Shown piece by piece: positions 1-64,000 of a stretch of DNA of 64,000 bases. Below the pieces are notes generated by a model. The model was not told the origin of the DNA, made no database searches, and saw only the letters and a program-made list of their open reading frames with translations. A program made the translations under genes and the position numbers. Location: contig JAMCQN010000151.1 of the NCBI GenBank assembly GCA_023382055.1, positions 62,001 through 126,000 of the forward strand, given 5' to 3'. Source of the stretch: Chloroflexota bacterium. GTDB taxonomy: Bacteria > Chloroflexota > Anaerolineae > J036 > Brachytrichaceae. How positions within the stretch are numbered: the first letter of the stretch is position 1; each line of letters begins with the position of its first letter.

Positions 1-848
1 TCCCAGTGGTACTCCTTCTGGAAGCGGATGGCGTCCGGCACAGCCAGGAAGGCGGCGTTATCGCGCGTGCCCTGATACTGTTGGATATCGACGAAAGTCC
101 TGGGATGGTCAGGGGTGCTGCGCCAGCCATGACTGACCACCAGAGGCTCCAGCATTCCCTGCGATTCGGGGCGCGCATAAAGGAACCCGGCGCCCTTGGG
201 CGCGCATAGCCATTTGTGAAGGTTGCCGATATAGAAATCGGCGCCGATCTCATCCAGCCGCAGTGTCAACTGGCCCGGCGCGTGCGCGCCATCGATGAGC
301 GTAATGATCCCCGCCTGCCTGGCGCGCCGGCAGATTTCCTGCGCCGGGAAAATCAGCGCCGTCGGCGAGGTGATATGGCTCATGGATATCACGCGCGTCT
401 GCGGAGTTACGCCTTTCCAGAAGGTTTCGACAAAAGCTTCCTGCGTTGTCACAGGAAGCGGTATGGGATGGTTGATGTACTTGAATCCCAGCTTTTCCGC
501 CATGAACTGCCAGTTGTTGTTCACAGCGCCATATTCGTGATCCGTAGTCAGGACTTCGTCGCCAGGTCCCAGCTTCAGGCTGCGAGTGACGACATTCATG
601 CCGAAGGTTGCATTGGTTACAAACACCAGGTTATCAGCAGCGGCGCCGAGATAAGCCCCCAGATCCGCGCGCGCCTGAGCAAGCAGATCATTCACGCGGC
701 GCTGGATGAACCTGACTGGATTGCGTTCCATCTCGCGTTGCCAGCGCTGGTAACTTTCGAACACGGGTCGAGGCGTAGCGCCAAATGAACCGTGGTTGAA
801 GAAAATGACATCCTGATCCAGGAGAAATAACTGACGCAATGAATTCAT
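1..848 (-). CDS. Class V aminotransferase, isopenicillin-N-epimerase-like (3' end truncated by window edge)
   Basis: Open minus-strand frame not in the ORF track because no stop lies in the window; translates MNSLRQLFLLDQDVIFFNHGSFGATPRPVFESYQRWQREMERNPVRFIQRR...LIDGAHAPGQL...FYIGNLHKWLCAPKGAGFLYA, with the PLP-lysine context HKW. Confidence 0.9.
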   Translation of the reverse strand, partial: MNSLRQLFLLDQDVIFFNHGSFGATPRPVFESYQRWQREMERNPVRFIQRRVNDLLAQARADLGAYLGAAADNLVFVTNATFGMNVVTRSLKLGPGDEVLTTDHEYGAVNNNWQFMAEKLGFKYINHPIPLPVTTQEAFVETFWKGVTPQTRVISMSHITSPTALIFPAQEICRRARQAGIITLIDGAHAPGQLTLRLDEIGADFYIGNLHKWLCAPKGAGFLYARPESQGMLEPLVVSHGWRSTPDHPRTFVDIQQYQGTRDNAAFLAVPDAIRFQKEYHW

Positions 849-970
849 GTTCAATACACTTTTATTTGAGATATGCTGGCCTGATCAGCCCCCGCGCATT
901 CCGTTAGTGGACGACACAGCGATGGCAGTATAAACCCAATCGGGGAACGCGGGTCTTGTTAAACGGGCGC

Positions 971-1969
971 TTAACTCAGCGGAAATTCCTCCGCAAGCGT
1001 TATCGGTCTGCCTTGTGCGATGGATCGTTTCAAACCCGCTTCGACCTGCAATTCCAGTAAGCCAAACCGACCGGGCACGGGAGGCGGCTCGCCATGCCGG
1101 ATTGATTCGAGATATGCCTGCACGGATTTGACAAACGAGCTGTTGTACTGGTCCCAGCGCGACCTGGCGCCATAGATGCGGTAACGCTCGATATCCATGC
1201 GCTTGTTATCCATGACTTCCAGATCGCCATCAAGGTCCTGCATGCGTATGCGTCCGCCTTCAAAGTTGAACGTCAACTCAAATAGCGGGAAGTCCCACGC
1301 CAGCGTTGTCGTACCGACCAGTGTGCCTGTAGCATCGTCCTGAGTCCGGAATGCGGCGGTGACGTCTCTGGCTCGCAGAAATGACATGCCGTGTTCGGTT
1401 GCGCCCTGTAGTGCGCTGATCTGTGCAATGGGACCGGCGAAGAAATGGACCAGGTCGATGCAGTGGCTCCAGCAGGCATAATGCACCAGCCCTGTCACAT
1501 TCAACACCTTGCCAAACTGGCGTTCGGAGACAATCCGGCGAGCCAGTTGCGAGTGTTCAAAAAAGCGGTAGTTGAACACCATCGCCGTCTGGCTGCCTTG
1601 TGCGTCAGCGCGTTGGATGATCTGGCGTCCATCGACAAAGTCCTGTTCGCTGACATGCTCCTGCCCTAACCGCGCCACCAGCGGTTTCTCGAAAAATAAC
1701 CGGCCTGGTTGTTGATCCAGGAGAGCGTTGGCAACATCAAAACGGTCGGTCTCGCGCGTCAACACAAGGATTGTCGCCGGGTTCCAATCGGCAAGCTCCT
1801 GTAACGAGCCAAACACTTCGCCGCCAAAGCGAGCGGCGCACGCATCGGCTTTGGCGCGGGTGCGGTTGTAATAACCCAGCGCAACATCCGGTTCAACTGC
1901 CAGGCACGGCAGGTAGTTATTCTCCGCAACTTTACCCGTTCCCACGACTGCTACTTTCAGTTTCGACAT
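971..1969 (-). CDS. Gfo/Idh/MocA-family oxidoreductase
   Basis: MSKLKVAVVGTGKVAENNYLPCL Rossmann start and FFEKPLV motif; start placed at the internal ATG (1969), not the track start. Confidence 0.88.
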   Translation of the reverse strand: MSKLKVAVVGTGKVAENNYLPCLAVEPDVALGYYNRTRAKADACAARFGGEVFGSLQELADWNPATILVLTRETDRFDVANALLDQQPGRLFFEKPLVARLGQEHVSEQDFVDGRQIIQRADAQGSQTAMVFNYRFFEHSQLARRIVSERQFGKVLNVTGLVHYACWSHCIDLVHFFAGPIAQISALQGATEHGMSFLRARDVTAAFRTQDDATGTLVGTTTLAWDFPLFELTFNFEGGRIRMQDLDGDLEVMDNKRMDIERYRIYGARSRWDQYNSSFVKSVQAYLESIRHGEPPPVPGRFGLLELQVEAGLKRSIAQGRPITLAEEFPLS

Positions 1970-2271
1970 CCTGCTCCTGTTATACCCGCGTATTTCATGG
2001 CCAGCGCCCGCGCAAGGAAGGCCAGCATGACTGTACCCGTTTCCTCGGCAGTATGCCAAAAGGCGACAACGCCTTCCTCATGCCCACTCATCGAGAGGAC
2101 CATTCTCTCACGCACCACGGTACGTTGAAAAAACATGGTCGTCAAGAGCATAGATCGTTCCGTAAGTTTCCGATTCCGACGACGGTTTGATCGGCCGGGT
2201 ATGCCAATGGGCAACGATGGACCGGGAGTAAAGTCCCGGTGAAATATAGCCACGCCTTCCTGCTGTGTCAT
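1957..2271 (-). CDS. Hypothetical protein, 104 aa (start one base after the upstream GNAT stop, TGAcATG)
   Basis: ORF fills the gap between two same-strand genes; no firm family recognised. Confidence 0.4.
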   Translation of the reverse strand: MTQQEGVAIFHRDFTPGPSLPIGIPGRSNRRRNRKLTERSMLLTTMFFQRTVVRERMVLSMSGHEEGVVAFWHTAEETGTVMLAFLARALAMKYAGITGAGCRN

Positions 2272-2272
2272 G

Positions 2273-3541
2273 TCAGTAAATCGTGTAGAGAAAAGCCTGC
2301 ACTTTGGGGAACAGGGTTTCCATCAACAGGCGGTATGCGGGTGGCACACCGGCATCCGGATAGGTTGCCAGAACTTCACTGAGTGAATGGTGGCCCAGCA
2401 CCAGCGGTGTAAACGCATTGGCGGGAAACCGGATTGCCGCGCCATCGGTGAAACCAAGATCAGAGACTTCGGTCAGCCTACCGTTGGTAAACGCCAGCTT
2501 AACCGTCTGTCGGTAAAAGCCCAACTCGATATCGCGTGTCAACCCCGCAAACATGGACTCGGACAGCCGGCGCTCCAGTTCCGGGCCAATCGCGCGCAAC
2601 AGTGCGGCAATATCCGGCACATGAACCTGCCAGGCATAGGCGCCGATATCGCGCGCGCCAAAGGAGCGGGCTACCCTCATTAAATTGGTATTGGCGGGCA
2701 GGCATAAGCGAACCCCCGGTGTAGAGCGTTCCTCCGCCAATTGCACCAGGAAATGAAGGCCGGCTACAGCCGTGTCGAAGTCCATCCGGGACGCTTCGCT
2801 TACAGTCAATTCTTCACCGAAGTGGTGCTTAGGCAGGCGCATATAACCGACAATCTGCGCTTGCGGATTCTGCGCCAGCCATACTTCCGACTCCATTTCG
2901 GTGCCCACTGAGTGCCCCATCAGATAGCGCCATATAGCCGTGCTGCGAACCGTGTGAATCGTGATATCAGTGGCGGCTTGATCCGCCATCTCGATCAAAG
3001 TCGGGATATCCTCCATGATCGCCAATCTGAAGTTGTATGAAGGCGTCGCGGGAGCAGCCAGATTGCGCCTGGTCACGATGAGTCCGCCTTCCAGTGGCAT
3101 GGCGTACTCGTATCCGAACTGGCGATAGTAGTAGCCGATGCTCTGAATATGCGACAAAACGCACTCGCGATCCTTGAGGCGTTGTTTGAAGATATCGACC
3201 TGCGCCCGGATCAGACCGCGCCTGCGATAAGGTTCCAGCGTGCCGACGATACCCATTTCGCCGCTGTTGAATTGCGCCGCCCCATAACTCAATCGCCAGG
3301 GAATAAGGCAGAGCGATGATACGATCTGCCCTGACTTTGTATCTTCGACATAGATGAGATCGCTGCCGCATGTGTCCGGGTGATTCAGGAAAATGTTGCG
3401 CGTCATGGACACGATACCGGGACCGTGGATGACGCCATTGAACTGCGCGATTCGCTCGACGTCATCAACACTCGATGCGCTGCCCAGTATCAAGCCATCA
3501 CTTATAGGCTTGCGATAGGGTGTCTCGTTGTTAACAAGCAT
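2273..3541 (-). CDS. GNAT N-acetyltransferase, Eis-like
   Basis: 422 aa with MGIVGTLEPYRRRGLIRAQVDIFKQRLKDR acetyl-CoA binding region and Eis-like length. Confidence 0.75.
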   Translation of the reverse strand: MLVNNETPYRKPISDGLILGSASSVDDVERIAQFNGVIHGPGIVSMTRNIFLNHPDTCGSDLIYVEDTKSGQIVSSLCLIPWRLSYGAAQFNSGEMGIVGTLEPYRRRGLIRAQVDIFKQRLKDRECVLSHIQSIGYYYRQFGYEYAMPLEGGLIVTRRNLAAPATPSYNFRLAIMEDIPTLIEMADQAATDITIHTVRSTAIWRYLMGHSVGTEMESEVWLAQNPQAQIVGYMRLPKHHFGEELTVSEASRMDFDTAVAGLHFLVQLAEERSTPGVRLCLPANTNLMRVARSFGARDIGAYAWQVHVPDIAALLRAIGPELERRLSESMFAGLTRDIELGFYRQTVKLAFTNGRLTEVSDLGFTDGAAIRFPANAFTPLVLGHHSLSEVLATYPDAGVPPAYRLLMETLFPKVQAFLYTIY

Positions 3542-3634
3542 TTGCCTCCGGCTCCATCAGTCATATTTGTTCTTCAAACGATGTAAATGTAGCAAAGAAA
3601 GTAGATTTGCGTATACTCGTCTTATCCCTTCACC

Positions 3635-4651
3635 ATGTCACTGCAAATCCCACAACTGGATTCGCGCGAGGATTATACGCAGCGCTTTGCGAGCGTTGAT
3701 TATTGGACCCCTTACGTGACGCACGTCTGCCATAAACACGGGTTTGCGCCCGTTCACGAAATCCTTTGCAGCAATCCGGGCACCTTCCCCACTTTCATCG
3801 TAGATAGCCGCTGGGTGGTTAAGTTCTTTGGACAGCTATTCGACGGCGCCGATGCATACGACATGGAACTCACCGCCAACCTGATGGTCGCCGAGGATGG
3901 TCTGATTCCAGCCCCGCATCTCATTGGACTCGGATCGCTGTTCGAGGCGCAGCAAGGCTGGAACTGGCCGTACCTGATCTTTGAATATCTCCCAGGCGTG
4001 CACCTTGGACAGGTTTATGATGCAGTCGCGGCGAATGAATTGCTTCTCATCGCGCAAGATCTGGGGGTGACAGTGCGCCATCTGCACCTTATCAACCAGA
4101 GGTATCACTCTTTTTATCTAGACAACTCGAATGCGTATTCTCGTTTTATTGGGAAGTATCGACCATCATGCGTGCAACGCCACCGTGTATGGAAGGCTCT
4201 GCCCGATCATCTCATCAATCAGATCGAAGACTATGTCCTTCCTGTACACACGTTGACTGCTCCAACACGCGACCCGGTATTGCTGCACGGCGATATCACC
4301 GGAGATCACGTGCTTGGGCAACTGATAGAGGGCCACTTCACGATAAAGGGGCTGATCGATTTCGGTGATGCGCTCATCGGCGACCCGGACTTTGAGTTAA
4401 TCGCGCTTCACCTGGACGCGTTTCGCTGTAACAACCGGATGCTGGGCGAATATCTGACCGCCTACGGTTTACCGGCGCAATCGCACGGCGCCTGGCAACA
4501 CAAGTTGATGAGCCTGACACTCATGCATCGCTTCAATGTCATGCGCGACGTCGTGCAATACTTGCCCGCAGCATCATCCGTCAGGACGCTGGAGGAATTG
4601 GCGCGCATGGTGTGGAATCCCACCTGTGAGTTCGGTTCACCATCGTCCTGA
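3635..4651 (+). CDS. Aminoglycoside phosphotransferase (APH)-family kinase
   Basis: LLHGDITGDHVLG (Brenner motif) and GLIDFGDALIGDPDFEL. Confidence 0.85.
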   Translation: MSLQIPQLDSREDYTQRFASVDYWTPYVTHVCHKHGFAPVHEILCSNPGTFPTFIVDSRWVVKFFGQLFDGADAYDMELTANLMVAEDGLIPAPHLIGLGSLFEAQQGWNWPYLIFEYLPGVHLGQVYDAVAANELLLIAQDLGVTVRHLHLINQRYHSFYLDNSNAYSRFIGKYRPSCVQRHRVWKALPDHLINQIEDYVLPVHTLTAPTRDPVLLHGDITGDHVLGQLIEGHFTIKGLIDFGDALIGDPDFELIALHLDAFRCNNRMLGEYLTAYGLPAQSHGAWQHKLMSLTLMHRFNVMRDVVQYLPAASSVRTLEELARMVWNPTCEFGSPSS

Positions 4652-4738
4652 TCGCCGTTTTTCAATACACTCGTAGAATGCCAGAGACTGGTTGATATAT
4701 GTTCCGTAATTTCGGTTTAGTCATCAGGAGGTTACTCG

Positions 4739-5821
4739 ATGAAACTTGGTCTGGGACTCTATGGCAACATGTTGAATGCGGACAACTTCCGTTTCGCCAG
4801 GCAAGCGGGCGCGTCTCACATCGTTGCGCATCTGGTAGGCCACTTCAACACTACGGAAGCTGCCAATGCCACCGCCGGGTACAAGGACATGGGATTCGGC
4901 GTATCGGTTCCCGCAAAGGATAGTTGGACATACGAATGGATGCGCGATCTGCGCGCCGCCGTCAATGCCGAGGGACTGGAACTGGAAGCCATTGAAAATT
5001 TCGAGCCTGGGCATTGGTATGACGTCCTTCTGGACGGCCCGAAGAAGAAAGAGCAGATGGAGCACCTGAAGCAGATCATCCGCAACATGGGCAAAGCGGG
5101 AATCCCGGTGCTCGGTTACAACTTCAGTATCGCCGGGGTATGGGGTCGCACGCAGGGCAACGCCGCACGCGGTTCGGCAGGGACTGTCGGTTTCCACGCA
5201 CCCGAAGAACCGCCCATCCCCAAAGGCATGGTCTGGAATATGGTGGTGGATCCGGGGACATTTGATCCCTCCGGCCGCAGCGGCACGATTGGTCCGGTCA
5301 CCCAGGAACAACTCTGGGAGCGCTTCACATGGTTCCTGAAGGAAATACTGCCGGTGGCGGAAGAGGCCAACGTGCGGTTGGCGCTTCATCCTGACGATCC
5401 TCCCATGCCGTCGTTGCGGGGAGCCGCGCGACTGGTATACCAGCCGCGCATCTATGAGCGCGTGTTGGGCGTCAAACACAGCCGTTACAACGCGATGGAA
5501 CTCTGTCTTGGGACAGTGGCTGAGATGAGTGAAGGCGACATTTATGAACTGGTCGATCAGCATAGCAAGCAGGATGACATTGCCTACATTCATTTCAGAA
5601 ACGTCAAGGGCAAGGTGCCCAATTACGATGAGACGTTTATCGATGACGGCGATGTCGATATGATCCGCCTGCTGCGCATCCTGCATAAAAACAAGTATCC
5701 GGGTGTGTTGATTCCGGATCACACCCCCAGCATGAGCTGCCCGGCGCCCTGGCATGCCGGCATGGCCTTTGCGCTCGGATACATGCGCGCTGCGTTGCAG
5801 ATCATCGAACGGGGAGGGTAA
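4739..5821 (+). CDS. Mannonate dehydratase (UxuA)-like TIM-barrel protein
   Basis: NMGKAGIPVLGYNFSIAGVWG, LALHPDDPPMP, IAYIHFRNVKG, VLIPDHTPSM; AGGAGG Shine-Dalgarno just upstream. Confidence 0.85.
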   Translation: MKLGLGLYGNMLNADNFRFARQAGASHIVAHLVGHFNTTEAANATAGYKDMGFGVSVPAKDSWTYEWMRDLRAAVNAEGLELEAIENFEPGHWYDVLLDGPKKKEQMEHLKQIIRNMGKAGIPVLGYNFSIAGVWGRTQGNAARGSAGTVGFHAPEEPPIPKGMVWNMVVDPGTFDPSGRSGTIGPVTQEQLWERFTWFLKEILPVAEEANVRLALHPDDPPMPSLRGAARLVYQPRIYERVLGVKHSRYNAMELCLGTVAEMSEGDIYELVDQHSKQDDIAYIHFRNVKGKVPNYDETFIDDGDVDMIRLLRILHKNKYPGVLIPDHTPSMSCPAPWHAGMAFALGYMRAALQIIERGG

Positions 5822-5823
5822 AC

Positions 5824-7758
5824 ATGCTAACAATCCAGGCGACTGTGCCTTGTTTGTTGCCGCCCACATGGGCGGTACTCGAACGCAAACTCATCGACGT
5901 CATGAACCAGTCGGTTCACCCGTTTCTGTCCAAGTACACGCGGGCGGAAGACGGGGAGTTGATCTGGCGCGAACGGTTGGTCGGCCGCGATGGCGCTGAC
6001 GACTTTTATGAGAGCTTCTATAACTGGCCGCTGCTTTATCTACTCGGCGGCGACGATGAACTGCTTGCTTTGTCTCACCGCCAGTGGGATGCTGTCACGC
6101 GACAGTTGACACGCTCCGGCCAGATCCGCAAAGAATACGAAGTTGGCTACGACCAGTTTCACCAGGGCGAGAGTTACATCTACTTCTACTTTCTCTGTCT
6201 GGCCGATCCGACAAATCAGCGTCTGATTGAGCGCGCCCGCCGTTTCGCCGGGTTTTACCTGAACGAAGACCCGCAGGCGCCCAATTACGACCCGGAACAC
6301 AGGTTGATCCGTGCGCCGCACAACGGCAGCGGCGGACCGCGCTGGGGATTTGCTGACTACGATGGCGAGCCGGCTTATGGCTGGTCACAGAGCATGCGCC
6401 CGTATGGTTTGCCCTATGAGGATGTGCCCGGCGTCTCCTCATACGAGGATCTGAAAGATGCGCAGTTGGCGCAACGCATGGGCAAGGTCATGCAGGAGCG
6501 CATGAGCAAGGGCGATGTCGCCGGAAACCTGTGTGTAACCAGCCTGATCGCCAATGCGTACCTGATGACAGGCGATCAGAAGTACAGACAGTGGGTAACG
6601 GACTATGTGTCCGCCTGGACGGAGCGCGCACAGAAGAATGGCGGGCTGCTGCCTGATAACGTCGGGCTATCCGGCGAAGTCGGCGAGTACATCAACGGGA
6701 AATGGTACGGCGGTCTATACGGATGGTCGTGGCCGCATGGTTTCTACAACATCGAGATGGCCGCGTTGATCGGTGCAACGAACGCTTATCTGCTCACGCG
6801 CGACCCCGGCTATCTGAACCTGCCGCGCGTGCAGTTGGATCGAATTATGGCGCTGGGGGCAACGCGCGATATTCGCGAACTGCAGATGAGCATCGGTCAG
6901 CACTGGATCGGACAGATTGCGGCGCTGGAAGACTACACCACCTTCGTCGTGCCGTATCGCTACATGGATTCGGGCTGGTTCGACTATCAGCCGATGTCGC
7001 CGGTATACCCGGCTGCATTGTGGAATGTCTCAGGCGATATGGACGATTGGAACCGGCTGGAAACGCTGCGCCTAGCAAGCCGTTACGACTGGCGTGAAGT
7101 GATCGCATTCCGTGGGAAAGAAGACTGCGGTCACGAACAGCCCTGGTTGCGCTATCTGGCGGGAGACAATGCGGATTACCCCGAGGCGATTCTGCGCGAG
7201 AGCTATGGAATGGTGTGCCGGCGCATGGACCTCATCCGCGCCGACCAGGCGGACTTGACGCAGGTGAACATTCACCACTGGCAGCAATTGAATCCCGTCA
7301 TCACTGAGGCGCTCGTGCAGTTAACCACCGGCGCGCCACAGATCATCTATAACGGCGGTCTCCTGATGTGCCGGCTGCGCTACTTCGACCTGCTGCGCAA
7401 ACGGCCTGGGCTTCCTGATGACGTCGCAGCGCTGGTCGAGAAAGTCGATCCTGACCGCACTGTGGTGAAGCTGGTGAACCTCAGCCCGTTCGAATCGCGC
7501 GAACTGATGATCCAGGCAGGGGCGTTCGGAGAGCATCGATTCACTTCCGTGCGTTACGATGTGCGAACCAGTGAATATCCAGGCAGACAAACGGAGTATG
7601 CCTCACCCGCCAGCATGACCGAACAGCGCCAGGAGGAAGTTAACGAAAGCGTACTGCAACTGCATCTGCCGCCGGCGACTGAGATAACGCTCGATCTGGC
7701 GACACAGCGCTTTGTGAATGACCCATCATACGCGCTGCCTTGGCAACAGCGCTCATAA
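5824..7758 (+). CDS. Uncharacterised 644-aa protein, possible (alpha/alpha)6-barrel carbohydrate-active protein
   Basis: Long ORF co-directional with sugar-acid genes; aromatic-rich segments (NWPLLYLLGGDDELL, GWSWPHGFYNIEMAALIGATNAYLLT) suggest a glycoside-hydrolase-like helical barrel. Confidence 0.6.
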   Translation: MLTIQATVPCLLPPTWAVLERKLIDVMNQSVHPFLSKYTRAEDGELIWRERLVGRDGADDFYESFYNWPLLYLLGGDDELLALSHRQWDAVTRQLTRSGQIRKEYEVGYDQFHQGESYIYFYFLCLADPTNQRLIERARRFAGFYLNEDPQAPNYDPEHRLIRAPHNGSGGPRWGFADYDGEPAYGWSQSMRPYGLPYEDVPGVSSYEDLKDAQLAQRMGKVMQERMSKGDVAGNLCVTSLIANAYLMTGDQKYRQWVTDYVSAWTERAQKNGGLLPDNVGLSGEVGEYINGKWYGGLYGWSWPHGFYNIEMAALIGATNAYLLTRDPGYLNLPRVQLDRIMALGATRDIRELQMSIGQHWIGQIAALEDYTTFVVPYRYMDSGWFDYQPMSPVYPAALWNVSGDMDDWNRLETLRLASRYDWREVIAFRGKEDCGHEQPWLRYLAGDNADYPEAILRESYGMVCRRMDLIRADQADLTQVNIHHWQQLNPVITEALVQLTTGAPQIIYNGGLLMCRLRYFDLLRKRPGLPDDVAALVEKVDPDRTVVKLVNLSPFESRELMIQAGAFGEHRFTSVRYDVRTSEYPGRQTEYASPASMTEQRQEEVNESVLQLHLPPATEITLDLATQRFVNDPSYALPWQQRS

Positions 7759-7834
7759 GCGCGATTTATACCGCAGTGCAACTGCGGGTTGAACATCATC
7801 AGGAACTTGTGGACATTCACGTGGAGGTCAAATA

Positions 7835-8980
7835 ATGAAGATCACCAATATCAGCACCTTGTGCCTGTCCCGTCCGCACGAACTTGAGCGTCAATGGGTT
7901 ACGGCGAAGGTCCGCGTGATCAAGGCCGATTGCGCGATCGTCGTCGTCGAGACAGATGAGGGTATCACGGGAGTTGGCGAGGCGTGCGCCTATGGGCAAC
8001 CGCTCATCATCCGCGATTGGATAGATTGGTACAGCCCGCTGCTGGTCGGCCATGACCCCACTGACCCGCGTATCGTTCCATCACCGCACAATAAATCGTG
8101 GGCGCATGATTGCGCCATCGGCGGTCTCGACAGCGCCCTGTGGGATCTGAAGGGAAAAATCGCAGGTAAACCAGTCAGCCGGTTGCTGGCGGTGCATCCG
8201 CTTCAGAAGGTGCGCCTGTATGCATCCAGCGGCTGCCGCTATGACTGGCGCATCCGACCTGAGCAGTTGATTGATGAAGCGCTGGAATATATCGCGGCTG
8301 GATACACCGCGATGAAATTCCGCATCGGGACAGATTGGACCTGGGACGGCGTGACGGTGGATCGCTTTCTGGGGCTGGTGCGCGAACTGGCGCAGACGGT
8401 GAACGGGCGCATGGAACTGATGCTCGATGGGAACCAGCGACTGACCATCGACCAGGCGCTCGCCGTCGCAAAAGAGCTGGAGCGTCTGAACTTCCGCTGG
8501 TTTGAGGAACCGATCCCCCAGGCTGACATCGATGGGTACGCCCGGATCAATTCATCGGTGGCTATGCCTATTACCGGCGGCGAACAGTTCACCACCATCG
8601 AGCAGTTCCGACCCTATCTGGAGAAGAAAGCCTACAAGATTGTGCAGCCCGATGCCGGCATCTGCGGCATCTCCGCAGTGATGCAGATTGCGGAAGTCGC
8701 GCATCGCTACGGCGTCGATCTTTGCCCGCATAACTGGCACAACGGTCTGATGACTATGGCTAATGCTCATGCGGTCGCTGCCCTGCCGAATCCCATTGTG
8801 CTTGAACTCTGCATGATCCAGGGACCGCTCCAGTGGGACATCCTGCAGGAGAAACCCCCTATCGTCGCTGGCTGGCTGGAGTTGCCGCAAAGCCCTGGTC
8901 TGGGCGCCGGCATTGCGGATGGGCTGGAGTCCAGGTATCCCTACATCGAGGGTTCTTACGCGATTACCGTTGAACGGTAG
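7835..8980 (+). CDS. Enolase-superfamily (mandelate racemase/muconate lactonizing-like) enzyme
   Basis: GGLDSALWDLKGKIAGKPV, YTAMKFRIG, LMLDGNQRLT, RWFEEPIPQ, VQPDAGICGISAVMQIAEVAHRYGVDLCPHNW. Confidence 0.9.
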   Translation: MKITNISTLCLSRPHELERQWVTAKVRVIKADCAIVVVETDEGITGVGEACAYGQPLIIRDWIDWYSPLLVGHDPTDPRIVPSPHNKSWAHDCAIGGLDSALWDLKGKIAGKPVSRLLAVHPLQKVRLYASSGCRYDWRIRPEQLIDEALEYIAAGYTAMKFRIGTDWTWDGVTVDRFLGLVRELAQTVNGRMELMLDGNQRLTIDQALAVAKELERLNFRWFEEPIPQADIDGYARINSSVAMPITGGEQFTTIEQFRPYLEKKAYKIVQPDAGICGISAVMQIAEVAHRYGVDLCPHNWHNGLMTMANAHAVAALPNPIVLELCMIQGPLQWDILQEKPPIVAGWLELPQSPGLGAGIADGLESRYPYIEGSYAITVER

Positions 8981-8983
8981 GAG

Positions 8984-9846
8984 ATGCCGGGTATTTTTAC
9001 CATCGACAGTCATCAACACTACTGGAAACTCAACCAGTTTGACTACGCCTGGTTGAGTCCCGGAAATGCGACGCTGTACCAGGATCGCCTGCCGGAGCAC
9101 CCTCCCAGCAGGCAGGGCTGTGAAGCCTGCGACCCCAGATGAACGCTGCTGGCATCGATCGCGCCGTCATCATCCAGGCGGCGGCGACACCGGAGGAAAT
9201 ACCGTGGATGCTCGCTCTATGTGACGAGCATCCTTATCTTGCCGGCGTCGTGGGATTCGTGGACCTGACGTCACGCCACGTATCGGCAGCACTGCAGGGA
9301 TTTGCGCGCCACACCGCTTTCAAAGGCGTGCGCGTCAATCTTCCCTTCCATCCCGGCAAACGACGGGCGATGGACACGGGCCTTCACGCACTGGCCGATA
9401 CTGGCTTGTCCTGCGATCTGCTGGTGAGATCAAGCGCGCTGGCGCAGGCTATCGATCTGATCAGGTCCCACCCTGATGTGACATTCATCATCGACCACAT
9501 GGCCGGCGCGTCGATTACGCTGGGTGGCGCGGGTGAGTATGAGCAAATGATTCGCCCGCTGGCTGCATGCGCCAATGCCTGCATGAAGATTTCAGGATAC
9601 ATGACAGCAGCCGGCAATGTGCCCCGCGTAACGCTGGCGCAGACCTTGCGCGACTACCTCTCTGCTGCTCTGAACGTGATGGGCGATGACAGGCTTATGT
9701 TCGGCAGCGACTGGCCCGTCTGCACACAGGCGGGCGAATATCTGGATACTGTAGAAGTACTACGTGATGCGGCTGCGTCTTTCAGCCACACCGAGCAGGA
9801 GGCGATCTGGGGAGTGACAGCCATGCGCGTTTACAGGCTGGCGTAG
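8984..9846 (+). pseudogene. Amidohydrolase_2-family lactonase-like gene, disrupted by a frameshifting insertion
   Basis: Frame 8984-9142 encodes MPGIFTIDSHQHYWKLNQFDYAWLSPGNATLYQDRLPEH with the HxH metal motif, then stops; ORF 9139-9846 carries the rest (AAGIDRAVIIQA...GSDWPVCT) in another frame. Confidence 0.75.
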
Positions 9847-9855
9847 TCCCTGCCG

Positions 9856-9972
9856 CTATCTGCGCTTGCGATTCAGCAAGTCCAAGATCAATACTGCGAT
9901 GAGGACAGGCACGCCGATCCCCGCTGCTGCAATCGCTAGCGCCAGGACCAACTCCACCCAGTTTTCAGGCAT
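9856..9972 (-). CDS. Small single-TM protein (38 aa)
   Basis: MPENWVELVLALAIAAAGIGVPVLIAVLILDLLNRKRR: hydrophobic helix plus basic C-terminus; below the ORF-track length cutoff. Confidence 0.4.
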   Translation of the reverse strand: MPENWVELVLALAIAAAGIGVPVLIAVLILDLLNRKRR

Positions 9973-10080
9973 ATCGCGCTACCTTAATAGTGTCAGGCAT
10001 GTCCAGTGGATGATAGCACTCCGGGCTAAAACCTGCGCTAGCCATTCAAGAACATGAGTGCATGTAACTTTTTAACCTTA

Positions 10081-10108
10081 TTGACATCCAAACCCATAAC
10101 CCTATAGT
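10081..10108 (+). promoter_or_regulatory. Sigma70-like promoter TTGACA-N16-TATAGT
   Basis: TTGACA at 10081-10086 and TATAGT at 10103-10108, 11 nt before the ATG at 10120. Confidence 0.7.
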
Positions 10109-10119
10109 ACGAGGCACAC

Positions 10120-10443
10120 ATGGCAAAGGTGATTATTCACTCCGGACGCTGCGGTTTCCATACGACTGTAGAAGCAACATTGATCGAATCGGATGACGGC
10201 GATCGCGTGCGGCTGGATATCCAGAGCGATTGCAAGTCATGCCAACGCCTGGCGACCGAACTGATTGAAGTTGACCCGATGCAGGAAATCAGTTATCGGC
10301 GCGGCGGCCCCCGTACGCTTGAGCTCGCGTCGAAGATACTTCCCCATACCGCTTGCCCGGTTCCTTCGGGCATCATCAAAGCCATTGAAGTGGCCGGCCA
10401 TCTGGCGCTTCCCAAGGATGCCAGCATAACCGTGACTGATTAA
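10120..10443 (+). CDS. Small conserved protein (DUF6951-like), 107 aa
   Basis: MAKVIIHSGRCGFHTTVEA...DCKSCQRLA...HTACPVPSGIIKAIEVA with conserved cysteines. Confidence 0.6.
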   Translation: MAKVIIHSGRCGFHTTVEATLIESDDGDRVRLDIQSDCKSCQRLATELIEVDPMQEISYRRGGPRTLELASKILPHTACPVPSGIIKAIEVAGHLALPKDASITVTD

Positions 10444-10501
10444 AATCGGAGCACGCGAACGGGTACCCTGCCCGTTCGACACGCCAATTATAGAGAGTGA
10501 G

Positions 10502-10527
10502 AAAAATCCCCGCCGGCGGGGATTTTT
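10502..10527 (+). terminator. Rho-independent terminator
   Basis: AAAAATCCCCGCCGGCGGGGATTTTT perfect inverted repeat with T run; preceded by another hairpin CGAACGGG-N7-CCCGTTCG at 10456-10478. Confidence 0.9.
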
Positions 10528-10533
10528 CTGCTT

Positions 10534-10561
10534 TTCACAAAACTGCTCTTATCGTTACAAT
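10534..10561 (+). promoter_or_regulatory. Putative promoter of the E1/E2 operon, TTCACA-N16-TACAAT
   Basis: Motif spacing just downstream of the terminator and upstream of the E1-alpha gene. Confidence 0.55.
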
Positions 10562-10583
10562 AGGCAGAGTTATCGCCAACCCA

Positions 10584-10600
10584 CAAGCGTTACACGCTTG
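10584..10600. promoter_or_regulatory. Inverted repeat CAAGCGT-TAC-ACGCTTG in the leader of the E1/E2 operon (operator or hairpin)
   Basis: Perfect 7-bp palindrome with 3-nt spacer, ~20 nt upstream of the GTG/ATG start. Confidence 0.45.
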
Positions 10601-10619
10601 AGTTAGAAGTTAATCGGAG

Positions 10620-11648
10620 GTGAACATGGCGGCGAATATGAAAGCAAAACAAGTCTCTCACACACAGACAGACGCGGGCGGCGCAACGGTCGATCCTGAA
10701 GAATGGCTGCATATGTATCGTCAGATGTACCGAATCCGCTCATTTGAAGAGGAAGTCAACGATCTGTATACCAAAGCCCTTATGCCCGGACTGGCGCACC
10801 TGTACATCGGCGAAGAAGCCGTCGCGGTGGGCGTGTGTGAATCACTGAAGCGCGAGGATTACATCACCAGCACGCATCGGGGTCACGGGCACTGTCTTGC
10901 AAAAGGAGCCAGCCCCGACCGTATGTTTGCCGAATTACTCGGCAGGGCGCCCGGGTACTGCAAAGGCAAAGGCGGGTCGATGCATATCGCCGATCAGGAA
11001 GGCGGCAATCTGGGCGCTAACGCCATTGTCGGCGCCGGCTCCGGTATTGCGACAGGAGCCGCATTCTCCGCCAGGATGCGCAAGAGCGGACAGGTCGCAG
11101 TCACTTTCTTTGGTGAAGGGGCGCTCGGCCAGGGCCTGCTTTACGAAGTCATGAATATGGCCTCCCTGTGGAAGCTTCCGGTTGTCTACGTGTGCGAAAA
11201 CAACCTGTATAACGAATACACGCATTACTCCCAGACGACCGCCGGCGAATTGAGCGCGCGCCCAGCCGCGTTCGGCATCCCGGTCGAGGTGGTTGACGGG
11301 CAGAATGTGCGAGCCGTGTATGAAACGGCGAGGCGATTCATCGAGCGCGCTCGCAACGGCGAAGGCCCCGGGTTTGTGATCTGCAACACCTATCGCTATC
11401 ATGGCCACCACGTCGGAGACATTAACCGCGCATACTACCGTTCAAAGGAAGAGGAAACGCTGTGGAAGACTGAGCGCGATCCGCTCAATTTGCTGTCCCA
11501 GTGGCTGACTGAACAGCATCTCGCGGACGCGGCGATTTTCGAGCAGATCGAGAAAGAAGCGCGCGAAGAGATGCGTTCCGCCGTTGAATTCGCAATCAAA
11601 GCCCCCTTCCCCGACGCCAGTGAGGTAACACAACATGTCTATGCTTAA
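10620..11648 (+). CDS. Pyruvate/acetoin dehydrogenase E1 component, alpha subunit
   Basis: RSFEEEVNDLY, GRAPGYCKGKGGSMHIAD, GEGALGQGLLYEVMNMASLWKLPVVYVCENN (ThDP motif). Confidence 0.93.
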   Translation: MNMAANMKAKQVSHTQTDAGGATVDPEEWLHMYRQMYRIRSFEEEVNDLYTKALMPGLAHLYIGEEAVAVGVCESLKREDYITSTHRGHGHCLAKGASPDRMFAELLGRAPGYCKGKGGSMHIADQEGGNLGANAIVGAGSGIATGAAFSARMRKSGQVAVTFFGEGALGQGLLYEVMNMASLWKLPVVYVCENNLYNEYTHYSQTTAGELSARPAAFGIPVEVVDGQNVRAVYETARRFIERARNGEGPGFVICNTYRYHGHHVGDINRAYYRSKEEETLWKTERDPLNLLSQWLTEQHLADAAIFEQIEKEAREEMRSAVEFAIKAPFPDASEVTQHVYA

Positions 11649-12669
11649 GACTTCGGAATCCACCGCTGGCGCCACGAACGGGAAGGCCATGCGCGAATTG
11701 ACGATGGCGCAGGCTGTGCGCGAAGCACTTGCTGAGGAAATGCGGCGCGATGCCCGCGTATTCATCATGGGCGAAGATGTCGCTGAGGCCGGCACGCCGT
11801 TCAAAGTCCTGCTGGGTCTGGTGGACGAGTTCGGCACAGACCGCGTCATCGATACGCCGATATCGGAACCCGGTTTCGCGGCAATCGGCGTCGGCGCCGC
11901 CATGACCGGTATGCGCCCCGTTATCGATATCATGTTCGGCGACTTCCTTACACTCACCATGGACCAGATGGTCAACCAGGCCGCCAAGGCGCGTTATATG
12001 TCGGGCGGCAAATTCATGGTGCCGATCGTGTTCCGCACGACGCTGGGCGCCACGCGGCGATCCGCTGCGCAGCACAGCCAGAGCCTGCATGTCTGGCCAA
12101 GTCACGTGCCCGGACTGAAGGTGGTGTTGCCGTCAACGCCTTATGACGCGAAAGGGCTGCTCAAGACAGCCATCCGCGACGACAATCCGGTCGTGTACTT
12201 TGAGGACAAGATGAACTTCACGACCAAGGGCATGGTTCCGGATGAGGAATACACGATCCCCTTCGGCGTTGCGGATATCAAACGCGCCGGCGCCGACATC
12301 ACTCTCGTCGCGACCAGCAGCATGGTATACGTCGCTCTGGGCGCTGCGGATAAGCTCAAGGAGATCGGCATCAGCGCTGAGGTGGTTGACCCGCGCACCA
12401 CCTTCCCGCTGGACAAGCAAACCCTGGTTGACTCGGCTCGCAAAACATCGCGCGCGATCGTCATCGATGAGGGTTATGAGCGATATGGCGTCACCGCAGA
12501 ACTCGCCGCGGTGATTGCCGACGGCGCTTTCTACTACCTCGACGCGCCGGTCAAGCGCATGGGCGCTATGGACGTGCCAATCCCATTCTCGCCAGCCCTG
12601 GAAGACTTGACGGCGCCTACCGCGGATGCCGTTTTCCAGATGGCAAAAACCCTGTGCGGCCGGGCGTAA
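11635..12669 (+). CDS. Pyruvate/acetoin dehydrogenase E1 component, beta subunit
   Basis: MTMAQAVREALAEEMRRDARVFIMGEDVAEAGTPFK, DTPISEPGFAAIGVGAAMTGMRP; overlaps the E1-alpha gene by 14 nt. Confidence 0.93.
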   Translation: MSMLKTSESTAGATNGKAMRELTMAQAVREALAEEMRRDARVFIMGEDVAEAGTPFKVLLGLVDEFGTDRVIDTPISEPGFAAIGVGAAMTGMRPVIDIMFGDFLTLTMDQMVNQAAKARYMSGGKFMVPIVFRTTLGATRRSAAQHSQSLHVWPSHVPGLKVVLPSTPYDAKGLLKTAIRDDNPVVYFEDKMNFTTKGMVPDEEYTIPFGVADIKRAGADITLVATSSMVYVALGAADKLKEIGISAEVVDPRTTFPLDKQTLVDSARKTSRAIVIDEGYERYGVTAELAAVIADGAFYYLDAPVKRMGAMDVPIPFSPALEDLTAPTADAVFQMAKTLCGRA

Positions 12670-12720
12670 CCGCGCCGGCGCAATGTATTTTCAAATGGGG
12701 AGCGAAGCAGGAGAATAATC

Positions 12721-14028
12721 TTGGCAACAAACGTAATCATGCCGGCGCTGGGTATTGCGCAGGAAACGGGCAAGCTGCTGCAATGGCTGAAGACTGAAGG
12801 ACAGATGGTGACAAAGGGCGAAGTCCTGATGGTAGTCGAGACTGATAAAACTACCGTCGAGATTGAGGCTGGCGCCAGCGGAATACTGAGTCAGGTGTCC
12901 GCCCAGGTAGGACAGGATGTGCCGGTCGGTCAGGTCATCGCATTAATCGCGGAACCAGGCGAGTCGCTGCCGATAAAGACTCAGCCACACGTACAGACGG
13001 CGCCGGCTGAGAGCCCAATACTCAGTTCAGAGTCTCCACGTGGCAAAGGGTCGGTTGAGGCCAGCCCCCTGGCTCGCCGCATTGCCGAGGAGAATCATAT
13101 CGACCTGAGCAAAGTCAAACCCGGCGGCGGCCGCATCGAAAAGGCCGATGTAGTGGCCTATATCGAGAAACTCATAAAGATGCCCGGAGCGCGGCTGTCT
13201 GCGGCCTCGCCAAAAGCGCGCCAGGCTGCGCAGGAACGCGGCGTCAAACTCGTTGATATCCCTGGCAGCGGGCCAGAAGGCGCAGTGCTCTTTGCTGATG
13301 TCATGGCTTCAGCGAAAACCATGCCGGCCGCGGCGATTGAAACGACTGCGCCAGGCGAGATCATCAAGCCCGGCACGGTGTGGCGGATCATGGCGGAGCG
13401 CACCACGCAAAGCTGGACGACGGTCCCTCACTTCTATCTCAGCCGGGAAGCCAATGCCAGCCGTCTGATCACCTGGCGCGAGCGCGCTCAGAAACGCATG
13501 AGCGAGAAAATCACTTATACCGATCTGATCGTCAGGCTGGTTGCTGCAGCCCTGCTTGAACACCCGCGCGTCAACGCCATGTGGAAAGACGGCGCAATTC
13601 ACGTGAACCCGGACGTGAATATCGGTTTAGCCGTCGCAATCGCCGACGGGTTGGTCGTGCCTGTCATCCATGGCACACAGAACATGAACATCGCGGCAAT
13701 CGCCCGCCAGCGTAACGACCTGGTCGCCCGTGCGCAGAATGGCAAGCTTAAGCCGGATGATATCAGCGGCGGCACGTTCACGATCAGCAACCTGGGTATG
13801 TTCGGGATCGATTCGTTCAACGCCATCGTGAATGCTCCCCAGGCCGCCATCCTTGCCGTAGGCAGGATCGTGGAACGTGTTGTGCCGCACGACGGCCGAC
13901 CCGCCATACAGTCGATGATGACCCTCACGCTATCATGCGACCATCGCGCGGTAGACGGCGCGCGCGGCGCGCAGTTCCTGCAGACCCTGGCAGAAATGAT
14001 CGAAGAACCACTCGGGCTTTTGGACTAA
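12721..14028 (+). CDS. Dihydrolipoamide acyltransferase E2
   Basis: Lipoyl motif VVETDKTTVEIEA, PSBD-like segments, catalytic DHRAVDGA; TTG start. Confidence 0.93.
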   Translation: MATNVIMPALGIAQETGKLLQWLKTEGQMVTKGEVLMVVETDKTTVEIEAGASGILSQVSAQVGQDVPVGQVIALIAEPGESLPIKTQPHVQTAPAESPILSSESPRGKGSVEASPLARRIAEENHIDLSKVKPGGGRIEKADVVAYIEKLIKMPGARLSAASPKARQAAQERGVKLVDIPGSGPEGAVLFADVMASAKTMPAAAIETTAPGEIIKPGTVWRIMAERTTQSWTTVPHFYLSREANASRLITWRERAQKRMSEKITYTDLIVRLVAAALLEHPRVNAMWKDGAIHVNPDVNIGLAVAIADGLVVPVIHGTQNMNIAAIARQRNDLVARAQNGKLKPDDISGGTFTISNLGMFGIDSFNAIVNAPQAAILAVGRIVERVVPHDGRPAIQSMMTLTLSCDHRAVDGARGAQFLQTLAEMIEEPLGLLD

Positions 14029-14041
14029 ATGCCCGTCTCAA

Positions 14042-14076
14042 AACATGTCTGACTTCCTGGAGAAGTCAGACATGTT
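14042..14076 (+). terminator. Strong hairpin downstream of the E2 gene
   Basis: AACATGTCTGACTTC-CTGGA-GAAGTCAGACATGTT, perfect 15-bp stem, 13 nt after the stop. Confidence 0.75.
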
Positions 14077-14080
14077 CTAT

Positions 14081-14332
14081 TCAACGACCTGTTTGCTCTC
14101 GTACTGACACTGCGCCCAGCGCCTGAGAGATGCGCAGGTCGATGCGTGCGGTTGCCGTATCGTAACCAGGCGATGTATAAGTGTTGCCGCTGTGTACATA
14201 GCCAGATGGCATATCCAGGGCGGTCAGGCCGCCGTCGAACACGACGCGCATGCCAGTGCCCGGCGGGACGAAAATCGTCGTGCTTCCAATAGCGCCGTTT
14301 ACATTGGCGGAAATCTGTTCACCCTGTGGGAT
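14081..14332 (-). pseudogene. Fragment of a LiaF-C/toast-rack-like beta-helix domain protein (C-terminal part only)
   Basis: Minus frame reads IPQGEQISANVNGAIGSTTIFVPPGTGMRVVFDGGLTALDMPSGYVHSGNTYTSPGYDTATARIDLRISQALGAVSVREQTGR*; no membrane N-terminus or convincing start. Confidence 0.5.
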
Positions 14333-14448
14333 GGAAAAAACCCGACACTTAAGAGAAAGCGTCAGGGTAAATTTAACCCTTAGGGCAGTGTGAGTACACC
14401 GCTAAAAGGCTGAGTTCGCACCTCAGTCAGGTGGAGTGCCAGGTAGTT

Positions 14449-15156
14449 TTATGGACCCCGTTTGAGGTGTCTGATGCCGCTTGAGCCGCCGATGATGACA
14501 TCCGTAACCATATCCAGAAATAATCCATGTTCGATAATACCGGCGCGCCAGGATAATCGATTTGCGAGTTCCTTTGGACTCGCAATCGGCCCGAATCGAC
14601 AATCCAGTATTATGTTATCTGAATCAGTCTTATAAGGTGTCCGGTCGGTATTCAGCCGCAAATAAACCTTTGCTCCGAGTGATTCCAGAAACCTGCGCTG
14701 CGACTGCCATCCAAAGGCCAGCACCTCCACCGGCAGCGCGAAGCGCGTGCCCAGCGCAGGCGACGATTTCGTTTCATCCACCACGATAATGTAGCGCCGG
14801 CTGACCTGGGCGACGATCTTCTCACGCAGTAATGCGCCGCCCCCACCCTTGATGACGTCCAGTCGAGGGTCTACCTCGTCAGCGCCGTCGATGGTGAGAT
14901 CCAAGTCGGTTGGAAGCTCATCGCCCATTAGAACGATACCCAGATGCCGGGCTTCTTCGGCTGTTGCCCGGGATGTGGCGAAGCCGGTGATATCACTCAA
15001 AACGCCATCGGCAATGAGCTTCGCTATCTTGCGCGTCGCCCAGACCGCCGTGCTGCCTGTGCCTAAACCCACCTTCATGCCCGATTGCACGAAGGTCACG
15101 GCATGCTCTGCGGACTCTATTTTGTAGCGAACATCAGGATCGATCTTGTCTGTCAT
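14449..15156 (-). CDS. rpiA: Ribose-5-phosphate isomerase A
   Basis: KVGLGTGSTAVWATRKIA, LDLTIDGADEVDPRLDVIKGGGGALLREKIVA; start trimmed to MTDKIDPD. Confidence 0.95.
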   Translation of the reverse strand: MTDKIDPDVRYKIESAEHAVTFVQSGMKVGLGTGSTAVWATRKIAKLIADGVLSDITGFATSRATAEEARHLGIVLMGDELPTDLDLTIDGADEVDPRLDVIKGGGGALLREKIVAQVSRRYIIVVDETKSSPALGTRFALPVEVLAFGWQSQRRFLESLGAKVYLRLNTDRTPYKTDSDNIILDCRFGPIASPKELANRLSWRAGIIEHGLFLDMVTDVIIGGSSGIRHLKRGP

Positions 15157-15178
15157 GTTATGCGCTAACCCACCCCAG

Positions 15179-16816
15179 TTATGGCAATATGTGTCGGTTG
15201 TTGTACAAGCGGATGAGTGCATTCGTCGAACTGTCATGCGTCAGCAGAGCGACCCGGTCAGACAGCTCCGGGACGATGCGCTGAGCAAGCACTTTACCCA
15301 GTTCCACACCCCATTGGTCAAATGAATCGATATTCCATATCGCGCCCTGGGTAAATACGCTGTGCTCATATAGTGCGACCAGCTTGCCCAGCGTCTCCGG
15401 TGTCAGCTGGTCCGCCAGAATGATATTTGACGGGCGATTGCCGTCAAATGTGCGATGCGGCACGAGCCATTCCGGCGTGCCTTCAGACTTGACCTCATCC
15501 GCAGTCTTGCCAAATGCCAGCGCTTCCGCCTGCGCAAACACGTTGGCCATCAGAAGATTCTGATGGTTGCCCAGCGGGTTCAACGTATTAAAGAAGCCAA
15601 TAAAGTCACAAGGGATAAGCCTGGCGCCCTGGTGGATAAGCTGGTAAAACGAGTGCTGACCATTCGTGCCCGGCTCTCCCCAGTAGATCGCACCAGTCGG
15701 GTAATCGACGCGCGAGCCATCCAGCGTGATGTGCTTCCCATTGCTCTCCATCGTGAGTTGCTGCAGATATGCCGGGAACCGCTTCAGATACTGATCGTAT
15801 GGCAGCACTGCGGACGTCTGCGCCTCAAAGAAATCGCTGTACCAGACAGCCAGCAATCCCATCAGCACGGGCAGGTTCCGTTCGAATGGCGCGGTGCGGA
15901 AATGCTCATCCATGGCATGAAAGCCAGACAGCATGGCTCGGAAGTTACCCGGGCCGATAGCCAGCATGGTAGAGAGGCCTATTGCGGAATCCATTGAGTA
16001 GCGCCCGCCGACCCAATCCCAGAATCCGAACATATTGGCGGTATCGATGCCGAACTTGCGCACCGCCGCCGCATTCGTCGATACGGCCACGAAGTGATTG
16101 GCAATGGCACGCTCATCTTTCAACCCGCCAAGCAGCCACTCGCGGGCGGAATGCGCGTTCGCCATCGTCTCGAGCGTCGTGAATGTCTTCGACGACACGA
16201 TGAACAACGTCTCTGCGGGATTCAGGTCGCGTACGGATTCGGTCAGATCGGTGCCATCGACATTGGAGACGAATCGAAAGGTCATCGATCGGTCGCTGTA
16301 ATGGCGCAACGCTTCATAAGCCATTACAGGGCCAAGGTCTGAGCCGCCAATGCCGATATTGACTACATTCCTGATGCGCTTGCCTGTGTACCCCTTCCAA
16401 TCGCCCTGCCGCACGCGGCCGGCGAAGGAACTCATGCGATCCAGCACGGCGTGCACTTCAGGGACAACGTCAATCCCATCAACGAAGATTTTCTCGTTGC
16501 GCTCCGCGCGCAGCGCGACGTGCAACACGGCGCGGTTCTCGGTGATATTGATCTTGTCGCCGCGGAACATCGCATCGATATGCCCGCGCAAACCGCTTTC
16601 ATCCGCCAACGCAAATAACAGCTGCATGGTCTCAGCGGTGGCGCGGTTCTTCGAATAATCCAGATACAGCCCGACCGCTTCGCATGCCATGCGCTCTCCC
16701 CGCGAGGGATCGTCGCGAAACAGGCTGCGCAGGTGCACATCTTTCACTAACTGGTAATGGCCTTCCAGCGCTTTCCAGGCCGCGCGTTCTTTGAGCGCTT
16801 TCTGCTCCATGGTCAC
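15179..16816 (-). CDS. pgi: Glucose-6-phosphate isomerase
   Basis: [51 protein letters not shown]. Confidence 0.97.
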
Positions 16817-16975
16817 ACCTCATTAACCGTTTCTTTACCAAGTTTACAACGTGAACAGCGCGCGGGTTTTCACACGGCTTCATCAGGCGACATGTGATAA
16901 TCGGCTCAATGATCATTCGCGTTTGCCGGGCTGACCCGACACGACTGGCGTACGTGTTGAACTACACGGGGAGCA

Positions 16976-18625
16976 ATGATGAGCATCCATCCACTTGCGG
17001 GGAAACCTGCGCCGCCGGACATCCTGATCGATGTCAGAAAACTTGAGCGAGCCTATTACGACAATAAACCGGACCTGGGCAATCCGTCTCAGTTGGTCAG
17101 CTTTGGCACCAGCGGCCATCGCGGCACACCGGCGGACGGCAGCTTTACGGAGTCGCATATCGTGGCAATCGCACAGGCGATCTGCGAATACCGGGTTAAT
17201 AACTCGATCAGTGGTCCGCTGTACATGGGGAAGGATACGCATGCGGCGTCATCACCCGCTCAGCGCAGCGCGCTCGAAGTTCTGGCCGCCAACGCCGTCA
17301 ACGTATTTATCCAGCAGGATGGCGGCGTAACTCCCACGCCGGCAATCTCGCACGCGATACTGGTCTATAACCGCGGTCGGCGCGACGGCCTTGCAGACGG
17401 CATCATCATTACGCCCTCGCACAATCCACCTGAAGACGGCGGCATAAAGTACAACCCGTCTGAGGGCGGGCCCGCAGACACCAGTATCACACGCTGGATT
17501 CAGGATCGCGCCAATGCATTGCTGCGCGAGGGGAATAAGAGCGTCAGACGCATCGCTTATGAATCCGCATTGAAAGCGCCGACTACGCATCATTACGACT
17601 ACGTGCGTCCGTATGTCGATGACCTGAGCAGCATCATCGATATGGATGTCATCCGCTCATCCGGTATCCGCATCGGCGTAGATCCGCTGGGTGGTTCAGC
17701 GCTGGCCTACTGGGAACCCATCCGGGAACGTTACGAACTGCAACTCACCGTCGTCAACCAGAAACTGGACCCGACATTCAGCTTCATGACTGTGGATCAC
17801 GATGGCAAAATTCGTATGGATTGTTCCAGTCCGTATGCCATGGCTGGATTGATCGGCCTAAAAGACAAATTCGACATCGCTTTCGGCAATGATCCCGACG
17901 CGGACCGGCACGGCATCGTAACTCGAACTTCAGGGCTGATGAATCCGAATAATTACCTTACGGCAGCCATTCACTATCTGCTGCAGCACCGCCCCGCATG
18001 GCCAGATACTTCAGCGGTGGGCAAGACACTCGTCAGCAGCACCCTCATTGACCGTGTCGTCGCCGCTCTGGGCCGTAAGCTCTGCGAAGTTCCGGTGGGA
18101 TTCAAATGGTTCGCCCCGGGTTTATACGACGGTTCGTTGTGTTTTGGCGGCGAGGAGAGCGCAGGCGCCAGTTTCCTGCGCCGTGATGGAACCGTATGGA
18201 CTACGGACAAGGATGGCCCGCTGTTGGGTTTACTGGCGGCTGAGATCACGGCGCAACTGGGCAACGATCCCGGCGCTCTCTATCAGCAGTTGGCGCAGAC
18301 GTTCGGGAAACCTTACTACACGCGCATCGATGCGCCGGCTACGCTGCAACAGCGGCAAACGCTCCTGGCGCTTTCTCCTTCTGCGGTCAGCGCGGATCAA
18401 CTCGCCGGCGACGCCATCATCGCCAAACTCACCAGGGCGCCCTGCAACAACGCCTCCATCGGCGGCCTGAAAGTCGTCACCGCACAGGGATGGTTCGCCG
18501 CGCGGCCGTCGGGCACGGAGAATGTTTACAAACTCTACGCGGAGAGTTTCGTGAGCAAGTGCCACCTGCTCGACATCGTCGAGCAGGCGCAACAAATAGT
18601 CAACCAGTCGCTCGCACGCGGATGA
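16976..18625 (+). CDS. pgm: Phosphoglucomutase (alpha-D-glucose phosphate-specific)
   Basis: [66 protein letters not shown]. Confidence 0.96.
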
Positions 18626-19426
18626 CTACTCGATCACGACCTTGCTCAAGTCGTCAACTGGTTCCGGGTAATGCATATTCAGAGCCTTAAGGCTCTTTTC
18701 AAGTGTGGAGGCCACAACCAGATTGCGGTACCACTTCTTATTTGAGGGTACGATGTACCAGGGCGCCCAGGGCGTGCTCGTTGCGCTGATCGAATCTTCG
18801 TACGCTTGCATATAGTCCGGCCATAACTTGCGCTCGGCCAGGTCGGATGGATTGAATTTCCAGTGTTTGGTTGGATCATCCAACCGTTCCTGCAGGCGCT
18901 TCTTCTGCTCGTCCTGGCTGATATGAAGGAAGAACTTGAGGATTGTGGTTCCTTCATCCGCCAGGGCGCGCTCGAAGTTATTGATGATCGCATAACGGCG
19001 CTTCCAGACGGCCTTGGGAACCAGGTTATGGACGCGCACCACCAGCACATCCTCATAATGGCTGCGGTTGAAAATCACGACTTCGCCCTTCGAAGGCGTC
19101 TGCTCGTGGATGCGCCACAGGAAATCATGGCTGAGTTCTTCCGGTGTAGGCGCTTTGAAGCTGGCAACCCGCACGCCCTGTGGATTCATCGTATCAAAGA
19201 CGTGGGAGATCGTGCCATCCTTACCGGCGGTATCCATAGCCTGCAAGACGATCAGCAGCCCGTGTTTGTGCTCCGCATAAAGGAGTTCCTGCAACTGGTT
19301 AACAGCCAATTCAGTCTTCTCTATCTTTTTTGATATGCCATCCCCTTTTTTGTAGCCATCGGTATCATCGGGGTCGCAGTCCTTCAGGCGAACTCTCGTA
19401 CCTGGTTTCACGCGATACTTGTCCAT
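18626..19426 (-). CDS. Polyphosphate kinase 2-family phosphotransferase
   Basis: LLIVLQAMDTAGKDGTISHVFDTMNPQGVRVASFK, HEQTPSKGEVVIFNRSHYEDVLVVRVHNLVP; start trimmed to MDKYRVKPG. Confidence 0.93.
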   Translation of the reverse strand: MDKYRVKPGTRVRLKDCDPDDTDGYKKGDGISKKIEKTELAVNQLQELLYAEHKHGLLIVLQAMDTAGKDGTISHVFDTMNPQGVRVASFKAPTPEELSHDFLWRIHEQTPSKGEVVIFNRSHYEDVLVVRVHNLVPKAVWKRRYAIINNFERALADEGTTILKFFLHISQDEQKKRLQERLDDPTKHWKFNPSDLAERKLWPDYMQAYEDSISATSTPWAPWYIVPSNKKWYRNLVVASTLEKSLKALNMHYPEPVDDLSKVVIE

Positions 19427-19490
19427 CTTACCTCCCTGGGTCATGTCGGATGATCTTGCACCGATTCTACAACCTGGCATACGCGCGCCC

Positions 19491-19519
19491 TCGACAGAGC
19501 TGAACGGGTGTTCTACAAT
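19491..19519 (+). promoter_or_regulatory. Promoter TCGACA-N17-TACAAT for the nurA operon
   Basis: -35 at 19491-19496, 17-bp spacer, -10 at 19514-19519, ending 6 nt before the ATG at 19526. Confidence 0.65.
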
Positions 19520-19525
19520 GTGCCC

Positions 19526-20761
19526 ATGCCGCTGGATGTAGCACAACTTATTCCGCAACTGCGCCAGATGTCTGCGCAGTCAACCGAGATGCGCCAGTGG
19601 CGCCTGCAGCGCGCCACGGAGATGCGGCGTGTTTTCCAACCAGCCTTTGACGTTTCAGTCATCGATGCGGCGCAGGCGAAAATAGACCGCTTGCAGGATG
19701 TGCGATGGAGCGCAGCCCGTTTTAATGCCGGGGAACGGCTGAACCAGTTTTATGAGATCGGCGAAGAACCTAAGGATTATGCGCTGATTTCGTCGGACGG
19801 TTCGCAGATCATGCCCGACCGCCACAAGGCAGTTCAATACGCGGCTATCCAGGTCGCCAGCGCGTGTATCGTCTATGGCCAGTCGGGCAAGACTCCGGAT
19901 GTGGAGCGCGCGCTGAAAGCGGCGCAGCATAAACACATCCGATTCCTGGGCGAAGTCGAGCTGTACGATGAGTCGACTGGCGACCTGATATCGCCCGGCG
20001 AAATCAGCGCAGAGCGCGACCTGCTGGAGATCGAGCAACTGGCAGATCAGTGCCAACGCTTTTACTCGGCAGGTCTCCGCCCTATCGCCGTCGCTGATGG
20101 ATCGCTCGTGCCATTCTCTCTATTGAACGAGCCATTTGTGCGCAACAATGCGCCGCGTGCGACCGAGCAGTTGGAGCGCATCAACCGCGCATTCGACCGG
20201 ATGCGCAACTGCGGCGCCATTGTTGCCGGCTATATCGAACGGCCGAACAGCAACACCGTGGCGCGCGCTTGCGCACTGGCGGATATTCCAGCGGAAGTCA
20301 TCGATGACGACGCGCAACTGCGCCAGCACCTGCGCAGACTCGAACAGAATATGCGCGGTATCACAGACCGAACACTGCTGGAATCCATATTGCCCGCCAA
20401 CCAGCGCACGGCGTTGTTTCAACCGTCCTGGCTGATAAATGCACCCGCCTATCTTGGACGTTCGGGCCACACCATGGTGGGTTGCTACCTGGCGATCGGC
20501 CCCAGCGCACCGCTTATCGCCCGACTGGAGATGCCGTCCTGGTGCGCGGCGCCGGAACAGGTGGGTGTCCTGTCCCGTATCATGGTCAGGCACACGCACA
20601 TGGGCGGAGGCTATCCATTGTGTCTGAAAGCGGCTCATGAAGAAGCCGTGTTAGCCCATTCAGATGAACAAGCCATCGACCGTATCATTCAACGCAACCT
20701 GATCGATCAGGGCATCATGGCGAGACCTTCATCCAAACAGGAAGCAAAGGAAAAACGATAG
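19526..20761 (+). CDS. nurA: NurA-domain nuclease
   Basis: YALISSDGSQIMPDRHKAVQYAAIQV and PIAVADGSLVPFSLL acidic motifs; herA lies two genes downstream; start revised to ATG 19526 (track start is GTG 19508). Confidence 0.82.
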   Translation: MPLDVAQLIPQLRQMSAQSTEMRQWRLQRATEMRRVFQPAFDVSVIDAAQAKIDRLQDVRWSAARFNAGERLNQFYEIGEEPKDYALISSDGSQIMPDRHKAVQYAAIQVASACIVYGQSGKTPDVERALKAAQHKHIRFLGEVELYDESTGDLISPGEISAERDLLEIEQLADQCQRFYSAGLRPIAVADGSLVPFSLLNEPFVRNNAPRATEQLERINRAFDRMRNCGAIVAGYIERPNSNTVARACALADIPAEVIDDDAQLRQHLRRLEQNMRGITDRTLLESILPANQRTALFQPSWLINAPAYLGRSGHTMVGCYLAIGPSAPLIARLEMPSWCAAPEQVGVLSRIMVRHTHMGGGYPLCLKAAHEEAVLAHSDEQAIDRIIQRNLIDQGIMARPSSKQEAKEKR

Positions 20762-21382
20762 ATGATTATCGGCAAGGTACTTCACGCCAACATGCAGACT
20801 TTTGTATTCGGCACGCGCATACCGGAGAGCGATGTCCCCACCTTCGGCGCGCTGGTGCAGACGCGCAACCCGTATCGACAGACCACCATTTACGGGTTGA
20901 TCTACGACATAGCGCTAAAGGACGATGAGCGGGGTATGGTGAAGCTGCTGTCGGTAGCCGATGATGCTCGCGATGAAGACATCGAATGGCTGCGCAGCCA
21001 GTTGATACCGCTGGAGGTCAGTGTGTTGTGCGTCGGGTATCAGGACCAGGCGGACCGCCCCATAATGCATGGACTGCCCCCGCAACCTCCCATTGCCCTG
21101 CATGGCATAGAATGCTGCGATACAAGCGAGATCATCGCCTTCACAGAAAAGCTGGACTTTTTCCGCCTGGTGCTTGAATCGCGCGACGTTCCCTGCGATG
21201 AGTTGCTGGCTGCGGCCATCCGCCTGGGCATCGGCGCAAGAAACAGAAGCCGGCAGAAGGATTTTGCGCTGGCATGCGGGCGCGAGCTGGCGCGCCTGCT
21301 GGTGAATGATGGATCAAGGCTGGAAGGCTTGTTAAGACGCCTGCAATACTCAACCACGAGTGAGTCAGTCGCGGGAAGCTGA
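20762..21382 (+). CDS. Uncharacterised protein with HAS-barrel-like N-terminus, between nurA and herA
   Basis: MIIGKVLHANMQTFVFGTRIPESDVPTFGALVQTRNPYRQTTIYGLIYDI resembles the N-terminal barrel of HerA/ATP-synthase-type proteins; ATG directly abuts the nurA stop. Confidence 0.6.
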   Translation: MIIGKVLHANMQTFVFGTRIPESDVPTFGALVQTRNPYRQTTIYGLIYDIALKDDERGMVKLLSVADDARDEDIEWLRSQLIPLEVSVLCVGYQDQADRPIMHGLPPQPPIALHGIECCDTSEIIAFTEKLDFFRLVLESRDVPCDELLAAAIRLGIGARNRSRQKDFALACGRELARLLVNDGSRLEGLLRRLQYSTTSESVAGS

Positions 21383-21384
21383 GT

Positions 21385-23079
21385 GTGGATATGATCGACA
21401 ACCTTTTATCGGATCTGAATCCGTTGATACCGCTGGAGCGTGCCCGGACGCCGGGCAGACGCGATCGGCTGGGCATTGTCGTGGGCGGATCGTTGAACGA
21501 CGGCCTGGACATCAAAATCGACCGCGAGACAATCATCGAGGGTCTTGCGGTCGGCAGCTACGTCACCATTGAAGGTCAGACCGAACGCCGGTTTTTCGGA
21601 TTAGTCACTGACATCATGCTGGACTCCGTCGATGCGAATATACAAAGGATGCCGCCGGCGCTGGACGATTTCGTCACGCAGGTTTATCGCGGCACAGCCG
21701 TCTATGGCGTGCTGCACGTAAAGCCCATGCTGGTTCTGGAGAAAGGCAACGCGGAGCCAAAACCAATCAAGACAGTGCCGGCGCACTTCACGGCGGCGTA
21801 TCGAGCGACGCCGGAGGAAGTGCAGGAGATATTCGCAGCCGAGGGCAAAGGGAGCTATGAGATCGGCCAGTCAGTCGATGATGAATCCATCAAGATCAAC
21901 CTCAACCTGGAGCAATTCGTCGAGCGGTCCAGCGCGGTGTTCGGGCGCAGTGGCACGGGTAAAACTTTCCTCGCCCTGCCCCTGCTCGCCAGCATCATCA
22001 AACAGGACGTCGCATCGGTGTTGATCTTCGACATGCACAACGACTATGGGTATACGCTCAAGGGCGACAAGTCCAGGCACTTTAAGGGACTCAAGCAACT
22101 GTCGGCCATCAGCTCTCGCGTAGCGGTCGTCACGCTGGACGAAGAGTCCTCCCGAACGCGCCACGCCGGCTACGAATTCGCGCTCAACATCGGGTATGGT
22201 CAGATCGAGCCGGAGGATCTCGAGATGCTGCAGAGCGTGCTGAGTCTGTCGGATGTGCAGGTCAATGCGCTGTTTGCGCTCAGCCGCAAGTTTCCGCGTG
22301 AGTGGGTGCACAAACTCATGAGCGATGACGATGACGCTGAGGTCAAGGAAATGCTCGAGGGCAACAAGATCGCCGACGGCACATATTATGCGATCCAGCG
22401 CAAGTTGAAGCGGCTCTTGAAGTTCGGCTTTATACGCGAACAGGCTACAGAAAACTTTGTCGAGCGCATCGTGAATTACCTGACGCGCGGCGAGAACGTC
22501 GTCGTCGAGTTCGGCCGATATGGCAATGACCTGCCGGCATACGTTTTCGTGGCGAATTACATCACCCGCCGCATTCACGAGCGATATGTAGCCATGAAAG
22601 AGGCTGCCGAGGGCGGCGGCGTTGAACCGCGCCAACTGGTCATCGCCGTCGAAGAGGCGCACAAATTCCTCGATCCAGCCGTCGCGGGTCTCACAATCTT
22701 TGGAACTATCGCCCGTGAACTTCGCAAATACAACGTCACCCTGTTGATCGTCGATCAGCGCCCCAGCCAGATCGATGCCGAGGTCATGTCGCAGATTGGC
22801 ACTCGTATCACCTGCGCGCTCAGCGACGAAAAAGACATCAGCGCTGTCTTTACCGGCATGAGCGGCGGGCAGCAATTGCGCAGCGTACTCGCCTCGCTGG
22901 ACAGCAAACAGCAGGCGCTCATCATGGGACATGCCGTGCCAATGCCGGTGGTCGTCAAAACCCGCGAGTACGGCCAGGCGGTGTACATGGAATACGCCGG
23001 CTCGTTGAAATCGCCGGCTGAACAGCATGCCAGCAACCAGCGCAAGTTGGGGCGCAGTGACGACGAAGGTCTGATCTGA
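21385..23079 (+). CDS. herA: HerA-like ATPase/helicase (DUF87)
   Basis: AVFGRSGTGKTFLALPLLASII (Walker A), VLIFDMHNDYG, VIAVEEAHKFLDP (Walker B), VDQRPSQIDAEVMSQIGTRI; GTG start. Confidence 0.9.
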   Translation: MDMIDNLLSDLNPLIPLERARTPGRRDRLGIVVGGSLNDGLDIKIDRETIIEGLAVGSYVTIEGQTERRFFGLVTDIMLDSVDANIQRMPPALDDFVTQVYRGTAVYGVLHVKPMLVLEKGNAEPKPIKTVPAHFTAAYRATPEEVQEIFAAEGKGSYEIGQSVDDESIKINLNLEQFVERSSAVFGRSGTGKTFLALPLLASIIKQDVASVLIFDMHNDYGYTLKGDKSRHFKGLKQLSAISSRVAVVTLDEESSRTRHAGYEFALNIGYGQIEPEDLEMLQSVLSLSDVQVNALFALSRKFPREWVHKLMSDDDDAEVKEMLEGNKIADGTYYAIQRKLKRLLKFGFIREQATENFVERIVNYLTRGENVVVEFGRYGNDLPAYVFVANYITRRIHERYVAMKEAAEGGGVEPRQLVIAVEEAHKFLDPAVAGLTIFGTIARELRKYNVTLLIVDQRPSQIDAEVMSQIGTRITCALSDEKDISAVFTGMSGGQQLRSVLASLDSKQQALIMGHAVPMPVVVKTREYGQAVYMEYAGSLKSPAEQHASNQRKLGRSDDEGLI

Positions 23080-23088
23080 TCACCACCG

Positions 23089-24744
23089 ATGAGCATACGC
23101 GTCGCGCGCCTGTCTTATGCCTACCGCAACCGCGCCGAACAGGCCTTAACCGATATCTCGGCTGAGTTCAAACCCGGTGAGGTCACGCTGATTGCCGGAG
23201 CAAGCGGCTGCGGTAAAACAACCCTGATCCGATGCATCAACGGGTTGATTCCGCAGAGCTACACCGCCGGCCGGCTCAGCGGAGAAGTGACACTCTTCGG
23301 CAGGAATAATGCGGTGATGCAACTAGCGGAGATATCGCAGGTTGTCGGCGCCGTACTGCAGGACCCGGAACGCCAGATCGTAGCAACGGAGGTGATGAAC
23401 GAGATCGCATTCGGCCTGGAGAACCTGGGCCTGCCGCGCGACGAGATACGCGCGCGCATCATCAAGACAGCGGAACTGCTGCATATCGAGCCGTTGCTGG
23501 CGCGGCAGACCTTTTTGTTGAGCGGAGGAGAAAAACAGAAGGTGGCTCTGGCGGGGGTACTCGCCATGCGACCGCGCGCCATCCTTCTGGACGAACCGCT
23601 GGCTTCGCTCGATACCGCTTCCGGCCATGAGGCTTTATTGTTGATGCGCGAACTAGCGGATAGCGGTATCGCGATCGTCATCATCGAGCATCGCGTCGAG
23701 GATGTGCTTGAGATCCGACCCGAACACTGCGTGTATATGAACGCAGGCCGCATCGTATATGACGGCGATGTTCCCGGTCTTATGCAAGCTGTCGATTGGC
23801 GCGAGATCAAACTACCCGCGCCGGTGGTTATCCGGAAAATACGATCGCGCCATGACCAGCATGTAGAACCACCTGTGTTTGCGCGCACTAACAGTGCGGC
23901 ACCGCCGCTCATCGAGTTTCGCGGGGTCGGTTTCCGATATGAGGACGGCCCTGAAATCCTCCATGATGTCTCGTTTGCGGTCAGGCCTGGCGACATCATG
24001 GCAGTCATCGGTCCAAACGGCGCCGGCAAGACGACGTTGATGAAGCATGCCATCGGGCTGAACAGGCCGTCGCGCGGGCTGGTATTGATCGATCAGCAGG
24101 ACAGCAGGCAGATGAGCGTTGCACAGATCGCGCGCACGGTGGGCTATGTTTTCCAGAGCCCCAGCCACATGCTGTTTGCCCCGACGGTGCGCGAAGAGTT
24201 AAGTTTCGGCCCGCACAACATCGGGATGGACAAAGAGACGATTTCAGCGAACCTGTCGCGCGCGCTGGACGCCGTCAACCTCCCTGACAGCGCCGAACTG
24301 GCGCCACTCGCCATGAGCTTTGGGCAGCAGAAACGCATCAGCATTGCCAGCATCTTGACCATGAGCCCGCGAGTTCTGGTCATGGATGAGCCCACTGCCG
24401 GTCAGGATTATGCGAACTACACCCACTTCATGGACGATATCGTGTCGCGAATTCGCGCGGATACCGAGACAGGCGCCGGTTATTTCAAAGCGCTCATTTT
24501 CATCACACACGACCTCGACCTCGCGATTGCTTATGCCAATCGAATCGTTATGGTTGTTGAAGGTCAAATCGCCGCCGATGGCGCACCGCATGAGGTATTG
24601 CGCGACGAGTCATTGCTGGCACGCAGTCGTGTACGATCGACATCGCTGTTGAAAGCCAACCTGGGAATGCTGGATCGGTGCCAGCGTTTCATGTCAGCCG
24701 CGAGACTGGCCGGCCTGGCGACTTTGCAGGACGGCCCAGCATGA
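23089..24744 (+). CDS. ECF-type transporter ATPase with two fused ABC domains
   Basis: Two Walker A motifs (GASGCGKTTLIRC, GPNGAGKTTLMKH) and signature regions (LLSGGEKQKVALAGVL; AMSFGQQKRISIASIL). Confidence 0.92.
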   Translation: MSIRVARLSYAYRNRAEQALTDISAEFKPGEVTLIAGASGCGKTTLIRCINGLIPQSYTAGRLSGEVTLFGRNNAVMQLAEISQVVGAVLQDPERQIVATEVMNEIAFGLENLGLPRDEIRARIIKTAELLHIEPLLARQTFLLSGGEKQKVALAGVLAMRPRAILLDEPLASLDTASGHEALLLMRELADSGIAIVIIEHRVEDVLEIRPEHCVYMNAGRIVYDGDVPGLMQAVDWREIKLPAPVVIRKIRSRHDQHVEPPVFARTNSAAPPLIEFRGVGFRYEDGPEILHDVSFAVRPGDIMAVIGPNGAGKTTLMKHAIGLNRPSRGLVLIDQQDSRQMSVAQIARTVGYVFQSPSHMLFAPTVREELSFGPHNIGMDKETISANLSRALDAVNLPDSAELAPLAMSFGQQKRISIASILTMSPRVLVMDEPTAGQDYANYTHFMDDIVSRIRADTETGAGYFKALIFITHDLDLAIAYANRIVMVVEGQIAADGAPHEVLRDESLLARSRVRSTSLLKANLGMLDRCQRFMSAARLAGLATLQDGPA

Positions 24745-25586
24745 TTGCAGCCTGGAGATACAAACCTCGATCGACAGTGATCCAGCGGCTCGACCCGCGG
24801 GCGCGCATGATCTTTTATTTGTGCTTCCTGTTCAGCGTCTTCATGTTTTGGGATGTGCGCATTCTCCTGCTATTTCTACTCGTGACCGTCATCACCATCC
24901 TGGCAGCCGGGCTGTCCTGGCGTGAAACTCGTCGCACCTGGTTGTTCCTGGGTGGTTTTATCAGTTTTTATGCCCTGGTGACACTCATCACGGGGCAGGT
25001 CGGAGGGCAGTTTTACAGGGTTGAACACGTCATCGCAGCAATCCAGGCTCCTTTCACGCTGTTGGGATGGCAACCCACCCTCAGTATCAGTATAGAAAGG
25101 ATCTTCCTTGCCTTGAGTCAGCTTGTGCGCGTGGCGAGTATCGCCGCCATGACGATCCTGATACCATACACATTCGACCCGGCCTTATATGGAATTACCT
25201 TCCGTCGGTTGGGATTGCCCGATAAACTGGCCTTCGCTCTGGACCTGACGATGCGCTTTGTCCCCAGCTTGAGTCGCGACTTCGCCATGACGATGGACGC
25301 ACAGAAAGCGCGGGGTTACGAGTTGGAGCGTCGTGAAGGAGGTTTAGCAGGCCAGGCGCGAAAACTCGCGCCGCTCTTAGTTCCGGTCATTGTCCACAGC
25401 ATTATCAGCGCGGAAGAAATCACCGACGCCATGGATTTGCGCGCTTTCGGAACGCAACCGCGCACATGGCTACGTGTGCTGAAATTCAACCGGCTCGATT
25501 ACGCAGTCGTCGCGCTCGGTCTCCTGATGCTCGCTGCTTCTGCGGGCGCTAATCTGCTGGGCTATGCGCGATTCTGGGCGCCCTGA
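24741..25586 (+). CDS. ECF transporter transmembrane component (EcfT/CbiQ-like)
   Basis: Start at ATG 24741 overlaps the ATPase stop (ATGA); LDPRARMIFYLCFL; TMDAQKARGYELERREG (EcfT A-x-x-A-R-G motif). Confidence 0.88.
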   Translation: MIAAWRYKPRSTVIQRLDPRARMIFYLCFLFSVFMFWDVRILLLFLLVTVITILAAGLSWRETRRTWLFLGGFISFYALVTLITGQVGGQFYRVEHVIAAIQAPFTLLGWQPTLSISIERIFLALSQLVRVASIAAMTILIPYTFDPALYGITFRRLGLPDKLAFALDLTMRFVPSLSRDFAMTMDAQKARGYELERREGGLAGQARKLAPLLVPVIVHSIISAEEITDAMDLRAFGTQPRTWLRVLKFNRLDYAVVALGLLMLAASAGANLLGYARFWAP

Positions 25587-25591
25587 CCGCA

Positions 25592-26368
25592 CTATCTCAA
25601 AATCTGATTGAGGAATGTCTGCGTGCGTTCTTCGCGTGGACTTGAGAAGAATTGCTCGGGCGAGTTCTGCTCCACGATGACGCCTTTATCCATGAAGATG
25701 ACTTCATCCGCGGCATTGCGCGCGAAGCCCATTTCATGAGTCACCACAACCATGGTCATGCCTTCATGCGCCAGCTCCAGCATGACATCAAGCACTTCCT
25801 TGATCATCTCCGGGTCGAGGGCCGAGGTTGGTTCGTCGAACAGCATGACTTTCGGATTCATCGCCAACGCCCGCGCTATCGCAACGCGCTGTTGTTGTCC
25901 ACCTGACAGTTGTCCGGGGTAATTGTCCGCCTTCTCGGGGATGCCAACCCGTTCCAACTGCTTGCGAGCCATGCGCCCCGCTTCATCTTCGTTCCGCCTG
26001 CGCACGATTCGCTGCGCAAGCATGATATTGTCCAAAGCTGTGAGATGCGGGAAGAGGTTGAACTGCTGGAATACCATGCCAACCTCGGCGCGAATGGCGT
26101 TGATGTCCTTATGGTTATGGGTCAGATGGATACCATCAACCCAGATCTCCCCACTCGTCGGCACTTCCAGATGGTTGATGCAGCGCAAGACCGTGGACTT
26201 ACCCGAACCACTTGGACCGATGATGACCAGTACCTTGCCCTGTTCAACCCGCAGTGACACGCCGTTAACCGCATCAACCCGGCCAAACTGTTTGACCAGG
26301 TTCTTGATGACGATCATCGGCTGTTTCGCATTAGGAACCGCGCCCATTCTTGCCCATCCTGTTTTCAA
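25592..26368 (-). CDS. Polar amino-acid ABC transporter ATP-binding protein (GlnQ-like)
   Basis: [56 protein letters not shown]. Confidence 0.95.
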
Positions 26369-27194
26369 ACCACTTGACGCCGAGTGAAAGGATTATCGTC
26401 ATTGTAAGGTACATGAACGCCAGTGTGTTGTAGGTCTCCGGGTAGCGGAAAGAGGCTGATACATACAGCCGGGCTTCCTGTGTTATATCGCGAACCCCCA
26501 GCACCGAAACCAGCGATGAGTCTTTCAGCATGGCAATGAAGTCATTGCCCAACGGCGGTAAAACCCGCCGAATGGCCTGCGGAAGAATGACGTAGCGCAT
26601 CGCCTGCACGTAGCTCATGCCCAGAGAGCGCGCTGCTTCCATTTGCCCACGGCCTATCGACTCGATGCCGGCGCGGAATGTCTCGGCTTCAAAGCCGCCA
26701 TAAGCCAGAGCCAGTGCGATCATGGCGCGCGCCAGCAGCGTAACATCCTGGGTATTCGAGGTGAGCATGAAGTTAGTCTCGCCCAGAACAGGAATGAGCG
26801 CCATGCCAATGGCATTCAATACCGTAAAAAATGCCGGCGTGAGAACAAAGGCGACATAAAAGATCTGCACAAGCATCGGCAGACCCCGGATAACTTGCAC
26901 GTACAGGGTAGCCAGGTTGAATATGAGGCGATTCCTGGATACACGGCCAAGCCCGGCGATCAGCCCTAGAATAATCGCGCAGGTAAACGCAACGAGTGTG
27001 ACGAAAATGGTCGTTACGATGCCTTGCGTTAACTTGCTCAGTATGACGGAGTAAAGTTCATTCGTCAGAAACTGGTATAGCAGTATGATGCCGGCCAGTA
27101 TGAGAAACAGCAACCACCACGGCAGCCGTGAAAGCCACTGCACGAAATTAGACTGGGTTGAGGTGCGTTTTGCGATACTTTGTGTTGCAGCCAT
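26331..27194 (-). CDS. Polar amino-acid ABC transporter permease
   Basis: [55 protein letters not shown] (EAA loop). Confidence 0.94.
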
Positions 27195-27212
27195 GAATGC
27201 CTCGTTCAACAG

Positions 27213-27249
27213 GGAGACCTGCAAGGCCGCATGGGCCTTGCAGGTCTCT
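27213..27249 (-). promoter_or_regulatory. Intercistronic hairpin between the binding-protein and permease genes
   Basis: GAGACCTGCAAGGCC-GCATG-GGCCTTGCAGGTCTC, 15-bp perfect stem. Confidence 0.7.
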
Positions 27250-27305
27250 TGCTGACTCCCGCTATACGAGCACTATAGCGAGCGCCAGTTGACGCAGACA
27301 GCAGG

Positions 27306-28268
27306 TCATTTGCCCGGCGTGGCAGTCGGCGCGGCTGTCGGTCCTGGTTTGACCTCGTCATAAGTCATCTTGAACGACGGGCCGAACCATTTCTCGTTAA
27401 GCTTATTCAACGTGCCATCGCTCTTTATGGCCTCGATGGCGGCGTTAAACGGCTTTACGAGATCGGAACCCTTGGGATAAATAAACCCGAGCTGTTGACC
27501 GATGAGGGCGCCGTCTAGCAGCACTACCTTATCAGCATTGACACCCACATAACCTTGACCTGCCGTGTCATCGATGACGACCGCATCGGCATCCTTCGAA
27601 ATCAAGGCCTGTACGGCATCGCCAAAAGTATCGAAGGCGGTCACGCGGGATTCCCCAACCAACTTCACGGCTTCATCATAGTTCGTTGTGCCTTTCTGTG
27701 TAGCAACTTTGTAAGTCCCGCTCTTCAACTCATCTACAGTCTTGAATCGAGTTTCATCTTTGCGGACCAATACACGCTGATCGACCGCGATGTAACCTTC
27801 CGAGAAATCAACGACTTTGGCGCGCTCGTCGGTGATGGTGATACCGTCGGCGGCCATATCAAACTGACCGCCCGCGACTGCTGCGATCATGTTGTCCCAG
27901 GCGATTTCCTTAAAGGAAACTTTGCAGTTCAGGCGTTTGCACAGTTCAGCCAGGGTATCGTAGTCCCACCCTTCAGGCTTGCCATTGTCCAGGCGGATAT
28001 AGTTGAAAGGCAAGTAGGCGTCCTCAATCGCCACCGTAACGGTTCTGCCTTTCAGATCAGGCAGGCTTGATGTACTGTTCGAAGCAGCCGTAGTGGCAGT
28101 CGGCGCCGCGGCGGCTGTCGGGGCTTCGGTAGCCTTTGGCGCTGCTGTGGCTGCCGGCGCACTGGTGGGAGCGGGCGCAGGCGAAGCTGTCGGTGCAGCC
28201 GGCGCGGTGCACCCTGCTATGACTGTCGCAGCGACCGCTAACAGTCCTATCCAACGGAATGACTTCAT
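27306..28268 (-). CDS. Amino-acid ABC transporter substrate-binding lipoprotein (SBP_bac_3)
   Basis: Lipobox LLAVAATVIAGC, Ala/Pro/Thr-rich linker, then SBP_bac_3 features (AIEDAYLPFNY, GWDYDTLAELCKRLNCKVSF). Confidence 0.92.
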   Translation of the reverse strand: MKSFRWIGLLAVAATVIAGCTAPAAPTASPAPAPTSAPAATAAPKATEAPTAAAAPTATTAASNSTSSLPDLKGRTVTVAIEDAYLPFNYIRLDNGKPEGWDYDTLAELCKRLNCKVSFKEIAWDNMIAAVAGGQFDMAADGITITDERAKVVDFSEGYIAVDQRVLVRKDETRFKTVDELKSGTYKVATQKGTTNYDEAVKLVGESRVTAFDTFGDAVQALISKDADAVVIDDTAGQGYVGVNADKVVLLDGALIGQQLGFIYPKGSDLVKPFNAAIEAIKSDGTLNKLNEKWFGPSFKMTYDEVKPGPTAAPTATPGK

Positions 28269-28387
28269 GATATGGTTCTCCTCCTGAGAATGAAAAATAG
28301 GTGCGCCGTGTATACAGCGCACCTGGCTTGGGCGACAATTGTACAGCAACTCGATGCCCACCGAGTCTTCATGGGACAATTCGATTT

Positions 28388-29512
28388 ATGCTCATATTGC
28401 TTGATCTTGATGGAACGCTCATCCATGATCGCGCTTATCGCACGGCGATAGACACAGCGACAATCACATACGCGCGCCAAAACAACCTGCCTGAATATGC
28501 GCCAACCGATGAAGACGTGTTTGCGTCACATGCGCATGGCTATAGCAATGAATGGGATCTAGTGGCATTTCTGGCCGGCATTCTGCATCATGTATCCGTT
28601 ACCGATCCGATGCATCGCCCGGACTTCCAGGCCTGGACGCGCCGCACAGCCGCGTTCACCGGTTTACCTAACGAGCGCGCGAGAGACGCTCTACTCCAGG
28701 AAGTTGCACCCGATTTGTATCCGACCATCCATCGACTACTCGACAATGTGACCGATGTAGAGAATGCGCCGACAACGCGGATATTCGCCGAGATGATCCT
28801 GGGATCGCAGTTATTTGTTCAGCATTACGGCTTACCAACCGCATTGAATACGCCCTCGATGCTGGAAGCGCTGGATGAACCGCTCATCAACGACCGCAGC
28901 CGCGAGATCATCCGGTCACACCGGTCCTGCATATTTACGGCGCGCCCCAGCCTTCCGCCCGGGCACCAGCCCGGAAAACAAGGCCATAAAGTCGACGAAT
29001 CGCCGGTGCATCCACCGGAGGCTGAGATCGCGCTGCGGCAGTTAGGTCTGGAGTCGCTGCCCATGATTGCGCTGGGCCATGTGCAGTGGCTGGCAGACAT
29101 GCACCAGGAACGCGTTTATGACCTCACCAAACCGGGACCTGTGCAGGCATTGGCTGCATTTCCAGCGGCTGCCGGCGTGGATGAGGCAACATCCCTGCGA
29201 GCCGCTTACGCCCTCTGGAAAACGGGACAGATCGATGGTGTCTACCGGACAATCGCCGATGAACATATTTATGTGTTGGAAGACAATGCTGCCGGCGTGC
29301 GCGCAAGCCACACAGCCGCCGTATTACTGCGTGAAAGTGGTATTACAGTTACAGTGCATGGATTAGGCATATCGACTGCGCCGGTCAAACGCGCGGCGCT
29401 GGCGCCATATTGCGACGCGTTGTTCGACGATGTGAATGACGCTGTCGCTTATCTCGGCCAATTGCCCGGCGCCGGTGCGCCTGCTCCGACACCACATTCA
29501 ACGATGCGATGA
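28388..29512 (+). CDS. HAD-like phosphatase-family protein
   Basis: MLILLDLDGTLIHDR (HAD motif I); HIYVLEDNAAGVRASHTA late HAD motif. Confidence 0.65.
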   Translation: MLILLDLDGTLIHDRAYRTAIDTATITYARQNNLPEYAPTDEDVFASHAHGYSNEWDLVAFLAGILHHVSVTDPMHRPDFQAWTRRTAAFTGLPNERARDALLQEVAPDLYPTIHRLLDNVTDVENAPTTRIFAEMILGSQLFVQHYGLPTALNTPSMLEALDEPLINDRSREIIRSHRSCIFTARPSLPPGHQPGKQGHKVDESPVHPPEAEIALRQLGLESLPMIALGHVQWLADMHQERVYDLTKPGPVQALAAFPAAAGVDEATSLRAAYALWKTGQIDGVYRTIADEHIYVLEDNAAGVRASHTAAVLLRESGITVTVHGLGISTAPVKRAALAPYCDALFDDVNDAVAYLGQLPGAGAPAPTPHSTMR

Positions 29513-29725
29513 TCACCACTCGCAGGAACCGCCTTTTGAAATGAGCATCAACCGCCTGTGGGATGGCATCCTCGGCAGGAAACAAGCCGATGCGCTAGGT
29601 CCGCTGAGTTAACCTGTATTATCGCAACACCGTTATAATTCCGGTTGTGGCAGGCTCAATTTCGCCTTGACGCCACGTAAAGTTATATCCGAATGTAGTC
29701 GCAACTGAGGAAATAAAAAGAGGAC

Positions 29726-30118
29726 ATGAAAGTGATGGCACTGCAACATGATGCACTGATCTGCTCAAGCAAAGATATCGAACTCGGGAATACCGAAGCC
29801 GATGAAATGGCTGTCGTTTCCTCAGCAGACCTTCCATCCTACTTTCCACCGCCACCGGATGATGATGACGCGCTAGAAGAACTCGACGAGGACGATCTGG
29901 ATGAAGATCTGGATGAGGACCTCGACGAAGATGATGAGACTGATAATCTTGAGGAAGTAGAGGAAGAGGATGAAGAGGATCTTGACTCCGTCGAGGAATT
30001 AGACGAACTCGAGGAGGAAGATCTCGAAGAGGAAGATGAGATCAGCCTGGAAGATCTGGAAGAAGATGAAGACGACGATGAGTCACTTTGGGATGACGAC
30101 GACGACGATGAGTACTAA
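29726..30118 (+). CDS. Extremely acidic low-complexity protein (130 aa)
   Basis: Asp/Glu/Leu-rich C-terminal two-thirds (EELDEDDLDEDLDEDLDEDDE...DDDDDDEY). Confidence 0.6.
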   Translation: MKVMALQHDALICSSKDIELGNTEADEMAVVSSADLPSYFPPPPDDDDALEELDEDDLDEDLDEDLDEDDETDNLEEVEEEDEEDLDSVEELDELEEEDLEEEDEISLEDLEEDEDDDESLWDDDDDDEY

Positions 30119-30126
30119 TCAGGAGA

Positions 30127-31248
30127 TCAATCGCACGCGTATCTTGAAACGATTCTAGCGATATCCAGCGCGGAATCCGGCCTGGCTAACCTCGCTGAGG
30201 CTGCGCGCATGTGTTCAAGCCGTTTTGGATCAGCCAGTAGCAGTTTTAACTGCCGAGTTACTGCAGATGGAAGAAACGGACACCATGCGCCGGCGCCTCG
30301 ATCCACAACATAATCCACATTGCCCTCTTCCTGCCCGGGTACGGCATCATAAAGCAGGATGGGCAGGCCAGCGATAAAAGCTTCTGCGATCGTTCCCGGT
30401 CCCGCCTTGGTAACCAGGATGTCGGCAGCGCCCATAAGCTCAGGTATGTTTTTGACGAAACCCAGAACTTTCATCGGCACGCGCGGATTGATGTACTCCA
30501 TGTCGCGCTTGACTGTCTGATTCCGCCCGCAGACCACGACTAGCTGCAGCGGCAAGCCGCTGAACGCGATTTCCTGGCCCGTCACGCCCAGCCTGCCCAT
30601 ACCGTCTCCGCCGCCCATAAGCAAAACAACAGGCTTTGTGTTGTCGAGACCCATCTCCGCCCGCGTAGCCAGCCGGTTACCCATGCGGGTACGGAAATCG
30701 GGCCACACAGGTTGACCCGTAACAGTGATCTTTTCTGGAGCGACCAGGTTATCCAGTGCATGCTGCCGTGATTCTTCCGTCGGCACGATACAATGATCGA
30801 CCTCCGGAACATAATGCGCCACATGACCGGATACCAGGTCGGTAACCACATTGATAAATCGTGACGATAATTTCAGCCGGCGTATCGCCGCTGGAATCGC
30901 TTCATTGAAGATGGGATGGCATGAAACATAGACATCGGCCGGGGCGGCGCTGATAATATCTTCGGCAGCCTGATCACTGATGGATTCAAATACACGGCGG
31001 ATGGCTGCAACACGCCGGCGGCCGTTGCTGGCATGATAGCTTAATGCATACAGCATTCGCCCGTAGTTCACCCACATCGGGTAATCTACATCCACATTTC
31101 GCAGGAGCGGCGGGAGGAATTTGAAGCCGTTCAGGTAGGCGATGTCGTATCGATTACCATACAGCTCGCGCAACCCCATCGCGATGGCATCGGCGGCGCT
31201 GCGGTGTCCTCCGCCGGAGTCGCCATACAGCAGGACAATGCGTGTCAT
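30127..31248 (-). CDS. MGDG synthase/MurG-like glycosyltransferase
   Basis: LLYGDSGGGHRSAADAIAMGL N-terminus; LVTKAGPGTIAEAFIAGLPILLYDAVPGQEEGNVDYV donor-binding motif. Confidence 0.85.
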   Translation of the reverse strand: MTRIVLLYGDSGGGHRSAADAIAMGLRELYGNRYDIAYLNGFKFLPPLLRNVDVDYPMWVNYGRMLYALSYHASNGRRRVAAIRRVFESISDQAAEDIISAAPADVYVSCHPIFNEAIPAAIRRLKLSSRFINVVTDLVSGHVAHYVPEVDHCIVPTEESRQHALDNLVAPEKITVTGQPVWPDFRTRMGNRLATRAEMGLDNTKPVVLLMGGGDGMGRLGVTGQEIAFSGLPLQLVVVCGRNQTVKRDMEYINPRVPMKVLGFVKNIPELMGAADILVTKAGPGTIAEAFIAGLPILLYDAVPGQEEGNVDYVVDRGAGAWCPFLPSAVTRQLKLLLADPKRLEHMRAASARLARPDSALDIARIVSRYACD

Positions 31249-31262
31249 GAATACGGAAACCT

Positions 31263-31481
31263 CTATTTAGCGAACGTTGTCCCTGTTGCCGCCTGTCGCG
31301 TCACCAGACGACGCTGCAATTCACGCCGCGTCAGCATGACCCGTCGTCCGCACGTAAAGCACTTCAATCCGATGTCAGCGCCAAGCCGCACCACCTGCCA
31401 TTCAAAACCGCCGCAGGCATGCGGTTTGCGCAAACGAACCCTGTCATTCAATTCCAACGGCGTAAGCGTTATCGGGGACAC
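31263..31481 (-). CDS. DUF951-family small protein
   Basis: DRVRLRKPHACGGFEWQVVRLGADIGLKCFTCGRRVMLTRREL; GTG start. Confidence 0.9.
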   Translation of the reverse strand: MSPITLTPLELNDRVRLRKPHACGGFEWQVVRLGADIGLKCFTCGRRVMLTRRELQRRLVTRQAATGTTFAK

Positions 31482-31488
31482 GCGAAAG

Positions 31489-31494
31489 ATTATA
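31489..31494 (-). promoter_or_regulatory. -10 element TATAAT for the DUF951 gene
   Basis: TATAAT on the minus strand, 7 nt upstream of the GTG start. Confidence 0.5.
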
Positions 31495-31519
31495 CTCGTT
31501 GCGCGCGTGGGTTATACAC

Positions 31520-31525
31520 TATAAT
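31520..31525 (+). promoter_or_regulatory. -10 element TATAAT for the M50 protease gene
   Basis: TATAAT 12 nt upstream of the ATG at 31538. Confidence 0.5.
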
Positions 31526-31537
31526 CCGTTGATTAAC

Positions 31538-32215
31538 ATGAATGGACCTCTTTCTCAACTCCTGCAGGGAATCAGCCAGGGACGCCCCGACATCATCTTA
31601 TCGGCGCTGGTCGTTGTGGTGCTGTTGTTGCTGGTGTGTTTCCCCGTACACGAATTTGCGCACGCGCTGGTTGCGACCAAGCTCGGTGATGACACGCCAC
31701 GCTTGTATGGTCGCGTGACGCTTAACCCAATCGCACACCTCGACCTGTTTGGATCAATCCTTTTCCTGATCTTTGGTTTCGGCTGGGCAAAACCGGTGCC
31801 CGTTTTACCCAACAGGTTGAACGGCAATCCCCGTACAAGCATGGCCATTGTTGCCTTCGCCGGACCGGCATCCAATGTCCTGCTGGCAGTCGCTTTTGCG
31901 ATCCTGTATCGCGTTTCTGAACCGTTGCTCGGTACGGGCGGTCCGGTTATGAACTATGTCATCCCGTACGCACTACAGACAGCAGTTTTCCTGAACCTGA
32001 TACTGGCGCTCTTTAACCTGATCCCTATTCCACCGCTGGATGGCTCTCGTATTCTGGCCGCGCTGCTGCCGGATCAGGGCGCACAGATCATGGATCAGCT
32101 TGAACGATATGGTTTTCTGGTGCTGATGCTTGTGCTGGTCGCATTGCCAAGCCTGATGTCCAGCCTCATCACAGAACCAGCGGCTAATGTAACCCGACTT
32201 CTACTTGGATATTGA
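31538..32215 (+). CDS. Site-2-protease-like M50 family membrane metalloprotease
   Basis: HEFAHALVATKLGD (HExxH) and NLIPIPPLDGSRIL motifs. Confidence 0.9.
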   Translation: MNGPLSQLLQGISQGRPDIILSALVVVVLLLLVCFPVHEFAHALVATKLGDDTPRLYGRVTLNPIAHLDLFGSILFLIFGFGWAKPVPVLPNRLNGNPRTSMAIVAFAGPASNVLLAVAFAILYRVSEPLLGTGGPVMNYVIPYALQTAVFLNLILALFNLIPIPPLDGSRILAALLPDQGAQIMDQLERYGFLVLMLVLVALPSLMSSLITEPAANVTRLLLGY

Positions 32216-32233
32216 CAGATTCGGATTACCGAT

Positions 32234-33250
32234 ATGGCAAAAACACGTATAACGATAGTCGGATGCGGCTTTATAGGAACGGCAATCGGTCTGGCGCTGC
32301 GCAATCTATACAAAGATATTGAAATCGTCGGCCATGACAAGAACCTGGCCAACACGCAGCGCGCCGAGAAGCTAAAAGCGATTGACCGCAGCAGTTGGAA
32401 TCTGCCAGCCGCATGCGAACACGCGCAATTAGTCGTCCTGGCTATACCACTGGAAGCCATCGAGCCGACTTTACGAGCCATAGCCCCGGATATACTGCCA
32501 GGCGCAATCATCACCGATATTTGCGCCTTCAAGTCGACGCTGCCCAGCTTCGTAAGCAAGCATCTGCCGGAGAAGGTGTCGTATATCAGCAGCGATATCA
32601 TCTTCGATCCGTCGCGCATACCGGCCGGTCAGAAACTGGAGACGCTGACGGCGGATGTATTCAAAGGCGCCGCATGGGTCATCTCTCCGATAGTTGCGAC
32701 GCCCGATGCTGTAGACTCGTTTGCAGGTCTGGTCAATGCCACCGGCGCAAAACCGATATTTATGGATGTTGTCGAGCATGACGGCTTGCGCCTGGCGGTC
32801 GAAAGCGTCCCAGCCGCACTGAGCAGCGCCCTGATGCTCGCCGTGACATCGGATAATGCATGGCGAGAACGGCAGTGGCTGGCGGGATCGACGTTCGATG
32901 CGGCCACAGTCAATGTGAGTCTGAACGACGCCGAGGAAGTGGCGACCGCGTTGGTGGCGCAGCGTGAAGCAACTACCTTCTGGCTAAACCAAATCATGCT
33001 GCAACTGATGGAGTTGCGCGACGCCGTCGAACAGGGCAGGCATGACAGAATAACAGCACTCCTGACCAAAGCGCGCGAGCAGCGCGACGTATGGGAAGCT
33101 GACTGGCACAAAGGCCGCGATCAGGGGTATGTGCCGGTCGACACGAAACGCCCAAGCATGCTGAGTATGTTTGTCGGCGCGCAATTAGCATCGCGTATGG
33201 AAGAGAAGCCGGACAAAAAGCCACAAGATAAAACAGTGAAAAGATCGTAG
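32234..33250 (+). CDS. Prephenate dehydrogenase-like protein
   Basis: ITIVGCGFIGTAIGLAL, TDICAFKS, GLRLAVESVPAALSSAL. Confidence 0.75.
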   Translation: MAKTRITIVGCGFIGTAIGLALRNLYKDIEIVGHDKNLANTQRAEKLKAIDRSSWNLPAACEHAQLVVLAIPLEAIEPTLRAIAPDILPGAIITDICAFKSTLPSFVSKHLPEKVSYISSDIIFDPSRIPAGQKLETLTADVFKGAAWVISPIVATPDAVDSFAGLVNATGAKPIFMDVVEHDGLRLAVESVPAALSSALMLAVTSDNAWRERQWLAGSTFDAATVNVSLNDAEEVATALVAQREATTFWLNQIMLQLMELRDAVEQGRHDRITALLTKAREQRDVWEADWHKGRDQGYVPVDTKRPSMLSMFVGAQLASRMEEKPDKKPQDKTVKRS

Positions 33251-33274
33251 GCGGACTGGGCGACACTGGAAGCA

Positions 33275-34558
33275 ATGTCCGAACCATTGTTCTCAAAATC
33301 GGGTGATACTGAAGCGGGTCATTCTGCCCTACGCGTCTTGAGTATCGCGCCGACTTCATTTTTCGGGGATTATGGCTGCCATGTGCGTATTCTGGAGGAA
33401 GCGCGCGCCCTCAAAGCGATTGGCATCGAAGTCACCATTCTGACTTACTACAAGGGCGCCGACATGCCCGATATCCGCACCATCCGTACTGCCCGGACGC
33501 CCTGGCACGGGGATTACGAGGTAGGCTCTTCGCGCCATAAATATGCGTTCGATGTGTTGCTGGCGATTCGATTGGCGCGCGTGCTGGCGCGCAACCATTA
33601 CGACATCATCCATGCCCATCTGCACGAAGGGGCGCTTATCGGAAGTATTGTCTCCCGACCATGGCGAATCCCAGTGTGTTTCGATTACCAGGGCAGCCTG
33701 ACCAGCGAAATGCTGGATCATGGTTTCCTGCGTCCCAATACCAGAGCGTTGGGATTCTGGCAATGGCTGGAGAAGGCCATCGAAAACCTGCCGTCGGCCA
33801 TCTTTACAAGCACACAGAATGCCAGCGAGACACTGCGCAATGGCGGAAACCATCGTATACCAATCCGCCCTTTGCCCGACGGCGTGAACACGGACATATT
33901 CCGGCCGGATGTGCTGACGCCCAATGAACGCGCCGGACGCCGGGTGGCATTCGGCCTGCATCCTGATGATGTCGTCGTCGTTTTTCTGGGGCTGCTTGCC
34001 AGACATCAAGGCATCGGTTGTCTGATCGATGCGGCTGCCCTCTTGAAAGCACAGGGCAGACGGGTGAAGTGGCTGGTGATGGGGTATCCCGGAGTGTTGC
34101 ACTGGCGCAAGGTTGCACAAGCACGCGGCGTTTCCGATGCTGTCGTATTCACGGACCGCATACCATACCAGAATGCGCCGCATATGCTCGCACTCGGCGA
34201 TATTGCCATTGCCCCAAAATTGTCCTTGACAGAAGGCTCCGGTAAAATACTCGACTACATGGCGATGGGGTTGCCCACGGTAGCGTTCGACACGCCCGCC
34301 CAGGTGGAATATCTGGGAAACCTGGGTGTTTATGCGCCGGTCGGGAACGTGGAGGAGCTGGCGCAACGAGTAGCTGAACTGATCGACCAGCCAGAGCGGC
34401 GCATTTCGCTGGGACAGGCTGCCAGAATTCGCGCCTGCCAGCAGTTCGGCTGGGATCGCGCGGCCAGCCAGCTTGCAACAGTCTATTACGAGCTGACAAA
34501 GCGCGACACAAGCGTTCCACTATCGGTGAAGCCCGACTCAAACACGCCGCGTTGCTGA
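33275..34558 (+). CDS. Glycosyltransferase family 4-like
   Basis: RPLPDGVNTDIFRPD, LAPKLSLTEGSGKILDYMAMGLPTVAFDTP. Confidence 0.88.
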   Translation: MSEPLFSKSGDTEAGHSALRVLSIAPTSFFGDYGCHVRILEEARALKAIGIEVTILTYYKGADMPDIRTIRTARTPWHGDYEVGSSRHKYAFDVLLAIRLARVLARNHYDIIHAHLHEGALIGSIVSRPWRIPVCFDYQGSLTSEMLDHGFLRPNTRALGFWQWLEKAIENLPSAIFTSTQNASETLRNGGNHRIPIRPLPDGVNTDIFRPDVLTPNERAGRRVAFGLHPDDVVVVFLGLLARHQGIGCLIDAAALLKAQGRRVKWLVMGYPGVLHWRKVAQARGVSDAVVFTDRIPYQNAPHMLALGDIAIAPKLSLTEGSGKILDYMAMGLPTVAFDTPAQVEYLGNLGVYAPVGNVEELAQRVAELIDQPERRISLGQAARIRACQQFGWDRAASQLATVYYELTKRDTSVPLSVKPDSNTPRC

Positions 34559-34616
34559 ACCACAAGATAAACCGTGCGACATATCGGTAAATATATTCTG
34601 GTACGCTTTGCATTCT

Positions 34617-35447
34617 ATGCTTGAATACATCAAAACCATGCCGACAGATCTGCTGGAAATCTGGAAGTACCGGCATCTTCTGCGGATGCTGGTCGTACGC
34701 GATCTGAAGACACGATACAAAAATTCGATTTTCGGTATCGCATGGTCGTTCCTCCAACCTCTGGGCATGATGATTGTGCTGACCTTTGCCTTTGGCATCA
34801 TCAACCGTGGGCCTTCTGATCTGCCCGACTTTAACGTGTTCATTCTGTCCGGGTACCTGGCCTGGACATTCTTTTCGGCGGCAGTAGTCGGCGGAACCGG
34901 CAGCGTGCTTGCCAATGGCCCGCTGGTAAAAAAAGTTTACTTTCCGCGCATCATCCTCCCGATATCGGTTGTTCTGTCAAACCTGATCAACTACATCCTT
35001 GCGCTACCCATGTTCATCATCGTCGCCCTGGTATCAAACCATCCGCTCCACTGGACGCTTGCGCTGGTGCCATTCGCCATGCTCATACAGGTCGTATTCT
35101 GCGTTGGCCTGTCATTCTTCCTGTCTGCAATCAATGTCTTCTACCGCGATACGCAATTCATCATTGATCTGGCGATGCTGGCATGGTTCTTTCTCACGCC
35201 CATCTTCTACGATATACAAACCGCGCAACCGATACATGCGTTCGGCCAGACGATTGACACCGCATTATGGTTGCGACGTCTGAATCCCATGGCTTCACTC
35301 GTGAATATCTACCAGGATCTGATGTATCGCGGCGTCGCTACGAACGTTGACTTCTGGATCCGTACAACCATCACTTCCGTAATCGTTTTGCTCCTGGGCT
35401 ATTTCTTCTTCCAGAAACTGAGCGGCCGGTTTGGCGAGGAGCTATGA
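34617..35447 (+). CDS. ABC-2-type polysaccharide export permease (Wzm/TagG-like)
   Basis: YRHLLRMLVVRDLKTRYKNSIFGIAWSFLQPLGMMIVL; multiple hydrophobic segments. Confidence 0.92.
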   Translation: MLEYIKTMPTDLLEIWKYRHLLRMLVVRDLKTRYKNSIFGIAWSFLQPLGMMIVLTFAFGIINRGPSDLPDFNVFILSGYLAWTFFSAAVVGGTGSVLANGPLVKKVYFPRIILPISVVLSNLINYILALPMFIIVALVSNHPLHWTLALVPFAMLIQVVFCVGLSFFLSAINVFYRDTQFIIDLAMLAWFFLTPIFYDIQTAQPIHAFGQTIDTALWLRRLNPMASLVNIYQDLMYRGVATNVDFWIRTTITSVIVLLLGYFFFQKLSGRFGEEL

Positions 35448-36814
35448 TCGGCAAGACCACACTCCTTACCAACATACATAGCCTGGTTCCCATGTCGGGC
35501 GAGCGGTCAAACCCGGCGCCACCATTACACAACGCCGCAGTTATTGTGCAGGACAACAAGATTGCCTGGCTGGGAGCAATGGAACAACTGCACGAAATCA
35601 GCGCCCCCCACGAGACTGTCAATCTGCGCAATCACATCGTCCTGCCCGGCCTGGTCAACACACACCACCATCTTTACCAGACTCTGACGCGCGCCGTGGC
35701 GCAGGATAGCGAATTATTCGACTGGCTGAAGACGCTATATCCTTTCTGGCTGAAGATCGATGCGGAGGCGGTCTATGTCAGCGCGCTGACTGGCATGGCG
35801 GAATTGATCCTGAGCGGTTGCACGACTGCAAGCGACCATCTGTACATCTATCCGAACGACGCCAAGATCGACGATGAAATTCGCGCTGCACACGAAATCG
35901 GGCTGCGCTTCCACGCCACGCGCGGTTCGATGTCGCTCGGTGAATCGAGCGGCGGTCTCCCGCCGGACAAAGCAACCGAGAACGAGCAGGCAATTCTGAA
36001 AGATACCGTGCGCGCAGTGGAAAGGTACCACGACGCGTCGCGCTACGCGATGCTGCGGATTGCAGCGGCGCCGTGCTCGCCATTTTCAGTGACAGGGAAC
36101 TTGATGCGCGAAAGCGCAGCGCTGGCGCGGGAATACGGCATCATGCTGCATACTCACCTGGCGGAGACGCGCGATGAGGAGGCGTATTGCCTCGCGAAGT
36201 TTGGGAAACGCCCTCTGGACTATGCGGAGAGCGTTAATTGGCTCGGTGAAGACGTATGGTATGCGCATGGCGTGCACTTCAATCGCGCGGATATCGAGCG
36301 GATGGCCGGGTGCGGCTGCGGCGTCGCGCACTGCCCAACCAGCAACATGCGGCTTGCATCCGGTATCGCGCCGGTGCGATTGATGCTGGACAGCGGGATG
36401 AAAGTGGGGTTGGGCGTCGACGGCAGCGCCAGCAACGATGGGTCGCATCTGCTGGGGGAGGTTCGCCAGTCGATGCTGCTGCAGCGCGTGCAAAACGGCG
36501 CGTCCGCATTCAGCGCCTATGATGCTTTGTGGGTGGGAACGCGCGGCGGCGCCAGCGTGCTTGGGCGTGACGACATCGGGCAGATTGCGCCCGGATATGC
36601 CGCTGACTTGATTGCCATCGACCTGAACCGTCTGGAGTATACGGGCGCACTGCATGACCCGATGGCTGCAGTCGTACTATGCGCGCCGCGCGGCGTGGAT
36701 TTCAGCATGATCAACGGCCGCGTAATCGTTCATGAAGGACAGATCAACTCCATAGACATCGGCAGAGTTATTGAGCGGCATAACGCCATCAGCAGAAAGG
36801 TATTAACGGACTAG
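35444..36814 (+). CDS. Amidohydrolase, 8-oxoguanine deaminase-like
   Basis: IVLPGLVNTHHHLYQTLTRAVAQDSELFDWLKTLYPFW, LHTHLAETRDEE, HCPTSNMRLASGIAP, LGVDGSASNDGSHLLGEVR. Confidence 0.88.
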   Translation: MIGKTTLLTNIHSLVPMSGERSNPAPPLHNAAVIVQDNKIAWLGAMEQLHEISAPHETVNLRNHIVLPGLVNTHHHLYQTLTRAVAQDSELFDWLKTLYPFWLKIDAEAVYVSALTGMAELILSGCTTASDHLYIYPNDAKIDDEIRAAHEIGLRFHATRGSMSLGESSGGLPPDKATENEQAILKDTVRAVERYHDASRYAMLRIAAAPCSPFSVTGNLMRESAALAREYGIMLHTHLAETRDEEAYCLAKFGKRPLDYAESVNWLGEDVWYAHGVHFNRADIERMAGCGCGVAHCPTSNMRLASGIAPVRLMLDSGMKVGLGVDGSASNDGSHLLGEVRQSMLLQRVQNGASAFSAYDALWVGTRGGASVLGRDDIGQIAPGYAADLIAIDLNRLEYTGALHDPMAAVVLCAPRGVDFSMINGRVIVHEGQINSIDIGRVIERHNAISRKVLTD

Positions 36815-36938
36815 AGCGAATAGATGCGCTGCGCCCATACGGCGCAATGCAACGGAGGGTCTTCGTTCTATAATTTACGCAATGTCGCCTTGTAGAAAAC
36901 AGGTTGCCGCTAACTGATTGCGTGAGATATACCGGTAG

Positions 36939-38249
36939 ATGGCCATACGTAAGATTGCACTGATCAGCTTTCATACATCGCCGCTTGCGACATTAGGGGG
37001 CAAGGACACAGGCGGCATGAATGTCTTCGTGCGTGAAACTGCGCGAGAACTAGCCCATCGCAATATCGCTGTCGATGTTTTTACGCGCAGTCAAAGTGCG
37101 CAATCGCTGCGCGTCGATCCGCGCATCGCGCCAAACGCGCGAGTAATCCATGTCCCGGCCGGTCCTGAGGAAGCCGTGCCCAAGCGGGAATTGTGGCGAT
37201 ACGTGGAACCATTTACCGAGTGGCTGCGCCGTTTCAGTTCCGCCGAAAACGAGGATGAAACGACGTTGCATCGTACTCCGGATGGCCTGGACCGCAGGCC
37301 CTACGACCTGATCCATAGCCATTACTGGCTATCCGGGCTGGTTGCCGATAACTTGCGCCAGTGCTGGGGCACGCGCTATGTCCATACCTTTCACACACTG
37401 GCAGAGCTGAAGAACCAGATTGCGGAAAGCCCGGACCAGCGCGAGCCGGTAGAGCGTCTGCGCGGAGAACTCTCGATATGCAGCAGCGCCGACCTCATTA
37501 CCGCTTCGACCAAAGTGGAACAGCAGCAGCTCGCGCACTATTACGGCGCGAGCACGGCGCGCATACGGGTAGTGCCGCCCGGAGTAGACACCGCGAAGTT
37601 CCATCCTATCGAACAGTCGTATGCCAAGTCAGTGATCGGGGCGCCGCAGGCGCACCGCATGGTGCTATTCGCAGGCCGGATCGAACCGCTTAAGGGAATC
37701 GACACGCTGTTTCGAGCAATGGCCATTGTGAGTGAACGTCTGTCGAAGGGCAAACGCGATGGCGCCAACCCGGGATTTGATTTGTGTGTCGCGGTGATCG
37801 GGGGCGATCCAAGCGAAACCGGGCAGCGTGAGAACGTCGAGATGGCTCGTTTGCACGCGTTGCGCAATGAACTCGGTCTGAACGACTTGATCACTTTCAT
37901 CGGCGCGCGCGATCAGGACACACTGCAGTATTACTACTCGGCGGCAGACTGTCTGGTGATGCCGTCACATTACGAATCGTTCGGGATGGTCGCGCTTGAA
38001 GCTATGGCATGCGGCACGCCGGTAGTAGTATCCGATGTGGGCGGCTTGAGCCAGCTCGTCAGGCACAACCAGACAGGCTTCAAAGTGCAAACGAAGGATG
38101 TCTCTGCGATGGCCGATGCCATTGAGCGGCTGTTGACCAATGAAGTGCTGCGCCGGCGCATGGGGTACCGGGCTTCCTGTTATGCGGAAGACTACAGTTG
38201 GAGCAAAATCGTCGATAGGCTAATGGGTGTGTACGAGGAGCTAATATGA
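36939..38249 (+). CDS. Glycosyltransferase group 1 (MshA/sucrose-phosphate-synthase-like)
   Basis: GGKDTGGMNVFVRETARELA, DLIHSHYWLSGLV, VPPGVDTAKFHP, VMPSHYESFGMVALEAMACGTPVV. Confidence 0.92.
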   Translation: MAIRKIALISFHTSPLATLGGKDTGGMNVFVRETARELAHRNIAVDVFTRSQSAQSLRVDPRIAPNARVIHVPAGPEEAVPKRELWRYVEPFTEWLRRFSSAENEDETTLHRTPDGLDRRPYDLIHSHYWLSGLVADNLRQCWGTRYVHTFHTLAELKNQIAESPDQREPVERLRGELSICSSADLITASTKVEQQQLAHYYGASTARIRVVPPGVDTAKFHPIEQSYAKSVIGAPQAHRMVLFAGRIEPLKGIDTLFRAMAIVSERLSKGKRDGANPGFDLCVAVIGGDPSETGQRENVEMARLHALRNELGLNDLITFIGARDQDTLQYYYSAADCLVMPSHYESFGMVALEAMACGTPVVVSDVGGLSQLVRHNQTGFKVQTKDVSAMADAIERLLTNEVLRRRMGYRASCYAEDYSWSKIVDRLMGVYEELI

Positions 38250-38596
38250 TTACCAACCAGATCAGCTACATTGCACTATGGTCGAAGGATCTGACTGTGA
38301 ACCGTGGCATCTTCGCCAATATTCTCGGTATACCGATAGTCTACGAAGACGATAACGTAGTGGTATTCCAGACTGAAGGCACGCAGCTTGTTCTGCAACG
38401 CGCCATCGATGCCGATGCCAACCTGGACGGTACGGTCCAGTTTGGATTTGAAGTCGATGATCTCGATTCCGTCACACAGGTTCTGGAAAATGCCGGCCAG
38501 GTGATACCGGTTAATCGCGAGGAACTGGAACTGAACCAGCGCGTCACCGTTTTGCGGCTTGCATCGGGTCAGAGTGTTGAGTTTATCGGCAAATAA
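38246..38596 (+). CDS. VOC-family (glyoxalase/dioxygenase-fold) protein
   Basis: NQISYIALWSKDLTVNRGIFANILGIPIVYEDDNVVVFQTEGTQLVL; ATGA overlap with upstream GT gene. Confidence 0.85.
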   Translation: MITNQISYIALWSKDLTVNRGIFANILGIPIVYEDDNVVVFQTEGTQLVLQRAIDADANLDGTVQFGFEVDDLDSVTQVLENAGQVIPVNREELELNQRVTVLRLASGQSVEFIGK

Positions 38597-38636
38597 CCGA
38601 TGCAAATCGATAGGGCGTTGTGGGTTGCATTCATGG

Positions 38637-39137
38637 CTATGCCACGTTAAGCATGCTTACCAGTTCGTCCCGGGTGGCGCGGTACGGCAACCATTCCGCC
38701 ATCGGTTTTCCGCCCAGGTGATCATAGAACCGCAGCGCCGGCTCATTCCAGTGCAGTACTTGCCACTCCATGCGTCCGCAACCTTGTTCGTACGCGGCGC
38801 GGGCGCAATGCAGAAACAGCGATTTACCCACTTTCATGGCGCGGTACTCCGGCAGGATAAACAAATCCTCCAGGTAAAACGTGGGGAGCGCCAGGAAAGT
38901 CGAGTAAGTATAGAAGCTGATGGCATAGCCCACTGCCACGCCACGGTATTCACCGAACCAGGTATCGAACCGGGGATCAGGCCCATACGCATCGCGCACC
39001 AGGCGCTGCGCAGCCTCGGGTGTGGGGCGCGGCAGCTTCTCATAATCGGCCAGCGCTGAGATCAAGTGGCACAGCAACTCCCCATCTTCAGGGGCGCCTT
39101 TACGCACGATAACGGCGTTCTGTGGTGTATTGTCCAT
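38637..39137 (-). CDS. GNAT-family N-acetyltransferase
   Basis: YLEDLFILPEYRAMKVGKSLFLHCARAAYEQGCGRMEWQVLHWNEPALRFYDHLGG. Confidence 0.92.
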   Translation of the reverse strand: MDNTPQNAVIVRKGAPEDGELLCHLISALADYEKLPRPTPEAAQRLVRDAYGPDPRFDTWFGEYRGVAVGYAISFYTYSTFLALPTFYLEDLFILPEYRAMKVGKSLFLHCARAAYEQGCGRMEWQVLHWNEPALRFYDHLGGKPMAEWLPYRATRDELVSMLNVA

Positions 39138-39193
39138 ATGGCGACAGCCATTTTACACACTGATGCGGCCTTGTGATAGAGTCAAACCTGAAC

Positions 39194-41041
39194 ATGAGAC
39201 TACTATATGACAAGCCTGTCGCTGCCAGGCGGTGCGGCAGGCGACACAAGATTCTGCCGGCGCCTATACTAATCGTATTAACCGTAGCGCTGAGCGGTTG
39301 TTCATCCCTGCCGCAACTCAGCAACATCGCGGCCATCGTGGCTACACCTGATTCGGTCTATCGTGCGCCCACGCCAACCGTTGCGCCAGCCGAGGTTTCG
39401 ACCGCGGCCCTGGTCAAGAACCGCAGTAAATTGCGCGTCGGTATTCGTTTCGATGCGCCTCCCCTGGCAAGTGTCAATAGCGACGGGCAGTTGGAAGGGC
39501 TGGATGTAGACCTGGCACGCGAGTTCGCCCGTCGCTGGCTGGGCAGCCCCGATAACGTCGAATTTGTGCAAGTCACTTCGGCGTCGGCGCCTTTGCGCGT
39601 ACAGCGCCGCGAGGTTGATCTGGCATTAGGCGGCCTGGTGCATACCAAAGCCGCGACCGAACATGCAGATTTTGGTTTCACCTATCTTTATGATGGCGAG
39701 GCCCTCTTAATACGCACCGGCTCATTTGCGGACTTCGCGTCTCTGGCGCAGCATACCGTCACCTATGTCGATGTTCCGACAACCTATGCTCTGAGCGCCG
39801 CCGAGGTCTCGAACAACATCACCGTCAGCCTGCAGACTGCCCCTTCATATGAGGCTGCCATCAGCCAACTCACTGACGGCCAGACTGATGCCGTTGCCGG
39901 TGTATGGCGGCGGCTGCGCGCGGAAGCAGCACGCGATCCTGCTTTGACTGTCCTGACCGTGTTCAAGAGCGAACCTGTCGCGATCATGCTGCCGCAGAAT
40001 AACTCCGACTGGATGACGCTGGTCAATGTAACCTTCAGCGCACTCATTTCGGACGGCGCCTATGCGCGCATGTACAAGAAGTGGTTCAACGCAGCTCCGG
40101 AGACTTTGAATCCCCTGCCCGATACGATCGACCTGCAACTGGCCAGCCTGCCCGATACGGTGTATCCGCACGATACGCTCAGCCGCATCCGCGCGAATAA
40201 CCGCATCCATGTTGGATTCAACGCACAGGCCGATCCACTGGCTACGCTCGATGCAAATGGACAGGCTGTCGGTTTTGAGATTGATATCTGCCGTGAGCTG
40301 GCCAGCCGGTGGTTCCAGAATCCGGACGCAGTTGATTTCACCGCACTACCCGGCGGCGATATACCGGGCTTGCTGCGAAATACCGCCATTGATATGGCCG
40401 TAGGTGACATCGTTCAAACGCAAGCAAATTCACGGTTGATGGATTTCAGCGCAACCACGTACCGCGGCGGCGTGGGTGTCGCGGTACTCCAGACATCAGG
40501 CGCAACGACTCTCGAGTCGTTAAGCGGCAAGGTGTTTGGCGTCGTACAGGGTAAACCAGATGGTTCACTCCTCGCAAGTGTAGGTAAAGCCCGCAACCTC
40601 GCCTTCAGCAGCAGCCCGTTCCCCGACTTATCTACCGCGCTGGCAGCGCTTCGGAATGGGCAGGTCGATGCGGTAGTAGACGATCAGGTTACTCTGCTTG
40701 CGCTGGCGCGCACCGCGAACGACGTATTCGTACTGCCCGAGCAACTGAGCAGCCAACCGGTGGGAATCGCGCTGCCGCGCGACGATTCCACTTTCCACAC
40801 CTTCGTCGACCTGACGCTGCAGGATATGTTTGCCGACGGAACCTATGCGCGTATCTACAAAAAGTGGTTCGGAGCGCAACCCGCGGACATGGAACTCTGG
40901 CCGGGTCAGTCCACCCTGAACACCGTATTGGTAGCGCCGACCGCAACCCCACTGCCGACGGTGACGCCGGTGTTCAACGCGATCGACACGCCCAAGGCGC
41001 CCCCGCCAGCGCCTGCGCCAACGGCAACTAAGAAACCGTGA
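39194..41041 (+). CDS. Lipoprotein with two tandem SBP_bac_3 substrate-binding domains
   Basis: Lipobox VLTVALSGC; domain 1 KLRVGIRFDAPPLASVNSDGQLEGLDVDLAREFARRWL; domain 2 RIHVGFNAQADPLATLDANGQAVGFEIDICRELASRWF. Confidence 0.88.
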   Translation: MRLLYDKPVAARRCGRRHKILPAPILIVLTVALSGCSSLPQLSNIAAIVATPDSVYRAPTPTVAPAEVSTAALVKNRSKLRVGIRFDAPPLASVNSDGQLEGLDVDLAREFARRWLGSPDNVEFVQVTSASAPLRVQRREVDLALGGLVHTKAATEHADFGFTYLYDGEALLIRTGSFADFASLAQHTVTYVDVPTTYALSAAEVSNNITVSLQTAPSYEAAISQLTDGQTDAVAGVWRRLRAEAARDPALTVLTVFKSEPVAIMLPQNNSDWMTLVNVTFSALISDGAYARMYKKWFNAAPETLNPLPDTIDLQLASLPDTVYPHDTLSRIRANNRIHVGFNAQADPLATLDANGQAVGFEIDICRELASRWFQNPDAVDFTALPGGDIPGLLRNTAIDMAVGDIVQTQANSRLMDFSATTYRGGVGVAVLQTSGATTLESLSGKVFGVVQGKPDGSLLASVGKARNLAFSSSPFPDLSTALAALRNGQVDAVVDDQVTLLALARTANDVFVLPEQLSSQPVGIALPRDDSTFHTFVDLTLQDMFADGTYARIYKKWFGAQPADMELWPGQSTLNTVLVAPTATPLPTVTPVFNAIDTPKAPPPAPAPTATKKP

Positions 41042-41104
41042 GGTTAAAGTAGCGAGCCAGGTGCTGCAGGGCGACCGACATAGCGCTGGGTTTCATCCCG
41101 CCTG

Positions 41105-41854
41105 TTATTCCCGCTGCATGATCAGAAAGTGCGACAACCCAAAGCCGCGCAAAGGCGATGACTCCAGCGCCTGCAGCATGCCGCGCAGCGCCTTGCCAGC
41201 CAACCCGTAGTGCGCCACGATGTTATCAAAACCAGGATACACCTGTGTGTGCGATATGACCTTCATCGGGGCGCCAACGAACAGGTCGCGCAATCCCTTT
41301 GACGTATAGGCCCGCACATGAGGCGCTAACCTGTTCCGCCAGTGATCCGGGAGCCAGTTGACGAACGGCTTGTTTCCGAAATGGTAATGACCGCTGATGT
41401 ATACCCCGTGTGTCTCAAACGGGTACAGCCGGTTAGGAACAAAAATAGCGGCGCGACCGCCGGGCCTCAGGATGCGCGCCATCTCGCGGCAGGCGGCGCG
41501 GTCATCCTGGACATGCTCCAGCACTTCGTGGCTGAACACCACGTCAAATGACGAGTCCGGGAATGGAAGGCGCTCGCAGACTGCCGCCAGCAGGTTGGGC
41601 ACGCCGTTGTGCAGCCCTTCGGTAACGCGTTCGACCTCGATGTCAAGGCCGACAACCTGCTCTGTAAACCGACGGATGCCTTTCACGTACATGCCAATGC
41701 CACAGCCATCGACCAGGACTTTCTTGCCGGACAGGTTCACCGCATGGTCCAACAGGCTCAGGCGGCGTTCCTGTCCCGCGCGCCACACCATGGAAGGAAC
41801 GCCGCGCGTCGCGGACTTGGGTTGGTTGGTTGCAGCAGGGGTATGTTCTGACAT
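41105..41854 (-). CDS. Class I SAM-dependent methyltransferase
   Basis: KVLVDGCGIGMYVKGI, FPDSSFDVVFSHEVLEHVQDDRAACREMARILRPGGRAAIFVPN. Confidence 0.92.
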   Translation of the reverse strand: MSEHTPAATNQPKSATRGVPSMVWRAGQERRLSLLDHAVNLSGKKVLVDGCGIGMYVKGIRRFTEQVVGLDIEVERVTEGLHNGVPNLLAAVCERLPFPDSSFDVVFSHEVLEHVQDDRAACREMARILRPGGRAAIFVPNRLYPFETHGVYISGHYHFGNKPFVNWLPDHWRNRLAPHVRAYTSKGLRDLFVGAPMKVISHTQVYPGFDNIVAHYGLAGKALRGMLQALESSPLRGFGLSHFLIMQRE

Positions 41855-41903
41855 AGGGTGATTCGACTTTTTATATTAATGCAAGCTGGGACGACACAGT
41901 GCG

Positions 41904-42884
41904 CTAGATAACTGGAAACTTGAGCAGCAGCACGTCGAGCGCCAGGCGCGTACTCGCATTCTGCTGAAGATAACGCAGTGTATTCGTCAGAACACGCACC
42001 GTTTGCACCGCTTCATGAAGCGTGAGATGCGTCGCTATTCGAGCGATCGTTTGGGCATGGTCAATATTGAGGAGTACCTGCTCCGGCGCATTCGAACCCA
42101 GCGCGCGCACAACATCGAGCCAGTACAGCAGCCATTGCTCGAGTATGGCTTGAACTGAGCTATCGTCTGCTTTGGACAATTGCTCCGCATACTCAAAACG
42201 CCTCGTGCGATTTACCGACAACAGCGACTCCAGGTCGGCGATGTGCTGCGAACGAGCTGCCAGGATCTCTTCATCTTCGATTGCCCGTATTGCCCAGCCG
42301 GGACACCCGCGCGCCAGCCGGGCGATCAGGTCAGCCTGTGGCGCGGCAACGCCCCTGACTACCAGGGCTTGCGTGAGTGTTTGTCTCGATACGGGCCGCA
42401 GGTTCAACACCTGACACCGCGATGTGATTGTGGGCAAAACGCCGTCGATGCTTGGAGCAATCATGACGATAATCGACGACGGGTTTGGCTCTTCCAGCGT
42501 CTTCAGGATGGCATTCTTGCTGCTCTCAGAAGCCAGATGAGCATCGTCGATGACGGCCAGGCGGTAACGCCCCTCAATCGGCGCCAGCGTCAGACTGTGC
42601 AATACGTCGCGTATTTGTTCGACCTTGACGGCGCCGTCGATTGCACTCACCCACATGAGGTCGGGGTGTTTCAACTTGTGAACCAGAGATACGGCACGCG
42701 ATGGATCGCGCGCGTCGTGCGCCAGCACTGCGGCAGCCATGGCCCTGGCAAGCGCCGCCTTGCCTACAGACGGCGGTCCGACGAACAAATGAGACTGCGC
42801 GAGTTGACCCTTCTCAATCTGAAGGCGCAATCTGCGCATAGCCCAGTCGTGTCCGATGAGATTCCACTCGTTCATATCATGCAT
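41904..42884 (-). CDS. DNA polymerase III delta'-like subunit
   Basis: HLFVGPPSVGKAALARAMA, DAHLASESSKNAILKTLEEPNPSSIIVMIAPSIDGVLPTITSRCQVLNLRP. Confidence 0.88.
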   Translation of the reverse strand: MHDMNEWNLIGHDWAMRRLRLQIEKGQLAQSHLFVGPPSVGKAALARAMAAAVLAHDARDPSRAVSLVHKLKHPDLMWVSAIDGAVKVEQIRDVLHSLTLAPIEGRYRLAVIDDAHLASESSKNAILKTLEEPNPSSIIVMIAPSIDGVLPTITSRCQVLNLRPVSRQTLTQALVVRGVAAPQADLIARLARGCPGWAIRAIEDEEILAARSQHIADLESLLSVNRTRRFEYAEQLSKADDSSVQAILEQWLLYWLDVVRALGSNAPEQVLLNIDHAQTIARIATHLTLHEAVQTVRVLTNTLRYLQQNASTRLALDVLLLKFPVI

Positions 42885-42899
42885 CTCGCTGTGCCGGGC

Positions 42900-43469
42900 C
42901 TACTGAACAACACCTGCAGCACGATTCCTCTTGATTCGAGAATATACCTTGTAGCCTGCAAAGATGACCAGGGCGACAAACACGACCAGCAGCGCGGGAG
43001 CATAGACTGCCAGCAGCGAGGCGATTGCCGATGTGGCATCTTCGACGACGCTGATTGCGGGAGCGCCAAGACCAAAGGTGGTCGCGTTCACAACCGGTCT
43101 TGCTGTCGCCTTGGCGGCGTGCACGCCGAAGGCCAGCAGCAATCCGACGACCAACGCCAGCGCCGGGCTGGCGTCTCTCACGATGCCGGCATTTGCGGCG
43201 AACAAAATCGCGCCGGCGGTCGGGCGCACAAAAGTCTGGATGGCGTCATTGATGTGGTCTGCGCCCGGCGCCTTATCGATTACGACTTCGACGATCAGTA
43301 AAATGACTAAGGCCCCGATCACCCACCAACTGGTCAGGACATCAAATGGTTCAGTCAGATGAATCACCTGTGCGCGGCCCAGCACGGCCACGATGAGCAA
43401 TGGTATATAGGCATTAAGTCCGGCCGCACCCGCCAGGCCGAAAGCGCTCACAATATTAGCTAAGGCCAT
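42900..43469 (-). CDS. DUF4126-like membrane protein
   Basis: SAFGLAGAAGLNAYIPLLIVAVLGR, DKAPGADHINDAIQTFVRPTAGAILFAA. Confidence 0.85.
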   Translation of the reverse strand: MALANIVSAFGLAGAAGLNAYIPLLIVAVLGRAQVIHLTEPFDVLTSWWVIGALVILLIVEVVIDKAPGADHINDAIQTFVRPTAGAILFAANAGIVRDASPALALVVGLLLAFGVHAAKATARPVVNATTFGLGAPAISVVEDATSAIASLLAVYAPALLVVFVALVIFAGYKVYSRIKRNRAAGVVQ

Positions 43470-43649
43470 GTCGTACTATGCTCCTTGAGTTGCACCGTAA
43501 CACCCGTTTGGCGCATCTCTCCCTCAAAACGGCAAGCCACTCACCCCTAGTTTAACTCACGAACGATGATGCGCGGATGGCCGGCAGTGAACATGGAGAA
43601 AGTACTTCTATTATCCAGCACACGCAACAGGCGAGTATCATTGAGTGCA

Positions 43650-45641
43650 ATGACACCGACTAACACTTTGTTTTCGCGCTCTGCGTTAGGCATGGTCCGT
43701 GTTGCGGCCGTTTCGCCGGAATTGCGTGTCGCCGATGTGGGTTTCAACGTTCGCGCGACACTTGCTGCGCTGGATAAGCTATCAGAGCGAAAATGCCAGA
43801 TCGCGGTATTGCCCGAACTTGGTCTGACCGGGTATACGTGCGGGGATTTGTTCTACCAGTCGCACCTGCTCGATCAAGCCCGCGCCCAGCTTGCACAGAT
43901 CGCGGAGCACACTGAACGCACAGGCATCGTCTGCATCGTCGGGTTGCCGCTCGAACTCGATGGGCGGCTTTATAACTGCGCCGCGGTACTTGGCCAGGGC
44001 AGAGTCATCGGTGTTGTTCCAAAGACTTACCTGCCGACCAGCGGCGAATATTACGAAGAGCGCTGGTTCTCATCAGCACGCCATACGACGAAGGATACGG
44101 TCGTGCTGGCAGGATCTTCCGTGCCATTCGGCGCCGACCTTCTGTTCACCGCAGATAATGTTCAGAACTGCGTGCTGGGCGTAGAGATATGCGAAGACCT
44201 CTGGGCAGTATCCCCGCCGAGTGGCGCTATGGCGCTGGCGGGAGCGACTATCCTGGCGAATCCTTCAGCGAGCGTTGAGTTGCTCGGAAAATCGGATTAC
44301 CGCCGCGACCTGGTTAAACAGCAGTCGGCGCGCTGTTTGGCTGCCTATATCTACGCCGGCGCAGGTCCCAGCGAGTCCACCACCGATTTCGTTTGCGGAG
44401 GGCATTCGCTCATCGCAGAGAACGCCAGCCTTTTGGCTGAGACTGAGCGCTTCCACTTTACGACACAGAGTACCATTGCCGATATCGACCTGCAGCGGCT
44501 TTCACATGAGCGACTCAATAGCAGCAGTTATTCATCAGACAACGGCACAGGCCATTTCCGGCGCGTGCGGTTCACATTGCCGCGTGCCGACGAACCAATG
44601 ACAGACGCCGAGTTATTGCGCCCGGTGGCGCAGACGCCGTTTGTGCCCACTGACACCGCCCAGCGCGCGCGGCACAGTCAGGAGATATTCAACATCCAGT
44701 CGACCGGTCTGGCCAGGCGCCTTATGCACACGGGGGCTAAACGCGTGACTATCGGCATTTCCGGGGGGTTGGATTCAACGTTGGCGCTGCTGGTTGTGAT
44801 ACGCGCGTTCGATATCGTCGGTTTGGTGCACGATGGCATCATCGCGATCACCATGCCCGGCTTCGGCACCACATCGCGCACGCGCACCAATGCGGAGCGC
44901 CTGGCCGATCTTCTCGGCGTGACGCTGCGGCGCATACCGATTGTGGATGCCGTCCGGCAGCACTTCGCCGACATCGGTCACTCCGAAAGCGTCCATGATG
45001 TGACATACGAAAATGCACAGGCGCGCGAACGCACGCAGATACTGATGGACATAGCCAACCAGACAGGAGGATTCACTGTTGGCACCGGCGATCTCTCGGA
45101 GCTTGCCCTCGGGTGGGCGACGTTCAACGGCGATCAAATGTCGATGTATCACGTCAATGCGGGCGTTCCAAAGACACTGGTGCGCTACCTGATTGAATGG
45201 GTAGCCGATAGCGAGTTCAGCGGCGAGGTTTCCGCCGTGCTGCGCGACATCTGCGACACTCCGATTACACCCGAGCTACTCCCCCTTGGCGATGGAGATA
45301 AACTGCAGCAGGAAACCGAGACAACTATCGGTCCCTATCTGTTGCACGATTTCTTCCTTTACCAGGTGGTGCGCTACGGTTATCCGCCGCGTAAGGTTTT
45401 CTACCTGGCCCGCCATGCATTTGGCGGGATGTACGCGCCCGACGTCGTGTTGCACTGGCTGGAGTTGTTCTACCGGCGTTTCTTCTCGCAACAATACAAA
45501 CGCTCGGCAATGCCCGACAGCCCTAAAGTCGGAACCGTCGCGTTATCGCCGCGCGGCGACTGGCGCATGCCCAGCGATGCCAGCAGTTCGCTGTGGCAGA
45601 TTGAGATAGATGATATCCGGCAGTCACTCAATTTGAAATAG
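43650..45641 (+). CDS. nadE: Glutamine-hydrolysing NAD+ synthase
   Basis: Nitrilase domain ([35 protein letters not shown]) plus synthetase domain ([48 protein letters not shown]). Confidence 0.95.
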
Positions 45642-46416
45642 GCGCCCGGCGCTGGCGAGCCGCTTCGAACAGAATCACGCCGCAGGCAACCGCGGCATTC
45701 AATGACTCGACCTGGTTAGCCAGTGGGATCGATATGGTTCCGCTGGCTAAACGGTGCGCATCCGCGCTGATACCCGTTGCCTCGCCGCCGATGATGACTG
45801 CATTGGGGTCGCGCCATGGCACGCTGTCGTAAGAGCAGCTTCCGACAGCTTCCGCCGCCCAGACCGATCGACCCTGACACACGTCGTGGATCGCGTCCCA
45901 GTCCATATTGCTGACGATCAGACGAGCATGAGCGCCCATCCCCCCGCGCAACACTTTGGGGTTATACGGATCGACGCTGCCCGGGCTGAGGATGACCAGC
46001 CTGCCATCCGCGCCGGCGGCGACGCGCAGGCAGGCGCCCAGATTACCGGGGTCGCGGATGGCGTCGAGAATCAGGATCTGTCCGGGCAACGAGGATCGGA
46101 TCTGTTCAGGACTGGTTGCCGGGATACTAAAAACCGCCAGTACGCCGGGGGGATGTGTCTCTACAGATACGGCTCGCATGACCGCTTCATCCACGAGTAG
46201 CGTGTCAAGCATCGCGTGATCAGCCTGCCATTGTTGACCTGCGGTATCGCCTGTTGCGAAGGCGAATTGCGCGATCAGTCCGGCGCGGATGAAGTCGTCA
46301 ACAAGGCGGGCGCCCTCGGCAACAAAGAGCCCTTCGCGCTCGCGCGAATCGCGCTGATGCTGCAACTGGCGCGCCAGTTTCACGCGCTTGTTCTGTGTCG
46401 ATGTCAACATACGCAA
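45628..46416 (-). CDS. SpoU/TrmH-family RNA 2'-O-methyltransferase
   Basis: [73 protein letters not shown]. Confidence 0.93.
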
Positions 46417-46417
46417 A

Positions 46418-46441
46418 ATAGCCCACCAGGCGGTGGGCTAT
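46418..46441 (-). terminator. Terminator-like hairpin downstream of rplT
   Basis: Minus strand ATAGCCCACC-GCCT-GGTGGGCTAT followed by TTT; 10-bp perfect stem. Confidence 0.75.
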
Positions 46442-46506
46442 GCGAAACTCTCTAATGATGTATGCCGCCCCAACCTGCTTGCCAGGGCATTCACAGGTAA
46501 AGAAGC

Positions 46507-46854
46507 CTAAGCCTGCGCAGTCTGCACAACCGCGCTGAAAGCGGCGGCATCGCGCACCGCCAGATCGGCCAGGATCTTGCGATCCAACCGGATATTGGCG
46601 TGCTTCATATTGCTGGTCAGCTTGCTGTAGGTCGTGCCATTGAGCCGCGCTGCGGCGTTAATGCGCACAATCCACAGCCGGCGGAAATCGCGGCGGCGGT
46701 TGCGGCGATCCCTGTAGGCATACCACAACGCGTGCAGTCGCGCTTCGCTTGCGCGACGGATTGAGTGATTTCGCGCGCCATACTGACCCTTGGTAATTGC
46801 CAGGATACGATTGTGGCGACGGCGACCCTTTACCCCACCCTTTACTCTTGCCAT
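46507..46854 (-). CDS. rplT: 50S ribosomal protein L20
   Basis: [73 protein letters not shown]. Confidence 0.98.
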
Positions 46855-46866
46855 GTTCCTTTCCTC

Positions 46867-47076
46867 TTACTTCTGATAAAGATAGGGCGCCAGTTTCTTG
46901 ACGCGATCAATCAGACCCTTTGATGTTACCTCATGCATTTCAGGCAGTTCCGCCTTGATGCGCTTGCTCTTCTTTCGGCGCAGGTGGCTCTTGCCGAGTC
47001 GCGTGCGCATCAGCTTGCCGCTGCCAGTCAAGCGAAAGCGTTTTGATGTTGACTTGTGAGTTTTAATCTTTGGCAT
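46867..47076 (-). CDS. rpmI: 50S ribosomal protein L35
   Basis: MPKIKTHKSTSKRFRLTGSGKLMRTRLGKSHLRRKKSKR; start trimmed to MPKIKTHK. Confidence 0.97.
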   Translation of the reverse strand: MPKIKTHKSTSKRFRLTGSGKLMRTRLGKSHLRRKKSKRIKAELPEMHEVTSKGLIDRVKKLAPYLYQK

Positions 47077-47175
47077 TCCATCCCTCGAATACTCATACTG
47101 AGGGGCAGGCGGCAAACCGGAACCGGCTTGCCCCTGCCCCTGGTAAAGCGACTAAGTAAGTTTTAGCTTGTTGAG

Positions 47176-47949
47176 CTAAGGCAGATTGAACTGCTCCTGA
47201 CTGCGTTCCCTGGCGCGCTTGACGCGATTTATCGCTTTACGCGCGCTTTTGTCCTTCGGTACACCGTTACTGTCAGCATCCTCGACGGCATCGAGGACCT
47301 CGATTTCATCCTCATCATCTTCGTCGTCGTCATCCTCAATATAGCCCTGAGCCTTGTCAACCTCAAGCTCTTCCTGGATGCGGACCTGTGTTGATTTCAG
47401 CGTCGATGCCGCCACTGTCGCTGCCGTAGGCGCCAGAACCATCAGCATGGTTTTCCCTTCCATCTGCGGCGCGAACTCGATTATCGCAAGATCAGCGCAC
47501 TCCGAACTCACCTTGTCCATCATGCGCCGGGCGACATGCGGAATCTGGTCTTCACGCCCCTTGAACCTCAGGCTGACTTTCACCTTATTTCCCTGCTGAA
47601 GGAAACGCCGCGCGCTGCGGATCTTGAAAGACAGATGATGATCGGTGGTTTTAGGGCGTAAGCGCACCCCTTTGATTTCGGTAACTTTAAGGTTCTTTTT
47701 CGCCTCGCGTTCTTTTTTCTCGCGCTCGTAGATAAACTTGCCGTAGTCGAAAATCCGGCACACGGGCGGTTCAGCATTGGGCGCAACCTCAATCAGATCG
47801 AGGTGCTGCACACGCGCCTGATGCAGTGCATCGCGCGTATCTACGAGACCCTTATTGCTTCCGTCAGCAGCAATCAATCGCACTTGCGGAACACGGATCT
47901 GCTCATTGATGCGAAATTGCGGCGCATATTGAGTTCTGAATGGCGGTAT
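47176..47949 (-). CDS. infC: Translation initiation factor IF-3, apparent ATA start codon
   Basis: Upstream in-frame reading gives IPPFRTQYAPQFRINEQIRVPQVRLIAADGSNKGLV with the conserved RINEQIRVPQVRLI; AGGAGG at 47958-47963 sits 8 nt upstream of ATA (47947-47949). Track start (GTG 47883) would drop the conserved N-terminus. Confidence 0.8.
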   Translation of the reverse strand: MPPFRTQYAPQFRINEQIRVPQVRLIAADGSNKGLVDTRDALHQARVQHLDLIEVAPNAEPPVCRIFDYGKFIYEREKKEREAKKNLKVTEIKGVRLRPKTTDHHLSFKIRSARRFLQQGNKVKVSLRFKGREDQIPHVARRMMDKVSSECADLAIIEFAPQMEGKTMLMVLAPTAATVAASTLKSTQVRIQEELEVDKAQGYIEDDDDEDDEDEIEVLDAVEDADSNGVPKDKSARKAINRVKRARERSQEQFNLP

Positions 47950-48010
47950 ACTCGAATCCTCCTCTGCCTGAAAGCAGAAACTAAGTTAATCCTGATATTT
48001 TCGTGATGGA

Positions 48011-48039
48011 ATTATACCGAATGCCGGCATAGCCGTCAA
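48011..48039 (-). promoter_or_regulatory. Promoter TTGACG-N17-TATAAT for infC-rpmI-rplT
   Basis: Minus strand: TTGACG (48034-48039), 17-bp spacer, TATAAT (48011-48016). Confidence 0.82.
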
Positions 48040-48052
48040 ACCGAACTCGCCT

Positions 48053-48058
48053 TATAAT
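48053..48058 (+). promoter_or_regulatory. -10 element TATAAT upstream of alaS
   Basis: TATAAT ending 9 nt before the alaS ATG. Confidence 0.5.
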
Positions 48059-48067
48059 TTCGGTCTT

Positions 48068-50776
48068 ATGCTGAGCAATCAAATACGCAGTGCTTTCATT
48101 GACTACTTCGCGCGTAACGGCCACCAGGTCGAGCCGTCATCGTCGCTGATCCCTTATGGTGATAAGACCATTCTTTTCACCAATGCAGGCATGAACCAGT
48201 TCAAGAACCTGTTTCTCGGCCTGGAGAAACGCAATTATACCCGCGCGGTTACCGCACAAAAGGTGATGCGCGTCAGCGGCAAGCACAACGACCTTGAAAA
48301 CGTCGGCCCAAGCCCGCGGCATCACACCTTCTTCGAGATGCTGGGGAACTTCTCATTTGGTGATTATTTCAAAGCCGACGCCATGAGTTATGCTCTGGAA
48401 CTGGTAACCAAGGTCTATGGCCTCGATATGGACCGCCTGTGGTTTACGATTTATCGCGAGGATGACGAGGCGGAAACCCTCTGGAAGAAGCTCGGCGTCA
48501 ACAGCAGTCGCATCTTGCGCTTTGGCGAGAAGGATAATTTCTGGCAGATGGGCGACACCGGGCCCTGCGGCCCGAACTCGGAGATCCATTACTTTACCGG
48601 GGACAGAAAAGAGGACAATACAGCCGACCATGTGAATTCCGACAACGACGAGACGACACTCGAGTTCTGGAACCTTGTTTTCATGCAATATGACCGCGAT
48701 CCCAGCGGGAAACTCACGCCATTGCCGCGGCCAAGCATCGACACGGGCATGGGATTCGAGCGCATTTGCCGCCTGGTACAGGGTGTGCCCACTAACTACG
48801 AAACGGACTTATTCGCGCCAGTCTTCGAACGCATCCAGAACCTGGCAGGACACACAGACGAACAGCGCCAGAACGATTATGTGGCTTACCGCGTAGTCGC
48901 AGATCATGTGCGCGCAGCCTCATTCCTGATCGGTGATGGCGTCTTGCCCGGCAATGAGGGGCGCAATTATGTATTGCGTATGATTCTACGGCGCGCTGCG
49001 CGCTTCGGACGGAAGATCGGTTTCAACGACCCGTTTCTATACCAGGTGTCCGACGCCGTCATCCAAAAGATGGGCGAACACTATCGCGAGCTGGTTGAAC
49101 GCCGCAAACACATTCTCAGCACCATTCACCAGGAAGAAGAGCGCTTTGCGCGAACGCTTGATATCGGTCTGCAGCGTCTCGATGACATCATCGATGGTCT
49201 GGACAAGACCGTACAACCCGCGGTAATTCCCGGTGACGTAGCCTTCAAGCTGTACGATACCTATGGGCTGCCTGTAGAGATCACCCGGGACGAGGCTAAG
49301 GAGCGCGGCGCAGGTGTCGACGAGGCTGGATTCCTGGCGGCGCGTGAAGCAGCGCGCGAGCGAAACCGTGGCGGCGACCAGTTCAGCGCGGATTATGACT
49401 TGCGTCGCGCCTACAGCGAGGCCCTGGAGACGCTCAAGTCCAGCGGCGTCCTGTCTGACAACGGCGTTGCATACGATCCATATGGACCGCTGACCGTAGA
49501 TACCGAAGTTGCAGCTTTATTGCGCGAAGGCGAGATGACGGAACATGCGGTCGCAGGAGAACACATCGAGATCGTTCTACCCCGTACGCCGTTTTATGTT
49601 GAAGGGGGCGGCCAGGTCAGCGACACGGGTGTCATCACGGCGCGCGCGATCAATGGCGAGGCACCGGCCTGGAGCGTTACCGTGACCGATATGCGCCGTC
49701 CTGCGCCGGGTTTCATTGTGCACGTGTGCGAGGTGACTTACGGGCAGCCGCGCATCGGCGATTCCTGCGTTGCCCAAGTCGATGAAACCCGCCGTCTGGA
49801 CATCATGCGCAATCATACGGCCACACACCTGTTGCAGAAGTCTTTGCGAGCAGTCGTTGGAGACCATGTAGGTCAACAAGGTTCACTTGTTGCGCCTGAC
49901 CGTTTACGCTTTGATTACTCCCACAGCGCGCCGCTGACGATAGAGCAGCTCGATCAGGTCAGCAACATGCTCAATGACGCCATCCTGGTCAACTACCCGG
50001 TTACGGCGTCACAGGAAGCTTATAAAGACGTCGTGAAAGCGGGCGCTATGGCCTTCTTCAGCGAGAAGTACGGGGATATCGTCAGGGTATTGCGGATTGG
50101 CGAACCCGGCCACAAACCGTTCAGTATGGAGCTGTGTGGCGGTACGCACGTCAAACAGACTGGCGACATCGGAAGCGCGTTGATTGTCAGCGAGACCGCG
50201 GTGGCTGCCGGCGTGCGGCGCATCGAGGTACTGACGGGTCATGGCGCACTGAGATACGCGAAGCGCCTGTCCCAGCAACTGGCATCCGTCGCGCAGGCAT
50301 TGAATACCAACCCGGACCAGGTCACCGAGCAGACCGCCAAAGTGCTGACCGTGCTGTCTGATACGCAAAAAACGCTTGAAAAAGCGCAGAAAGAACTCGC
50401 CCGCGCGAAATTCAACGAGATGCTGGCGGAGATGCACTCGGTGAAGAACAACCCGGTGCTGGTGGCGCAGACGCAGGTTGAGAGCATGGATGTATTGCGC
50501 GAGATGACCGACTGGTTCCGCGACAAGCACCCCAGCGGCGTGGTCGTTTTAGGCGCGGTGATCGGGGAGAAACCGGCGATTGTCGTCGCCGTATCGAAGG
50601 ATCTGAACAGCAAAGGCCTGGACGCCGGCAAACTGGCGCGTGAGATCGCGAAGCTGGTCGACGGCAGTGGCGGCGGTCGTCCTACCCTGGCACAGGCCGG
50701 CGGAAAAGACGCGACCAAACTGAGCGCAGCCCTTGCCCAGGCCACCCGACTCATCGAAAGCTGGTTGAGCGCATAG
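48068..50776 (+). CDS. alaS: Alanyl-tRNA synthetase
   Basis: FIDYFARNGHQVEPSSSLIPYGDKTILFTNAGMNQFKNLFLG; HTATHLLQKSLR; MELCGGTHVKQTGDIG. Confidence 0.98.
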   Translation: MLSNQIRSAFIDYFARNGHQVEPSSSLIPYGDKTILFTNAGMNQFKNLFLGLEKRNYTRAVTAQKVMRVSGKHNDLENVGPSPRHHTFFEMLGNFSFGDYFKADAMSYALELVTKVYGLDMDRLWFTIYREDDEAETLWKKLGVNSSRILRFGEKDNFWQMGDTGPCGPNSEIHYFTGDRKEDNTADHVNSDNDETTLEFWNLVFMQYDRDPSGKLTPLPRPSIDTGMGFERICRLVQGVPTNYETDLFAPVFERIQNLAGHTDEQRQNDYVAYRVVADHVRAASFLIGDGVLPGNEGRNYVLRMILRRAARFGRKIGFNDPFLYQVSDAVIQKMGEHYRELVERRKHILSTIHQEEERFARTLDIGLQRLDDIIDGLDKTVQPAVIPGDVAFKLYDTYGLPVEITRDEAKERGAGVDEAGFLAAREAARERNRGGDQFSADYDLRRAYSEALETLKSSGVLSDNGVAYDPYGPLTVDTEVAALLREGEMTEHAVAGEHIEIVLPRTPFYVEGGGQVSDTGVITARAINGEAPAWSVTVTDMRRPAPGFIVHVCEVTYGQPRIGDSCVAQVDETRRLDIMRNHTATHLLQKSLRAVVGDHVGQQGSLVAPDRLRFDYSHSAPLTIEQLDQVSNMLNDAILVNYPVTASQEAYKDVVKAGAMAFFSEKYGDIVRVLRIGEPGHKPFSMELCGGTHVKQTGDIGSALIVSETAVAAGVRRIEVLTGHGALRYAKRLSQQLASVAQALNTNPDQVTEQTAKVLTVLSDTQKTLEKAQKELARAKFNEMLAEMHSVKNNPVLVAQTQVESMDVLREMTDWFRDKHPSGVVVLGAVIGEKPAIVVAVSKDLNSKGLDAGKLAREIAKLVDGSGGGRPTLAQAGGKDATKLSAALAQATRLIESWLSA

Positions 50777-50822
50777 GAACGCGCATGCGACTGCCTGTAC
50801 AATGCAGCCGTAGTAGCTCATA

Positions 50823-52337
50823 ATGATCGGGAAAATAATCTACCTTGCGCCTGAGGATGATCTCGCTGGTGTGCGGGACAGGATAGAATGGGCGCAAGCG
50901 CAGCGGATTGCGCTCGTCCTGCCCGATAATCACGGAACTTCGTCGATCCGGGAGCTTGACTTCGCGCTCATCAGGCGCGCGGGCCAGCAGTGCGGCAGCG
51001 AGATCGCCATCGTCACTCGCAATGAGTCGTTGCGAAGAGCCGCGCATGAGACGGGACTGATCACCTTCGGTTCGGTCAAGCAGGCAGTCCGACATCGGTG
51101 GCTGACCAATGAGGATGTGAGCCCGCTTGAGCGACTCACCCCGCCGCGCCGTTTCGTCCCCAATACCATGCGGCGGTTCTACCCTCGACGCAACTGGTTC
51201 ATGATTGGTCTGAAGATAATGGTTGCGTTAGCGACGTTCGCAATTGTGTCCGGTGCTGCACTGGTTGTCGTCCCCACCGCGCAGGTCACGCTTACAGCCT
51301 CAAGCCAGGATATCAATCTGATCGTCCCCGTCACGCTGGATACGCAGGTTGACAAGGTCGATGTTGAGAACCTGGCCGTACCGGCGCAACGCGTTGATGT
51401 GGTTGTCGAGGATGTCGTTTCAGTCCCGACAACCGGCGCAAAGGATATCCCGCAGGGGAAGGCAACCGGGACGGTGTTATTTTTCAATATGCTTGCGACG
51501 CCGTATAAAGTACCGAAAAACACCGTTGTTCGCACCTCATCGGCCAGCATCGCCATCCGCTTTGTCACCCTGAGCGATGTCGATGTCCCGCCAGCGGGTA
51601 GGGCTGAAGTGGCCGTGCAAGCCATCGATGAAGGCCCGAGTGGAAACGTTCCCGCTAACCAGATCAACCGAGTCGAAGGGCTGCCATCGATAGCCGTCAA
51701 TGTATTGAATGCAGCCGAAACGAAGGGCGGCGGTGTGAAAACGGTGCATGCCGTTACACAGGATGACTACACCCGCGCCCGGGCGCTGGCACAGGAGAAA
51801 CTCTTGCAGACGGCGCTCCAGAAAATGCAGGCTGATCCGGAGGTGATGCGGAATGGCTGGTATATCGTGCCGAATACGCTTTTCATCGCCGACGTGCAGG
51901 ATGAAACTTATAACCGGTTTGTAACCGAACAGGCGGATGAACTCAGTCTGAGCCTGCGCTTGCAGGTCGCCGGTCTGGCCGTGTCACCGGCCGATCTGGA
52001 TAGCATCGCCAGGGCTAAAGTCGCATCTAAAGTCCCGCTTGGGTTCAGCCTGCTGGATGTCACGACCGAGCGCGGCGATGTGGCTGAAGAAGGAACAGGC
52101 GTGCGGACGGAATTCTTTATCACCGCACATGCTCGGGCCGGAGCGGCGATTGACGTGAATCAGGTTAAAAAACTCGTCCGTGGAAAGACGATTGCGGATG
52201 CGCAGTCCGCGTTACTGGAAAACTACTCGCTGACAGGCAACCCGGCCATTGTGGTCCAGCCCGACTGGCTGCTGCGTTATACGAATCGTATGCCTTTCGT
52301 CACGTTGCGAATCGAGGCGCAGGTCAAGAGACAGTAA
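50823..52337 (+). CDS. Single-pass membrane protein with baseplate-J-like extracellular region
   Basis: Cytoplasmic N-terminus, TM segment IMVALATFAIVSGAALVVVP, then beta-rich region with GKATGTVLFFNMLATPYKVPKNTVVRTSS and VAVQAIDEGPSGNVPANQI. Confidence 0.65.
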   Translation: MIGKIIYLAPEDDLAGVRDRIEWAQAQRIALVLPDNHGTSSIRELDFALIRRAGQQCGSEIAIVTRNESLRRAAHETGLITFGSVKQAVRHRWLTNEDVSPLERLTPPRRFVPNTMRRFYPRRNWFMIGLKIMVALATFAIVSGAALVVVPTAQVTLTASSQDINLIVPVTLDTQVDKVDVENLAVPAQRVDVVVEDVVSVPTTGAKDIPQGKATGTVLFFNMLATPYKVPKNTVVRTSSASIAIRFVTLSDVDVPPAGRAEVAVQAIDEGPSGNVPANQINRVEGLPSIAVNVLNAAETKGGGVKTVHAVTQDDYTRARALAQEKLLQTALQKMQADPEVMRNGWYIVPNTLFIADVQDETYNRFVTEQADELSLSLRLQVAGLAVSPADLDSIARAKVASKVPLGFSLLDVTTERGDVAEEGTGVRTEFFITAHARAGAAIDVNQVKKLVRGKTIADAQSALLENYSLTGNPAIVVQPDWLLRYTNRMPFVTLRIEAQVKRQ

Positions 52338-52349
52338 CCGGGTACAGAC

Positions 52350-52802
52350 ATGGCACGCAGTATAGGTCTGGATGTCGGCAACCGTCGTATCGGCGTAGCA
52401 GTCAGCGACACGCTCAAGGTCATTGCCCGCCCGCTCGACGTGATCGACCGGAAACGGCAGGATGCGCTTCAATCCATCAATCAACTGGTAAAGAGCCAGT
52501 TGGCAGACGAGGTAATCGTCGGCTACCCCTGGAACGCCGATGGATCAGCAGGCTCACAGGCGCGCCAGGTCGAGGCGTTCGTCGCCCAACTGCGCGCCTT
52601 GCTGGATGTGCCGATTCATCTGTGCGACGAACGGTACAGTACGGGGGAGGCAATCGAGATACTGGAAACAAGGCGGCGTAAAGACCGGGTAGCGCACGAA
52701 GATGCCATCGCGGCTGCGGTAATACTGCAGCGTTACCTCGATCAACTGCATCCAATTGAGTCGGATCAACTTGAGGAAGAGGATCATCCAGCCACCGAGT
52801 AG
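52350..52802 (+). CDS. ruvX: Pre-16S rRNA nuclease / Holliday junction resolvase-like YqgF
   Basis: SIGLDVGNRRIGVAVSDTLKVIARPL, IVGYPWNADGSAGSQA, DERYSTGEA, HEDAIAAAVILQRYLD. Confidence 0.94.
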   Translation: MARSIGLDVGNRRIGVAVSDTLKVIARPLDVIDRKRQDALQSINQLVKSQLADEVIVGYPWNADGSAGSQARQVEAFVAQLRALLDVPIHLCDERYSTGEAIEILETRRRKDRVAHEDAIAAAVILQRYLDQLHPIESDQLEEEDHPATE

Positions 52803-52823
52803 TCGATCCTGGTCACAACCTTC

Positions 52824-53954
52824 ATGAGAAAGCAACAGAAACTATCTCCCGTCAAACTCGTCATCTTTTTGGCTGCCATTGCCGCGCTGGTTTATGCGGC
52901 ATCCATATTGTCGCAACAGGTGAAAGGGATCAATGCATCCAGCAGCCGCATGACCAGTCTGGACAAGACGGTCATTGGCGTCTACCTTGATCTGCTGCGA
53001 AGCAACGATATCAGCCGCCCACTCAGCAACGACCCCACGCCACAGACGTTCGTCGTATCGCCCGGCGAGTCGGTCAGCGATATCGGTCGCCAATTGCAGC
53101 AGGAAGGTTTGGTGAAGGACGGCGATCTCTTTCGCATGTATGTTCGCGTCAATGGACTCGACTCATCCATCAATGCCGGCCAGTTCACGCTAAGGCCGAA
53201 TATGAATATCCCCGAGATTGCGCAGACGCTGCAACGCGCCCTGGCGCTCGAGACTCAGGTCACTATCCCTGAAGGCAAACGTCTTGAGGAAGTCGCCGAG
53301 TTGCTGCAGGAGAAGGTCAACATCAATTCCGACGATTTTATACGGCTGGCCAGGCGGGCCGACTACAGTTATCCATTCCTGAAGGACCTGCCGGACGGCG
53401 CCTCGCTCGAGGGATACCTGTTCCCGGACACCTATCGACTGCCGCAAAATCCTACTGCTCAGGATGTTCTGCTCAAGATGCTTGACGACTACGGGGCAAA
53501 GGTGGCGCCGCTTATGGAGAGCGCTAAGGGCGCCACCAATCTGACGCCCCGCCAGATTCTGACACTGGCCTCGATTGTCGAGCGCGAGGCCGTGGTTCCA
53601 TCAGAACGACCGATGATTGCCAGCGTCTACCTGAATCGTATGAAGATCGGCATGGCGTTACAGGCCGATCCGACCACGCAATATGCGCTGGGTTATCAAC
53701 CTGACCAGAAAAGCTGGTGGAAAAAAGGCCTCACGCTTGACGACTTGAAGTACGCGGATCCGGGCGGTTACAACACGTATGTCAATCCGGAGTTGCCGCC
53801 CGGGCCAATTGCCAGTCCCGGCCTGTCCTCGATCGAGGCGGTTATTACGCCCGCGCAGACTGATTATCTCTATTTCGTCGCCTCGTGCAACGGCGATGGA
53901 ACGCACCAGTTCTCAAAGACATTCGAGGAACATCAAACCAAGTTGTGTCAGTAA
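52824..53954 (+). CDS. mltG: Endolytic murein transglycosylase
   Basis: LEGYLFPDTYRLP, TLASIVEREAVVPSERPMIASVYLNRMKIGMALQADPTTQYALG, NTYVNPELPPGPIASPGLSSIEAVITPAQTDYLYFVA. Confidence 0.96.
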   Translation: MRKQQKLSPVKLVIFLAAIAALVYAASILSQQVKGINASSSRMTSLDKTVIGVYLDLLRSNDISRPLSNDPTPQTFVVSPGESVSDIGRQLQQEGLVKDGDLFRMYVRVNGLDSSINAGQFTLRPNMNIPEIAQTLQRALALETQVTIPEGKRLEEVAELLQEKVNINSDDFIRLARRADYSYPFLKDLPDGASLEGYLFPDTYRLPQNPTAQDVLLKMLDDYGAKVAPLMESAKGATNLTPRQILTLASIVEREAVVPSERPMIASVYLNRMKIGMALQADPTTQYALGYQPDQKSWWKKGLTLDDLKYADPGGYNTYVNPELPPGPIASPGLSSIEAVITPAQTDYLYFVASCNGDGTHQFSKTFEEHQTKLCQ

Positions 53955-53996
53955 TTGCCTGCGTCTTCACATACCTTACGAGCAGCGTGTCAGCGC

Positions 53997-54338
53997 TTAT
54001 AAGCGCCACGCCGGGTGCTGCTCTTCCAGTTCCAGCAGCAGATCCCAGGTATAGATGCCATAGCGGCATCCATCTTTCCACGCGATGTTGACGGCGTAGG
54101 TACCGACGGGTTCGATGGCCTGCAGGTAGCTGGATTTGGGTCTGAATTCGCTTTGCGGATCAAGCCCCTGTGCGGCGAGTTTCTGGCGCTCGTCGTTGCA
54201 ACTGGCGCATGGGCAAGCCGCGCTGAGATCGGCGAATGGATAGTCGGTGCGATGACCGTCGCTCCACGTCACGATCAACACGGCCTGGGTGCGATCAGCA
54301 GTGATACCGGTAGGTCTCAACATCATTCTGTCGCTCAA
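53997..54338 (-). CDS. DUF971-family protein
   Basis: VTWSDGHRTDYPFADLSAACPCASC, AWKDGCRYGIYTWDLLLEL. Confidence 0.9.
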   Translation of the reverse strand: MSDRMMLRPTGITADRTQAVLIVTWSDGHRTDYPFADLSAACPCASCNDERQKLAAQGLDPQSEFRPKSSYLQAIEPVGTYAVNIAWKDGCRYGIYTWDLLLELEEQHPAWRL

Positions 54339-54469
54339 TCATACCGCTGTCGCTGCCGTTGAACTGGCATGATAACGGTTTCGAGTGTAAAACTCACAAG
54401 AACCGTTATAGACCGCACTGCTGCTTCGCAGCATTGACGACCGGATATCGAATCGCTCAGGAGAGACAC

Positions 54470-55594
54470 ATGGCAATCACGCCCTGCCGCCCCAAGTGGG
54501 CCGGCACAATGACCGATCGAGAGCGCTTTACCAGGCAGATGCACTACCAGCCTGTGGATCGCTGTTTCAATATGGAGTTCGGTTACTGGGATGAGAACTT
54601 TAAACTATGGTCGATTTTCGCCGAGAACGGCATCACGAATAACGCCGAAGCCGATATCTTTTTCAACTTCGACCGCATGGAGGTCATCGGCGGCAACGTC
54701 TGGTTAAGTCCTGCCTTCGCGAACAGAGTCGTCGAGGAAAGAGAGACAACCAATATCATCATGAACGCCGATGGGCTGCTGGCCGAGATTCCCCGCGACG
54801 CCCACGACACGATTCCCCACTTCATCAAGTCGTCGATCCTGACACCGGATGACTGGCAGCGTGTAAAAGAGGAGCGTTTCCGGCGCGACGACCCAGAGAG
54901 GATACTAGATATCGAGGCGCTCAAACGCCAGCACCCGGCCAACCGCGATTACCCTCTGGGCGTCTCCTGCGGTTCGATGATCGGCAAGGTGCGCGACATG
55001 CTGACCTTCGAAGGTCTCGCCTACGCATGCAGCGATTACCCGGAGATGGTCGAGGACATGGTGGAAACATCCTGCGTGATGGTCGAGGATTTCCTGGATC
55101 AGGTATTGCCACACTTCGACTTCGACTATGCATCAGGCTGGGAAGACATCTGCTTCAAGAATGGACCGATTGTCTCGCCGAGGTTTTTCAAGGGCGTCGT
55201 CATGCCGCGATACAAGCGCCTGCACGAAAAAATACGGCGGGCGGGCATCGATCTATGGTACACCGACTGCGATGGCGACGTGCGCCCGATTCTGCCGGCG
55301 ATGATGGAAGGCGGGATCAATTGCCTGTTCCCGTTCGAGGTCAACGGCTGCGCGCATCCGGCCGTTCTGTTGAAGCAATACGGAAAAGACCTGCGCATCA
55401 TGGGCGGCGTCGATAAGATCGAGCTTGGGCATGGGCGCGCGGCGATCAAGGCCTACCTGGACACGCTGGTCCCGCTGGTCGAACGCGGCGGTTACATCCC
55501 ATTTTGCGATCATCGCTGCCCGCCCAACGTCGATCCGGCGGATTACCTGTACTACCTGGATCTGAAAGAGGCGATGTTTGGGTTAAAACGATGA
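54470..55594 (+). CDS. Uroporphyrinogen decarboxylase (URO-D)-like protein
   Basis: DRERFTRQMHYQPVDRCFNMEFGYWDENFKLW, DVRPILPAMMEGGINCLFPFEVNG, IMGGVDKIELGHG; start placed at ATG 54470 after a GGAGAG ribosome-binding site. Confidence 0.8.
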   Translation: MAITPCRPKWAGTMTDRERFTRQMHYQPVDRCFNMEFGYWDENFKLWSIFAENGITNNAEADIFFNFDRMEVIGGNVWLSPAFANRVVEERETTNIIMNADGLLAEIPRDAHDTIPHFIKSSILTPDDWQRVKEERFRRDDPERILDIEALKRQHPANRDYPLGVSCGSMIGKVRDMLTFEGLAYACSDYPEMVEDMVETSCVMVEDFLDQVLPHFDFDYASGWEDICFKNGPIVSPRFFKGVVMPRYKRLHEKIRRAGIDLWYTDCDGDVRPILPAMMEGGINCLFPFEVNGCAHPAVLLKQYGKDLRIMGGVDKIELGHGRAAIKAYLDTLVPLVERGGYIPFCDHRCPPNVDPADYLYYLDLKEAMFGLKR

Positions 55595-55614
55595 CACATT
55601 ACATGGGTACGGAA

Positions 55615-55651
55615 AAACCGAGGAGCCGCAATGGATGTGGCTCTTCGGTTT
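55615..55651 (-). terminator. Bidirectional-looking terminator between the URO-D-like gene and tRNA-Met
   Basis: AAACCGAGGAGCC-N11-GGCTCTTCGGTTT stem (one G-T pair); minus strand ends in TTTTT. Confidence 0.75.
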
Positions 55652-55652
55652 A

Positions 55653-55725
55653 TGGTGACGACTGGACTTGAACCAGTGACCAAGGGCTTATGAGTCCCCT
55701 GCTCTACCGTCTGAGCTACGTCACC
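55653..55725 (-). tRNA. tRNA-Met (anticodon CAT)
   Basis: GGTGACGTAGCTCAGACGGTAGAGCAGGGGACTCATAAGCCCTTGGTCACTGGTTCAAGTCCAGTCGTCACCA; full cloverleaf, loop CTCATAA; CCA not fully encoded. Confidence 0.93.
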
Positions 55726-55742
55726 ACTGAGTTAGCAGGAGG

Positions 55743-55771
55743 ATTCTAGCGGATCGAAACTCCCTCGTCAA
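55743..55771 (-). promoter_or_regulatory. Promoter TTGACG-N17-TAGAAT for tRNA-Met
   Basis: Minus strand TTGACG (55766-55771), 17 bp, TAGAAT (55743-55748), ~18 nt upstream of the tRNA 5' end. Confidence 0.75.
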
Positions 55772-55776
55772 GTCCG

Positions 55777-56436
55777 CTAGAGCCCCTTCGCGGCGCGCAC
55801 CGCATGGATCAGATCGGTAGCGCGCTGGTACATGACCTGCAGCCCGTCAGCCTGTTTGACATACTCGCCGATCAACGCGCTGCCCATGCCGACGCCGACA
55901 GCGCCCGCCTTGATAAAGTCGGCTGCGTTGTGTAGATCCACGCCGCCCGTGGGCACAAACGGCACCTTGTTGAGCGGGCCGCGTATAGCTTTGAAATAGG
56001 TTAAATCGGCCGGAAATATCTTCACCAGGTTAGCGCCCAGATCGACAGCCGTCATGATTTCCGTGGCCGTGTACGCGCCCGGAATCACACAGACAGCATG
56101 TTCAACGCAGTATTTGATGACCTGTGGATTGGTATTCGGCGCAACGACAAAACGCGCGCCAGCGTCGATAACCGCTGCGGCATCTTTAGCGCTCAGTACT
56201 GTCCCCGCCCCCATCAGCACCTTGTCGCCCAGTTCCTGTCGGACGAGTTGGATTCCCTCCAGCGCCTTGGGCGAGTTCATGGTCACTTCCATAGCCATAA
56301 CGCCGGCGTTCGCCAATGTCTGGGCGATCTTGACAAACCACCCGTCGAAGTTGCCGCGCAATATCGCGATGACGCCGCTCTGAATGATAATTGACTTGAC
56401 CTGTTCTGCATTGTTGTTGCTTGACGCATTACCCAT
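55777..56436 (-). CDS. KDPG/KHG aldolase
   Basis: GVIAILRGNFDGWFVKIAQTLANAGVMAMEVTMNSPKALEGI, VLMGAGTVLSAKDAAAVIDAGARFVVAPN, VPFVPTGGVDLHNAADFIKAGAVGVGMGSAL. Confidence 0.93.
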   Translation of the reverse strand: MGNASSNNNAEQVKSIIIQSGVIAILRGNFDGWFVKIAQTLANAGVMAMEVTMNSPKALEGIQLVRQELGDKVLMGAGTVLSAKDAAAVIDAGARFVVAPNTNPQVIKYCVEHAVCVIPGAYTATEIMTAVDLGANLVKIFPADLTYFKAIRGPLNKVPFVPTGGVDLHNAADFIKAGAVGVGMGSALIGEYVKQADGLQVMYQRATDLIHAVRAAKGL

Positions 56437-56545
56437 AATACAATTAAAATACTACGCTTTTACTCGTTTGGCAAATAACTGAAGCGCGTGCAGGTAGAAT
56501 CGCCCCGCAATGGCCGTTTCGTCCTGTGCATCGATGTGAGTATCC

Positions 56546-57877
56546 ATGTTCGAAAGCCTGAGTGACAAACTGCAAGCGGTGTTCGACCGCCTCAACAAGC
56601 GCGGCATCCTGACGGAACAGGATGTTGAGGTTGCCTTGCGCGAGGTGCGCCTGGCGCTGCTCGAAGCCGATGTCAATTTCAAGGTTGTCAAGGAGTTTCT
56701 GGCGCGCGTAAGAACGCGGGCAATCGGCGCAGAAGTCCATAAGAGCCTCACTCCGGGCCAGGCTGTCGTGAAAATCGTGCACGAGGAACTGCTAACGACT
56801 CTGGGCGAACCCGGCAGGCTGGATCTGGGCGGGCCTTCGCCGCACGTCATCATGCTGGTGGGTCTGCAGGGCTCAGGAAAGACCACCACAGCCGCTAAAC
56901 TGGCATTGCGCCTGCGGAACAACGGCATGCGTCCGATCATGGTAGCCGCGGACACTTATCGTCCGGCTGCCATCACACAACTCGAGCAACTCGGCAAGCA
57001 GCTCAATATACCCGTGCACGCGGAAGGCAACAAGATTCCGCCGCCGCAGATATGCCAGAACGCTGTGATGCACGCCGTTCAGGGCGCCTATGACATCGTC
57101 ATTCTCGACACCGCCGGCCGGCTGCAAATCGATGAGGCCATGATGGCCGAAGTCGAGAAAATCAAAGCGGTCACCAAACCACAGGAAGTCCTGCTGATTG
57201 CCGATGCGATGACCGGCCAGGAAGCGGTCAATATCGCGGAGACGTTCAATAAGCGCCTGGGCCTGACCGGCCTGGTCCTGACGAAAGTGGATGGCGATGC
57301 GCGCGGCGGCGCTGCGATCAGCATGCGGGCAGTCACCGGTGTTCCGATCAAATTTATGTGCGAGGGCGAGAAGCCCGACGCCTTCGAGCCGTTTTACCCG
57401 GATCGGCTGGCCGGCCGTATTCTGGGCATGGGCGACGTCCTGAGCCTCATCGAGAAAGCTCAGGTGAACTTTGACGATGCGGAAGCCGCCAAAGCCGCCG
57501 AGAAAATGATGTCGTCGAAATTCGATCTCGCGGACTTCCTCAGCCAGATTCGACAGATAAAGAAGATGGGGCCGCTGAATGAAGTTATGGCAATGATCCC
57601 GGGTTTTGGCAAGCTGAGCAAAGAACTCACCCCGGATATGACCGACAAGCAACTGAAACGGGTCGAAGCCATCATCAGTTCAATGACGATCGGGGAACAG
57701 CGCAACCCGGATCTGCTGAATGCTTCCCGCAAACGTCGCGTCGCCAAGGGCAGCGGAACGAGCGTGCAGGATATCAACCAGTTGATCATCCAGTTCCGTC
57801 AGATGCAGAAAATGATGAAGCAATTCTCCACCAATCCACGCTTAAGAGGGGTTGGCGGTTTATTTGGCCGCAGGTAG
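56546..57877 (+). CDS. ffh: Signal recognition particle protein Ffh
   Basis: MFESLSDKLQAVFDRLNKRGILTEQDV, GLQGSGKTTTAAKLAL, DTAGRLQIDEAMMAEV, LTKVDGDARGGAAISM, M domain. Confidence 0.98.
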   Translation: MFESLSDKLQAVFDRLNKRGILTEQDVEVALREVRLALLEADVNFKVVKEFLARVRTRAIGAEVHKSLTPGQAVVKIVHEELLTTLGEPGRLDLGGPSPHVIMLVGLQGSGKTTTAAKLALRLRNNGMRPIMVAADTYRPAAITQLEQLGKQLNIPVHAEGNKIPPPQICQNAVMHAVQGAYDIVILDTAGRLQIDEAMMAEVEKIKAVTKPQEVLLIADAMTGQEAVNIAETFNKRLGLTGLVLTKVDGDARGGAAISMRAVTGVPIKFMCEGEKPDAFEPFYPDRLAGRILGMGDVLSLIEKAQVNFDDAEAAKAAEKMMSSKFDLADFLSQIRQIKKMGPLNEVMAMIPGFGKLSKELTPDMTDKQLKRVEAIISSMTIGEQRNPDLLNASRKRRVAKGSGTSVQDINQLIIQFRQMQKMMKQFSTNPRLRGVGGLFGRR

Positions 57878-57963
57878 TCAACCAGCCAGCGACAGCCGGC
57901 AGCCGCATTCAAGGCTATAATGTCCAGTCGCTGATTGCATTTTCGTTTATTCAAAGGAGTTAA

Positions 57964-58338
57964 ATGGTACGAATTCGTCTACGCCGTATGGGTTCCAGGC
58001 ATCAAGCACTTTATCGCATCGTGGTCGCCGATAAAGAGTCGCCGCGTGACGGCGCGTTTATCGAGATTATCGGCACTTACAACCCGCGCACGCAGCCTGA
58101 AACCGTCAAAGTCCAGGAAGACAGGGCGCTATACTGGATGAAGGTCGGCGCGCAGGCCAGTGACTCGGTTTTACAGCTTTTTAGAAAGACCGGCACCAGC
58201 GCTCGTTTCGAACGGCTGATGAAGGGCGAGGCGGCGGATGTGCTGCTGGCTGAGGCGGCTGCTCAGGAAGCGGCTGCTGTTGTGATTGATCCACGCACGC
58301 GCATCGGCCATGTTGCAGCGCCCAAGTCGGCAGAATAA
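57964..58338 (+). CDS. rpsP: 30S ribosomal protein S16
   Basis: [45 protein letters not shown], with an Ala-rich C-terminal extension. Confidence 0.97.
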
Positions 58339-58348
58339 TGCACGCATT

Positions 58349-58576
58349 ATGAAAGACCTGATCGAATATATCGCTAAATCGCTGGTGGACGATGTCGCCG
58401 CAGTCAGCGTGTCCCAGAAAAAAGACCGCGGTGTACTCGTTTATACCTTGACAGTTGCGGATGACGAAACAGGGCGCATCATTGGAAAAGATGGCAAAGT
58501 GGCAAATGCAATCCGCGTTCTGCTGCGCACCGCGAGCGCCAACAATGGCGACCATGTCGCACTGAAAATCATCTAA
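58349..58576 (+). CDS. khpA: KH-domain RNA-binding protein KhpA-like
   Basis: MKDLIEYIAKSLVDDVAAVSV...GRIIGKDGKVANAIRVLL (GxxG motif); between rpsP and rimM. Confidence 0.93.
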   Translation: MKDLIEYIAKSLVDDVAAVSVSQKKDRGVLVYTLTVADDETGRIIGKDGKVANAIRVLLRTASANNGDHVALKII

Positions 58577-58593
58577 CCACAGGGTGTCGCGTA

Positions 58594-59109
58594 ATGGGTA
58601 AGACGGGCCCGACATACCTGGAGATTGGCGTCATTGCGCGCCCACATGGCATCATGGGAGAGGTAAAGCTCCACACCTCTCCCGAGTATTCCATGGCATT
58701 GGAGGGGGTGAAACGCGTTTACCTTAACGATGCCACAACCGCAACCCGTGTCACTGGGTATCGCAACCATCAGAATGCGATTCTGCTGAAACTGGAAGGA
58801 ACTCATACGCGCAACGATGCAGAGGCACTGCGCGGCGCGCGCGTCTCTATCAAAGTCAGCGAATTACCCGCTCTGGCTGCGGGGGAGTATTATTCTCATC
58901 AACTGGTCGGCATGCACGTCGTCGATGAAACTGGTCGGGAGCTTGGCCATCTCAGCGAAGTCCTAGCGACCGGCAGCAATGATGTCTATATCGTCAAAAC
59001 AACTGATGGCAAGGAACTGTTGCTGCCTGCCATCGAGAGCGTCATACGACAGGTTGATCTGGAGCACGATCAGATGAGCGTCGTAGTTCCAGATGGTTTG
59101 ACGGGTTAA
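58594..59109 (+). CDS. rimM: Ribosome maturation factor RimM
   Basis: LEIGVIARPHGIMGEVKLHTS, YYSHQLVGMHVVDETGRELGHLSEVLATGSNDVYIVK, ELLLPAIESVIRQVD. Confidence 0.96.
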   Translation: MGKTGPTYLEIGVIARPHGIMGEVKLHTSPEYSMALEGVKRVYLNDATTATRVTGYRNHQNAILLKLEGTHTRNDAEALRGARVSIKVSELPALAAGEYYSHQLVGMHVVDETGRELGHLSEVLATGSNDVYIVKTTDGKELLLPAIESVIRQVDLEHDQMSVVVPDGLTG

Positions 59110-59187
59110 CATAGCGCACGGCTAATGGGTGCATCACTGCACTCATCACCGGTAATACGGACAAGGGAACAGACAGGCGATCTCCCC

Positions 59188-60300
59188 ATGTCTCAACCTG
59201 ATCATCGAGCATACCTCATCGCCCTGGCACGCATCAAGGGCATCGGCCCCGTGCGGCTTCGCCTCATGCAATCCCACTTCCCGACGTTGTATGACGCCTG
59301 GAATGCGCATCCCGCTGAATTGCTGGCAACCGGATTGGATCAGAAATCGATATTCTCAATTGTCGAAACGCGCAGGACGGTACAGCCCGAAGCTGAACTC
59401 GAACGCATCCTGGAAAAGAACATCAACGTCCTGACATGGGATGATGCCGCTTACCCCAAACTTCTCAGGCAAATTAGCGACCCCCCGCCGGTGCTTTATG
59501 TGAGGGGTCAGCTTGCCGACGCGGATGCCTGGGCGATTGGCATGGTTGGCACAAGACGCGCCACGGTATATGGTCGCGAGGTCACCGAGATGCTGGCAGG
59601 TGATCTCGCGCGGAATCACATCACGGTGGTCAGCGGTATGGCGCGAGGCATCGATGCCTATGCTCATCAAGCGGCCATCAAGGCCGGCGGACGCACGCTG
59701 GCTGTGCTGGGGTGCGGTGTGGATATCACTTACCCGCCAGAGCATCGCAAACTGGCCCAAGAGATCAGCGAAAACGGCGCGTTGGTCAGCGATTACCCGC
59801 CCGGAACCGAACCTGACGCCCAGAATTTCCCGCCGCGCAACCGCATCATCAGCGGATTGAGCCTGGGCGTCGTGGTCGTCGAAGCCGATGAGAAAAGCGG
59901 CGCGCTGATTACGAGCGACTTCGCGCTTGAGCAGGGGCGAGAGGTTTTTGCTGTGCCTGGCAATATCTTCAACCGCTCCAGCAGAGGCGCCAATAAGCTG
60001 ATCCAGCAAGGCGCAAAGCTGGTGCTAAATACTGCCAACATATTGGAAGAACTGAACCTGAGCATGGTGACCAGCTTTATCACCGCTCAGGCTGTCGCGC
60101 CGGAAAACGATATTGAACGGTCATTGCTGGCGCAGCTTTCACATGAACCGGTGTTGACAGATGACCTGGTCAACAGGCTGAACCTTCCTACTGAGGTTGT
60201 TACCGGCACGCTCGCTCTGATGGAACTGAAAGGGATGGTGCGACAGGCCAGTGGGACCAGCTATGTGTTGGCCCGTGAAGAGCGTTTGCCTTACGTGTAA
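59188..60300 (+). CDS. dprA: DNA processing protein DprA
   Basis: VGTRRATVYGREV, VSGMARGIDAYAHQAAIKAGGRTLAVLGCGVDITYPPEHRKLA, FPPRNRIISGLSLGVVVVEADEKSGALITSDFALEQGREVFAVPGNI. Confidence 0.96.
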   Translation: MSQPDHRAYLIALARIKGIGPVRLRLMQSHFPTLYDAWNAHPAELLATGLDQKSIFSIVETRRTVQPEAELERILEKNINVLTWDDAAYPKLLRQISDPPPVLYVRGQLADADAWAIGMVGTRRATVYGREVTEMLAGDLARNHITVVSGMARGIDAYAHQAAIKAGGRTLAVLGCGVDITYPPEHRKLAQEISENGALVSDYPPGTEPDAQNFPPRNRIISGLSLGVVVVEADEKSGALITSDFALEQGREVFAVPGNIFNRSSRGANKLIQQGAKLVLNTANILEELNLSMVTSFITAQAVAPENDIERSLLAQLSHEPVLTDDLVNRLNLPTEVVTGTLALMELKGMVRQASGTSYVLAREERLPYV

Positions 60301-60304
60301 ACTA

Positions 60305-60991
60305 ATGACTATGCTGAATGATTACATCCGCATGATCCTGCGGCGGTGGTGGCTGGTGCTGCTTCCGGTAGCGGCGCTGACGATTGTGACCGTCGCCACT
60401 TTCCGGGCGCCGTCACCGGGTTACACAGTAACGTTGCGCTATGCAGCCGGCCTGCCGCCGGAACAAACCAGCAACGCCTTTGACTACGATCGGTACTACA
60501 CATGGCTGTCATCTGAATACATGGCCAACGGCTTTGCCGACATCGCGCGCACCAGCCTCTTTGCACAAAATGTGGCTGATCGTGTAAACGCGCAGGGGAT
60601 GAGCGTGTCACCGGGACAGCTTCAAGGGTCGATTTCATCCGATCAGAAGCAGAGCATCATGGTCATCTATCTGAACTGGCCCGATGCCGCTCAGGCTGTC
60701 AAAATCGGCGATGCGATCAGCGCAGAATTCGCCGAGCACGGCGCGACCTATTGGCCGCAGATATCGGCAGCAACAAGCGCGCCGGTGGTACCGCTTGACA
60801 AGCCGGTGGCTGTGCCGGGCGCCATTTCTCTGCGCGACCGTTTCGACCTGCCGATGCGCTTCATTGTCGCATTGGTCTGCGGGCTCGCGCTTGCTTTGAT
60901 TGCCCATTTCCTCGACCCATACGTGCGAGAGCGCCAGGAACTGGAGCGCATGGGACTGCATATCATCGTGGAGATACCGCTGACCAAATGA
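60305..60991 (+). CDS. Wzz-like membrane protein (two TM segments flanking a periplasmic domain)
   Basis: Short N-terminal DYIRMILRRWW then TM, C-terminal TM FIVALVCGLALALIAHFL. Confidence 0.7.
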   Translation: MTMLNDYIRMILRRWWLVLLPVAALTIVTVATFRAPSPGYTVTLRYAAGLPPEQTSNAFDYDRYYTWLSSEYMANGFADIARTSLFAQNVADRVNAQGMSVSPGQLQGSISSDQKQSIMVIYLNWPDAAQAVKIGDAISAEFAEHGATYWPQISAATSAPVVPLDKPVAVPGAISLRDRFDLPMRFIVALVCGLALALIAHFLDPYVRERQELERMGLHIIVEIPLTK

Positions 60992-61048
60992 GGCCTGCCC
61001 GACAGGCAACGCAACACGTATCATCGATAATAGACGACTGTTAAGCCA

Positions 61049-61699
61049 ATGGAAGTACAAGACTATCTTCAAATTGCACGAAGGCGCGCATGGATTGTGA
61101 TTGTGGTCGCAGTCGCCGCGATGGTCAGCGCTTATGTCTTCAGCAAACTACAGACTCCGATCTACAAATCGTCCATGGAGTTGTTTATCCAGCCGGCCCG
61201 CTCAGATTTCGGCCTGACCCAGTCGGCCAAGCAACTGATCAATTCGTACATCGGCATCATCTTCAATAAGCGAAACGCCGCAGTGGTTGGGCAGAATCTT
61301 CAACTGGACTATTCTCCGGATCGCATATTCAACAGCACGAAGGTAGCAAGCGACGAAGCCACCTTCGCCGTGCAGATCGAGGTCAGCGATTACAACGGCG
61401 AGGTCGCCAATCGCATCGCAAAAGAATGGGCCGTGATTTTTGCCGACTGGCGGAATACTGAGAATGCCAAGCAGCAGCGCCAGGACCGCGTAGATGCCGT
61501 CCTGGGCGACGAGCCCGTATACCACCAGGATTATCCGCGTACCAGCGTGAACGTCATCGCGGGCGGCGTCCTCGGCGCACTGGTAGGTATGCTGATAGTC
61601 GTCGCCCTGGAGTGGTCGCAAGCCGACGTGCTGCGCAAGCAATCTGATGTCGAACGCAAGTTGGGGTTGCCTGTAATCGGCGTCATCCCGCATGAGTGA
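61049..61699 (+). CDS. Wzz/CapA-like polysaccharide chain-length/co-polymerase protein
   Basis: MEVQDYLQIARRRAWIVIVVAVAAMVSAYVFSKLQTPIYKSSMELFIQPA; C-terminal TM VIAGGVLGALVGMLIVVALEW. Confidence 0.85.
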   Translation: MEVQDYLQIARRRAWIVIVVAVAAMVSAYVFSKLQTPIYKSSMELFIQPARSDFGLTQSAKQLINSYIGIIFNKRNAAVVGQNLQLDYSPDRIFNSTKVASDEATFAVQIEVSDYNGEVANRIAKEWAVIFADWRNTENAKQQRQDRVDAVLGDEPVYHQDYPRTSVNVIAGGVLGALVGMLIVVALEWSQADVLRKQSDVERKLGLPVIGVIPHE

Positions 61700-61748
61700 C
61701 GCATCGCCAACTGGCATCAACAATTGCGTTTCTGAATAACGAGCAAAC

Positions 61749-62402
61749 ATGAACCTGATAACACTCACCGATCCACAATCTGCAGCCGCAGAAGCTTATC
61801 GCTCTCTGCGAACCAACCTGTACTTTGCCTCGCTGGATGCGCCGGCCAAAACGATTGTCGTCACGTCGCCGGCAGCAGGCGAAGCACGAACATCGGTGAT
61901 GGCCAATCTGGCAGTGGTGATGGCTCAAACCGGCAAGAAAGTCATCGCAGTTGAAGCCGACTTGCGGCATCCATCGTTGCATGAATATTTCGGGATGAAG
62001 AATGAGCGCGGTCTTGGCGACGTGTTGTCTGAGGATGACGATCCTGTGCAGATACCGCTCTATACTGCCGACATACGCGGCTTGTCTGTGCTGCCGGGCG
62101 GCGCCGTGCATTCTGCGCCGCTGGATTTGCTCAGTTCCAGCCGCATGACTGACGTTATCGCTAAATTGACCGATATGGCCGATGTGGTTCTCTTTAACGC
62201 TGCGCCGATGCTGGATGTAAGCGATACGGCAATGCTGGCATCTAAAACAGACGGCGTCCTTCTGGTTGTCCAGATGGGAAAAACGCGGCGAGCCGACGCG
62301 CAGCAAGCCAAAGACATATTGACCCGCGCCCATGCACGATTGATCGGCGTCGTTACATTGAACACATCGAGGAGTCGAGGGCTGGGGCTGGCGGGATACT
62401 AG
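61749..62402 (+). CDS. BY-kinase/CpsD-like P-loop protein with degenerate nucleotide-binding motifs
   Basis: SAAAEAYRSLRTNLYFASLDAPAKTIVVTSPAAGEARTSVMANLAVVMAQTGKKVIAVEADLRHPSLHEYFG aligns by eye to CpsD/CapB; Walker A, A' and B residues altered. Confidence 0.8.
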   Translation: MNLITLTDPQSAAAEAYRSLRTNLYFASLDAPAKTIVVTSPAAGEARTSVMANLAVVMAQTGKKVIAVEADLRHPSLHEYFGMKNERGLGDVLSEDDDPVQIPLYTADIRGLSVLPGGAVHSAPLDLLSSSRMTDVIAKLTDMADVVLFNAAPMLDVSDTAMLASKTDGVLLVVQMGKTRRADAQQAKDILTRAHARLIGVVTLNTSRSRGLGLAGY

Positions 62403-62465
62403 CATTATGCGTTGCCAATTGGTATAATCCTTAAGTTCACATCCTTTGCTATAGGTTCTTAAACT

Positions 62466-64000
62466 TGTGATTCATAGGCAAACGCAAACTCGCGAATATT
62501 GGTCGGCGTACAAATTCACTCAGGATGACGCCGATTTTCTTTCCAGCTACTTGCTGGAAACCGGCACACCAAAACCTTTGAGTGAGCTTGCATCGGCCTT
62601 GATGCAGCATCGTGTCGATATAGAAGCGGCGGAACTGCGCCGGGAACTGGAACGTCGCACGATCTACCAGCCGAAGAAAAAATACACCGTCGGGGAGGAA
62701 CTGGTATTTCCTGCGCTCAAGGCGGCATCGGGTAAAGTGATCAGCCAGCGCGCCGGGCGCAATCCGGAAATTGAACCATTCGATGTGATCACCGTTGAGA
62801 TGCCTGGCGGCAAGCACCGCGAGTTTGCCGCAAACTACACTCGACCTCATCGTTTGAATGACGATAATGTGCTGGCCATCTTGAGCGACGACAGCGTCAT
62901 GTCGACGACACAGGAACTGGTTGAACAGTACGGCGAACGCATCTCACAGGTTATTGATACCGGGTTGGCAGGCGATAGTGAATTTCTTCGCATTGGCGGA
63001 GACTGGTTCCTGCGCGCCATGATGGCGGAAGTCAACGTCGGCCACTTGAACCTGTCAGAGGCCGTGCTGGATATTACAGGAGGCGGCCCTCTGCCTACGC
63101 ACACCATACTTGAGGAACTTGGGCTTCCGCCCGACATTGCCGGCAGCCTGCAGGAGATCTCGCTGAATACCGCCCTGGCTCGCGATGATCGTTTCGACGA
63201 CGTGAGTCTGGATGACGGTATATCGTCCTGGTTCCTTCGGCGGCTGGAACCAACTGAGGTGCGCAATATACCGGGCGCCCTGCAACCAGCTACGATGCGC
63301 ACCCAGGAAGCGATCATTACTGATGATCTGCGCGCGCTGGCCGTAGAGCTGGGTGACGAGTTGATGTATGACCTTGAGTCGCCTGTAGAGCCGCAAAACA
63401 GCGCCGCTGTCGTCCTCACCTTCCCGCATCTGCGCGCCGGCACGCTTGGCTGGTCCAGCAGAATTGCAGGGGTATTGCCAAAAGTCAGCAAACCGCGTGC
63501 GCCGGTCACGTTCCGGGATGCGGTGAGCGGTAAGGAGTATGTGGTCTGGCTGGTCAAACAGGGCGCTTATATCTTTGGCCTGGGAGACTGGTATAAGCAA
63601 AATGATCTGCCGGCAGGCGCATACCTGCAATTATCGCGCGGTCCTTCTGACAATGTGATATTGATCGACTACAAACGACGGCGCCCCAAGCGCGAATGGG
63701 TACGAGTCGCCAACAGCCGCGATGGACGCCTGCGACTGGAGACGGCACAGCGCGCAGTCGCTTGCGAATTTGATGAACTGATGTCAGTGTTCGTAGAAAA
63801 TCCTGCGGCGCTTGACGATTTACGTGGAGTAGCGCCGCGCGACGTTTCACAGGCCGTGCGCGAATCGTTCCCCGAAATAGCGAAATTAAGCCCTCAGGGC
63901 AATGTGCATGCGCGTACTTTGTATGCGGTCGTGAATGTCATCACGCGCACATCTCCTCTTGATGTCTTTGCTGCCTTGCAGTCCAGTGGCTCGTATGTGC
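62466..64000 (+). CDS. Large uncharacterised protein (runs off the window; >510 aa, GTG start)
   Basis: Uninterrupted plus frame VIHRQTQTREYWSAYKFTQDDADFLSSYLLETGTPKPLSELASALMQHRVDIEAAELRREL...; missing from the ORF track because no stop lies in the window. Confidence 0.75.

Follow-up and report, generated by a model that had tools for sequence, protein, structure and literature searches.

The gene infC, coding for translation initiation factor IF3, raises in this Chloroflexota genome (Anaerolineae, family Brachytrichaceae; assembly GCA_023382055.1) the question of which codon starts its translation, the GTG picked by ORF calling being situated within the conserved amino-terminal domain of the protein. 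The gene was analysed in a stretch of 64,000 nucleotides of contig JAMCQN010000151.1, hereafter the window, whose numbering is used in Table 1. The source genome is 82.7% complete; its draft assembly comprises 207 contigs and contains a single infC.

An in-frame stop codon (TAA 47988-47986, minus strand) is found upstream of infC, after which the frame reads LSFCFQAEEDSS-I(ATA)-PPFRTQYAPQFRINEQIRVPQVRLI. No ATG, GTG, TTG, CTG, ATT or ATC is present in this frame between the stop and the ATA, which is the only near-cognate codon in the tail preceding the FRINEQIR motif of IF3. The earlier note had proposed initiation at this AUA on the grounds that conserved IF3 residues lie upstream of the GTG, that no ATG, GTG or TTG separates the stop codon from that GTG and that a perfect AGGAGG stands 8 nt before the ATA. 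Re-reading of the frame bears out the three observations, the amino-terminal domain residues QFRINEQIRVPQVRLI being placed upstream of and across the GTG.

Table 1. Features of the infC locus (window coordinates).
Feature	Position	Strand	Remarks
Promoter-like TTGACG-17-TATAAT of infC	48011..48039	-	11/12 consensus matches; consensus match only
Stem-loop TCTGC(TTTCAG)GCAGA abutting the Shine-Dalgarno	47963..47978	-	stem search with shuffles, covariation; final base doubles as the first A of AGGAGG
Shine-Dalgarno AGGAGG of infC	47958..47963	-	8-nt spacer to ATA; anti-Shine-Dalgarno in own 16S rRNA
Predicted AUA start codon of infC	47947..47949	-	sole in-frame near-cognate codon; ATA/ATC in 25/25 intact family infC
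infC coding sequence, 257 aa from AUA	47176..47949	-	stop at 47178-47176
IF3 amino-terminal domain, PF05198	47701..47910	-	E 2.5e-30, profile 1-70/70
GTG picked by ORF calling, rejected as infC start	47881..47883	-	GTT/GTC in three other infC-bearing genus members
IF3 carboxyl-terminal domain, PF00707	47428..47682	-	E 4e-29
Family-specific carboxyl-terminal extension of IF3	47179..47427	-	helix, acidic linker, basic helix, ends EQFNLP
rpmI (L35), from ATG, downstream in infC operon	46867..47076	-	
rplT (L20), downstream in infC operon	46507..46854	-	

The Shine-Dalgarno (SD) of infC has a pairing partner because the 16S rRNA of the source genome ends in GGATCACCTCCTTTT, a matching anti-SD. Pairing amounts to -11.9 kcal/mol for the ATA and to a weak -2.5 kcal/mol for the most favourable NTG around the start of the gene. 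Background rates for the start, SD and stem searches were taken from 285 kb of the source genome. Among its 212 long ORFs only three have an ATH start whose SD pairing is at least 4 kcal/mol better than that of every NTG, and the two that are not infC have weak SDs (-8.4 versus -11.9 kcal/mol for infC). Judged by this background of 212 ORFs, the ATH start with superior SD at infC is beyond chance.

The ORF caller chose the GTG as the first NTG of the infC frame. Its use would lead to a shortened IF3 deprived of the conserved RINEQIRVPQ of the amino-terminal domain, it would have to do with the weak pairing given above, and its counterpart is GTT in one and GTC in two of the other infC-bearing members of the genus, three in all. 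Initiation at this codon, which is not conserved in the genus, was rejected and has a negligible probability.

The nearest named records by infC similarity are Chloroflexota metagenome-assembled genomes of the Anaerolineae, including Candidatus Roseilinea and Thermoflexales bins. The family was sampled with 28 genomes; infC is present in 26 and intact at its start in 25. One copy (L074, genome G019) has an apparent frameshift near FRINNQ, where it reads FESTNQ, and a shortened carboxyl terminus, probably due to an assembly error. The alignment of infC leaders from relatives, which the earlier note had called for, gives ATA or ATC, preceded by a strong SD, as the best-placed start in all 25 intact genes and ATG in none. 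In genera g1 and g8 the gene reads SD-(7 or 8 nt)-ATA-CCN-CCN. The spacer between SD and ATA has 7 nt in G004 versus 8 nt in G000, G002 and G003, genomes of the same genus, and the infC frame downstream of ATA is intact in all four; the frame is therefore broken upstream of the ATA, yet kept downstream. Third codon positions are the most variable both in codons 2-11, the tail before FRIN (0.36 versus 0.24 and 0.17), and in codons 2-31 (0.45 versus 0.14 and 0.08). The spacer indel and the third-position variation from codon 2 onwards indicate that coding begins at, or right after, the ATA. The translated IF3 alignment opens with an invariant residue at the ATA/ATC codon. In genus g7 (L063-L073) an out-of-frame ATGA is found 1-2 nt past the SD (GGAGGAATGAGAGTATC), before the ATC start of infC; the overlap may be fortuitous, or the ATGA may act as a very small competing start.

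The same relatives bear on an indel hiding an ATG, which had been named beforehand as the finding that would overturn initiation at AUA. A sequencing or assembly error could conceal a normal start, such as an ATG that lies out of frame near 47928; the source genome is a draft in 207 contigs, and G019 provides a case of apparent frameshift in infC. However, independent assemblies of six other genomes from g1 and g8 show SD-ATA-CCN-CCN with an open frame, and in other genera a strong SD is followed at a comparable distance by ATC or ATA. Because six genomes of two genera keep this arrangement, the hidden indel is excluded in practice and the concealed ATG was rejected. With a near-cognate codon, its SD and the downstream frame conserved and the frame broken just upstream, the comparative evidence strongly supports AUA as the predicted start of infC in the source genome.

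The distribution of such starts beyond the family was surveyed in 111 distinct infC loci, mostly from Anaerolineae, plus Armatimonadota and a few other phyla. The procedure, devised for this analysis, weighted ATG, GTG, TTG, CTG, ATT, ATC and ATA alike and took the codon with the best SD pairing; individual loci may be misassigned. The best start was ATC in 49 loci, ATA in 46, ATT in 10, GTG in 2, TTG in 2, ATG in 1 and none in 1, so that AUH (AUA, AUC or AUU) prevails in 105/111 loci and NTG in 5. The single ATG call (L054) is tied by an ATA in the customary position. The same procedure applied to 105 rplT loci called ATG 73 times, TTG 6, GTG 5 (84 NTG), AUH 6 and none 15. For rpmI, AUH was called in 19 of 108 loci, but this control is noisy because the search window reached codons within the conserved amino terminus, and rplT was taken as the clean control. 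Some Anaerolineales rplT genes (L106, L135) were called at an ATT one codon ahead of the conserved amino terminus, probably an artefact of the procedure. AUA, AUC and AUU are, by these calls, the norm for infC throughout the class. The framing of the AUA start as a special case does not stand: AUH is the norm of the class, and AUA already has experimental backing in Staphylococcus aureus infC, where it is enriched in Ribo-RET and the authors suggest autoregulation (PMC13009471).

The encoded IF3 carries both canonical domains, PF05198 and PF00707, and matches PDB IF3 chains end to end. Its AUH codon stands behind an SD with no usable AUG, GUG or UUG ahead of the conserved amino terminus, and the near-cognate start is conserved within the family (25/25 intact genes) and overall (105/111 loci). 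Sequence and comparison together establish the predicted start codon and the SD of infC, the retention of AUH throughout the class and an intact two-domain IF3. The carboxyl-terminal domain of IF3 is the part that contacts the P site region of the 30S subunit. It is followed by 82-109 residues in intact family copies versus a median of 16 outside the family, and the long tail is absent in most other Anaerolineae. In the family the tail comprises two helices, the second of them basic, separated by an acidic linker, and closes with the conserved NRxKRA..EQFxLP. AlphaFold2 predicts tail helices at residues 185-201 and 234-252 joined by a disordered linker (mean pLDDT 76.5, low in the tail).

IF3 is described as destabilising initiation complexes on codons other than AUG, GUG and UUG, and the AUU of Escherichia coli infC as giving negative feedback that is abolished by its change to AUG (PMC5472188). 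There is a high probability that infC of the source organism is translated from AUA with a strong SD as compensation, and that IF3 exerts negative feedback as it does through AUU in E. coli. The complete AGGAGG would pair with the anti-SD of 16S rRNA, offsetting the poor AUA codon. IF3 would repress its own mRNA when abundant because it would destabilise 30S complexes on start codons other than AUG, GUG and UUG, the AUA of this mRNA included; a rise in IF3 level would lead to repression of infC mRNA and a fall would release it. We infer that IF3 discriminates against AUA in the source organism, giving this feedback, and autoregulation through start-codon discrimination can soundly be extrapolated from E. 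coli.

The AUA could instead, together with the strong SD, simply fix a low expression of IF3 in a clade where IF3 feedback does not operate, much as the S. aureus genes ccpN and cvfC1, which are not infC, use AUU/AUA as translation limiters (PMC13009471). However, the near-cognate start of infC is kept class-wide while the codon drifts among AUA, AUC and AUU, the pattern expected if discrimination by IF3 is selected, and the feedback is demonstrated in E. coli. A mere limiter of expression is quite improbable, and the near-cognate infC start very probably serves negative feedback by IF3.

The gene alaS begins divergently at 48068 and the infC leader, counted from the promoter-like site, is predicted to have ~55 nt; a -10-like TATAAT is present in most infC leaders of the family, and no terminator-like site was found in the infC leader. 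A stem-loop enters the SD with the end of its 3' arm (Table 1). Its arms vary in the family (TCTAC/GTAGA, with CC/GG inside, TCCGC/GCGGA, CCCGC/GCGGG and others). The stem search was repeated in full on per-sequence shuffles, with P values between about 0.00 and 0.08 in six genera; it was not significant in g5, whose stem has two G-U pairs, and it found no SD-abutting stem in g2. When the seven different arm pairs are compared, pairing holds in 94% of cells versus 76% in shuffles and four of the five pairs change on both sides versus 1.8 in shuffles. The arms entered here were those of the best stem, selected manually, a choice biased towards pairing; the per-sequence shuffles are for this reason the fairer test.

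A stem of comparable strength occurs in 20/26 family loci versus 2/80 loci outside the family, and, within the 285 kb of the source genome, at 2 of the 23 GGAGG-led genes other than infC. With one mismatch allowed, the exact motif has a single occurrence in the entire genome, that at infC. Two other AGGAGG-led genes of the source genome (L159 and L175) have strong stems just upstream, GTGGCA/TGCCAT and GCGGC/GCCGC. A longer pairing, of UUC with GAA flanking the hairpin, is visible in g7 and g8 and not regularly in g1; it is unproven. A kink-turn at the base of the hairpin was considered and dropped, the bulge and the tandem GA being incompatible with that motif.

Could this hairpin, through folding or through a protein such as L20 of the same operon, be the chief control of infC and the AUA start be of secondary importance? 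The hairpin covaries in seven of eight genera and is specific to the family, and the B. subtilis infC leader is under L20 control (PMC10931766). On the other hand, an Rfam scan of positions 46000-49000 gave no match up to E = 5, the L20 leader included, and predicted SD accessibility with native upstream sequence is not consistently above or below that with shuffled upstream sequence, for which reason the hairpin is not asserted to open or close the SD. The AUH start is also far wider in distribution than the hairpin, and genus g2 lacks the hairpin yet keeps ATC. Control mainly through the hairpin is unlikely, and the stem-loop most likely exerts a modest effect on initiation. A second layer of infC control through the hairpin or the IF3 tail is possible. 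A more elaborate version, in which the covarying stem-loop tunes AUA/AUC initiation and is perhaps read by the IF3 tail or L20, providing dual feedback through codon and hairpin binding, is doubtful.

These data extend the near-cognate infC start to Anaerolineae and apparently to Armatimonadota, with AUA among the two commonest codons. The distribution supports the view that feedback on IF3 through the start codon is of ancient origin and has been retained very widely despite codon drift. A practical consequence is that NTG-limited ORF callers truncate or mis-start infC in such genomes. The hairpin at the SD and the long IF3 tail of this family look undescribed; they are parts that specialists might not expect and testable additions to the textbook feedback loop. 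No description of a near-cognate infC start in Chloroflexota was found in the literature searched, many subscription papers being beyond reach.

An AUA start of infC is in itself no novelty, near-cognate infC starts being already known elsewhere. An AUU start was reported in E. coli and B. subtilis (PMC1805508) and an ATT start was confirmed in Listeria (PMC13068326). S. aureus infC shares with the gene described here an AUA codon with a strong SD, but belongs to an unrelated phylum. In Streptomyces, infC starts at ATC with IF3 feedback, likewise described for the E. coli ATT, and sigR, also under IF3 control, starts at GTC (PMC5472188); non-AUG starts discriminated by IF3 are the common feature proposed here, while the codons and the phylum differ. 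The long IF3 tail is reminiscent of Dsg, the IF3 of Myxococcus xanthus, whose carboxyl-terminal extension of 66 residues beyond the two canonical domains is needed for development and not for translation (PMC2129111). The Roseilinea-family tail has 82-109 residues in intact copies, an acidic linker and a conserved NRxKRA...EQFxLP end. The L20-responsive leader of Bacillus likewise places a structured RNA ahead of infC, in an operon of the order infC-rpmI-rplT, whereas the leader found here is short (~55 nt, predicted), has a hairpin of 5-6 bp and lacks an Rfam match and a terminator-like site. The closest counterpart is E. coli infC, with a near-cognate AUH codon, a strong SD, a two-domain IF3 and the infC-rpmI-rplT gene order. 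In the genome studied here the codon is AUA instead of AUU, the gene has its own putative promoter directly upstream with alaS diverging, a hairpin is present at the SD and IF3 has a carboxyl-terminal extension; the feedback demonstrated in E. coli is inferred here.
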